In this document: positions 1-64,000 of the stretch, piece by piece
Layout: the number at the start of each line of letters is the position of its first letter
Position numbering within the stretch: the stretch's first letter is position 1
From: Druceiella hillmani
Taxonomy: Eukaryota > Arthropoda > Insecta > Lepidoptera > Hepialidae
Length of the DNA: 64,000 bases
NCBI GenBank assembly: GCA_039881145.1
Contig: JAYKKI010000066.1
Coordinates: forward strand, 10,369,001 to 10,433,000
Reading direction: 5' to 3'
Translations under genes and position numbers: made by a program
Notes under the pieces: model-generated
The model's input: only the letters and a program-made list of their open reading frames with translations
Database searches by the model: none
What the model was told of the DNA's origin: nothing

Positions 1-399
1 TTATTCTTTTAATTCAAGCATAAAATAATGATGTTGAATCGGGAATTTTTCTTAATATATTTATTAAGGATCGATGTTTGAACTTCTTTCCTTCTTAAAT
101 GATGAACTAATTTTTGTAATTATAAAATTATTAGTTTTCTTCAATCACATTTTAATAATAGCATGTTAAATATATTAGTAACGTGCAGCCCAATATTATT
201 TTATACTATACCTGCAAACTTAAATGTTAGGTAAAGGTATTCTGGGAATAAATAGCTTATTATTACCATTATTAAGTTCTGCAGCAATTCTGAAACTAAT
301 GCCACCAATGTGAAAGAGTTTTTGATTGTCATACTTCTGTTCTTTCCATAGAAGGCCTATAAAGTTGGTTTAAAATATGTATATTGCTAGAGTCATATT

Positions 400-905
400 T
401 CCAGTGTCTGTCATTTTATTTAAATATGAAGTAGACATAAACATTCCTTGAGTTTGAATCATAATAATCTTAGATCATAATAGTTAGAACATAATAATCT
501 TAATGCCATATTTGTTAGGTTTATTGGGAATATACTTGTGAAATAAACAACGAGTTCTAAAGCCAACTACTTTTTCATGGTTAATCACATGAGAACTGAT
601 CTGGTACAATATCTTGCAATAGACAATAAATTTATCCCAAAAAATATCTTATTGATAGAAATTTATTTGATAGTCTCCTTTTTTGCTTGATAGATTTATT
701 GTTAAACAGATTATACATAAATGAGAAATCCAATGTTCCATTACCCATTTACGCCTTGAAAACATTGCTAATTTGGTCCGTGTCGAATAATATCCTGGTA
801 GAAAATAGATTATTTTTCACAGTCGGTGACTGGAGAAAAAGACCAAACATTGCTTTGTCAGATGAACTAGAAATTGTTTTGTACTTGTTATTTGTCATAT
901 ATACT
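400..905 (-). pseudogene. piggyBac-like transposase relic
   Basis: Conceptual minus-strand translation, crossing several frames, follows the piggyBac transposase core. From high to low coordinates: FSTRILFDTD (family xSTxELFD), then NNKSIKQKRRLSNKF with LSIRYF (family DDKSTRxxRxxxDKxxPIRxxW), then GFRTRC and YIPNKPNKYGIK (family GFRGRC...YIPNKPxKYGIK), then DSNSRNVYVYFIFK (family CDSxTxYVYNxxxYTGK, holding the second catalytic Asp). The family moves DNA by cut-and-paste at TTAA sites in the nucleus. This copy is dead: there are stops inside IYC and near the first catalytic Asp, frame changes, and a stop after YFIFK. The C-terminal half is not recognisable below about 400. No terminal repeats were found. 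Confidence 0.72.
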
Positions 906-1435
906 TAAGCATCGGCATATACTATATCTTTGTCAATCAGTTCAATACATTTCTTGTCATGACATATAAGTATCGGAACAATCATACCTCTTGTCTTATT
1001 TGTGAGTCCAGATTTTAAAAGTATACTTTTACTAGCTGATGCACAAATATTTGAGGTGTATGCATAAAATAAACAAGAAAAAATAAACATAATTTAGCAA
1101 CCGATCTATGGATCGGTTATTAAATTATGTTTATTTTTTCTAAAAATCTAGCGCTTACCAGAATGTATCGTTTGGTTATATTGCGAATAATCAGGGGGAT
1201 CATGATCTAATTGCTGAGAAATATCGTCATCAGAGTTTATAACCTTATTCCTATTACAATTACACTTAATTACATTCAAATTGTTGTTAGAAGATATAAA
1301 TGAGTCTTCTTTATTTTCATTAGAGTTTATCTGTAGATTTTCTTGTACATTTTCGTCCACTTCTGATTCCAAAATTCCATCACGTTGCCGCACAAACAAT
1401 ATATACATTAAATATAGTTTTGGAAACATCGGCAT
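906..1435 (-). pseudogene. possible N-terminal part of the piggyBac relic
   Basis: Two open stretches lie just upstream, in minus-strand sense, of the recognisable piggyBac core: 905-1090 (61 codons) and 1148-1435 (95 codons). The second is rich in Asp, Glu, Asn and Ser (ESEVDENVQENLQ, NSDDDISQQLDHDPP), like the acidic, poorly conserved N-terminus of piggyBac transposases. I see no diagnostic motif, so assignment rests on position, strand and composition. The 66-nt palindrome at 1076-1141 separates the two stretches and looks like a later insertion or local inversion. Confidence 0.35.
1076..1141. repeat. 66-nt near-perfect palindrome inside the piggyBac relic
   Basis: Arms 1076-1096 and 1121-1141 are perfect 21-bp reverse complements. 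After a 2-nt mismatch (GC against AT), 1099-1106 pairs with 1111-1118 (AACCGATC/GATCGGTT) around the loop TATG. No coding role is visible. It could be a mini-foldback element or a template-switch palindrome. Confidence 0.85.
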
Positions 1436-1914
1436 GTTATATGTCTTATTAAGTATGCTTCAACATAAAAATTGAACGATAAATATAATTGAACGATAAA
1501 TATATAATGATAAGTGCAATTGTAAGGCTGTTAATTTGAAACATATGATTATAGTAAATGTTAAAATTGGGGGTTTAGATGCGTAGTTTAGAATCGTACA
1601 TACATAGGCCGTCAATCAAACACTACCTTCTAATAGAAGGAAAAATTATTATGGAAATCCTACGTATGGAACTTAGCCAAGTTACCCATATTATAAAATG
1701 GTGTACATTGCTCCATGTGTGTATTTGGCAAATATAAATTCGACTTACATAAAATTCTTACAATTTTATTATGTCAAAATATTTACATTTTACTAAATGT
1801 AGGTATACGTAAAGCGTAATATTTCAGAACCATTAATCATTTTTAACTATATTTATATAATGTTAAGAAGTACATACGAATATCAATCGATATACTTAAA
1901 ATCAAATTTATATA

Positions 1915-2072
1915 TCCCCGTCCGCCCGCCTATAAATCCTCGACTGCGACGATTGATGTCGTTTGACGAAGGGGCGGAGGCGCTTAGTAATCATGTAGTG
2001 GTTATAATTAAGGTAAATTTACGCCTGTAAAATCACGTGATACAGCTAGTACTCTTATAAAACTAAACAAAA
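1915..2072 (+). promoter_or_regulatory. GC-rich island with GC boxes and TATA-like box, possible core promoter
   Basis: This is the most GC-rich patch of the window. It contains CCGCCCGCC, a TATAAAT beginning near 1931, a GGGGCGGAGG GC box and several CpGs, then a short leader up to an ATG at 2073. The arrangement fits a core promoter with a 5'UTR, but transcription and start site are inferred. An eroded GC-rich transposon end is an alternative. Confidence 0.3.
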
Positions 2073-2159
2073 ATGGCACCGGCATCCGCTTGTGGTTGTA
2101 ATAATAACCATAATCATAATAATAATAATAATCTTTTATCCGAGGATAAGATGTACTAA
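2073..2159 (+). CDS. candidate 28-codon ORF with good initiation context
   Basis: The ATG at 2073 sits in AACAAAAATGGC, a favourable insect initiation context, just after the GC island. The ORF reads MAPASACGC, then an Asn/His run encoded by AAT/CAT repeats (2100-2132), then LLSEDKMY and TAA. Low-complexity Asn runs are common in first exons of insect regulatory genes. No clear splice donor lies before the stop, and I recognise no family. It may be a short real ORF, a truncated first exon or chance. Confidence 0.25.
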   Translation: MAPASACGCNNNHNHNNNNNLLSEDKMY

Positions 2160-3713
2160 CATTTAAAAAATTTTAAAATGGACAAATTGTCTTGCAAACA
2201 AAGAGAGAAACATTGATCAATTCAATTACGCGTCTTAAATTTAATTCAAGCGAATTGGTATCACAAGTAAGTGACTATATCAGCGTGTGCAGTGATATAA
2301 TAAGAATCATCGATCCAGCCGGTTTACAGTTAACATCACCGATACACATACACACATACATATACATATGTATATATGCCTACATACATACAAAACTATA
2401 AATAATACTTTATACATTAAGTATGTATGGATGCAATAGAACGTACAATTCCGTAATTGTGTAAGTGTATATAATAGCTACATAGGAATATGTAGCTATT
2501 ATATACACTTACACAAATATAGGTTTATATGCGCGGCACAAGAATGCATACACTCCTCTGCACATCAAATACATATCTAAATAAACGTACTGCATAAATA
2601 TAAAACCGCACTTCCCTTACCTGAGTTCTCCTCACCTCTCCTGAATTTTTAAGTGACTGTTCTCGGAACGAATCCGTTGCAATTAAAATATTTAAGTCCC
2701 TTCCGAGGATCGTTTTTAGTACCTTGTTCCTTCAATAGTTATATTTATTGCGCGTGCCTGGCTATCGTTTTCGTTTATTTTGACATCTTACAAGATTTTC
2801 TCTTTTATTAAATCCTAATTCATTTTTGTGCCTGAGCTCTTCATCACCATGATCCTTAGCTTATACGATTCAAATAAACTCGAGGGTTTCCAATCACTGT
2901 TCATCGAAAAAAGTATATTTCCAAGTTTGTGTGCCATATTCAATATTCTGTTGAAGTAGTATTCAAAATTTTGATATGCTAAAAAAATTATCGTGCAAAG
3001 ATTTTGCAGTAACCCAAAACGTCGTGTAAGGACAAGGCTGTCGAAAGCACATGCCAGATTGTTCCAGACTTCTATTAAAGTCTGAGCGTTTTGTACACGA
3101 ACATGTATGTATCAGTCAGAAAAATAACAATGTATCAGAAAAATAAATTTTTGTTTTTGCCTGCAAATCTTATTTTCAATTTAAATTAACTGCTTCACTG
3201 TATTCAACACAATCCCACAATTCCTGGTGTTGAAGATAAGTTTTTTACCGCAAATTTCTACATGGAATAATTATCACGATCCAATAATTTCTCGATTAAT
3301 ATTAATGAATTTTTGAAGACATTTTACCTTGTGTTTTGACGCTGACAACTTGACAGTCCACGTGTTTATTGGTTATGATGTTCCGACAGCTTACTTTGCT
3401 TTTTTATTATTGCGCTGGTCTGACACTAAGGCTTCATGACACAAAACCGGTTGAATTGTTTTTGAGCTGGTGAAATCGCTTAGGTGATTGTTAAGATATT
3501 TCTGGATTAGGAATCCGGAAAAAGGGCCACCGCATCTCTTGATGTTAATGATCGGAGAAAAGAGGAAGTCTGATAAAAGAGTTGCAGTTAATTTATCCTG
3601 TACTATAAACTATGCAGGAAGTGTCGATATTACCCTAACCAAAATATATACAAAAGAAAAAAAAAAGATCTAATCGTATTGAACTATATGAATGAAAACA
3701 TGATATTGTGTAG
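2160..3713. other. AT-rich stretch without supported gene
   Basis: Apart from the perfect hairpin at 2457-2516, this holds only short ORFs (2192-2401 and 3488-3673) with no recognisable domain. The region 2600-2760 is slightly richer in C but shows no pattern I can name. Confidence 0.5.
2457..2516. repeat. perfect 28-bp hairpin with GGAA loop
   Basis: 2457-2484 is the exact reverse complement of 2489-2516, separated by GGAA. A 60-nt uninterrupted hairpin is in the size range of a miRNA precursor, but perfect pairing and high A+T are more typical of a young foldback or palindromic insertion. No flanking duplication was identified. Confidence 0.85.
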
Positions 3714-3751
3714 ATATGTTTGGCGTTAATTTTGTAGAAAATCATTATTCA
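3714..3751 (-). mobile_element. terminal fragment of the hammerhead-bearing repeat family
   Basis: These 38 bp match the outer end of the hammerhead repeat family: TTTGGCGTTAATTTTGTAG, then a diverged AAATTCATTATTCA. The same end is seen at 7240-7273, 7841-7880 and, reverse-complemented, at 52712-52752. The family sequence stops here, so this is a truncated solo end with no ribozyme. Confidence 0.6.
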
Positions 3752-3935
3752 TATTTGTTGCTATTTAACTAGCTCAGTCTTCATTTCCCAAATATGCATT
3801 ACCTTTTCTGAAATCTATTTCGGTATTCAAATTTTAAGACTCCTAAGCGGTTAGATCCGAATACCAAGAATTCACTCTCTGTAAATTGCTTGAAAGACCG
3901 TCTGAAAAAATTCTTCCACTCATATTCCTTTACTC

Positions 3936-3938
<3 letters not shown>

Positions 3939-3986
<48 letters not shown>
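3939..3986. repeat. (AT)24 microsatellite
   Basis: An uninterrupted AT dinucleotide run. It produces a Tyr-Ile repeat ORF on the minus strand that should not be annotated as a gene. Confidence 0.95.
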
Positions 3987-3989
<3 letters not shown>

Positions 3990-4097
3990 TATATTTATAT
4001 ATTACTTTTTTGTAATATTTTAAATTATAAATATTTTAATAGCGTGGGTTATGAATGTTTTCTGAGTCTTGTATATAATAAAATGTTAATATTTAGC

Positions 4098-4143
4098 CAT
4101 AGATTAGATTGGAAGAGAACAATATCTTCCGATCTAATCTATG
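4098..4143. repeat. 19-bp hairpin with 8-nt loop
   Basis: 4098-4116 pairs with 4125-4143 with one T-G mismatch (arm begins CATAGATTAGATTGGAAGA). No gene context is visible. Confidence 0.75.
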
Positions 4144-4149
4144 AAGTAA

Positions 4150-6400
4150 TAGGTTCACTAAATTTATTTACTTTACATGTTACAGTTTGAAACATATAAG
4201 TAAATTTAAGACTTAAATATAAAGATACTTTTAATAAAATATGTTTCGTAGTTTCAACAAATTTTGATGCAGATCTTCGAAAACATCTTTAGGTTTAATG
4301 AAACGAAAACTATTTAAATTATTTTTACAATGAACGGCGGCAATATAATTTTGATGTTTTTTTCAATATATTGGGGTAAAATTTAAAAATAAAACTATCG
4401 AATTTGAAACATTTACCTATATAAAATAAAGAAAATGTATTAAATTTTTTTCTGTTTTTAGATTTATAAGAATAGGTCGAAATTTTCAGTGAACATTTCA
4501 TTTGTAAATAGTATAAAATTAATCATGGATTCCTGCCTAGGAAATCATAATAAATTATTACAAGTAGAAATTGCGCTACGAGATTTTCTTACACACCTAT
4601 ACTTCATTCCATTTTAAAAATTATTATTTGTGAATAAAACAATTCGAAAGTTGTACTAAGGTGAATAGTGTAATATGAATTTATTTTGGTACTTATGAAC
4701 AAAATATATAATTTTTTAATTTGTATACATATTCACTTTTATAATATAAAATTAAAGTGAATACAAATGATGCCAAATATTGGCTTTAAAGTTTTTTTTT
4801 CAACCGTAGCTATCTAATAGAAAAAATAATCATGGAAAATAGACAGTCAAATAATAGCATAAACTTACTACCATCAAAAGACTACTGCCTTATGCTGTGA
4901 CAAAACATTTAAAAATAGTTTTATTTAGAAACAAAATGTCACAAAGTTTTTTTCTATATCTTTATGCCCAAATATCCTATATATTTATAAGTATATTGGT
5001 CATATAGCACCAATGTTCTATCTCGTTGACTACTTCTGTCTCGTTCAATCGTCACACTAGGAAGGCAGTCAAATATCGTCTATATCAAATCGAAACGATT
5101 TATGTAGACAATGCTCTTTAGAACATTATAAAATAAATGATATTTAAGTAACAGTATTTATGGGTATAAACTTTGTGCGTTTTAGAATACATAATATTTT
5201 TCAAAATGTTTGATATTTCTAACTTTTTTGTGATAGAGAGTCAGAGTCCATTTTTTCTCCTTTAGATATAGAAAATCATATTAGTTAAATATCCGCGTAA
5301 TATTAATATTTGTATCATTATTTATTATGACAGTTTATTAAGTTAAGATAGTGATTATAGTACTAGTATCAATAATATAATGGGTGAAACCGGATGAGTT
5401 ATTTGAATAGTGTGACAACTACATTTTAACTGCTCTCAAATTGGTTTGTTTAGAAAAATTCCCTCTTGGAATAAAATTGAATATAGGTACACATAAACAT
5501 TCTCATTATGATATTTACGAATATTAATATTGTTTTTCCCTTGGAAATATATTGAAATATATTTTTTATAGGCGTGAAATACCGTCAATTTTGCAGAAAC
5601 TTTGAAATTAAAATCATCGTTATAATTTGTAGATAAGCCTTAGATAAACTTCTAAGAATGCTGTTTTTTCCTAAATTTAACTTTAGAGGACAGAACTGAC
5701 TAAATTTTGCGGTCATTTTTAACAATATTTTTAATTTTTATTACATAAAAAAAACTCGTTTTGAAATTTCTACATTGGAGTACAGTTATTCTTACAGTTG
5801 ATGTACACCATATAATACATGGAAATAAAAAAAAGTCGAATTATTTATTTAATTTAAAAATTTCAAGGGAATATATATTAATTAAGATGCATGTCATATA
5901 CAGAATAACATTCTTTGCCATTGTATTGATTTTCATCAGCTCTTTGTGAGAAAAACACTTGTGACCATCAGATAGACGAATAGATGCGTGAGCGGTATTA
6001 TAAAGGTATTTTTTGTTTAGGTTCAAAAGAGTGGTTATATTTTCTTATTTATCCAAACATGTCAGAATATATATCGTGAAAAATAATAAATTATCTTATA
6101 TCGATGAACGATAGGGTTATAAATATTAAATGAATTACAACAAAAAACACTTTGAAAGTGTTTTTTTTTCTAAATTACCATTAATTGTAATTTAGGTTTT
6201 ATGGCTGTGAGGCTTAATACTTAAATAAAAATACTTCCTCTGAAATATTTTTTTTTGGTTGGAGATATTATTTTTTATTAACATTAAAGCCTGCCACTAG
6301 ATTCTTCAATCATGATAATGAATAATAAAAATAATTTCAAAATTTCACTAATATTTCAAAATATATCATCGGAATAAATATACATGTTGAGGTGAGATAA
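4150..6400. other. AT-rich stretch, no gene seen
   Basis: Short unrelated ORFs only (5761-5949 plus, 5841-6026 minus), with biased composition and no motif. It includes the perfect 12-bp palindrome at 6142-6166 followed by a T run, which resembles a bacterial terminator by chance but has no such role here. Confidence 0.5.
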
Positions 6401-6404
6401 AAGC

Positions 6405-6800
6405 CTTAACCACAGCCTGATTGGTTCACCCAACGATGTCGCTATCATCAGCAAAAGCCAATAGCTGGGTTGCCCTCCGTGAAAAAGTTATGCTTATGTA
6501 ACTATTAACAGAGGACAATTCAGCTGTGGGTATTTACTTGTATTTTCTTCACCCGTTTTTTCCAGAGCCAGATTAAATAATAGTCTCCTTGCCTCAGCCT
6601 TTTTTTAATATGGAAATGTTTTGAAAGATGCATCATTTTGATTCCATATTTCACATTTTTAGTCATTGTTATTAAGTATATCAATTTCTTTGGGGTGTAA
6701 AATTTCACCATTGCCTCGAGAAGCTTTTCTCTATTTATGCTCTCATATTAAGCTTTAAAATCAATGATGAGTTGTGGGAGTATATGTCATATTGCTTTGT
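6405..6800 (-). pseudogene. LINE reverse-transcriptase fragment
   Basis: Minus-strand translation across frames gives successive LINE RT motifs: a degraded SHNSSLILKLNMRA (family DFKxAYDSVNREKLW), then FTPKKLIYLITMTKN (family GIPxKLIRLIKMTMN), RLRQGD (family GVRQGD), LLFNLALEKTG (family LLFNLALEKVV) and finally QLLAFADDSDIVG, whose catalytic ADD is intact near 6446-6461. Stops and frameshifts break it. This reading resembles RTE/CR1-like non-LTR elements common in insects; the clade is not resolved. Only the palm domain is left, and neither endonuclease nor 3' tail is visible. Confidence 0.72.
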
Positions 6801-7238
6801 GCTTTCTTCAATTTTTCTAGTAGTTATAATCACCTGTATGGTTACCGAATGAAAAAAAATAGTCCCAACGTAGCTGAGGCACGTAAGAAGCAACTAAAAT
6901 GGATAACTAGCATTCGAGGGTATAGCCGGGCACACTGCCCCTGTAGAGGATATCTGGGGACTGACCCTCCAGATTAAGGGTTGAGCGCAGATCCAATCAC
7001 CCTGCCTCGAAAAACTTTCCCAATTCAGAAATCTGAAAAAGAAATCTCCGAACTTACACAACCCCGACGACTTGGCTGAAATTTAATAATCTAGAAAAAT
7101 GTAAGAAAATTTATTTTCTTCAGAATAATATTGACAATTGAAAAGTCGAAAACAATTTTAAAGGATTGATGGTCGGCATTCATTTTCATGATATTTGATG
7201 CCTGTTTATGTAATAAATTTAACAGTTTTCATTAATTT

Positions 7239-7345
7239 TGAATATATTTGGCGTTAATTTTGTAGAAATTCAAATCTAAGTCGTGGTAAAGAACTTAAAG
7301 AAAGTAGAAATAATACTACATCACGTAGTTTCATTTAATTGTGAG
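7239..7345 (+). mobile_element. hammerhead repeat copy, internally deleted
   Basis: It starts with the outer end in reverse orientation (GGCGTTAATTTTGTAGAAAT, about 7240-7273), then switches directly to the forward arm from the ribozyme cleavage region onward: GTCGTGGTAAAG, then AAAGAAAGTAGAAATAATAC, then ACTACATCACGTAGTTTC and the ATTTAATTGTGA edge. The ribozyme core and the whole interior are missing, leaving a minimal inverted element of about 107 bp. Confidence 0.65.
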
Positions 7346-7986
7346 TATTCGTTAATTATTTCATGGTTTTCAGTTAGTTAAACGTTAAATTTCTTTGAGA
7401 AAAAATAATGAGAGTGAAATTTTGAAAATACAGGATGAAGTTGGCAACGATGCAACACAAAAACAACACCATGAAGTGAATCACTATACATTTTTTTATC
7501 GATTTACGTGTCCGTAATTCTAGGCACATATTAGTATGAAAAAGTTTGATGAGAATATCGTCAAGCGATTATTTGATGACACAAAATTATACTGTGACTG
7601 CATTTGTTCGAATAATCGCACTAACATTCATATGTAAGTAAAAGAAAAAAATCATATTTATTCCATAAGGTTAATGTAAATACGTCATAGTTTATTTTTC
7701 AGCTGGCTTTTCGTTTTAAATCAATCATCTGTCAATCCGTTCCCAAACTATTGTGCAATAACATTATTGTCCTCTTGCTTACTAATTGAAAATTTACAGT
7801 GGTTTATATAATAAAATAAAAATTTATTAAAATATTAATTGAATATATTTGGCGTTAATTTTGTCAAAATTCATTATTCACAAATAAATTAAACTACGTG
7901 TAGTATTATTTCTAATAATAAAGTAGAAATAATACTACATCTATAACCTAGATGTAGTATTATTTCTACTTTATTTAAATCATTTA

Positions 7987-8024
7987 CCACGACCTAGGTT
8001 TCGTTGTATTACATCTTCAGGTGG
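7987..8024 (-). ncRNA. hammerhead ribozyme motif with shortened stem II
   Basis: Read on the minus strand: CCAC (stem I), CUGAAGA core, a stem-II segment of 11 nt instead of the 14 in the best copy, GAAA, CCUAGG, GUC and GUGG. The conserved core nucleotides are present, but the 3-nt loss makes stem II only weakly pairable, so activity is doubtful. Confidence 0.5.
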
Positions 8025-8052
8025 GCAATTGGCAAAGATTGGTAATTACCTA

Positions 8053-8090
8053 TTTGAAGGTGTTACAATACAACGAAACTTAGGTCGTGG
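8053..8090 (+). ncRNA. decayed hammerhead ribozyme motif
   Basis: The plus-strand partner of the motif at 7987-8024. The core CUGAAGA has become TTGAAGG, and stem III reads CTTAGG rather than palindromic CCTAGG. GAAA, GTC and GTGG persist. Loss of the invariant C3 and A9 predicts an inactive relic. Confidence 0.45.
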
Positions 8091-8720
8091 TAAATAATTT
8101 AAATAAAGTAGAAATTACAATACATAACTTAGTTTCGTTTAGTGGTGCAAAATAAATAAGTTTAATTATAAATATAAATCGAGAGATGAGTGGTATATTA
8201 TTTGATTTTTTTGCTGACTCTCCGTTTTTCTTTTATTATGATAAAGAAGTGTAACTTCTAACGCGCGTACATAAGTTCACGTGACTTTTTGGTACTTAAA
8301 ATCTCTTAGTCCTTTTTACAAATAAGCTAGGTGGAATAACCTTAAGCACTATTCGAGCAGCTTTATATGTGTAATAACCATACTAAGCCAAACAGAAATA
8401 AAAGGAGGAAAAATATAGATACATGTTATATATTCTTATTACACTGGTTGTACTATTAAATGTGTTTATAAATTATATCTGATTTATGTGTCTAAAATTA
8501 CTTTAGGTAGATTTGAGCTAAATTCGGAGTGGTAAAAATAAAAAGAAAAATAGTATATTTTCTTGTATTTTATTTATTAAAATAATATGATTACAGACTT
8601 AATAGAATTAATATTAAAAATTAATAACGTTACGTAACTTACACAATGCGAATCGACATTTAAAAGAAATAGTCATCATTTTAATGGGAGGGATATTCTT
8701 GATATATTGAGAGAAAATTA

Positions 8721-10403
8721 TCAATATTTGGCTTTTGTAAGGATTAACCGCAAATCTCCCCGTTTTGTGATACCCAATCTACTAATTTTTTTTTGTTAAT
8801 AGGTAACGACACTAAAACTTTTTTCGACAAGGTATGACGAGAAAAACGCTGTAAAAAGTTTTCTCGCAATTTTCCCCACCCCAGGATATTTGTCGCGTAT
8901 TTCTGCCTGCAGCCAAAATGTTTGATAGCCTGTTTTCAATTTCACCTACAGCTCCTCATTAGTGCTAAACTCGAGTACCTTCTCATGTAATATCACATTC
9001 ACCACTTCCGTTTCATCAAATGGATTTATGATCCATGGTGCTATTTCCATCGTCAGAATATCTTCAAATCTATTTTTGAAGTCATCGTGCAGGGCACTTA
9101 CATGTTGAACGTATGTCTGAATCAAGACGTTCTACTTGTGACAAGTTTGGAAACTGGGAAAATTTGCGCCGACTAATATTTTGCTCCATAAATTTAAATT
9201 TTCCAAAGAAACCTGGAAATAATTTTTTCATTCAATTTAGGCTATCCCCTTGTAACTGCAAGTTAATGTTATTAAATTTTTCAACTAAACTATCAAATGC
9301 ACGATGTTTGCTTTCAATTTGATCAGGTTTTCTTTTAAATTTGGATCTTTACTTTCCAGAAGCTTTAAAACTGATTAAAAAAGTAACTAAAATTTTGTTA
9401 AATCTGCACCTTTTGACAACTAGCGTAATTCAGTATTTAAGAGCAATCGTTAGAATCTTCATCATTTCCTACGCACTCTTGTGCAAATAAACGGGTATTC
9501 AACGCATCGCTTCTTATTTTGTTAACTGCTTTAATCACAAATTGAAACGATTAGTGCAATCTATGACTCAAATTTTTCGCTACCAGGTGTTGTCGGTGGA
9601 TGACATAATGAAATGTAGTTACTCCTGGTATAATTCTTTTAAGATGTTTTATAAACCCACGATATTGCCCGAAATGGCAGAAACTCTATCTGTTGGCACC
9701 AAAAAATTGTTTGGAAATGGAATCGATTTTTCCTTAAAAAAATAACTCAACACATTAAATAATAATTCGCCTTTAATTTCCTACTTTAAAGTTTTCACGA
9801 ATAACAGCTCTTCATTAATTTATTCGTTTATAACAAATCGATCATATGCCAATAATAATGCTTCATTATTAGGTAATGTTGACTCGTCCAGTCGTCCAGA
9901 TAATAATACAAAAAGCTTTCATCATCAATCATCAACATCAGAGCGCATTTCGTCAATACGTCTTTCTACAGTGTTGTTACCCAAAGGAATTATTTTGAAT
10001 ACGTCAAACAGAGGTTTGTGCAGAACAGTTTTTAAAACCTCTTCAACAGTGGGTAAACTGAACTGTTCTCCGATGGGGTGTGATTTTCCAGATTTCGCTA
10101 TAAGCAATGAGATATTGTAAGATGTCCGCAAGTCATCATTGGTACTTTGAGACATACTGTGCACGGTGGCTCTCTTTTCATATTTTTCCTTCAATATTTG
10201 AAAACATTTTAAATTTTTACCTATGTTATCAGGATGACACTTTCTTCGATGATCTTCGAGTTTTCATGGTTTCATAGATTCAGTGCTCAAAACTTGATTG
10301 CATAAAAGGCATATGAGGAATCGTTTTTCTGCCTTTGATGGAAGAAAACCAAATTTCAAATAATCAACACTATACTGTCGACATTTTTTTTAGATTCAGC
10401 CAT
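8721..10403 (-). pseudogene. hAT-family transposase relic, ZBED5/FAM200-like
   Basis: A nearly full-length but broken minus-strand reading starts at ATG 10403 (MAESKK, frameshift in an A run). In order: a BED zinc finger (YSVDYLKFGF, CLLC, DHRRKCHP giving C-x2-C and H-x4-H); YNISLLIAKSGKSHPIGEQF; IIPLGNNTVERRIDEM; LDEST; FNVLSYFF; HRQHLVAKNL; AVNKIRSDALNTRLFAQEC; ISRRKFSQFPNLS; FKNRFEDILTMEIAPWIINP; KTGYQTFWLQAEI; YPGVGKIARKL; SSYLVEKSFS; KRGDLRLILTKAKY then stop at 8721. The last block is the hAT C-terminal dimerisation region. Internal stops (for example MKP-stop-KL in the finger) and frameshifts make it non-functional. About 560 codons fits the family. ORFs on the plus strand here are shadows. 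Confidence 0.88.
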
Positions 10404-11429
10404 GTTTCGTATCAGTTACCTATCTGTAAAGAAAAAAATGTCTGGTTTAGTAATCATAAGGCGATTTTAACAGGATATGGCTATTTTAACACAATAGAAT
10501 AGGATTAATTAAATATTTCAGTGGAAAAATCAAAATGCTGGCGGCAAAACTGATTTTAAATATAAAAAGCAATAAACCACCAAGAGCCATATAGAGAACA
10601 TTTTTTGATTAATTATATTTTGATACATTTCTGTAAATTCGAGAGAAAATTCTTTTAAAGATTATTTTGACATCAAAACTCCGCGATTTTAGTGATTTAT
10701 TTATTACTTTGATGTACGTTACGATTACATAAAGACAAAGTACAATTTTTTAAAATATTTTTAGTTATTTAGCATTAAAAACTTCGAGGGTGCTGAAATA
10801 TGCACAAACATGCAAGTCAATAATATATATCTCCATTAGTGAATCACCACAGTCGGCTAAATAAATAATTTTATAACAAATGGTACTAAAAGTTCAATCT
10901 TTCTCTGCTTTTTGTTTGTTATAGAAGGATCTGTTCAGTATTTAGTTGTTAGTACATACTTACTACACGCAAACATAACAAATATAATATTATTACATTA
11001 TTAACAAATAGGCAGTTACTTTTTCTGGCCTTGGCAAACACTGACATCGATTCATTTACACTTTTCAAAATTCCGGAATCAAATGAGTATCGTTTGTCCG
11101 TGGAATTCATATTTATATTAGTGAAGAATCAAACAAGTTCATCCAAGATTACAACCACAGCACAGTCGTATTTCGTCCCTTGCACGTCTGAACAAGCGTT
11201 GGCGGGCGGACGGCGCGTTGCAGGATTGAACACGCTTTGTACTGAAAATCGAATATACAAGTTTTTACAAGTAACAGTTGCTGGCCTTCTTAAAATATTA
11301 TCTGTCTACGTTGGTAGGTAAAGCCAAGCCAACATTTTTGTTTTTACATAAATTTTCGTGGGCTCCCACTTACAACTTGTGAACCCCCTATTTTTTTTCA
11401 CGGCAACCTAGATCCGTCGAGTCCTCATG
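10404..11429. other. probable 5' noncoding part of the hAT element
   Basis: This lies between the transposase start and the hAT-like end at 11430-11468. It contains a 96-codon plus-strand ORF (11031-11321) without a recognisable domain and a local CpG-rich patch (GGCGGGCGGACGGCGCG near 11200). Such GC patches are common upstream of ZBED5-like hAT transposases. Assignment to the element is inferred. Confidence 0.35.
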
Positions 11430-11468
11430 TATCCTGGGAGTCGACAAGGACCACTTTGAGAATCACGG
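11430..11468 (-). mobile_element. hAT-type terminal inverted repeat (one end)
   Basis: Minus strand reads GTGATTCTCAAAGTGGTCC, a one-to-two-base variant of the CAGTGGTTCTCAAAGTGGTCC-type end of many hAT elements. It is oriented as the 5' end of the transposase-bearing element at 8721-10403. I could not find the matching opposite end, so the element may be truncated downstream of the transposase. Confidence 0.5.
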
Positions 11469-12682
11469 GTCTAAAGGATACTGCTATTAAATTGTAGCTT
11501 TTATAACATCATAAAATACTAATTAATATACTAATAGGTTCAATGCAATGATTTGACGACAGCTGTATAACAGATTTTGATCCAGTTCATTTGTAACGTC
11601 ACAGAAAATAAAGTATTGTTTAGACCTATTATCAAAACTTTGATAAAAAATTGATGCTGTCTGATAAAATACTTTTTAGCTATGTATATAAGATATTTAC
11701 TTTTGCTATAACTTTTTAGGATACTTTACAATAAAAGGAGTGCTTTATTTGAGTAATATATTTTCTTAAATATGATCATAGGTAACTGCGTACCGACGTT
11801 TCTCAATATTGATCAATATTTTTACGATGGTATGTGAATCATCTTGTCATCATTTCTTAATAATATCATCAAAGAAAGTGCAGAGGAAGATAAAACGACA
11901 TATTAACTATGTTTCTTAAATAAATAATTACTCTCTTTCATTGATTTATCTGCATTAAAATAATATTAATATTATCAATATATTTCGTATGGATGCTTGA
12001 AAAATTGTAACCAAATTGTATTAAAATTTCTTCGAATCATTGGTGTATTCGAAGGTAACTTCTTAATTTAAAGTAACCTTGGCACAAATACAGTTTAACA
12101 TCGATGAGATTTTGATAATTTTTTTTGATACCATATGGAACAATGTACATTAAAAACTATGATTTAAAAAAAATGTTACGGCTCGTGGTTATTTATTAGA
12201 AATGCATTGATAAGATAAATACAATAATTGTGTGATTTTGTTTGCGCAACAATATGTTTTAAGATTTTTTTTCATTTACGTAATTCAATTTTTCTTTTGT
12301 TACTAAATACTTATTACACAATTACAAGCATTATATTTTATAATTTATTAAGTATCTAGAATGAAAATATAATTAAATTATATGGCTAAAATATTCCCTG
12401 AGTTTTTATGTGTGTGTGTGTATGAGTAAAATGGAGATGATAACCCTTTAAATTTAATTTTCTCAGGAACACTTTGAGATACTTTTAATATAATTTGAAC
12501 ATGTATGAATATCCTATAAAATACACATTACACATATTTATTATATTTTATGTCAATCGCATATACAATTTACAGGAGTGTCGAATTAGTGGAACATAGT
12601 GTCGAATTAGTGGCTTATAAAATAAAATACAATTATGGATGTATAATTATACATATCTATATATATATGTATATATATATAT

Positions 12683-12729
<47 letters not shown>

Positions 12730-13290
12730 AAGTTAATAAAAAACTAATTAATATTGTTGGCCTTCAATTGATTTTATAAATCACAAAATACACCATCTGT
12801 AATGTTACGTTACATATTATATCAGTGCATATACATACTGCAATAAATATTTAGTGACGTGTTATCTATTTTTATCCGTGCTAGTTTTCATAGACAAGTT
12901 ATTGCAATAACGTTACTGAGGTAGCAAGTTAGCAATATAATAAACAATGTATTTGTTTGTAGACTTAGATTTACGAAAAAGTTATACTTATGAATGAAAG
13001 TTAAGTTATTTTAATATATACATCGCAGTTATTTGGCATAAATGTTAGTTGTATGGAAAGTGTGTTGTTTTTGCTGCAAGAGTGACATAAAACAATGAAA
13101 AAAATAATTGTAAGTAATAAAGAGGTGTGATGTGTTTATTGTAATTTTACTAACCAAAAAAGCCCCTGGAAAATTGAAGCGAACCGTTAGAGACGAAGTC
13201 ATATATATAAATTTATATTATTGATATTGATAAATATCAAATTTATTTTAAAATTACTTTACAAATTGGGCCAATATTTTGGCACAAATG
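11469..13290. other. AT-rich stretch, no gene seen
   Basis: It contains only the interrupted TA microsatellite at 12657-12725, a short (TG)n run near 12410 and a local repeated GTGTCGAATTAGTGG (two copies near 12580-12615). No coding-like run. Confidence 0.5.
12657..12725. repeat. interrupted (TA)n microsatellite
   Basis: An alternating TA run with TGTA and TACACA interruptions. Confidence 0.9.
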
Positions 13291-13303
13291 CACATTAATA
13301 ATA

Positions 13304-13780
13304 TTAGGTCATTCCATTCAAACTTGGGTGTATATCTTTCTCAATTATATTCTTAAATGTTATTAAAATTTCCATCCCGCGCAGAATGGGTGTATGTGGC
13401 CTTATTAGGAGTAGGTTTCGAAAAAGGGCATTATAGCGCTCCTCGATAGTCCTTTCCGTGGGAACATGGTGTATCCACTTCCGCACCATGTTATGAATAT
13501 TAAAATTGTTTGTCAATATTCGATGCATATTTCTTTCTAGTATATGAAGTTCACGGGAAATATCGGCCACAGTAAATTTTCATCTTTCATATAACTTGTC
13601 TTTCACAACACTCTTCGTATTCAGGTCCAAAGTTGTGTGGCATTCTTCGACTCTTTCTGTAGAAACTCTGCCCTCATGAAAAGCTTTCACCCAAAATTGT
13701 ACTGTCTTCAAAGAATACGCGGAACCGCCTAACGGTTCCGTAAGAATTTTTGAATATCATTCGCACTTTTCCCTAAAGCA
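13304..13780 (-). pseudogene. Tc1/mariner-type transposase N-terminal relic
   Basis: Minus-strand translation gives SLKTVQFWVKAFHEGRVSTE (family TVxRWYxEFxxGRxSxxD), then a second helix-turn-helix region TVADISRELHILERNMHRIL (family TxREIxxxLGIxxxSxHxIL) followed by MVRKWIHHVPTERTIEERYN (family CxRWIPHxLTxxQKxxRV). These are the paired-like DNA-binding domains of mariner-group transposases. The DDE catalytic domain is missing, and the open frame ends at 13304 with an unrelated-looking tail. A stop lies between the two HTH halves. Confidence 0.65.
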
Positions 13781-14375
13781 ACACCAAATTTAATAAAATT
13801 GCATTGATTAAACTCAGTAACTTAAATAATTTATATATTTCGACAAATTTAAAAGGTATGTAAAATAAGTGTTGCCAGATAGACGCACTATTTAATTCAC
13901 CAAGGAATTATTAAGCAAAATTATCAATATTTCGCGCAACCTGTCAAAAAATAAACCGAACGAACATATACGCGCATATTTGAATATGATTACCTAATAT
14001 ATATAAATACACAGACCACAACATCCGCTAGCTATGACGATAATGTTAAAGATGATAATCACAGCAGTAATGTGAATGTGACCCTGATGCGGGCTTTAAA
14101 ATATTTTGCCTCAATACTTCAAGTGAAGAATATGTAGAGCTTTCGACTAAAAGTGTAAAAACAACACACATGTATTGTACACAACGTGGATATAACGAAC
14201 ACCTAACATGTAACAGTTTCGGTATTCGCGTCCAAGGATTTTTTAAATGAAGAATTTTTATTCTTGGAGAATAAATGTTTTGCAAGCCATTTGATTAAAA
14301 AACGATTTTATGATGATAAATTACAGCTTCTGCGTATTTATAGTTTTGTGGGTAAAGAGAGAAGACTAATATTTT

Positions 14376-14378
<3 letters not shown>

Positions 14379-14472
<94 letters not shown>

Positions 14473-14487
14473 TATAAATATATATAT
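14379..14487. repeat. interrupted (TA)n microsatellite
   Basis: About 109 bp of TA with a few TGTA units. It generates a Tyr-Ile ORF. Confidence 0.95.
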
Positions 14488-14489
14488 CA

Positions 14490-16428
14490 CCCTTTAGGGC
14501 CTATTTTTTTAAATTGATAATAGTTAACATTGGCCTTTCAGCATTATCTATATAGTTATTTGGATATTTATTTATTTTAAATATTAAATATTATCTCATA
14601 AATATTAATATAATTAAATTTGTAATATACATCTGTTTGAACATACCTATGTTTTACCAATTCGACACTTCAGTAATTTATACATGTACTAGCTAACTAA
14701 TTAACAAACAAGATATACTTTTTTGATAGGTGTGACTTTGGAGATTAACAATAAAAACTACCTCTAATGAAAAGACATCTCATTTTTGACCGTTTTCATA
14801 TTGACAAAAAATCTGAATAAAAAACATTATATAGTTTATAAGATATATTATAATATATTATATTCATACATGTTACAATTGTATTAAGATATCCCAAAGA
14901 GTTTGTATTGGTTGAAAAATACATTAGCTGTTTATGGAAACAAATTCAAAAGCAAAGAATTTCTTACCTGGTTATTAGAAATTAAAATTATATATACGAA
15001 TAAAAATAATAGCGTAAACTTTAACATAATATTGGAATGGAAACTTATATTTTGCATAAACAGAGAATGAATGAAAACGCTACTAAGAAACATAGTTTAT
15101 GATAAGCTCGTCATAATTTATTCTGTTAAACAATTTATCGTCTTCGACCTAAATACAACTTTGGCATAACTTTAAAACAATTTACTTTTCGGATAATGCA
15201 TATAATGGCGGAACTGTTTTTGCAATTCCATTTATAAATTTTTTGCAAATGTTATTGCAAAATTTTAAGTTAAGTAACATTTGTAGTTCTACTTTCGGCA
15301 TCTCATTCTCTTTCATAACTAGAAAAAAGAGCAATTTCTGTAAAAAACGAGTACAAGCATAGAATAATATAAATTTTAACGATGCTCTAAAGGTTACAGA
15401 TGTCATTTGTATTCACAATTAAATTACCCAACTTTATTTTTACATTTTTAAAGGAATCCGAATTATTCCATATTCCCATCGTTCTAAAAATGAAATAAAG
15501 AGATATATAGTTTTTTTTTAATTTTTTTAATAAAAGTTTGTTAGTTTTAAATATTTAGAATAATATGACTAATCATATCTATTATGAAAATTATGGATCA
15601 AATATCTTACTGATAATCTTTTCAAATCATCAGTTAATCTCATTAGTGATATTACATTGTGAAAAAGGGTTTTCTGATAGTTTTTATAGTTTTATTCTTC
15701 TGAGAGTCTAAAGATTTGATATACCAATGTATTAAGAGACATTTTTATGGAAAAGTGGGATTTTCGCTTTGATGGTGGTGATTGTAGACGGTGAAGTTTT
15801 TTTTTCATATTTAGCATAAACATGTTACGTTTAGAATGATGAAAAGAAACAGCCTTTTGAAAATGTATATCGGAAAATATATGTGTAAAAAATAATTACG
15901 AACGTCACATATAGATCGTACCAAGGAATATAAGTAAAAAATAATAACAAATATCATTTATGTGTCGTAAAAAAAAACATATAATTTATACATAATACTA
16001 AATAGAAAAATTTAATCCGTAGTTTTTTTCAATTATATAAAAATATAAAATTCTGCTTTTTAATGAAACCCTGTATTTTAGACTTTCATAAAGTTTCAAG
16101 TTTAAGTAAAACAATTTGTTCTGTTTTAAACCTTAACTTTTTTAATGTTGTGCCTACATAATTACATTTTATTTAATTTAAACGAGCTTGCACTCTTACA
16201 TGCTACCTACAAGCCTGCATACCTGCATATACTCTTACTTGCTAACCTTTTTTCGCTATTGGCATGACAACGGACCGTTACTTTTAAAAGTCTTCCTTAT
16301 TTGCTGCAAATAACGTCCAGGCATATAATCTTCAGGTCTGTTCTACATTCTTATCATTTATATAAAATTGCTTTGAACAGAAAGTTTCATTAAGTCTTTA
16401 ATCATTTTGATATAAGTGTGTCTATATA

Positions 16429-16430
<2 letters not shown>
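14490..16430. other. AT-rich stretch, no gene seen
   Basis: The longest ORF (15182-15406 minus, 74 codons) has no recognisable motif and ordinary AT-driven composition. No repeats or conserved motifs were noticed. Confidence 0.5.
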
Positions 16431-16431
<1 letters not shown>

Positions 16432-16496
<65 letters not shown>

Positions 16497-16543
16497 CATG
16501 CAGGAGCGCAAGCGCGTGCGCTCGCGTTTGTGTGTGTGTATGT
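16432..16543. repeat. compound (TA)n(TG)n - GCGC - (TG)n alternating tract
   Basis: (TA)n from 16432 passes into (TG)n to 16496, then a CpG/GpC block with GAGCGCA (16504-16510) inverted as TGCGCTC (16517-16523), then another (TG)n to 16543. More than 100 bp is nearly continuous purine-pyrimidine alternation. Confidence 0.85.
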
Positions 16544-16624
16544 GGAAAAAGGATGACAAATTTTATTGAAATTATTGACTCAACATACTAATAAAGCTAA
16601 ATACTTCTTAATGTAATTTTACAT

Positions 16625-17510
16625 GGCCATTTATTTCCAGTCTTTTTCTAATACATTGTCACCACTGAAATCTATGACACTTCTCCATTATTCATGCAAT
16701 GGGAAGATACCTTGATCGTCGAAATCATGTGTTTTGTCATCGAAAATATTCCGTATCTGTTTATTTAGATCTTGGTCATAGTAGAATCGTTTGCCCTTCA
16801 AACTGTTAAATAGTGATCTAAGCAAGCAATAATTGATAGGTAAAAGATCTGGAGAGCACACTGGGTGAGCGGATACAGTCCATCCTCTATAATTTTGCTG
16901 CATATTTTCAAAATATATGTGTCGAGTATTGTCAAAGTAATTGCCACTATTCGTTGTACATTCAGCAGTCGAATATCTCAATGGATGACGCTTTTAAAGT
17001 TTCACCAAAAAGCCATTATGATCGTCATTTTAAAGGGGTTAAATTAAGATGCAGAAGTGGTTGATAAAGTATACTCACTTATCGTTGACAGTAACTAGAT
17101 ATTCAAGCCATTCTTCATTAGATTGTGATATGAAGTGAGTCATACGGATGTTAACACGTAAATGACTCTGTATTTCATTCAACTTGTGTGATATCAACCA
17201 CTCCAGTGTCCAGGCCTCATCAATTTCTTGAAGGTACGATAAGACCAGGCTTTTTGAGCATATAAGTCGCTCTACTAAATACTGTGCCGCATGCCCCAAA
17301 TATTCTTCAATAACAGCCAAAATAGCGTCGATGTACAATGATCATGATTGCTCAGAGAATGGAGTATCTTCAAATTCTATAAGTCGTTGTCATGAAGTAA
17401 TGATAGGCAGTTACTCCTCTAATCTTTTTGCTTTCTCGTTGCATTTGTTGGTGTAGAAGTTTCCAAATAATAGATGTAAAATAGAACTTGCGGAGATTCA
17501 CAGAAAATAT
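16625..17510 (-). pseudogene. mariner-like transposase relic
   Basis: From high to low coordinates: a degraded N-terminus; the HTH block AVIEEYLGHAAQYLVERLIC followed by EIDEAWTLEWLISHKL (family GKxxKLGxWVPHEL); a first catalytic block LVTVNDKW (family IVTGDEKW); a gap where the middle is deleted (about 16985-17075); FDNTRHIYF (family HDNARPH); GWTVSAHPVCSPDLLPINYC (family LPHPPYSPDLAPSDYHL); LLRSLFNSLKGKRF; and a C-terminal WRSVIDFSGDN. The first and third catalytic acidic positions read Asn (VTVND, PINY), so the protein would be catalytically dead even without the stops. Confidence 0.85.
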
Positions 17511-19282
17511 CCATTTTTTCGGATATATCTATCATGTTAGCGATTATAACATCCTGATTGAACTCACAAACTTATACTGTTTATGTAGCCGAGCGTTCGA
17601 GCAAATTTGATTAATCATGCAAAAGTGTCTTATTAATATAATTTTCCGTTCGACCCAGTATTTAACATGCACTAATTTCAAAATCCCAAGTCACGTCCTT
17701 TATTTAAGAGAACATAATATTTGAGAGACAAAAATATTACGATTTATATCGGCAACATAATTATTTAACTAATGCATAGTTTTCACGTCAAATTTAAAGT
17801 CATTTGCCTTATCTAGAAAGACAATTGTTATTTAGAACACCATGTAAGTATAAAGTAAGCTTTTTTTTATAGTAAAGAAATAATGACAATAGTACATTTT
17901 TATACACAGACTTACTCAATCGCCCGACTCAAATTGCGGTCCTTCCATCACCTCACCTCTAAATTATTAAATTTAAATGCAATTACATTACATACAACAA
18001 AAGTCAGGATTTTATATAAATCATTAGATTTAATGGAAAATTATGTCAATTTTTGATATTCCTGGTGAATAAATTGTTTTTAAATGAAACCCTGAAACCT
18101 CGTAAGAATGCATATAAATATTTGTCCAATCCAGTAGATACTGGTATTTAACAAAATCTCTATGTATATGTGTGTGTGTGTTTATGTATATTCGACATAT
18201 ATCTTTAATCTGCGATGACTGTCGAAGTTGGGAACGGTATTAAAGGATAATATTTTTTATTTTCTTTAATTCCGTTTATTAATATTTTTTTTATATTGTT
18301 TAATTTCTTCTATGTTTAATTCCGTAAAAACCTTAAAAAATTTTCTAAAAAATTATTCCTAATTATGTTTTGAATATTTATTGATTACGTATTAATTATT
18401 CTAAATTGTGAATTTAAATACACCACAGAATTTGTTAGCTATAGTATGTAAGTTTTTACAAGACCATAAAACTAGAAAATTGCGTATAAAACTTAAGCTG
18501 AGTTTCTTAATTTCTCCTTTCAATGTATTACAGATTAATATAAATAGAGTAAATCATCAGGCACTTTAACGTGTTGTATACATATTAGCAAGAACCTACA
18601 TGTATGTACGTCAAAGTATCTTTGTCATTGCTTTACGACAGCACAAAAGTATATTGTCTAAGCAATTCTTCACTCTTTGGACAGGCTGAAGTACTTCACG
18701 AGTGTTCGCCCAAAGTACCTCGGTCTATTGTGTCGAGTTAATGTGCCACTTCAACTGTAACAGGCCTTTTTTTCACGGAGCGCCTACCGGATTTTCCGTA
18801 GAAAACGTTTCTTACGTTTGAAGAAAATTAATTCTTTATTTTAATCGATGGATGTAGCTAGTTAAACATCACATATTTTATTTCTGTGTCAGTAACTTAA
18901 AAATTTAGAACAAATTTCTTTCTAATTTATTCCTAAATTTAAAAAAAAAATATTTTAAATGAATATTAAAACGACTATGTCAAGCGTATAAAATAACATA
19001 ACTTGTTAAACATTTATATAACTATTTATTGTCCTTTATAAATATTATTCGATTAATTCTAATATAATATTTTTATTGACTACGGGTATTCAATGATTTG
19101 TTTCTCTTATTGCAAATATGAAATTTACACAAAAATCAGAAGATATGTATCAAAAAATATCCGTTATTTAAAAGTTTATTAAAAACATTGAAATTGTATT
19201 GCCCGTGCTTTTAGTTATACTGTGTTGTTCATAAAAAGAGAATAAGTTGGAAAAAGCATTCAACAATGTCATAAAATTGAAC

Positions 19283-19313
19283 ATATTCTGTCATATATAC
19301 TATGACAGAATAT
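19283..19313. repeat. 13-bp hairpin
   Basis: ATATTCTGTCATA (19283-19295) and its exact reverse complement (19301-19313) around a 5-nt loop. Confidence 0.75.
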
Positions 19314-20580
19314 ATTAAATTTTGTATACATGTATCTTAAGAAAAAGTAATTAATTTATTTTACACTTTCCTATTTGAATTTAAAATTTTAATACCACAA
19401 TAATTACATTATACTAAGTTTGTTCAAAATATGTTTTACAGGATTTTTACACATTTACTTGAACTTAGTATTTCTATCAAACTCTATATAAATATTAATG
19501 TTTAAATATATTGTCAACTATATTTCGGAAAATATAATTTCTAGAACCGTCGCTCTAGTTTTGCTACAATATTTGCCTAGGCTTCCAAAAACACCATTAT
19601 TTACAAAATATTGTATTAAGTATTTTAAAAAATAAACTTTTTTGCATAATTCTTAGAATGTCTCTTAAAATACTTAAAATTTAAAACACAAATATTTTTG
19701 AGGTTCTCATCATAAGTCCGTTTCAACGAAACAATACGCTAATTCTATAATTAGAAACGATTGAAGATAACTTAACTCACTTAACAGCTTAACTTCTCCT
19801 TTATTTAATTACTCATACCATTACTCATTTTTTAATTAACATTCTTTATTTTACTAGCGGGCGATCTGCTCTGGCTTTGTACTTGGACATATTATATTAG
19901 ATAAACAAACAATGATGAGTGAGAGCGCGCTGATGTAAACAATGACGTTATGTGTTAGAAATAGATAGCGAATTTAAATGGTGAGAATCGCTTTTTGCCA
20001 CGAGGGGCAAATAGAGTTACGAGTAAAATTGTGTTCTGCCTTTTTTGGCGAATATGAATTTATCAGTATTTGTACTGTCAAAATAGTGTGATATACTAAC
20101 GTGTTTTGCTCTTGATTATAGCACTACACATCCAAATTATCCAAATAAATCCACATTTCGCAGGTAGTTTGTAAAGAATTGATATCGTACTCTTTGCATT
20201 TATTTTCAATATCTGCACAGAAATTATTTTTTCGTGGATGATAATTTACAGAATAAAATGTCTAAATACACATAAAATAATGGTATACGTTATAATGTTA
20301 TGATTTACAGAGTTTTTGGCCAAAGATATTTATTTGATCTTTGCGCTAATGTTTAGTCCTGCTATCGATAATTTCATAGATTAAATTAATTCGATTTCAT
20401 ATTATTGAATGCAATTTTATATCGACAGAAATTTAGGTATAATCTGCTTATGGTTTTGTAGCAACCTTATCATTTAATAACGTTTTTCTGTCCATCTTCT
20501 CTACATATATCGCAGCGCAATAGTTATATCATTTTTAAATATATTTTTCGATTATAAAAATTTTTCAGGTTAGCAAATTA

Positions 20581-20711
20581 ATGTAAACTTGATTTTACTA
20601 ACCTGCAAAATTTGTATAACCTATCAAGTCTACGTTAAAATAGATTATTCAAATTTTGCAGGTTATTAAAATCAAGTTACATGAATCAAGTCTAAATTTA
20701 AAATAGATTTA
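20581..20711. repeat. inverted repeat nested with a direct repeat
   Basis: 20581-20614 (ATGTAAACTTGATTTTACTA and on to AAATTTG) is inverted at 20650-20682 with a few differences. A segment beginning ATCAAGTCTA and ending AAAATAGATT (20622-20647) recurs in direct orientation at 20685-20710. The combination suggests a local template-switch duplication or a small foldback element. Confidence 0.7.
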
Positions 20712-22599
20712 TTTACTCATTCAATCTTAAGGAGTATTATTGAATATTTCCAACTACTTTTAAAATATATTTAAGAGTGTTATGTAATATTTTTAATTAG
20801 ATTCATAATTCCATTTTTTTACTCGTGCATGTTAAAAATCTGAATAAATATTATGCCGTAGTCATAACTCTAATTATTTTATGCGATAACTTTCAAAATA
20901 AAGTAGTATATAAATAACCTAATTTAAATTTCACTTAATATAATTAATATTAATATATCTCTAAAATTCTTAAAAATTTTAGAACATTAAATATTAAATC
21001 CCTTTGATTTAAATAACTTTTTAAATCATTTAATATTTCATGTACAATACAGATTAATATTAACATTATACATTTTTTTTGTGTGTGTTTATATTGTACA
21101 TTTTTTTTAAATGTGTTTTATTTTACGATTGCAAAAATGTCTACCGTTTATAACTATATGAATATTATATAATGTCAATCAATACTAAACAATTTAATTT
21201 TATATACAATGCGTAAGAAGCTTCGGTTCTGTCGGATGTCTCACAACACTTCACGCCTTTTTTAAATTATTTAATTTTACGAGCTCTTTTTAGTGCAAAT
21301 GAAATACTTAAAGAAATGTTTAATTGGTCTTTGATATGACTTTATTCCTTAATTTCTAAATATTTGTTACTCCGATTGAAAATTGTTTTGATTTATTTAC
21401 ATTGGCAAATGAAAAGTTTTAAACAATCTGTTGAAACTTTATAAAAGTTCTGGAGATCTTTGTCGATATTATTGAACTTCGCTAAACTTACACTAACACA
21501 TATTAACACACACACGGACACACACAAGCAATTCGATTTAGGTTACGGGGCATTTTGAACTGATATGGTCTGTTTAATAAGTTTATAGTCTTCTAATAGT
21601 CTTATATTCTAATAGTGTTCTCTCACAGGCAAATATTGTTTACGCATTGACATGTCTGCTTATGCAAATGCTTGAAAGTTTGAGCGTGAAAGTTTGGCTT
21701 TCATAAAACATAGTTATGAATTTTTAAACCATTCGTGTCGAATATTATATTGTAAAAAGGAAATTAGATTTAAATAAGTTGAGGAAAATTATTACATAAT
21801 TTAATATAAAGGATTAAGGCAAATATTTCAAGAATATCTTATTATTTTGAAAAGTGTAACCTTTATTATGGATTTAAATAAAATATACTCAGATGCTGCC
21901 CGAAACTTCACTGTATACATTTTTAAGGTGAATAATGCTATCATATATTATTTTCCTGTATATTTCCATGTATGTTCCTCTATCAATTTGAACATTGCAT
22001 GTCAAGAAATGAGTCTTTCCCGCGAGTGATTTTTCTCGACTTCACTCATCGTCACAGTCGAGTAATTTTCACGAAATATTCCTAAATGGAAAATAAAACA
22101 AAATCTGTTTCGTACTTACAAAAAAAATCGCGTATATCTAGGCGGACAGATGCGACGAGGGACTTTGTTTTTAATATGTACTTATGCTAATTCAATTATT
22201 GTAATTTGCGTTGTTCAGCATCACTTAACTTTATATAGTAGCAATGAAAGATAACACATGCAGATATATACTTATTTATTTTATGAATATCTAAATAACT
22301 AAGCAAGTAATTATTTCGCAAAATTCATTAGGTTAATGTAATTTTTTTGTTTTAAAATAAGAGTAAATAAACTTAACAAACATTTTCAAGAATGTCAACA
22401 TGACAAAGTTTATTTATTTTTTAATGTCAAATATAAAAATAAATTTATTAAAACACGCGTCAAATAAGATATTAGTGAGATTTGAAATGTTCGATGCAAG
22501 TCGACTGAAATTACTTTAATTTAAATTTTCAGTACATCAATTTTTTTTCACATTACCCAAAAATTAGCAACGGAAAAATTATTTTAATTTTTTATTAAT

Positions 22600-22770
22600 T
22601 ACGACGGAATATTTTATTTGACGGACGAAAGGGGACGAATTGGTATAGCCAATTATTATCCGATAAGTCACATGCCAAATATATATATAAACGGTTTTTA
22701 AAAGGACAAAGAACTGGATGATCTTCGCAAAAGATTGCGAGTGATGGAAAGGAGGCCTTCACTCGAGTGA
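22600..22770 (+). pseudogene. unassigned coding-like fragment
   Basis: A 57-codon plus-strand reading, broken by one TAA, looks protein-like in an otherwise AT-saturated region: YDGIFYLTDERGRIGIANYY, then after the stop KDKELDDLRKRLRVMERRPS and a TGA. Charged, heptad-like composition and higher GC set it apart. I do not recognise the family. It could be an exon scrap of a retrocopy or a transposon piece. Confidence 0.25.
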
Positions 22771-28711
<5,941 letters not shown>

Positions 28712-28785
28712 ACGCTCTTTGAAAGGTTTGAACCCTAAACCCTTGCTTTACAAGACCAGTGCTCGAATACATGAGCAGGGAAAGG
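28712..28785 (-). pseudogene. tRNA-Thr(UGU)-like relic or tRNA-derived SINE head
   Basis: Minus strand carries GAGCACTGGTCTTGTAAA, which matches the D-stem 3' side, anticodon arm and UGU anticodon of eukaryotic tRNA-Thr, preceded by GCTC to close a D-stem (GCTC/GAGC) and followed by GGGTTCAAACC in place of the T-arm GTTCAAxCC. The 3' side of the anticodon stem (AGCAA instead of ACCAG) and the acceptor stem no longer pair, so a functional tRNA is unlikely. It could be the box A/B head of a tRNA-derived SINE. Confidence 0.5.
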
Positions 28786-28817
28786 TGTGAGGGAGAGGGA
28801 GGTAGAGAGGGAGTGAT
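28775..28817. repeat. polypurine tract
   Basis: About 43 nt that are almost only A and G on the plus strand (GGGAAAGGTGTGAGGGAGAG and on), next to the tRNA-like relic. Confidence 0.6.
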
Positions 28818-28819
28818 TC

Positions 28820-30297
28820 AACCATTTCACGTTTATATGGAAAAGGGTATAAAGCTTTACTTTCGTCAAGTGTATCATGACACATCACGTCTTTTTTTTT
28901 TACATTGGAGTCATATAATCCATATAGTATCAAAAAAGAAAAGAAAACAGCTTCTGAACTCTCCATTGAATGTTAATAATTTTTTTTAAATATATTCAAA
29001 TATTATTATTTAAATCCACTAATTTATTTTAAAGTAGCTTAATTTAAAATAAAACACATTATTTTCTCGACTTCGATGAAATTTTAAAAATATTATTAAG
29101 TATTATTTCATTTAAAAATAATACTAAAGAACTTTTTATTTTAATCAGAATAATAAGGCGACGTTGATTACAACTTGCAAGTTATAAATTAAAAACTGAG
29201 TAATAAATTAAGTTAATATGCATCTCCAATAAAAAGTCACCATTATTTGATTAAGTAATATCACGTAAATTCACATGAACATAAAAACAATGAAAGAGGA
29301 GCAAGAAATAATACAATAAGTTTAAAACGGTAATGATACAATAAAGTAGAGCAAAAAAGCAAAAGGACTTGTTAGATGATTGAAAGAAACGTTCTGTTCT
29401 TTGTTAGTCATATATATAGGAAGCACTATATTTTTGTCACGGCCAATACTTTACACTTTATTAAATATAATTTATTGTCTTAGTGTAAACTTTTTGAGAC
29501 AAAGAATACCTTCTGAAGACACGTTGGTGTGACATTTCATGTAAACCGCACCTCACCTAAAATCTAATAATAAATATAATAAAAACTTGTTATTTTCTTT
29601 TGTCAGATTATGTACACAAAAATACGCAAATGCAATTAAAGTTTCAGGAAGTTATAAAAGTTTTATCTTCATTTGTTTTGATATTTCGTTTTCACATTAT
29701 TATACATTGTCAGTAAGTTCAAAGTTTTAATAGTCAAATAACAAAAACGGAATGTACATGGTATTCGTTCGACCATCTATCTGTGCCTGTCTCTAATGAG
29801 CTTATAGTTTCTATAGTTTTCGATCATTAGTTTACGATAGTTTCTATGGAGATTTATAAAATGTTTAAATATTATCTTTTAATATCCTTCTCATACATTT
29901 ATAGCAGAAGCGAATTCCTTCGAATGAATAATATTGGATAGTTGTTCTAAAATGTTGTATGTTGTGTTTAGCTTGTCTCTTTGGGATTTATTCTTTAAAG
30001 TGATGTACGATATGTGTTCTCATTTTCCATGAATTTATTTAAAAAAAATTGAAAAATTCTTAACAGTAGTAGTTGACTAGAACCTTCAAATAAACTGACA
30101 TCTGTTGAATAGCTTTAAGAACTTTAGTAGATTTTTGATAATTACGGAACACTATTTCGGCATAGGTGGTTTCTATTAACTGATAATGTGTTGTCCAGAT
30201 CTTATCAACTGTTGCTTATCGATCTAGATAGACTTCAAAATTCATATATTCGCTACTAACTTGGCCTCAAAACACAGAATCAGGTTTCGGAGTTAAA
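28820..30297. other. AT-rich stretch, no gene seen
   Basis: No repeat, motif or coding-like frame was noticed. Confidence 0.5.
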
Positions 30298-30579
30298 TCA
30301 AAGCTTAAAGTGGTGATAATTCGTGATCTGTGCATTATTGTTACTTCCAGGCAGAGAAGTTCTTGAATCTGTTACTTCGGTGACATATTCAAGAAATTCT
30401 TTGCCCTTGGTAGGAAACCATTGTAAACTAATTCTAAAAATCTACGCAGACTTCTCCTCCTTTTTAAATATTATTGGTTCATTTTCGAACAATTCTTCAC
30501 TATTTCCACCGCCAAAATTATGGGGTTTGTTTTTTCCAAGCATCAAAAAGAAGCTTTCAAAATTGACCAGAAAAATTTT
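30298..30579 (-). pseudogene. unassigned coding-like fragment, about 93 codons with one stop
   Basis: The minus-strand frame reads LVNFESFFLMLGKNKPHNFG, then GGNSEELFENEPIIFKKEEK, a single TAG, then FRISLQWFPTKGKEFLEYVT and EVTDSRTSLPGSNNNAQITN before TGA. Balanced, hydrophilic composition with Glu, Pro and Gly is unusual for this AT-driven window and argues for former coding sequence. No family is recognised. It may be a pseudogene exon or a transposon-derived scrap; the plus-strand ORF at 30323-30592 would be its shadow. Confidence 0.3.
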
Positions 30580-30592
30580 CTACTTAACTTAA

Positions 30593-30605
30593 CCCCCCCC
30601 CCCCC
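30593..30605 (+). repeat. C13 homopolymer
   Basis: Thirteen consecutive C residues, remarkable in such AT-rich sequence. They lie just upstream, in minus-strand sense, of the coding-like fragment at 30298-30579. Confidence 0.9.
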
Positions 30606-33140
30606 ATTCAAAGCCTGTCTTCCTTCATGCCTAATCTCTTTGTTTTTTCCTCCCAACTTGTCCATTTTAGGTTTTTCTTAATTGATTATTATCGTTAACA
30701 ATCTTATTATTTTACTTTTTCTTGTTTATGGTTGACCAGAAGAGCTTCTTTTATAGCTATAAGTCGCCGTGATACTTTAAAGATAAAATTAGTAAATAAA
30801 TACAAATAAGAGCTTAAAAAATATTGATTGGTTTAAATATTTAAATAAGGAAGGCAATATAAAACAAACTGGTACTTTATTTCAGACCGAATAGACGATC
30901 ATGACGCTCGATGCAGCATGTATGTAGGCATTGTATATTTTTATGCTTATATATTTTCATACAAATACCTTCATGTAGAAAAATACTGAAAGTTATTTTA
31001 TTCCAAAAATCTTTATCGTTATATGTATTAACCATGTTTACATAAACAATTACGTAAAGTTTTAAAGAAATTGTAAAACATATTAAACACGTTACTTTCG
31101 AAAATTTTCCCTGTTTTTAATTTTAGATAATTTATACTGTAACTAATATAATAACATATATTGAAAATGTAATTTAAAGGCAATGTATTACCTATTTATG
31201 ATATCGATAAATGAAAATCAAAATTTTTCAAATGAAATAAATAAAAAAATCATCATATCTCTAATATTTAAGTACCTACATATATTTCTTTACCTTTGGT
31301 AACTTTTTATACGTAGCCCTTATTCCGTTAACACCTGTATATTAGAATATATGTTTTGTTACGTTCATTTTCCATATAGTATTTATCTTGAACGCAAGAA
31401 GTTACTATGATTATGTTTATAAAAGTAATAAATAATGAACAAAGCAAATACTATATTCGCCAAGATACTTCGCCGGTCTGAAGTAAGTCACAAGTAGTGT
31501 CGTAATGATGTCGCTTCCTTCCAAGCGGGAGCAAAAAATGCGACGAATTTGTCGGCTAGCCACAATACAAGTATAATAAATGTGGATACTTGAATAAGTA
31601 TATACCTGGTAACATGATGAGTGTATTTAGAGTATATTGTAGTATTTTTTAGGTCGCACAATATTTTTTCAATATTATAGTTTCCTTAAAATTACTAATG
31701 TCTCGACGAAGTATAATTTAATAAAATCACAGGAGAAAAATTATTTGGAATATTTATCTAATAAAAAATAAAATATGATCAAATAACGAAACATTTATCA
31801 GATAAATAATACATACATTCCAATTTTTCTTGGTATGATGACTCTGAAATAATAAGTTTCCAAAAGTGGTTAGTTATGTTCTAATAAAAAATGTGCCTTC
31901 CGTTAAATCTCATTACGTATCAGAGGCGGGTTTTCTGTCCAGTGCCTTTCTTAATATTAAAGTTAGATATGAAATTAGATGATTATTTGGAGGCCACGAA
32001 TTTTGGAAAACAGCTACGTAAAAATCTCATTGCACATTTATCCACCGGTTGTGTTATTACTCTTGATAATGCATAGTATTGCAATAAACTATTTTAAGCA
32101 ATACTTATATAATATCTTAAAAAAAGTAATCACATCTCAAGGTTCATAAAAATGAATATTTTAGTTCGAACTGCCAAAATTAGAATCTATAAGTTAGTTT
32201 TGGCGTTAATTGCAATTTAAAAATAATATATTATTAAAATCGGGTTAAAAAGAATATGACACGATTGACCAAAATAAAAAGGACAATAATACTTATTTTA
32301 GATTCTTCCATCCAAATAGAAATTTTGTTCTTATATATAAGACAGCATAATTCTCATAAGTCAAATGTATACAATTAAGTGAAAACGCTTAAATTTTATT
32401 CAATATATACGTTATAAAAGTTCAAAATATTAGTATAAAACTACACAGAATAAGCGTATATCAATAAAGGAAATTCTTCGTAAACATAAAGAAAGTATTT
32501 GCCATTCTATATACAGTTTGAAATTATTTAAATTATACCTAGAATTAACTACACCAGCAAAACTTCGTGGCAAATATCACACTAGCAAAAAAGAACACCT
32601 ACAATTACACTCAACATAGATGACTGACAATAATTGGTCCAATATTAGTCAGAGAAATGGAAGACACGATATTTAATACTATAACTCATAAGCATTCAAA
32701 AAAATTAGTTTCACAAAGAAATTGTAGTGACTCTATTCAACTCTTGCCAATGTGAACGTTACAAGTAAAAACGAACTGGCGGAGAAAAGGATAGAACATA
32801 CAAATTGGTAGGCATCAACGGAGTTGGCAAATATTTATTGGATTGCGTGCGTATCATGACTGAAATTGGTTTGTATGTGTTGCGCGTTAGAATTTCCCAA
32901 CATTTATAAACGTGGAATCATTATGACTAGATTATATACCAGTACAGTACTCAAAATAAGCCAATTTGAACCATTCGGTTTGATTCGATTCATGCCGACC
33001 GCTTGATTATTCTGTGAGACAAGATATGGCTTAGGTTTTCTACTGCCAAACGAATATGTTCAACTAACCGGCAAAATGCTTTTTTCTTGGTCAATAGATA
33101 TCGCGTAGCGAGGCCGGACTGATAGACATCATTTACATTA
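30606..33140. other. AT-rich stretch, no gene seen
   Basis: A slightly GC-richer patch at 31460-31570 and another at 32760-33130 show no readable motif. The second may belong to the degraded downstream part of the piggyBac scrap at 33141-33332. Confidence 0.45.
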
Positions 33141-33332
33141 TCATGCCATTGTCATAACTGATTCCATCTGGTTTATACAATATTTTTGCAGACACAGAGG
33201 GATTGCGTTAAAGTGAATGCCCCCTTTGTTCGATGGATTGCATTCAACGAATGGAGTAAAATCTCGGCCTATGAAAACCATAGTCGAACTTATGATCAAT
33301 ATACTAAAAGGTGCAAATAAGTTTTTTGACAA
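33141..33332 (-). pseudogene. second piggyBac-like transposase scrap
   Basis: The minus-strand 63-codon frame contains LIISSTMVFIGRDFTPF, aligned with the piggyBac first-catalytic block LSIDETMVPFKGRxxF, followed by NPSNKGGIHFNAIPLC with the same spacing as PSKPxKYGIKIFxLC. The catalytic Asp is replaced by Ser (IISS for SIDE). The similarity is short and partly positional, and flanking sequence does not extend it convincingly. It is unrelated in position and sequence detail to the relic at 400-905. Confidence 0.4.
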
Positions 33333-36300
33333 TAGAAAACTAATCTATTTCAAATTATGAAAAACGATAACATACCTATTATATCTAATAAAATTATTTA
33401 TTTTAGTTTGTATTCAAAGGATATAGTTACAAAAGTTGTATCAGATTAAAAAAAGTCTATTTCAAAAGGAGGGCAAATTCAGCAATAAATTTTGTCGAGT
33501 AAAATGTATATTATAATTTTTCTGTTATCACACTCTTTTTAAAATTTAATCAACTTTTAATGTAATATTCCTCAGAAACATTAGTTAAGAGTTAGCATGT
33601 AAAATTACCAAGAAAAATGGCCTAATCCGTGTATTGCAGTTTCTTGATTACAAATTTGAAGAATTGCTTCCAAATTCTAGTTAAAAAGAGATCTTCATTC
33701 TACATGTTATGATTTTTATGTAATATTTTAATTATCATAGAAATATGCCAAGGTAATCAAATACAAATTTTCATTCACGTGAATTTGATAATTTTTAATA
33801 AATCCTGTACTATAGAAATCATTATATGGAAGAATTATCATAATTGAGTAATCAAGTGGGAACAAATTCCCTGGAATTTTATAATAAAGAATTTATGACA
33901 TTTTAACACGAATAATTTAATTTAATTTACTTTATCACTTAACTAGTAAAAACAATTAATTTCTTTAATCTCGTAGAACTTGTACAACTCAAACGAGTAT
34001 ACTTCATATATTAGAAATATAAAAATCCTAGTTATGAACGAAGTTTAAAATAACATTTTTATCAATTTTCAATTCACTAATTACTTAACTGTCTGATTTG
34101 TATAATGCTGTCTTCTTAATGACAATTTTTTAAAAGATAAATTATATTCAAATGAGTTATCAATTTCCTAGAATAACAGCGACTTCACGAAAATTTTGCC
34201 GACCGTATTTGGTCTTAAATGACATAGCAATATCTTGCTATCCGACTCCTTCCAAATTTTTTCATGTCTAAGTCTAAGTTTATCGAATTTATTGACATCG
34301 TTTTCAAAAAATGCCACGAGTGATGATACTATAAGAATAATTTTCGATAACATAACTAATATCAAGTAACGAAAAAGGAAATTTACTTAAGTTGGTCTCG
34401 GAAAAAACTTTGTTAAACCATAACTTTAGTATAATTGAAAAACTGACCATACATGTTTAAAATTACAGAGAAAATATTTATTTCCATCGATTTGATGTAA
34501 CAGAACAATTAAAACAATAGTGTAATATGTGTACGCTAAATGTATTTGTCCTCAATTGGTAATTTCCTGCCATAAATTTGTCCAATTAAAATTGGAAAAA
34601 AAAATTACCACGACAAAAAGTAATAACGTAGATTAAAATAACCCTGGAAATATTTAAAAATAGAAATAAACAAAATTAAGAAAAATTAAGAAAATACTTT
34701 TAATTTCCAATAAAAATGTGTTATTAGCCAAATTTTATAAAAGAAAATTTTACCTTTAAAGGGTAATAAGGAAATCATTAACTATGGTAAAAACTATCAA
34801 ATAAGCTCCTCGGATAACTTAAAAATAGTTAAGACAACTGCTAAATAGCTGCTACTAATACCTAATCTGTTCTCATTTGTATGTTGAGAATTCTCGTGTA
34901 TTTATATCGACGTCTATTCAATGGAACACAGTAGAAGTTGTAGCTATTTTTATAAAGAATAATAAAAACTCTGAGTTAAAATAATTTTCTGCTAGTGATG
35001 TTAACGACTTTCGAATTACGCCTAGATACATTGAAAATGTATGCCGTGTTAGTATTAACGTTTAACAGATAACTTTTTATGTAAAAAGGAGTTCGGAATG
35101 AAGAATAGTCGAGAGTTTTAATTAGGAATTAATATTATTTGATACATATTATTTCTCACTTATTCTTTATTAGGATTTTTTTTAAATTTGTTAACAAACC
35201 TATAGGTTCTATAATACACACCGGGGGATATAGGATATAAGTTATATAATAACCTTTTACTTTCTATGTGTATAGAAGGTAATAGATTATATAACAAAGT
35301 ATGGGTTCACAAACCACCCACGTTTTTTGTCTCTAATTTTCAAAACTGCAATAATTAAAATGATTTTAGTCGACTACTATCCAATAACATAGGTAAGGCT
35401 GTCTCACAATAGCTGGAAACCAGTTACGCCCTTATCAACAAAGCCGATTTAGGAGAATTGAGAAAAACAAATTCGATACAAATTTTATCATCTACTAAAT
35501 GATAAAATGTTTTTCTTCATTTTACTGAAATTTAACTAATGTTGGAGACTATTACCACGGACATACTTCTTACATATATTAGTGTTTTAACAAAATTAGT
35601 AAAGTATATTGGATCAGATATTCCAAGAGACTTATACATTATACTATTCTTAATGTAAAACCTGGTAAGTTTGAATAATTTATACATGAAATTATGTTAT
35701 AACTTTTGAAAAAATGAAATGTAGCAAATATTTTGTTTTATATAATAAATGCAGGACAAATTAATCTTTACATGGGAAATGTCACCACTTCCACTTATTT
35801 TTTGGGAATTGTCATGTCTAGCAGCGCTTCTATATCACTACAATTTTCACTTCATCCTTTCAAATCTTACTCACATTTGTAAAAAGTAAGATAGCATATA
35901 GTAAAAATATCTGGAACTTATATAGACCTCTCCCGAAAATAGCTCCAACTAATATTTTAATCATATCCAACTACCTATCCAAGAATATTGCTTAATTCCA
36001 ATCTATTTATTGCACAGAATTCGTGATCTTCGACACTTTCTGTAAGAAAAATTTTCGATTTTGACAATGATGTCACAAATTCTTTTTTATTTGGGGTTCA
36101 ACCATTTCTTTGAAATCAGTTAAGGTTAATTGGATGGATCAAGAAAAAACAAAAGAAAATTACAGTGAAACTTAACAAAGTAAATAGATTTTCAATACTT
36201 CCCCAAAATTGACATTTGATGGTAATAAATATTTCTAAAAATTATGGTGGCTTAGGCAAATTCAATAATCGTTAGGTGCCTCAACAATATATTCTGCAAA

Positions 36301-37177
36301 ATAATTTAAAAAAATAATTTAATTATTACGCATATGACGCTGAGTCAAAACTTTCCTACATCAAACGAAAACAAAAACTTAGCAATGAATGAAGGATTTC
36401 TGGAGATAATTTGAATTTTGCGAGACTCTTTTAATAATATATATTATTGGGGAAGTTAACGACTACGCTACAATACCGATTTTACTGTTTATGTAAATTT
36501 TATGTATTAGTTTCATTTGTCTGAGTGTATTACATATATATTTTACCATATGAAAGTAATTAAAAATTGATAAATAATTGTAATACAATATAACCAAAAT
36601 AAAAGTTTGTCTTTTATACCAATATGAAACTCATATTCAAAATTTATTACAATAAGGGTATTGAGAAATGAGTGATGATTTATGAAATTTACCAAAGAAA
36701 AACGTGAAATGTTTCTATATATTATTTAGTCAATATCATTTTATTTAATTACTTAATTTCCAATTAATCAGTTGAACCATGTGTGAACGACCTTAACAGG
36801 TTATAATGAGGTAAGAGAAAACAAATGAAATGTGAAAAGAAGAATTTAAATATTGTTTTTCTTATTACGTATTTTCTTATAATTAATATTCAGTATATAT
36901 TATTGGTGTTTAAGGTTACAAAAATACGACAGTAGCCAAGATTAATATTTCCGACCTACACGAATAAATTGGAAAAGAAATATTTACAAATATAACAACT
37001 ATTAAACACTTCACATTGTTTTAACCAACAAATACCAAATTAAATTAAAGATTAAATATTTCAGTTTGTTCCTTTACCAATTTTGTTAACCGTGTTCAAC
37101 AATACAATTATTCTCGCAACAATAAAGTTCGTATCATTGAATTGTTTATCTTTAACAAAATTTTTCAATGACAATAT
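33333..37177. other. AT-rich stretch, no gene seen
   Basis: Only the imperfect hairpin at 35241-35295 stands out. The ORF at 34168-34365 (minus) has no motif. Confidence 0.5.
35241..35295. repeat. imperfect hairpin, 10 + 11 bp arms
   Basis: GTTATATAAT (35241-35250) pairs with ATTATATAAC (35286-35295). After an internal loop, TTACTTTCTAT (35257-35267) pairs with ATAGAAGGTAA with one mismatch around a short loop. The shape is miRNA-precursor-like, but there is no other support. Confidence 0.5.
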
Positions 37178-37456
37178 TTATCTTATCGAAAGCGAAAAGA
37201 TAAAATATACAAACACGAAGAAAAACACTTCGTAAATTACAAATACGGCCCAAAATCTACTTTGCGATTGAGCTCTTTGATTTTGTGCTTCATGTAATTT
37301 AGATTGCCGGCATCTGAAATAATATATATCTTTGCCAGGCGTTCGACGACCAGCAATCTTAGGTATATACCAGAGACTGTGCTTGACTGTTCCTTGTGTC
37401 CAATTATTTTTGATCAGTAGAAAGCTTTCTAGCTTCGATATTACTCTATGTCTCAA
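37178..37456 (-). CDS. unassigned 92-codon ORF
   Basis: An open minus-strand frame with mixed composition (KIAGRRTPGKDIYYFRCRQS, LHEAQNQRAQSQSRFWAVFV) ending in a hydrophobic tail. The central part is more protein-like than most ORFs here, but there is no recognisable domain, no splice signals I can defend, and the tail looks like translated AT-rich DNA. Possibly a transposon or exon fragment. Confidence 0.2.
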   Translation of the reverse strand: MRHRVISKLESFLLIKNNWTQGTVKHSLWYIPKIAGRRTPGKDIYYFRCRQSKLHEAQNQRAQSQSRFWAVFVIYEVFFFVFVYFIFSLSIR

Positions 37457-37750
37457 TTGAAGGAAAGCTGAATAGCGTTTTCGTCAACATTTTCCGAAAA
37501 GAATTTGAAAATTTCTATGAAGTAATTATGTAATAAATATACACGATAATGATATTAATCACTGTCAAATTCACAAAACCTTGCCAAGATTGAAGTTATG
37601 AATAATAAAACAGACAAACTGGCAATATTATATTACACAAATTTTATTTCCTAACTAGACGAATTTACTCATACTTGTATGAATTAGTAATACAAACCAT
37701 GAAGTTTTTTAAACACAGACCTCGGAATATACGATCCCTTTTCAGACGAA

Positions 37751-37946
37751 TCTTTATATATATTTTTCTTCCCTCCGTGTGTATGTGACTGAACTCCTAA
37801 ACGGCTGGACTGATTTTTATGAAATTTTGTATGTGTATGATTAAGTTGATTCGATTCACACTTTGATCCCGTATGCGATGCTGCGATCGCGTTACAGAAA
37901 TTTGTTTTAAATTTTTGATATCGGGCGAAGCCGCGGGCACAGCCAG
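37751..37946 (+). mobile_element. short non-autonomous Helitron (196 bp)
   Basis: It begins with TCTTTATATATATTTTTCTT right after an A and ends in CCAG right before a T, as expected for Helitrons, which start TC, end CTRR and insert between A and T. Inside are two sequences widespread in insect Helitrons and their derivatives: CTCCTAAACGGCTGGACTGA followed by TGAAATTTTGTATGTG near the 5' end, and GGGCGAAGCCGCGGGCACAG just before the 3' end, a GC-rich hairpin region. The 3' terminus has a C in place of the T of CTAG. No Rep/helicase is present. Complete or nearly complete by its ends. Confidence 0.75.
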
Positions 37947-38941
37947 TTTGAATTATATTTTAAATTTTTTATGTATGCTTATTAAATATGTGTGTGTATG
38001 CTTATTAAATATTTTAATGAAAATAACACATATTTTAAACTTTGTAATTATTCTATTTTGTTTCGTGTCATTAATTTGCATTTACCGGTAATCTGCGGTC
38101 TATCATATTATTTCATTAATTTGTTGACTGCAAGAGGTTACCCTTATGACCATAACTCTGCCAATGTGTTGTTAGCCTTCCAAATTTGCAGTAATATTCA
38201 TAAATACAGAAGTAAATAAGTTCAAGTTTCGTTAAAATTAGTTAAATTGAATTTACAAGAATAGAGCCCTGTTCCCTGAGCTATGGAGGTTGTTGTCCAA
38301 TGTGAATTACTTACTAATTTGCTTTATGTTTGATTAAAGCATTCTGTAATTTATTAATTAAATTTCGACGATTTTTGTAACTACCAAAGAAAAAATTGGT
38401 GTAAATATTTAATTTAAGGATTAAGTTATTATATAGATACATAAAACTATTTATTTGTTAGTAAATATTAGAACAAAAATATACATTCGTGAAACTGTAG
38501 CTTTATACTAATAGAGTACTTATCCAGCAAATATTTCATCAATGGATTTTCATACAAACACTCTGTAAAATAAAACTTTCCTTGCCATAATTTCCGCAAT
38601 GATTTCACTCATTTTGAATAGTTTTAAGACACACAATTGTTTTGAAAATTATTATTATCTAAATCACACTTAATTAAGTCAATTATCGATCAGACATTTT
38701 TAGAGTACTCCCATGTTTTAGACAACTCGCTTAACTGACAAACTACTTAATTCACGTTCATATTGCCAAAAACAAGTGATAAGGACATGATTCAGAAAAA
38801 AAACCAGAAACGAGCGGCAGAAATTAAGAAGAGAATTGTTTTTCTACTTTTGAATTAACAAATTTGGAATATCAGGGCCTGTTTCACTGTTTGGCAGCAT
38901 GAATTGTGAAAGAAAAATCATGTATATAAATCATGTTATAA

Positions 38942-39008
<67 letters not shown>

Positions 39009-39410
39009 GTTATAAATCATGTAATACCCCCTGTATGAGGTTTAGAGATAATTAAAGTAAGTTTTCAAAGTGAAGTCCACGGCCATGTATCCCTAGATTG
39101 AAGACCTAGGTTTGATATTATGTCGATTAAGCGATCACTCCAAATATTAAACATGAGGTAGAGAATATCCAGATTGCGCCGGCAGTGAAAGTATAATCGG
39201 TTAAGCTGCCCCGAGTTTTTGAAAACATGGTCAAATTTCCTAAGGTTAAAAATGTATGTAATGCCAAATTTTGAATCTTTTTAATTTATTTAAGCGATCC
39301 TCTTTATACTCCAGTTAGCGTACATGTTTTTAGTTGAGCATGGGCAGTAAAAGTTTTTGACAAAGTTGAATTTTGGTTTATTTTTAAAAAAACCTCTAAA
39401 ATTTATGTCC
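37947..39410. other. AT-rich stretch with a TA microsatellite
   Basis: Overlapping ORFs at 37873-38219 read through the Helitron end and lack motifs. The microsatellite at 38941-39003 is bracketed by TCATGTTATA on its left and TGTTATAAATCATG on its right. Confidence 0.5.
38941..39003. repeat. (TA)n microsatellite
   Basis: About 63 bp of TA with one TGTA unit. Confidence 0.95.
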
Positions 39411-39535
39411 AATAGCCCACTTGAAGATGTCGTGGTAAAGAACTTAAAGAAAGTAGAAACAGTGCTACATCACGTAGTTTCATTTAATTGTGAATAAAGA
39501 ATTTCTGCAAAATTAACGCCGAATACATTCAAAAT
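39411..39535 (+). mobile_element. hammerhead repeat copy with the ribozyme core deleted
   Basis: The 5' side keeps AGCCCACTTGAAGATG, the upstream half of the ribozyme, then jumps straight to TCGTGGTAAAGAACTTAAAG. This removes about 22 nt comprising stem II, GAAA and stem III. The forward arm and the full outer end (AAAATTAACGCCGAATACAT) follow. Only the forward arm is present, so this is a solo arm. Confidence 0.7.
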
Positions 39536-39989
39536 GAAGAATATGCTTTAAGGACCCGTTACCGGTTTGATATAGGTTAATTCAACAAAGAAAATAATGT
39601 GTCTGCTATTAGTAATATGTTGGAAACTGTTACAGGCTTGATATAAGTTAATTAAACAAAAAAATGATTGTTTCTGCTATTAGTAATATGATGATAATTA
39701 TGAAATGTGCCGAAAATAATTTAAAAATATGTTACCAACAATATTCAATTTAACTTACGCCAAAATTTACTTTTAGTTTAAATTTATATCAATCACTATA
39801 AATGATTACATTAATTATATATTAACAAAAACCTAAATTCTACTATGTCGAACAATCTTGCTGCCTTCCTTTTTGTTTGACTGTATAGCTATATGCTAGA
39901 TATATTTTGCAGGAGATCGTCTAGAAAATTAGAATGACTTTGGAATTTGGCCATTCCATACATTTTTACCCTAAGGAAATTTCACCAAA

Positions 39990-40320
39990 TTTCCAATTAC
40001 AGGGCGCAGCCTAGCTGGTTAGATGTTTGAAGCCGGCGCAATCTATATTAACTGCGTTCTCTTTAATATATTGGAGGATTCCTTTAACCAAGTTCATTTT
40101 CAACATAGATTGTCAATCTCGGTGAGCATGCCTTGAAATTCGTTCTGACAAAATGCTTTCTTTATTTATTCACAAACTTGATACCTCCTTCTATGAATAT
40201 TCTTTCACTGTTCATGCTGCCAAACTGTGGAACAGACATATCTCAAATTTGCTAAATCAAAATTGGAAAACAAATTTCCTTCACAAATTCCTTCGGTAAC
40301 TCCTTGGAGTTCATATTTAT
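39990..40320 (+). pseudogene. LINE 3'-terminal coding fragment
   Basis: Plus-strand translation gives MLSLFIHKLDTSFYEYSFTV continuing into HAAKLWNRHISNLLNQ. This resembles the C-terminal end of many non-LTR retrotransposon polyproteins (xxYSFxxxAxxLWNSLPxxL, followed by a basic stretch). The RT palm is not present, no poly-A tail was identified, and the clade is not determined. Confidence 0.45.
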
Positions 40321-43125
40321 TACCAGTGCTTAATATGTTTACGCATATATATTACCAGCGGGTAATATTTACGCGTGCGCATATATGTACATTTTTTGCT
40401 TTACCAATCTCATAATTGAAACATATTCCACAAATTACGTTAAACCTTTATTTCCAAAATCAGTAAACTTAAAAGCATCAAAGAAACAGTGTCAGTAAAA
40501 CCTGACTAGAAAATTACAGAAGAACTGAAACAATAATTCTATATCTAATAACTTTTTAAATATACACAATATTTTCAAGTCCATGAAAGCAATATATTTC
40601 CATTGTGAGAAGATAATATTTTTAAATAATTTAATCGAAATGTTATATACCCTCAAGAGTTTCTAAGCGACTATACCTAGTTCAAGTTTGACTCGTGCTG
40701 GATAAGTTTATTTTCAATTAATTGTTATTATTAGATTTTTTCTGGAAGTAATTTTTCCATATTTCGATTAACTAGAAAAAAATACTCTTGACTTTATAAC
40801 TCTGCTTTGTGTTTTGTAAATTAAAAATAGTAGAAAAAGAAAATTAAGTATAAACTAATCTCAAAAGAGTTGCGTGTCTTAAAATTATTGAAGACTCCTA
40901 GAAGAAGAGCAAAGTTAACATTATATCTGAATAAAATATGACAACAAAACTCAAAGAAGTTTTTTAGACAGTGTTTTGCATGAGAATCTATTGATGAAAT
41001 ACTTATTTAATAAGTGTTATATTACATGGATCGTGAAATTTTATAAATGTTCATCATTATTAATATAGTCCCAAAGTAATATAACATTTTAAATTTTTCT
41101 ACTCATTTTGGTATTTAACATTTATATTGTTAGGCAGTTTCGTCAATTAAAATTATTGAATATTTGAAATATATAAGAAAAAAATGAAATGTTTTTTGAC
41201 AAATTTCAAAAATTTGATTCTGCTCTTTCGATTTTTGTGTATTAAGAATTAGATTAAGCCAATTTTTTTGGGAACCTGTATTCATATTAATTAAAAATAT
41301 TAAAGGAATATTTCATATTATCCCGAACGGAATTTTAAATTCCCAGGTCTCTATGCTTCAATTCATAATTTAAAGTTTATATTACTAATGAACACGCATT
41401 AAAAATGGCAGAATTGGATTAATATTTCTGACTTTATTTGTTTCGGTAAAAAAGTTTCTATTTCATTTTTATTTCGTAGGAATAAAATTTAACTTTTTTA
41501 TATTTTTTAAGTAATTTTTGCGTGCGTTTTCATTTATAAAATGATAAAAAGATACTTATATTACTACTGTCTACAAATGTTGCAATCTATTTCGGAAAAT
41601 ATTTTTGAAAACTTTCTGGTATTCAAAAGTGGTTGGTTGAAATTAATCATCATCAATTTTTTCCACTAAACATCTAAGAAACTTGGCGATTATTAAAGTC
41701 TACGAGCGCCCGACCGAGACATTATTTTGGATGAGAGTAACCTAATGAAACACAAATCGAAAGAGTTTATAAAAATATGGATTTTGGATTATATTTATAT
41801 GAATGTGGTATAGTTTGCTGAAGGTTTCGTCTCCATATTCAGTCATTTTATTTATATACAATCGATTATACAAATGTAACAGTTGAAAAACTGTGGATTT
41901 CAGTAACAATAAGTAGACAAAATTCGAATACATACGGGTGAAAATGGCTTAGTACTTAAAAATATGCAAAATGATCTAAATTAAATACTGTAAAAGATCT
42001 AAACATTAAGTGCCTTGTAAGCAAATCAGAGATGGAGTCTGCCAGAATACTGGTTACAGTTAGGGCAATTTCCTAGGGTGGATAACATGGCCTACGTCGT
42101 TTTAAGAATATGATACAGTCAATATAATTTACATCTTTACCCTGATTGCTTAATAATTACTATTAAAGTGTAAATAGATATAAAAACAAACGAAGTAAGC
42201 CGTTTTGAAAACAAACTATTTTCAAAGCATTTTTCATGCAAAAAAACTATAATGGCGAGATATTTTTGAAATAACAAAAATATTTTCAGTACAGAGAAAT
42301 AAAATCCTTTTTACAAACGATCATCTGAAAGCTATAATAGCTTTTAACGATCGAATGTAAAATTTGTACGGAACAAATTTCTTCAAGGTAAATATGTGTA
42401 AATATGTGTACACCGAACAATACGATGAGTATCCAGAAATATAAAAAATAGGAAAGGGACTTATTATATAGAGGGAATATTAAACTAAGAAATGTTTGAA
42501 AGATTAATTTATCAGAATCAACACGACATAGTTTCCAAAGAAGCTAGATCGACTTCAATTTTGTGTCAATGCAATAAAATATGCGGGCACAGTAAATGAA
42601 GAAAATTAATAGAAAATGCCTGGCAATACGTTAAAATAATTGATGAATTTTGCCAATTTACAGAATGACTTAATCGAAAAAGATGCCCTGTAACTTCTTC
42701 ATATGCACCGGTTTGTTAAACCCTCACCATTCCTAGTATTTTAAATGTATATTCACACAAGGATATCGGCTAAAATGGCCTGATATTACTGAAATAGAAT
42801 ACAATTTAAAAGAAAACTTGTATCATAAAAATTAAAAAAAATAAACGATTCAGTGATTAATGGTGACAATAGAGCAAGAAATAAAATATAACTTCTTTTC
42901 ATAATACAGAAAAAAGAGAGTTATCTGCATAGGTGTGTATATATTATATATTTTAATATTTGAAATGATTAAAAGAAACGATTAATGAATGTATAAAATG
43001 TTTAGAAACTGCCACAAAAAATAATAAAAACTCATTGCTTTTTCTTATGTGTAGTTATTGACTAAATAATTTAAAACTTAATAATTTTTGGATTGTTAAC
43101 CGACTTTATCACTAATTCTGTTATT
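40321..43125. other. AT-rich stretch, no gene seen
   Basis: No repeat or coding-like run can be defended. A short readable patch near 41690-41740 (KVYERPTETLFWMRVT in one plus frame) is too short to assign. Confidence 0.5.
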
Positions 43126-43189
43126 GTCAAATGAGAGTCGTTTTGGCTCCTTTCCAGTTTTTACCCACACCGGAACGGAGAAGGTATAT

Positions 43190-43905
43190 GCATTTTTTGT
43201 TTTTGTGTGCAATCCAATATTTTTATTTATCTTCAAAACGGTTGATCGATTTAGATACGGTTTTCTGTAAAATGTTTGCGATTCATTGGCAATTTTTCTT
43301 TGTTGCTATGCTTACTAGGGAGTACCGTAATAAACATTTATTGCAAATTAATGTTCCCATTTATGTTCTCAAACAGTTTGATCGATTTAGATACGGTGTT
43401 CTGCAACATATTTGGGACTAATTGGCGATGATTCTCACATCGGTTTTATGGTGTTAGCTCACCAGGAAGCACTGCGGCATTTTGTTGCAAACGAATTTTC
43501 CAATTTATCTTCTTAATTGTTTGACCAATGTAGACACGGTTTTCTGCAAAATATTTGGGACTACTAGCCAATAGTTCTCAGATAGGTATCATGGTGTTAG
43601 CTCACCAGGAGGCGCTGCAACATTTTGCTGCACACTTATGTTACCATTCATCTCCGAATTTATTTGACCGATTTAGACACAGTTTTCTGCAAAATATCCA
43701 AATTTAATCGACGACGATTCTTAGATATGCGTTGTGATGTAAGCTTACTAGGGTGTGATGCAAAATTTTATTGCAAACGAATGTTTCCATTTCTCTCCAA
43801 AACCGTTTGACCGATTTAGATATGGTTTCCGGAAAAATTTTGTTTGATTTGTGGCGAAGATTAGTCAAGTGTTAGGTCGTTAACTGTTCAGGGGGCGCTG
43901 CGAAA
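43190..43905. repeat. five-unit diverged tandem array, 143-bp period
   Basis: The anchor TTTGACCGATTTAGACACGG, with variants, occurs at about 43242, 43378, 43521, 43664 and 43807, so spacings are 136, 143, 143 and 143 bp. Each unit also contains TTTTCTGCAAAATATTTGGG, a TGTTAGCTCACCAGGAGGCG block and TTTTGTTGCAAACGAATGTT. Units differ by roughly 15-25 percent by eye. The array is more GC-rich than its surroundings. ORFs across it (43131-43421, 43625-43810) are by-products. It may be a short satellite or the internal tandem repeats of an unidentified transposon. Confidence 0.85.
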
Positions 43906-43939
43906 GACTTTCTCGATTAATCTAGATAAACTACTTTGT

Positions 43940-45042
43940 GACCTTTCTCCGGTTTCGTCAATGTTTGATCCACGTAACATGTTTCTCAAGCGCTCTAATT
44001 CTTTCAACGCTATGCTATTTTGTGAATTGTTGAAGAGTTTTTTTTATTTAAATCAGTTATTATCATGCCGTCTAAAGATCATACTCTACTAAGAGCCACA
44101 TAAGTTTACCCATGGCAAATGTTTTTAGACGCTTAGTTATGAAGATTTATAAGAAGAAAAATTTAAATTTTGGTTAAGCCCACGACGGATATAAACATTT
44201 TAAAAAACTCACGCGGATATAGCATTGCAATTGAAAAAATATTGAATAATTTTTTTTTAAACTCTCTCCATGCCAGATTGAAAAGCAGGCCCAACGGATT
44301 TTCTTGGGTTTGTAATTATATTGATAGGTTGTTCCTTTCTTTTAGTCGGGGGTATTCATAAAAAAATATTTAATTGTTATTCAATTACGAGGACTAAATC
44401 CATGGGGTTTTTTTAAAATTATTAATTTTGCATATTATACATAAATATTTTCGATAACCCTGTTGAGCTTGCAAGTTTTCTACAATAATATGGCATATTT
44501 GTCAATGGTAAATAAAACGAGACCCAATCTGCTCTTTGTTTCTGCTTGCAGCTTCAAAAAGTTCGACAGAAATAGCATTTAAAAAATAAATAAATTATGA
44601 AATATAAAAAAAAAAGTTCATAAAAAGAATGAACGATTACATATTTATAATTTTTACTTTTGTAGTACCTGGACCCAACCCTATGTGGACTTTTGCCAGT
44701 CCTATTAAGTATGAAGATTTCAATTATTCGCAAGTAGGGTATTAAAAAAAGTTAGTGTACTTAATAATTTTCCCGTACATCCATTAGGTGAAAAGTTGTA
44801 GGACAAGATTTTAATAATTAAATTGGGTTTCAACATATATTTTTAACATTTTTAATATTGTTTACCCTTTCTACTCCCACAATTTTTTAAACATGGATTT
44901 AAGAAATATTATTATATATATATAGGTGGAGGCAATAACTATTAACTGTGTTGGTGTTTTTAATATTCAATAAAAATAAACAAAAAAATTAACATAAAAT
45001 TATAATAAGAAGAAAAATATTTTAATCTTGTACATATGTATA

Positions 45043-45119
<77 letters not shown>

Positions 45120-47030
45120 TAAATATAATCAATAAGACATGAAAATTTTTACCACGCCCCAAAATTAACTTGGCTTCTTGGAAGTGTTTAAATCAGAGTT
45201 GCACATCCTTGAAAATTCAGTAAGAGAAAACCGTTGAATGAAGTTAATTATACGGATAAAGTTTTTTTCCAGTTGATTTAAAAGTTTAATTATTGCTACC
45301 CCTAAAGCGAGTTGTGTGCATCGTTATGTTTAAATTCTTTGGAAAGCCCTTTGCATGCAAATGGTATTTAAAATTTCTTCGTAAAGTTGTCCTCTTGAAG
45401 TTCACAAACTAATTTCTGTTGTGAGTTTACTATTGCAGATATCATTCAATCGGATTACAAGTCTGTTCGACAATCTTTGATCTCCCTATCAACTTGGTAA
45501 TTTCAAACACTCTTGTTCAATTAGGAAACAAAATTTTCCTTTTTACCGCAAAATTTTCCCATTTTTGTTTTAACGTGCGAATGCTCACTTTATTTCCCCA
45601 AGTGACTTAAAAGTTACTAAAGATTATGTGAACTATTGCATCTAACTATATTCTCCCAATCACAGTGTACCCGTGTGTATTAAACAATTCTACGAAAGCA
45701 ACCGTCAACACTTTCATTTCCAGCGGCAAGGAGGAGGAATACATTCCGATGGTCGGGGAAGTCCAGATCAGAATAATTAAGACATCCCATCTCGGTCATA
45801 CATCGTATTATGTTTGTTTAATTCAAGTATCTTTATCTTAGTAACGTATTTCAAGCATGTATAAATGATAGGAACATAAGAAAACAGTTCGAAATTAAAC
45901 GAAACGCTTAACAAATTATTGTAAATAATAAAACCTGTATGATAAAAATATGTGCACTGAGCGACAATAAAAATAACCGATATCTAAAGGCGGCTCCCAC
46001 TTTTTTGAACTTAGACGTTGGCTAATCGGTTAATGGCAAAAGAGCAAATCGAACGCATACAAATTTGTTTGAAGTCACCGCATCGTACCGCGTGGTCAGC
46101 CACAATTTTCAAGTGCCAGTTTATGCAATATTACGTCTTTGGCAATGAACCTGTCAACGCCGAACTTTGATTAGAAATTTCAACAAAATTATTTTAAATA
46201 AAATGGAATAATTTTAAGAAATAGATATTTAAAGGATCTTACTTTGGAAGTGGTCAAATACAAAATAATAAAAGTCTAAACTGGACATTTAAATTTTAAT
46301 ATTTTTTTAATCTCAATAAATCTGTAATTTCTTCACTTGGTTTTCTGTCACATAACAGGAAAATGTATAAGATCTTCTCAGCATATTTAAATTTATCTTC
46401 ATATGTTCAGTATTGTAATTAATTTATTTCCTTCCTGAAGCATTAAACTAATTTCGATGCTCAGTGAATCGGAAATAAACGTTACAAAGCTCGTTTTTTC
46501 CATTTCATTTCACTGATCTTTAATTGGGTGTTGAAGTTTGTGTTAAGGACGTTTTAAGTTATTCCAAGGAAAATATTATTGTTCGCTTTACATATTCGTA
46601 TAAATTTGGTTTTAATGAGCAAACGTGGGTTTCCTATTAAGACGTTTGTAAAGGATGTAATCAGAGCAATTGCAAATACAAAACGTATGTGTAATCGCAG
46701 GAAATTATCTACCGCTAATTGGGTGAGCAGTATATAATTTGCCCGACATTGACCAATTCATAATTAGAACAAACAGATTTCATTTTGGTTTTTTTAAAAT
46801 TTATTTTATGTTCGTAAGGTAACGTTAATAAAATATACGTGAGTTAAAAAGTAACGTTACGAAGATTGTTTCAATTTTGAGCCACTTTCAATTGTTCACT
46901 AAATATTTTAGGTTTTTAAATATAATAAAATACCTAGCGAAATCTGCAAATTTATCTACATATATTTTTTAAATATATTAAAATAACATAATTGCCTGTT
47001 TTAAATAGGTATAATATAAACACGCACACA
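43940..47030. other. AT-rich stretch without supported gene
   Basis: It contains the microsatellite at 45035-45118. Slightly GC-richer DNA at 45650-45790 and 45990-46150 shows no readable domain. Confidence 0.5.
45035..45118. repeat. (TA)n microsatellite
   Basis: About 80 bp of TA, preceded by TATGTATATATTTATA. Confidence 0.95.
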
Positions 47031-47519
<489 letters not shown>

Positions 47520-49475
47520 AAAAAATACAGAAATGCAGAAAAGTCATTTTCATTAAGTCAAAAATTCATGTGATGTGATGAACATAAGAAAAAACCACAT
47601 ATTAAAAAATCGTATAAGTCGTTTTACTTTCGCTTGAGATTTAAAATTTACATTCTTGTTTGGATTCAGTTACGTGTTTGGGAATTGCAAGTTGCTTGCA
47701 TTATACTATCATTTGTTTCATATTTATACATTTCTACGCATCGAAAATATTTCAACTATATATTCACGGTAATAAAGAGGGGAACATTATTAAAGATGTA
47801 ATATTTACATGGAGAGGACCAAATAAGAGGAGGAAATTATGTTGACAAACCATCTGTGAGTTCCGATCAGTAACGAGGTAAACAGGAAAATATTTACATC
47901 TGATGGAGTAGCGGGAGTAGTCATATGTAGCAGCGGTATAATGGCAGAGAAAATAAATTCAGCTCGATGATGTCTGTACAGGGGTAATCTTCTCTTTAAT
48001 GAGAGAAGTTCACTTTTAAATGTCAGTATTATGATTATTTGATTTGAAATGATTAGTGAGAATACAAAACATGAAACATGTTTCAATTATCAACTCGATT
48101 TTTGCAAATCACTTGTCTAAAGATTATTGGTTATCAAATTTTCAAAGAAAAATGGTCTCGCATGTCGAGATTTCCGTACGAGTTATAAATTATATGTAAA
48201 CTATAACGTTGTTATATTTTTCCTTAAAAATTTGTGTAGACTTCTAAAAACTAAGTTTTTTTCAGAACTGTGTATTATGAAATTGTGGAAATTCTTTTTA
48301 AATATAATTTTCGGCATATTTCCGAAAAAATACTAACTAAAATCCAAAAATATTGTTGAGACATTTTTAAAGGACAGAAGAGACAAAAGATAAGTGTTTC
48401 GACTACATTAACGTAAATATGTTAAAAAAAGTATTCTCGAGACACATATCTCTTTCAAATTATTGTTACATTATATGTGGAATTTAAAAAAATGGAGTAC
48501 TTAATTTTCCCGAAATTTGAGTGTAAATATTTTCGGTTATTAGCTATTGAGATGTGCGCCCGTCAATAGGCCAAATTTAAAATTTCTATGGAAAGCTCCT
48601 ATATAGCAGCTACTCCTAAATAGCTGTGTATGGTTCTAAGTAAAACGACTATGACACACGAATAGACGGACACTTAAGTGATCTTATAAGGATTCTATTT
48701 TCCCTTTCGATACAAACTTTAAAAGTAAAATTGGGTGTATTATTATTATCGCGGTACATGCAGACTATTTTTTAATTTTCATCATAATCCTTCCTCATAC
48801 TCGTAATATTCCTGTCACGGGAATCAAATGAAAGTAATTTGAAATTAGGTTTGAACTAAATATATGAAAACTCCGAAAAATTTTACTGTTATTTTTAATG
48901 TCATTCCTTTTTTTTATTTGATAATATACTAATAAGAATTACAGGTTGATATATTTGAGTTAAGAGTTTGTTGATAGCATTGTGGATTTGCCAAGATGCC
49001 ATCTATGTGAGTTTATGGAAACGAAATTTCACTCTTAACACAATGAATAAGGACATGTGACTCATAGGATAAATGTACATCTTATTTTTTTTTGGTTTCT
49101 AGTATTTTCTTTTTGATAGACGAATCTTAAATTTTGAACTTTTTATTTTATTTTAGCGTTTGCCACACTGGGAAAAAATTATGAGAGATTTGAGATGTAA
49201 GACTATATGAGTAATTGTCTAAGATGTTTATTTCACATAAAAATAAAAGATAGTAAAGTTAATAATAATGGCGAATGTGCATAACGAAAAGCATTTTCAT
49301 CAATAACAGGAGTTAAAAAACAATATTTACGCAATATGGCGTAATACAATACGGCATAATACAGCGCGTATTCTTTATTGTGCGACTCCTTTCAATTGAT
49401 AAAAATAAAAATAATTGAAATTCACACTTAAACAATTTAATCGCATCGATATAATTTTTTCACCATTGAAAATGC
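47520..49475. other. AT-rich stretch, no gene seen
   Basis: ORFs at 47805-48086 (minus, 93 codons) and 48127-48336 (plus) have hydrophobic or Lys/Phe-rich AT-driven composition and no motif. Confidence 0.5.
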
Positions 49476-49653
49476 ACAATTAATGAAACTACGTGATGTA
49501 ATATTATTTCTACTTTCTTTAAGTTCTTTACCACCAAAGATATCTTTGCTAATAGAACACCTGAAGATGTTATAATACAATGAAACCTAGGTCGTAGTAA
49601 AGAATTTAAAGAAAGTAGAAATAATACTACATTGCGTAAATTCATTTAATTGT
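49476..49653 (+). mobile_element. hammerhead repeat copy, left ribozyme and interior deleted
   Basis: The left arm (49476-49534, reverse orientation) ends at TTTACCAC, where the minus-strand ribozyme should begin. It joins directly to CAAAGATATCTTTG (49535-49548), a perfect palindrome made from the inner flanks of the two arms, followed by the plus-strand ribozyme and the forward arm to ATTTAATTGTGG. It is therefore a compact 178-bp inverted element retaining one ribozyme motif. Confidence 0.75.
49557..49597 (+). ncRNA. hammerhead ribozyme motif, stems weakened
   Basis: CUGAAGA (49561-49567), GAAA (49582-49585), CCUAGG, GUC (49591-49593). The core is intact and stem III palindromic. Stem II (GUUAU/ACAAU) has one mismatch and a wobble, and stem I is degraded (ACAC against GUAG). 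Probably weak or inactive. Confidence 0.5.
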
Positions 49654-50438
49654 GGACATTTATTTTCTATTATGACACAAAATTCCATATGTATATTTTG
49701 AAAACGAAAAGGGAATGAAACTATTTTAATAACATTTCATTAATTATAGAATGAGGTTAGTAAAATATGATAACAATAATTAATACACTCTTATAAATGT
49801 TAACTTTTTCTTTAATGTATGTAAGCTCATGAATTTATTGTATAACTTCCTTCATCATGAGAATGGTTTTCGGCTTTGTAAAATTATTTACATGTAAAAG
49901 ACGAGTCGGATTAAGTACTTTCTTCAATATGTATATAATAAAAAGTTTATAATAATAATGAAAGTTTTGCCAGAAAGTTTCATCTCATGAAAAGGGATTG
50001 AATTTTGGAAAATTTATTTACGCAAAAGGTACTGAGATATGAATATGTAACTTATGGGCCTGGCTACGAATTTAATAGCCACTTTTAAATCTACTGAAGT
50101 GAGTACAAATTAACTTAATCGAAAATTAAGTGTAACAAAACCGAGTGAGTTGAGACGATTTATAAAATATTTTATATATCTTTAATTATTTCTGTATTGA
50201 ACTAAAATTTAATAATCAAATTTTTATAACCATACTTGCATGAACTCTAAATTAGATGGACTGACATTTTAATGACGAAAATTAAAAAACAATTTTTACT
50301 ATTTAAACAATTAATATGCCAACTGTGAGTAATTATTATTACACGTGGAACAAGTAAGAGAAAGGATACAAGCCTCAATATGTCCAAAAGTAAGTGAATA
50401 ACTTGATAGTTAACTTGTATCACTAAATTAAGTTACCT

Positions 50439-50821
50439 TACTCTTTGTAGTCTTGTTTAATGCACTTTGGAAAAAAGCGTGAGTCGTTGAAAACTCTCAA
50501 ATGTTGGCTGATCTACAAGCGGTTTTGTAAATAAGTTTAATTGAGGGTAAGTTTTGGTGCAAGTTTGAAAGTTTCTTAATTAAACAGAACACAAGTATAG
50601 TTTTTCAAAAATTATCGTACGAATTTGAAAAAGATCGCTTGACTGATGAAATCACTAACGATATAAATAGGTTATCGTAAAAGTATGTGAAATGGATACG
50701 TCATTCTCAAAATTTACTTTGCTTTAAGCAAAAGCAGAAACTTTTATATGTAAGCAAGTTGAATATTTATCAGAATAGACGAAATATGGAAAAAATTAAT
50801 GAAAGTTTTCAAGAAATGTAG
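50439..50821 (+). repeat. 383-bp dispersed duplication, copy 2
   Basis: A gap-free match to 47137-47519. It shares two in-frame stops with copy 1 (after ALWKKA and after NDINRLS) and has an additional stop where copy 1 reads Leu (TAA for TTA), so the coding remnant was dead before duplication and decayed further in this copy. After 50821 the sequence continues with a readable but unassigned frame to about 51000 (FNVLADETIPVLKNLDF). Confidence 0.85.
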
Positions 50822-51639
50822 AACCGAATTTGAAGGTATTTTTCCTAAGAATCTCATTCGGAGGCAAAAGACACAATTGACAAAAATTGATTTAACGTTT
50901 TGGCTGATGAAACTATCCCTGTCCTCAAGAATCTCGATTTCTGATCAGATTTTCTTCTCCATTATCAGTAAAAAGATGATATATCAGTAATAAAATTCAT
51001 AGCAGACAAACAACAAAGTTTGATAAATACAAACCTTTAGAGCAGCAGATTTCAAATTCGAATATACCTTAGTTTTTTAGATGTTACTCATCCGAGCTAT
51101 GAAAGTGAATCGATTCGATTTGAATTTGGTGCAAGGACATTATATATTATATTATATGAGTTATTTAGTTTTAAAACATGCTATTATACTATCTTATAAA
51201 TACTATAGATCTTAAGATCGTTCATTTCGAATGTTTAATGTTTGCTGTTTTTAGGATTAGGTCGATTTGGTTTAACGATAGACCAAATAACCATTGGACG
51301 AGTAATTAAATAAATTTACTACGAAACAAATAATGTCATATTTGACGAGCATACGAGTATATTAATCGTTTCTGTTTGTCTAACATTGTGCTAACATTTT
51401 ATTTTAAAAGTTGAACTAACACGCCAATCACATGTGTATTAAATTGGAATTGTCGCGGTTGTGACAACATCGATAAACATTGTTCAAGAGAATTTAATTA
51501 CCAAGCTTGATGCTATCATACTATAAAAAATATTCACTGTAATGTGTGCTTAATTTATTTAAACTTGGTTCAACTAATATTGATAATAATTTTAATGTAT
51601 TTGGATACATTCTGTAGGTAATAACAATGACCATTTTTT

Positions 51640-52060
51640 ATCTTTACTATATATCCAAAAACTTAAAAATTACAAACACTTCCATGAACAATCAAAATTA
51701 TAAGAATGGGCACAATTCTATCTTTTACCTCTATTTTATATACATTTTCAAATAAAAAAATCTTCTTGATCTTAATTCAACGTGAACTAACAACAACCAC
51801 AGTGTCATGTGCAAATCCACAGGGACAAAAGTTTCAGAGAAATCAATGCAAATCTTTTGCATATCCCTTGGTCTACCAGTTCAGCATGGTAGCTACCATT
51901 ATCATCAGTTTTTTTAACATAACACTTACTATTTATCATTGCACTACTTTTTGGAATGATGACCAGTTCCCGTGCACTATTATCCTTGAAACACTGAGTC
52001 TCCTCCTTCACAGCATTCGATCAATGTTCTTATTTTGGTCTATTCAATGTTTCTTCTAGA
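51640..52060 (-). pseudogene. Ty1/copia reverse-transcriptase fragment
   Basis: Minus-strand translation, with one frame change, reads AVKEETQCFKDNSARELVII (family AMxEEMxSLxxNxTWELVxLP), AMINSKCYVKKTDDNGSYHA (family AIxxKWVYKxKxDxxGxxxR), ELVDQGICKR (family ARLVAKGFxQ), then in another frame DFSETFVPVDLHMTLWLLLV (family DYxETFAPVxxxxTIRxLLA). This is the N-terminal part of the copia-type RT domain. The catalytic YVDD region, integrase, RNase H and LTRs are absent. The 117-codon plus-strand ORF at 51706-52059 is its shadow. Confidence 0.8.
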
Positions 52061-52324
52061 GATAAGCCATACAATCAGCAAGTTTATCTGTTGTTACTTT
52101 ATTGTGTATGGGATCATAAACTCTACAGCCATTTACAATTGTATATACTCTAAAAGGCTGGCTGACTGACTGAAATATGCTTAATACTTATAAAATTTAA
52201 AATATTCTTAATATTCCTTTCAAATTTAGTAACAAAAATAACGACACACAAAAAGAAAAAAAGTGAACACAATTAAATGAAACTACGTGATGTAGTATTA
52301 TTTCTACTATCTTTAATTTCTTTA

Positions 52325-52365
52325 CCACGACCTAGGTTTCGCTGTATTAAAACATCTTCAGGTGG
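52325..52365 (-). ncRNA. hammerhead ribozyme motif, left arm
   Basis: Minus strand: CCAC (stem I), CUGAAGA (RNA positions from 52361 down to 52355), stem II, GAAA, CCUAGG, GUC (52331-52329), GUGG. Two of the three arm differences fall in stem II, giving one mismatch and one wobble, so this strand's ribozyme should be less stable than the right-arm one. Predicted cleavage lies between 52329 and 52328. Confidence 0.65.
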
Positions 52366-52614
52366 GATATTAGCAAAGATTAACTCTTAGGAACAACCAA
52401 CAGCATTTATATGTTTCAAACACAATAGCGGAAGACTGCTTTGTGCGGATTTTTTCCATTGTTTATGTTAGTGAGTTTATTGCAGGGGCGCAGACTAGGT
52501 TTTATCCTAGTCTGTAATAAAACCTAGTCTGCGCCCCTCCTGCTAGTTCCGCTATTGTGTTTGAAACATATAAATGCTGTTGGTTATTCCTAAGAGTTAA
52601 TCTTTGCTAATATC

Positions 52615-52655
52615 CCACCTGAAGATGTTGTAATACAACGAAACCTAGGTCGTGG
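52615..52655 (+). ncRNA. hammerhead ribozyme motif, right arm (best match)
   Basis: CCAC (52615-52618) pairs with GUGG (52652-52655) as stem I. CUGAAGA (52619-52625) is the CUGANGA core. GUUGU/ACAAC (52627-52631 with 52635-52639) is stem II with loop AAU. GAAA is at 52640-52643, CC/GG (52644-52645 with 52648-52649) is stem III, and GUC ends at 52651, after which cleavage is predicted. CUUU upstream (52602-52605) can pair with AAAG (52657-52660) to extend stem I beyond an internal loop, as in type I hammerheads. An unpaired U (52626) sits between core and stem II, and stem III has only a 2-nt loop, so dimeric action is more plausible than monomeric. Confidence 0.78.
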
Positions 52656-52759
52656 TAAAGAAATTAAAGATAGTAGAAATAATACTACATCACGTAGTTT
52701 CATTTAATTGTAAATAATGAATTTCTACAAAATTAACGTCAAATATATTCAATATTAAA

Positions 52760-53431
52760 AAAAGTGAAGTTAAAAGTCTTTATTAATAATCAATATTAAT
52801 ATTTTATTTCCTTTTTTACAAAATAATAATTATTTTCTTAGTCTGATATCTTATCACAAAATAAAACCACTCAATTCTTACAATGCGGGAGAAGCAGAAA
52901 ACAAAAGTAGTTTCGTATATTTGTTCAAATTGATATCTCTAGTGTTAATAATATAAGTAAACTTGTTTATTGACCAAAGTTACTAATTATTTAAAAATAA
53001 CCGGTACTTCAAAGTAAAATTCTAGAAACAAGGGACGGTATAATCAAAAAAATTCTCTAAAATGGACAAGATTAAATTTCCGTGAATATGTTAACCGATT
53101 CTTTAAATATATGCGATTATAAGCTCTAAAGAATGATCATGTAAGAACGACTAAGAAGGTTTTCTTTGACGTCGAAAAACTTCGTTTACATGTCAACAAA
53201 TTTACATACGTTTTTTAGATATAAATAAAGTGCACCAATTTCTATTTTCTAGCATTGGCACAAACAATGAAAACGTAATAACATCTGGACCCGAAAAAAC
53301 ACTCGACTAAAATAACAGTTTACAGGGACTTGCTGCACATAAGTATAAGTTGCATCTGTTCTGTGAAACTGATAAAGTAATGTCAAATAAATTGTCATTA
53401 TCTGAAATATATCTCAACCACAATAGTGTTA

Positions 53432-53512
<81 letters not shown>

Positions 53513-55180
53513 AATATAAAAACAAAAAATAATAAACAAAATTTTTTTTAAATATTTCCAGTTTCTGAATTGCTTACAATTTGGTCTAAGTATTTATTTA
53601 CGTAAAATGCTTTTAGCATAAATAAAAAACAATTTTTTAATCATTATAATCAATAAAAAAAAACTGAAATGCTAAAATTTTCAAGTGTCTGGAAAAATTG
53701 TGTTTGCTGTATTTATTTCTTTCGTCTATTTTTGTGGAAAAGTGTTTATTAAACCAGTGATACTTAATACTAAATTAGCAAGCACGTACATTGATATCTA
53801 AATAATGGTCGGATTTAATTGAAGTTAATTTAGTAAAGAGAAATTAATTCGTTTGTTAACACTCAATAGGTCACATGTACGGCATTGTACACAAATAGCA
53901 TTTTTTTAAAAATTATTTAGTAATTAAAACCAAATCTTTCAGCGTATTTTACATAATTAACTTCAATTAAAACAAGAATATTAGTTCAAAAATAAATCCG
54001 AAAATATTAACATCGTTTAGAATTCATTATACAAGGAGCAACGGTCCTATTGATGCTTTCTACGAAATAATTAGGGATAGTTAACGCGTTGAAACGTTGG
54101 CAGTAAAGTCACATTATATCAAACTATCCTTTGCCGGGAGCTTCGCATACCCCGATTTTTTATTTATTTTAATTTCCGTTTTTATGTTCATTTTGTCATA
54201 TACTCCCACGGGTATTCCATTTGTAGGAACATTTAAAGTCAAATGCCTTAATATGTTTGTTTCTGGGATAGAAGGTTTAAACTAGGATATTGTTTGGTAC
54301 CCCATATCACAATTTAATAAAAACCCAATTTATTAACAGTGGATTTTTCTTAGTGAATATTTGTAATCTAAAAGGATGACCTGTGCAAAATTACGGACCC
54401 ATATGTTAAGAATATGTAATGATATTTCAAAAAAATGCTTAAAGGTATTTTTAATTTTTTCTCAAAAAATTTTATAGAACAGGCATTTATTCATTTTATT
54501 AAAAGAATTTAACCATTAATTTTGAATTGTTTGAAGTTTCCTTTATTTACACCATGTCTTTTTAAGCTTCAACCCCTGGTTATCATTTTACGGATTTCTA
54601 TTTCAAAATTATCAACTTACTGACTGCTTACAGCACTGCTTACAGGAATAGAAATGGGTGTGAATGTTAATCTGTCAATGAAACCGTCAGTGAATCGATT
54701 ATAAAAGTTTGACGTATGTAAAAGTTAATTAATAATTTATAATTTATGCCCTGTTGGTGTGAAAATTTCGAAACATATTATTATTTAATATCTATGAAAA
54801 TGTCATTTTAATAACAATAGCTTATTTTTTTTTTTAAATAGAGCAATTTATATCGATTGGTGATTATTATTTATGGCACGTTTTCCTTCTCTGATTTAAC
54901 GTACAATATATTCCATTCACACATTCTTAAATCTGCGGATACCTAATATTTTTATTGTTGTTTACGTCCCTAGAATTTATATATAGTTGGTATTTGAATA
55001 ATCCTTATTTTCTTTTCATCCTCATTTTTTTCTTGTACAATATAAATAATTTTATTTGATAATAAGTTAGTTAACTAGTTATAAATTTAGTGTTATAGTA
55101 AAATTTCATGAAAATGTGGGTTAATAAAAAACATTGTTGCAAATGTTTTAAAAGTTAATTAGAAATAAATCACAATTAAA
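52760..55180. other. AT-rich stretch with a TA microsatellite, no gene seen
   Basis: It contains the microsatellite at 53431-53511. ORFs on both strands across it (53307-53532) are Tyr-Ile artefacts. The ORF 54097-54285 has no recognisable motif. Confidence 0.5.
53431..53511. repeat. (TA)n microsatellite
   Basis: About 80 bp of TA, ending in TGTATGTATG. Confidence 0.95.
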
Positions 55181-55300
55181 CACAATTAAATGAAACTACG
55201 TGATATAGTATTATTACTACTTCCTCTAAGTTCTTTACTACGACCTAGGTTTCGTTGTATTACAACATCTTCAGGCTCTATTAGCAAAAATATAAATCAG
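55181..55300 (-). mobile_element. hammerhead repeat copy, solo arm
   Basis: One arm in reverse orientation from ACAATTAAATGAAACTACG to ATTAGCAAAAAT, with the ribozyme motif on the minus strand. The edge CACAATTAAA is directly duplicated (55171-55190). No partner arm follows. Confidence 0.72.
55238..55278 (-). ncRNA. hammerhead ribozyme motif, solo copy
   Basis: Minus strand carries CUGAAGA (55274 down to 55268), the full GUUGU/ACAAC stem II, GAAA, CCUAGG and GUC (55244-55242): core and stems II and III are intact. Stem I is damaged (GAGC against GUAG), which should reduce cis cleavage. Confidence 0.6.
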
Positions 55301-55989
55301 TTATGATCTTCTGAATTTAATGGCAGGGATATTAGAGGGATATCCTCTAAAACCTATCATTCTTGTGGAATAAAATGGGTATTATTAAAAGAGAGTACAT
55401 TTTAGAATTTATTTCCTTGTCTAAATATTAACTTTGAAGCTTAATAACTCGATTAATTTTTAAAATTTGTAAACAATTCTTTACTCCTCGTCAACTCTTC
55501 AAGCGATCGTTAACGTTAGTAATATAGTATACATAGTTAGTCAGTTAGCATAAGTTATTAAAATGTTAAAGTTTTTCCTGTTGAGTAACAATATAGACTT
55601 AATAAATTTATGTGGTACTAAATCAAATAAAAATATAAAGTACAATTATTCATAAATTAAACATGAAAATTAGTTACAACTACTATAATTATTCATGAAT
55701 TAGACCTCAAAATTAGTTACATAGTCACGTGAATAAAATAGTTCCGGCACAATCTGAGGAAATTAAAAATACCCTAATAATATAAAATACGGATTTAATT
55801 ACATTATATGTGACTAAATGAAATAATGATTTCTATTTTTTTTCTTAAACCAGTCATAACTAAAACACAAAAATAATTCAACGTTAATAAAAAAATATGT
55901 GGTCAATAATTTTAAATAAGTATCAAAACAAAGTGAGTTTAAAAACTCAAATTGTTTATATCCGCATATCAAAACGAGTCGCTAATCAT

Positions 55990-57190
55990 CTTTCACAGCT
56001 CTGGTCAGAACTTTTGTAGTACAGCATGTAACCCTTGTACACGCGTCGCTTCGGCGTGCAGTGAGCGGCATGACATTCTGAGTTGAGACCAGCGAGGGCT
56101 CTTTTTTTGCTCATTAGTTTAAATTCAAATTAAAAATCACCACTATAGTCGTATAGAGTCATCTCAATTCATACCATTATGACACCTTGTTTTAAATCAT
56201 AACTCGTGTTGCATCACAACGCGAAAATTGGTATCAGAAATTCAGGCAGAAGTCCAGATAAACCTTGCAATCTACCCTATATAGAAGTAAGTTCCGTGGT
56301 CTCTAGGGAGTTAAGCAATACTCTATTTGTTGATCAGTAAAAGAAAAAATTGAAAAACATCCTGTATTCCCATTGGAAATACAAGCTATTACCATTAGCG
56401 GTAAGACAGCATTAAAATGACAAAGTAACTGAAACACGAATGGGTTGTACAAAAGCACATCATAGAGCTAGGAAAGGAAGAAAATTATCTTGATAAAATA
56501 AAAGTAGCAGTAATTGTAGAAATAATTTTCAATGTAGATGATGGAACTTAAAAAAGAGACAGGCTAGGTCTTAAAAAAGGAGGATAAGCGACAGGAAAGA
56601 AAACCCGTAAACAGTTTTGAGCTAAATTTCATTAATAAAAATAAAACAAATAGGGAAAACTTTAAATATCCTTCATATACAGATACAAGGAATGGAAGCT
56701 AAACGTAAGCAAAATTGACGATTACAGGAAAATTACAACCGTTTAAAATACTCATATAATGTAATGGCGTTGAGCCCAATTAAAGTACATCAAAGGCCAA
56801 TTAAAGTGCAATAAAGGCATCACTTTCCTTGTGATGGAGAAAAAATAATTCAGAATCATAAGAAGAAAGGACTATAAACCTTTCGACTGAAAAAAACAAT
56901 GAAAAATGCAAATAAATTTAAGTAATAAAAATGATCTTATTACTAAAAAGGAAGAAATTGAAGCTGTTTAAGCTTGCTTTCTATTGTAATAAAAATATTT
57001 TCAATGTAAAAACCATAATAGATTTACTAGTTCAAGATAGTAGTTGGAATCATTATGAAAAATATCCAACCTTAAATCTCAATGCAAAGGTTGAGTATAA
57101 CATGAAGTGCCTCCTAGAATCTTAGAAAGAAAATATCTTGAAGCCTCCTAGAATATATAACATAAATCTAAAACTTTCTAAGAACACAAA
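55990..57190 (+). mobile_element. probable 5' region of the Jockey-like relic
   Basis: A GC-richer patch at 55990-56110 (CACGCGTCGCTTCGGCGTGC and on) is followed by 1 kb of A-rich, low-T plus strand with the same composition bias as the Jockey-like coding relic downstream. LINE coding strands are often A-rich, and Jockey-type elements carry GC-rich internal promoters. I could not read a Gag zinc knuckle or endonuclease N-terminus, so membership is inferred from composition and adjacency. Confidence 0.35.
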
Positions 57191-59510
57191 GATATAGATC
57201 CATGCTTAGAGCAATCGACAATCCCAGACTGCTATAATAACGATTCAAATAAAAGTCAAATATTTCAAAATGTTTTTTATTTACTGTCCACTTAGAAGTA
57301 TCTTCTCCATTGAGGATTACTATGGAATCTTCAAGATATTAGAAAATAACTTTATGCTTGTGGGCTATTTAAATACAAAGTAAACGTGTTAGGAATCAAG
57401 ATTAAAAACGAGCAAAAACAGTTTCCGTGCAGCAAAAAAGGATAAATGTGAACTTCTCGCGTCTGGTTTATCAACGTATTAATCTTCGGATCCAAAAAAA
57501 TCCGGACCTAATTTTTTTTTATAATTAATATAAATAAGGATATCGAGAAACCATATATCCATTGATGGTGAAGTTGATTTAACTTCTCAGAACAAATTAT
57601 ACCGACAGAAAGCCTATAAAATCTTCACAATAAGAAAATTTATTGGGATAAATTTAGTAAAACACTGGCGCAACTACCTAATTTAGAACTCCTTACTGAA
57701 ACGATAGACTAGATAAACGAAGAGGTTGGTCGCATAATAATGAATGTGCAATAAGCAGCGAGGATTAGCCTAGCTCCTATTTGAAGCAAGATCGTTTCTG
57801 TCATTAAATACGTAGCTGAAATAAGGAAGCTAATATTGTTGAAAAGCAAAACCCGTAAGAAGTAGAAAATAACTAGATACCCGTGAAACAAAGTAGCATA
57901 CAACCGGCTAAGAAATCTTCTGAAAAAAAAAGTCAGAGAAGTTGAAAAGGTTCTTTTGATGAATTTATTAGCAACCTAATAGCAGAGAAAGTACCGACAT
58001 TCCTTCTGGAAATTTGCCAAATAATTATGGAGACCATCTGTTTAAAATTTATCCCTGCCATTATTAAACGACAGGTCGATAAGTGACCCTAAACAAAAGA
58101 CAGCTCTTGTCATAGAATACTAGGTTAGGCATTTAAATCATCCACGTAATAAAAAGACAACGAAGTGGACATACCGTTTTTTACTTTAAAAGTACGTAAA
58201 TTACTTATATTACTTATGTTATTGACTTTATTACCTGACAAATTGTAAAAAGACTGCAAGATCTGGCTCTGCAAAAATTACAACATATTGCCTTTATCTG
58301 TTAAATTATCTGCTATCTCCCTTAAATCCAAGCTAGTCCTAAACTCTTAGAAAACTACAGGTGTAATCGTATACATAATTGGCGAAACCACCTACAGAAG
58401 TGTCATCGTACCTACCGGTATCACTACTCCCTATTACGCCAAAACCTTTGAGAGAGTATTGTCTAAAAAAAATGTTTGGGTATCATCATTAAGGACGCTT
58501 AACTGCCACCAAATTAGCAATTTGGGTTTAGAAATAGGTACTCAACAATAAATCAGGTACATCGGATCACAAACAAGGAATATTTTGAAAAACGACGTTT
58601 GAAGAGAAAAAGGTTTGCACAGTAGTGTTCTTAAATTTAGCACAGGCTTAGAATATAATCTTTACATACATTTTGCCTATACAGTTCTATACAATTCTTA
58701 AGTCTTGCGTGAAAAACAGAAATTTAAAAATATGTTAAGCAAAAAGCTGTTAAGCAAAGAGCTGAGGCCGCGTTCCGCAATATAAGGTACTTGGTAAAAT
58801 TTTGTACCTTCTTTAAACAAGAGGCTTAATAACCAAAGGAAAACTAATGATAAGAAACTTCTCTCACGATATAGCTATTATTACAATTACTGAATACGTA
58901 TCATTGTTCACAAAAAACTGCAAGGAATAATAATTAAAATAAATAGACGGACATAAAAATAACGTTTTAAATTAATAGAAACCAAGTCTACTCGTAACAA
59001 TTTTTCATTCAGTTAAATGGATTGACCTCCCTTATTTATAAATAAAGAAGGATCTCCTACAATAATACGGTAAAATATCTAGAAATTAATCTAGATGGAA
59101 AATGTAAATAGAAAGGATACAAAGAAAAGAAAGGAAAGGAATTAATTATATCATACAGAAAACTTAACTGGCTGTTACGACGATACTCAGAACTTTAGAC
59201 CGAGAATAATAAACTCACACATAAACAAATTTCAAAATCAATCTGTTCTTGTGGTGTATAAATTTGGAGTGCAGTAGGAAAACAAACAGCCAAACAAAAA
59301 GAAAGTGCTGCATAGAATGGTCAACGTCCTGTGGTAGGTCCGAAACAGTGACATGCACCGTTGCAATCACGTTGAACCAGTTCCAGAAATGAAAAAAAAG
59401 TATGCAACCAGTTGTAGAATTACAAAAACCCTGAAATAAAAGGTAGATATGCGGTTACGCCCAGTAACCCACTCCCATACAAATGGTTGCTCGAAATATA
59501 AAAACATAAG
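57190..59510 (+). pseudogene. Jockey-like LINE endonuclease/reverse-transcriptase relic
   Basis: The plus-strand reading, full of stops, follows a Jockey-type ORF2 in order. Endonuclease: IYCPLRSIFSIEDYYGIFKI, LENNFMLVGYLNTK (family NxFIAGGDYNAKH), CELLASGLSTY. Linker: LHNKKIYWDKFSKTL, KVAYNRLRNLLKKKVREVEK, HSFWKFAK. RT: YYAKTFERVLSKKN, HQISNLGLEIGTQQ, VVFLNLAQA (family VFLDVSQAFD), EAAFRNIRYL. C-terminal: NNTVKYLEINLDGK (family VKYLGxxLDxxL), LNWLLRRYSEL, SKSICSCGV and IWSAVGKQT (family IWTYGIQLWGTAS), NPLPYKWLLE. The canonical FADD block is not readable. In life the protein would nick DNA and prime reverse transcription from the target. A long-dead copy, truncated or internally deleted. Confidence 0.85.
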
Positions 59511-59514
59511 GTAA

Positions 59515-61095
59515 ACAATTAGATTAGAGATATCTAGAATTATAATTAGGACTAATTAGGGACAATTAGCACATAATTATTTCTTCATTAGTTGTAAGAA
59601 GGTTGAAATGAGAGTAGTTCAAACATTCTAAATGTTACTCGTAATTAAAATTGCAACCATTAGTATTTTGTGCTGAAAGCATAGAAAATTCTCTCTGTGC
59701 TTGGATGTTTATGGGTAATTAGTATGAAACCTGTGAACGGAGATATACATTTGTTATTTTTTTTTCTTTACTCATGGCACTAAATATCGGAGATAATGCA
59801 CGAGATATTGGTTCATAGTGTTAATATCTACATGCATACTACTAATCGGGTAAATCGCAGAAGCATTGGAAATACTCGCGGGTTCATACTAATCAAGATT
59901 TGCTGAACTAGCTTCTTTGGCTTTTGATCATATCCGAAAATGTTATCTCTTTGAACGTGTACTAAATCTAACGAAAAGTTATTTAGAAAGGTTTTGAGCT
60001 GTTTAATATATCCGTAGCTGCTTCTTATACAACCAGATCCCATGTTGCCAATAAAGAATATTTGCATGTAAATTTTTTATATTTTTAATTTATTGTTTGC
60101 ATTATTACAGCACAGTTAAAAATATAAATATGTTGGAGTGGTTTTAAATTAATTAAAAAAAAATTTAAACAGTCAATAAATTTAAGCTGTCTGAATTCAA
60201 TGTTGGCATACTTTGGATGAAGTCAGAAAGTATTAGTTTAAGTATTAGTATTAGTTTATTGTAGGAATTTCCTTATTTTTAACATATTTTCAATATAATA
60301 GCTGTTTAAGCTATGGGAGAAACTCTTTAGCATTTATAAGTATTATATTGTCTCTAGAAGCAAAAATACTTTTAGAAGTACACTAGATAAAGCGTCTTTT
60401 CATGTTATGAAAGATGAAAAACACGAAAACAATGGTGGAAAGTTATAAGGAGATATTAATATATCGAAGATTTTTTTTTCCATTTTCATGAAAATTACTG
60501 TAATATAAGAATATTTTATTCGGATACCTAGTATGATTTCAATTAATCGTAAATGAGTTTTTGTAGTGAATATTAGTCACACATAATATATAAAAAGTGA
60601 ATCAACTGAACATACATAAAATATACAGTACGCAGTCATGTTTCTTAAATATTGCAGATAATATTTGCTGCTTCAAATATGTGAATGTACTAATGCATTA
60701 AAACATACATCATATGGTTATAATTCCTGGATTAAAACAATTACCTTGCAGCTTTTACTTCTTTGACCTAACGGAAGGTAAAATCTAAATTGGAAGCAAA
60801 ATATGATGTTAACATTAATGCTTCCATTTCCGGCAGATTATCCGATTATGCTATTAAAAACAACAAGTGTCAACAATTCGAGTTTCCTTACATATCCACT
60901 GACGTCACGTTTCGTTGTCACCAATGGTGTTTCGTTGCACAAATTTGTATTTCCCTCGCATAATTTGCACTTTCATTAATTAATTTGTGGAATTAAAATA
61001 AAATTAATTAAGAAAAGAATTGTTTACATATTATGTGGAGTTGATAAATAATTGGAAAAAAATTTGAACCAAATTTATATTACATGCATATTCAC
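59515..61095. other. AT-rich stretch, no gene seen
   Basis: ORF 59828-60067 (minus, 79 codons) has mixed composition but no motif. A consensus CRE octamer TGACGTCA occurs at 60900-60907, about 200 bp before the exon-like segment at 61104; its significance is unknown. Confidence 0.45.
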
Positions 61096-61103
61096 TATTT
61101 CAG

Positions 61104-61166
61104 GAATTTGACGTTTCGGATTCTGATGACTCTGACAACAGTGTCGGCAACAATTGTTTAGAGTAA
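61104..61166 (+). CDS. candidate terminal exon, acidic C-terminus
   Basis: A plausible 3' splice site (TTCACTATTTCAG, AG at 61102-61103) is followed by 20 codons reading EFDVSDSDDSDNSVGNNCLE and TAA at 61164-61166, with AATAAA nearby at about 61183. The Ser-Asp-rich stretch has CK2-type acidic serine sites as found at many protein C-termini. No upstream exon is identifiable in the window, so the phase cannot be tested. Chance remains a real possibility for such a short segment. Confidence 0.3.
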   Translation, partial: EFDVSDSDDSDNSVGNNCLE

Positions 61167-61169
61167 ATG

Positions 61170-64000
61170 CTTATCAATATGGTAATAAATTAAATATTTA
61201 TGTTGTTATTTATAGATAAGTAAATATTTTATATTTTTGCTTAAGTACTTTTTTCACATTGATTTTAAATAATACCCAAGTAAATTTCATCTCTTCTTTA
61301 TTACGGCACTGCACTAATCTGTAATTTATTTTAAATCATATTTCTTACGTTCTTCCAGCTTACTGTATTTATTATTTTAATAAAATTTTTCAAATTTAAC
61401 TCTATATTTTTAATTTTCTATATATTATTTTCCCGAATAAAAATTTCTTTTCATAAAATAATAAATTTTTATGAACTATCTTGGAAAAAATTATTGTCTG
61501 GATCATAGTCTACGAGGATTTCAGTAGATTTTATAAATTATATAATTTTGAGTAACCGATTGTATGGAAATGAACTATTGTATGACGTCTGAAAAGAACT
61601 AAACCTCATGAATTGATTGTATAGAACTCGACAGGAGGCCTATTTTATAGGTGTATTTTAGTGATAAAAACTCAACACTACTTATTAATTCGACTTGGAT
61701 GTATCGTGAAGGTTTCTCTCCCCTTATTAAATTAAAAAAGTTCCTTAACCGGTCTGTACTGTCAACATACAAAATGCTAAGGTAATATTCTTGTCTCTAT
61801 ACTCACAGATACGTTTTTTTAACACGTTTTTATATAAAATATGTATTTTTAATTCGATAAAGCAAATTACGCGAAATATGCATACTGACGATCCCATTTC
61901 AATGGAACTTAAATCTTACGCACCGATTTCATTTCTAAAAATTTTATTTCGTCTGTATTTTTTATATAAATATACTGTTGTAGACATCCATTCTTTCTTT
62001 TTTCAATTTACTTTGTATTCCTCTTCTTTTACAAAAACTTTGCCACTCGTGTTAACTTGTCGTTTTATATTGCTAAAATATCAAACTCATTTTGTTGCTT
62101 TATAATTTCATATATTTTAGATCTACGCAATTAACTACTACTGTTTAGATTAACTAACATCAATTTTCTAGTGAAGGTGCTTGTGATATTTGTGTTATCT
62201 GATATTTGAAAATCAATAATTGGAGAGATTATACACATTAGAAGTTAAGTAATTATTCGTAAAGATTGGCAATTTTTGGAGCTTTTCTCCTTCCCTAAAC
62301 TCATTTCATATTTAATTTGAAAATGTAATACGATTTTCACGAATCTACGTAAGGAATTGTAAGGATTGTTAAGGAATTGTATTACAAAAGTTAATTATAT
62401 ATTTATGATAATAAAAAATTCATTTCAAAATTAAGAATTAAAGTAAAGATTCGTGTATTGAAAATCTTCTATTCCGGGAGATAATGGAAGAACGCCTCTA
62501 TGGTTTGCATTTGGCGATATATTGTCAAAAATGAAAATGAAAAGCTTGTGCATTGCATAAGATCTCTCATGAAAGGACTTGATTTTCATTTCTATTTTAT
62601 GTGCTTTGATTATGTTTTACCTCCGGTCGGGTTGTTGAAAAAATGCTACTTCCAACTCTAAAAATAGTACCAATACATGTATCCATTTTAATCTTAAATT
62701 GAAGTGAATGCATGGGTTCTAATTTATTTATATATTCTTTACGCTAACATATAATTACGATAAACACACGTTATACTTCGTGAATATGGGTTACATGATT
62801 TTAAAAAAATGACATTTTTTTATTTTCTATACCAATTTTATTCATATGTAAATTTAAAATTATAATAAAGTGGAATTGAATACATTTTCGTAGCCAAAGT
62901 TTTTATATCAGGTCAATTAAAGATCTTCTATGAAGTTAATGACGCAACTTTGTATTTGAAATTGGTTGAAACGTTTTTTCATTCATTAAAAAGTTTCTCC
63001 TCAAATTAGGTTTTTCTATTCAATTGTGAATGAAATTCTTCTCTGAAAGATAGTACAAAACCTTTCTAATTTAATTATCCGAAAAAAGTAAAACCTTGCC
63101 AAAATATATTTCATATAAGATGCGTAAAACATTGAGTGTGTCATCATATTTTCAGTTTAATAATTTACGTAAATATAAATGTTGTCATTTCACTTAATCC
63201 TATAATCCCTCTCAAATAACGAAAGCTTTTAATCGTGTTCATTATCATGAATACTGATCTTTTACTAGACCGGCTTCCCTTTGCAAATATTTCAGCAAAA
63301 ACGTTAATCAAGTTAATCCGTTTTTGTTTACTGGGGCTGTTCATAAAAAAAAGGGTCAAGCAAAGCGTCAACGTGAGCGAAAGTTCGTATCCTATTACTA
63401 AATCATGATTATTCATATTTACTTAATAAAGTTTTTTGTATAAATATTTGCGCTTATATTTAGGAATTTTCTATTGGCTATGAAAATAATTAGAAAAAAT
63501 GTATGACGCGTCAAGTCAATTTAACAGAATGAATTAAATAAAATATGTACACAAATTATAAAATTTTTATCTATAATATCATTTTTAAGCATTTATTTTT
63601 AAAGAAAGAAATTCTACCGATGCCATTATTTTACAACTTTTTATAAAAAAATTAACCGTATTTCTAGTGACCATTGAATAAGGAAAGCACAAAATTAAGA
63701 ATAAGAGTATTTAGTTGAGAATTTTGCAGTAAAATATCATTTCTAACAAAAATATCAGTGCTAATTTAATACGCTTATACGTTTGTATACGAGTACGCCT
63801 TGAAACTTAGCAACGAATCTATTTTAATCTAAAAAGCCCGTGAATTACTTATTATTGTATATATGCAAATGGCTAAATACACGAGAAAAAAGGGCAGGCT
63901 TATGTAGTATCTAAGTATCCAGTATCTAGGTTCAACCTGGAACCAACTTCAAAAATTTCAAACAGCAGCAATACTTCACGATTTTATTCATAATTAAATG
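61170..64000. other. AT-rich stretch, no gene seen
   Basis: ORF 61791-62105 (plus, 104 codons) is Phe/Leu/Ile/Ser-rich with T-run-driven composition and no domain. ORF 63165-63416 (minus, 83 codons) has slightly more varied composition but no motif. No repeats were noticed. Confidence 0.5.

Follow-up and report, generated by a model that had tools for sequence, protein, structure and literature searches.

Head-to-head hammerhead-bearing repeats in Druceiella hillmani: a probable remnant of a Penelope-like retroelement

An inverted repeat and its dispersed copies

The window analyzed here is a stretch of 64,000 nucleotides (64 kb) from the hepialid moth Druceiella hillmani, with a base composition of about 72% A+T. 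It carries an inverted repeat whose two arms (52269-52433 and 52547-52711) are 165 nt each, are 98% complementary and enclose a spacer of 113 nt. The arms are identical at 162 of 165 positions, with mismatches at 52586, 52630 and 52638, and the latter two fall within stem II of a hammerhead motif. An initial annotation had described arms of 164 bp with 3 differences; it was correct as to the differences, and the length is corrected here. It had also limited the locus to 443 bp (52269..52711), but the inserted unit is longer and runs from 52268 to about 52756. This unit is bracketed by a direct repeat, AAAAAAAGTGAA, at 52256-52267 and 52757-52768, which is identical at 12/12 positions; the repeat was spotted by eye ahead of scoring, and an equal score was reached in 0 of 4000 random position pairs. 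The AT-rich flanks of the target are of little weight, because the whole window is AT-rich. The locus is composed as follows.

52256..52267: left candidate target-site duplication (TSD), AAAAAAAGTGAA, abutting the left 3' end of the element
52268..52433, minus strand: left arm, a pLTR-like copy whose 3' end, CATTTAATTGTG, faces left and is without tail
52322..52369, minus strand: left-arm hammerhead motif, minimal and of type I (descriptor match, and sub-gathering match to Rfam Hammerhead_1)
52434..52483: stretch of about 50 nt adjoining the left arm, replaced by short unrelated sequence beside the right arm in the alignment
52484..52538: perfect 22-bp junction palindrome, with palindrome arms 52484-52505 and 52517-52538
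52547..52711, plus strand: right arm, a pLTR-like copy whose 3' end faces right
52611..52658, plus strand: right-arm hammerhead motif, minimal and of type I, with its cut predicted at 52651/52652 (descriptor match, and sub-gathering match to Rfam Hammerhead_1)
52712..52752, plus strand: 3' tail of about 41 nt, on the right arm only
52757..52768: right candidate TSD, AAAAAAAGTGAA, separated from the tail end by 4 nt (TATT)

Matches to miRNA precursors over 52471-52553 were all below gathering (best mir-3569, 30.6 bits, E 0.00088, gathering 50), and we read them as reflecting the palindrome hairpin alone.

What had been presented as one isolated locus belongs to a repeat family with at least ten copies in the window. 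A profile search of the 64 kb returned ten dispersed copies of the repeat arm at E<=1.3e-13, with scores of 46.6-152 bits as compared to 10.3 for the best of 20 shuffles; the profile was built from those same ten copies, and the matches from pairwise self-comparison are independent of it. Three weaker profile matches (8.4-13.0 bits) were located at 7918-7950 (+), 7239-7334 (-) and 3714-3751 (-), two of them scoring no higher than the shuffle null. Pairwise matches at 7232-7271 (90% over 40 nt, E 2e-9) and 3714-3749 (92% over 36 nt, E 2e-8) do beat the null. The homology shared between loci mostly sets in near ATCTTTGC (52600) and runs as far as CATTTAATTGTG, covering about 112 nt. In 3 of the 10 copies (the right arm at 52547-52711, 39409-39532 and 7840-7915) it is continued by a tail of 40-odd nt, and the tail at 52712-52752 is common to 39492-39532 (+) and 7838-7879 (-), and in part to 7238-7271 (-) and 3714-3751 (-), which are tail-only pieces. 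The fragment at 3714-3751 starts about where a tail-less 3' end would be. Exact DNA patterns of the repeat had no matches in prokaryotic and viral contig collections, as expected for an animal repeat. Single copies and further head-to-head loci are listed below.

55181..55293, minus strand: single copy, hammerhead core complete, stem I disrupted by the loss of 2 nt, no Rfam hammerhead match
39409..39532, plus strand: single tailed copy in which a deletion has removed the hammerhead core
49475..49654: second head-to-head pair, left arm 49475-49534 (minus), right arm 49542-49654 (plus), junction CAAAGAT/ATCTTTG
7238..7343: third head-to-head pair, left part 7238-7271 (minus) consisting of tail only, right arm 7272-7343 (plus) without tail, 14-bp candidate TSD with 2 mismatches
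7838..8151: fourth, compound locus, segments in the order minus, plus, minus, plus, tail on the leftmost arm only

In all four head-to-head loci (52268-52756, 49475-49654, 7238-7343 and 7838-8151) the outermost 3' ends point outward. The tail is present on the right only at 52268-52756, on the left only at 7238-7343 and 7838-8151, and on neither side at 49475-49654; it is thus carried by exactly one arm in three of the four pairs, by none in one and by both in none. Flanking direct repeats were recognized at two of the four. The pair at 7238-7343 is directly flanked at both ends by AGTTTTCATTAATT / AGTATTCGTTAATT, which agree at 12/14 positions, a score attained by a fraction of 0.0005 of 4000 random pairs, this repeat also having been picked by eye beforehand. 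No TSD was found at 49475-49654, where a 14-nt palindrome, CAAAGATATCTTTG, occupies the junction (49535-49548), and no convincing one at 7838-8151.

The arms at 52268-52756 are 98% alike, while their likeness to other loci is lower (99/112 for the 55-kb copy, 100/112 for the 49-kb copy), which, judged from the sequences, fits a single recent event. Arm identity in two other pairs is only 53/61 (49 kb) and 72/87 (8 kb), and therefore these pairs would be older, or their arms would derive from different templates.

The hammerhead motif and its predicted folding

The initial annotation placed a hammerhead core in both arms of the inverted repeat, head to head, and this is confirmed by a descriptor that matches on both strands. 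Both arms read CUGAAGA-N14-GAAA-CCUAGGUC; stem I comprises 4 bp and stem III, closed by a CUAG loop, only 2 bp, and the core (CUGANGA / GAAA / UH) and all three stems are present. An unpaired U sits between what we take, in hammerhead numbering, to be A9 and stem II. The descriptor (stem I of at least 4 bp, CUGANGA, stem II of at least 3 with one bulge allowed, GAA, stem III of at least 2, UH) is permissive and was composed post hoc, with the motif already known; it matched the window at just two places, 52619..52651 (+) and 52361..52329 (-), as compared to a mean of 0.01 matches per first-order Markov sequence, with any match in 2 of 200. The cut predicted at the outset, 52651/52652, appears to be supported by this reading of the sequence.

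It had also been proposed that the Rfam hammerhead type I model be run on both strands, and this yielded alignments on each, below threshold. The Rfam scan of the whole window gave nothing at gathering, and in a scan of a 1201-nt piece no hammerhead was reported at E<=10. With 71-nt pieces and laxer filters, Hammerhead_1 aligned end to end with the right arm (16.6 bits, E 0.067) and with the left arm (16.3 bits, E 0.087), both under the RF00163 gathering score of 34 bits. The copy at 7970-8036 matched Hammerhead_HH9 at 17.9 bits (E 0.015, gathering 52), and two of the five core copies tested gave no Rfam hammerhead match, a sixth, 8039-8151, having been left out. Compensatory changes between copies, to which the initial annotation had looked as evidence, did not appear: 0 of 11 stem pairs are altered on both sides among six copies, and 87.3% of stem cells are paired across these copies versus 86.9% in shuffles. 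In most other copies in the window the hammerhead is broken. The motif itself is thus real, but it matches the model weakly.

An ATG at 52625-52627 opens stem II, and the predicted cut after 52651 lies 27 nt from its A and 24 nt from its G. The frame that starts there reaches a stop at codon 3, so that motif and geometry of a hammerhead at an ORF start are present together with a sub-gathering Rfam score and an ATG frame that is not open. Relative to the right arm, stem II of the left arm is weakened by two differences. A stop-free frame of 38 codons, read by eye at 52591-52707, also spans the hammerhead, differs from the ATG frame and is probably due to chance.

Fold predictions were made for the isolated arm and for the complete unit. 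The minimum-energy fold of the isolated arm is not the hammerhead, and forcing the hammerhead costs 8.4 and 9.4 kcal/mol. For the 489-nt unit, the hairpin is predicted at -315.2 kcal/mol versus -244.6 with the ribozyme fold on the plus strand, and at -327.1 versus -252.6 on the minus strand, an advantage of about 70 kcal/mol in equilibrium estimates that leave out tertiary contacts and kinetics. The competition between a long hairpin and the ribozyme, foreseen in the initial annotation, is thus predicted to be strong. Because the hairpin is so strongly favoured over the ribozyme fold in these models, cis-cleavage by the ribozyme within the inverted unit is doubtful. The stem III strand ACCUAGGU is self-complementary and permits a dimer; for a 51-nt piece, the dimeric hammerhead was calculated at -25.0 kcal/mol versus 2 x -9.9 for the monomers, the best dimer being at -28.2. 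Any self-cleavage would be dimeric, by way of this palindromic stem III. We take the hammerhead to be left over from the parental RNA; buried in the predicted hairpin of the inverted copy, it probably serves no function in its own right.

Comparison with Penelope-like elements

We consider it likely that 52268-52756 is a non-coding insertion of the terminal (pLTR) sequence of a Penelope-like retroelement (PLE), and most likely a small leftover in which the 3'-terminal, hammerhead-bearing segment occurs twice, head to head. The unit displays inverted, outward-facing 3' ends, a tail that is optional and borne by one arm, a short TSD and a junction palindrome, and its alternative 3' ends are about 41 nt apart. 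This pLTR-like anatomy supports the link to PLEs drawn in the initial annotation.

Membership of the PLEs rests on anatomy, because no reverse transcriptase (RT) or endonuclease ORF was found. Indeed, none of the 47 stop-to-stop ORFs of at least 75 aa in the window showed an RT or GIY-YIG domain in Pfam searches (E limits 1e-3, 0.1 and 0.01). The sole Pfam match, FANCI_S2 at 47808-48086 (-), scored 15.9 bits (E 0.016), well under the cut-off of 37.8, and was taken as chance. Decayed fragments can escape Pfam, since a hAT-like ORF of the window also gave no match. As an ORF with telomerase-like RT and GIY-YIG, by which an autonomous PLE is recognized, was not found in the window, we do not file the unit as an autonomous PLE.

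The published systems offer close parallels. In the work on Penelope elements (PMC3846280), an adjacent inverted pLTR is described, with an optional 31-bp tail on one of the two, TSDs of 8-10 bp that some copies lack, junction palindromes of 18 and 38 bp, and head-to-head as the commonest arrangement; solo pLTRs around unrelated sequence are reported there as well, and inverted pLTRs with 3' extensions are also described in PMC8969392. The Adineta vaga Penelope elements treated in PMC3846280, among them Pen2a_Av and Pen3a_Av, resemble our unit in their inverted pLTRs, one-arm tail, palindrome and short TSD, but mostly enclose an RT-EN ORF, whereas the unit in the window consists of pLTR-like ends only. 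The word hammerhead does not occur in the main text of PMC3846280 on the Adineta vaga elements, whereas our unit has the motif.

Poseidon PAc of Anolis carolinensis (PMC11167929) is comparable in other respects. Its hammerhead straddles the ORF start with the ATG at stem II, and an ATG likewise lies at stem II of the motif in the window; its cut is 26 bp downstream, as compared to 24-27 nt from the ATG in our unit; its 3' end may fall at either of two places separated by 30-40 nt, which resemble the tail states observed here; and its target is AT-rich, like that of our unit, both target strands being used by PAc. The PAc ORF is intact, whereas the ATG frame in the window closes at codon 3 and no protein was found. 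Minimal type I hammerheads are carried by PLE pLTRs, with their role given as unknown, according to PMC7761336, and may act as dimers (PMC7761336 and PMC6466107). Those cited in these sources as cleaving as dimers are of type I with a vestigial stem III, like our motif, a likeness judged by description only, and the palindromic stem III strand in the window is predicted to allow a dimer as they do. Metazoan non-LTR retrozymes (PMC7229834) are, like our unit, short, dispersed and non-coding repeats with a type I hammerhead; they are described as direct tandems with canonical hammerheads, whereas our unit has a minimal hammerhead and forms an inverted pair.

A non-coding foldback with a ribozyme in both arms had been thought possibly undescribed. 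This view is not borne out, as head-to-head inverted pLTRs are known (PMC3846280) and hammerheads sit in PLE pLTRs (PMC7761336); such a foldback follows from known PLE structure, the locus itself being no more than an ordinary remnant of a repeat. Among the titles and abstract openings listed from open-licence literature, none was seen to present a solo inverted pair of hammerheads in its own right. The locus bears on how PLEs insert, why their ends are frequently inverted and what their hammerhead does, questions raised in PMC3846280, PMC11167929 and PMC7761336.

Mode of insertion and rival explanations

Four other accounts of the repeat or its motif were weighed against a PLE origin. One candidate is a metazoan non-LTR retrozyme, in which the hammerhead of a small non-autonomous element yields a circular RNA that is reinserted by PLE enzymes. 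The unit is indeed short, non-coding and AT-rich, with a type I hammerhead and dispersed copies, and retrozymes may depend on PLEs (PMC7229834 and PMC7761336). However, retrozymes are described as direct tandem repeats of ~150-450 bp with canonical type I hammerheads, minimal ones being likened to PLEs (PMC7229834), whereas in the window no tandem array overlaps any repeat copy, no co-oriented direct tandem copies were found, stem III has 2 bp and the copies form inverted pairs with PLE-type tails; we regard a retrozyme as improbable. Long inverted repeats with a flanking direct duplication would also be expected of a foldback or MITE-type DNA transposon bearing a hammerhead-like motif in its terminal inverted repeats by chance, but the outer ends are unequal owing to the one-sided tail, copies in single orientation exist (39409-39532 and 55181-55293), and copies are truncated at varied 5' positions with flanking repeats that vary in length and quality, which leaves such a transposon very unlikely. 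As to the motif, a chance look-alike of a hammerhead would be compatible with a score under Rfam gathering, the lack of covariation and an arm whose minimum-energy fold is different; little credence can be given to this in view of the descriptor null of 0.01 per window, the end-to-end model alignments on three copies, and a placement relative to ATG, 3' end and tail that matches a tested PLE hammerhead. That the foldback is itself a functional unit, its long hairpin serving as a source of dsRNA or small RNA under the regulation of two ribozymes, would agree with the hairpin of -315 kcal/mol predicted for the 489-nt plus strand, but broken hammerheads in most other window copies and two stem II differences that weaken rather than preserve the left ribozyme make it extremely unlikely.

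Under a PLE origin, the insertion was probably made by target-primed reverse transcription. Proceeding from what is seen in the sequence, namely the copies, their orientation, the tail on one arm, the flanking direct repeat, the palindrome and the hammerhead motif, we propose that the endonuclease of the element would make a staggered cut of both strands, about 12 nt apart, and that reverse transcription on the element RNA would be primed from both cut ends. It would start at one of two internal sites, so that the tail would be left out of one arm and included in the other; the cDNAs would then meet at their 5' ends, leaving the junction palindrome, and fill-in would produce the 12-bp duplication. 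We infer a supply of endonuclease and RT in trans by an autonomous relative and, likewise, any role of the ribozyme.

Priming at both cut ends is the step we favour, with some reserve. The tail asymmetry argues for separate priming of each arm, a point that is possibly new. Snap-back self-priming of a single cDNA or of an antisense template, proposed in PMC3846280, competes with this step and not with the PLE origin. It has the standing of a published interpretation (PMC3846280) and agrees with the palindromes at two junctions, 52484-52538 and 49535-49548, but it should, by our reasoning, give like 3' ends on both arms, whereas one-arm tails occur in three of four pairs, four loci being few; the 50-nt stretch beside the arms at 52268-52756 differs as well. 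We hold snap-back to be possible but doubtful. Short solo pairs, with their comparable arms, flanking repeats and readable tails, are well suited to this question, and genome-wide counts of their ends could separate snap-back from two-strand priming.

Going back to priming at both ends, it may be asked what served as template. At the 49-kb pair, the left arm 49475-49534 begins, by pairwise alignment (BLAST), at the base after the predicted cut, a point that is likewise possibly new. The seed alignment, whose boundary was set by hand, ends at 49534 as well, but the profile match extends weakly past it to 49571. In this one case synthesis may have jumped templates from an RNA cut by the ribozyme, or an internal deletion may happen to end there. 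Because of this arm start, we advance the reading that the inverted pairs record independent priming on both cut strands and that at least some templates were hammerhead-cut RNAs, which, taken as a whole, we rate as speculative and unlikely. If true, the hammerhead of PLEs would help to set the end of the cDNA in vivo, for which no need of the hammerhead was found in vitro (PMC11167929). The deletion in the copy at 39409-39532 could mark a further end at the cut site, but its junction is one base off and ambiguous, and it was not counted.

Other repeats and coding remnants were noted in the window. At 9928-10263 (-) lies a stop-free fragment of 112 aa of a hAT/ZBED5-like transposase, whose first eight named relatives are from insects, at 62-70% identity; its top match is at 72%, and spiders, Hydra and vertebrates come lower, a pattern that would point to an arthropod host. 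Two adjacent minus-strand ORFs at 16688-17341, in which we presume, by eye, a resemblance to mariner transposase, gave no Pfam match. Long (TA)n arrays extend over 12648-12725, 14379-14487, 25435-25550, 45034-45117 and 47030-47135, and a tandem array at 43333-43842 is built of about 3 copies of a 143-bp unit with 72-78% matches.
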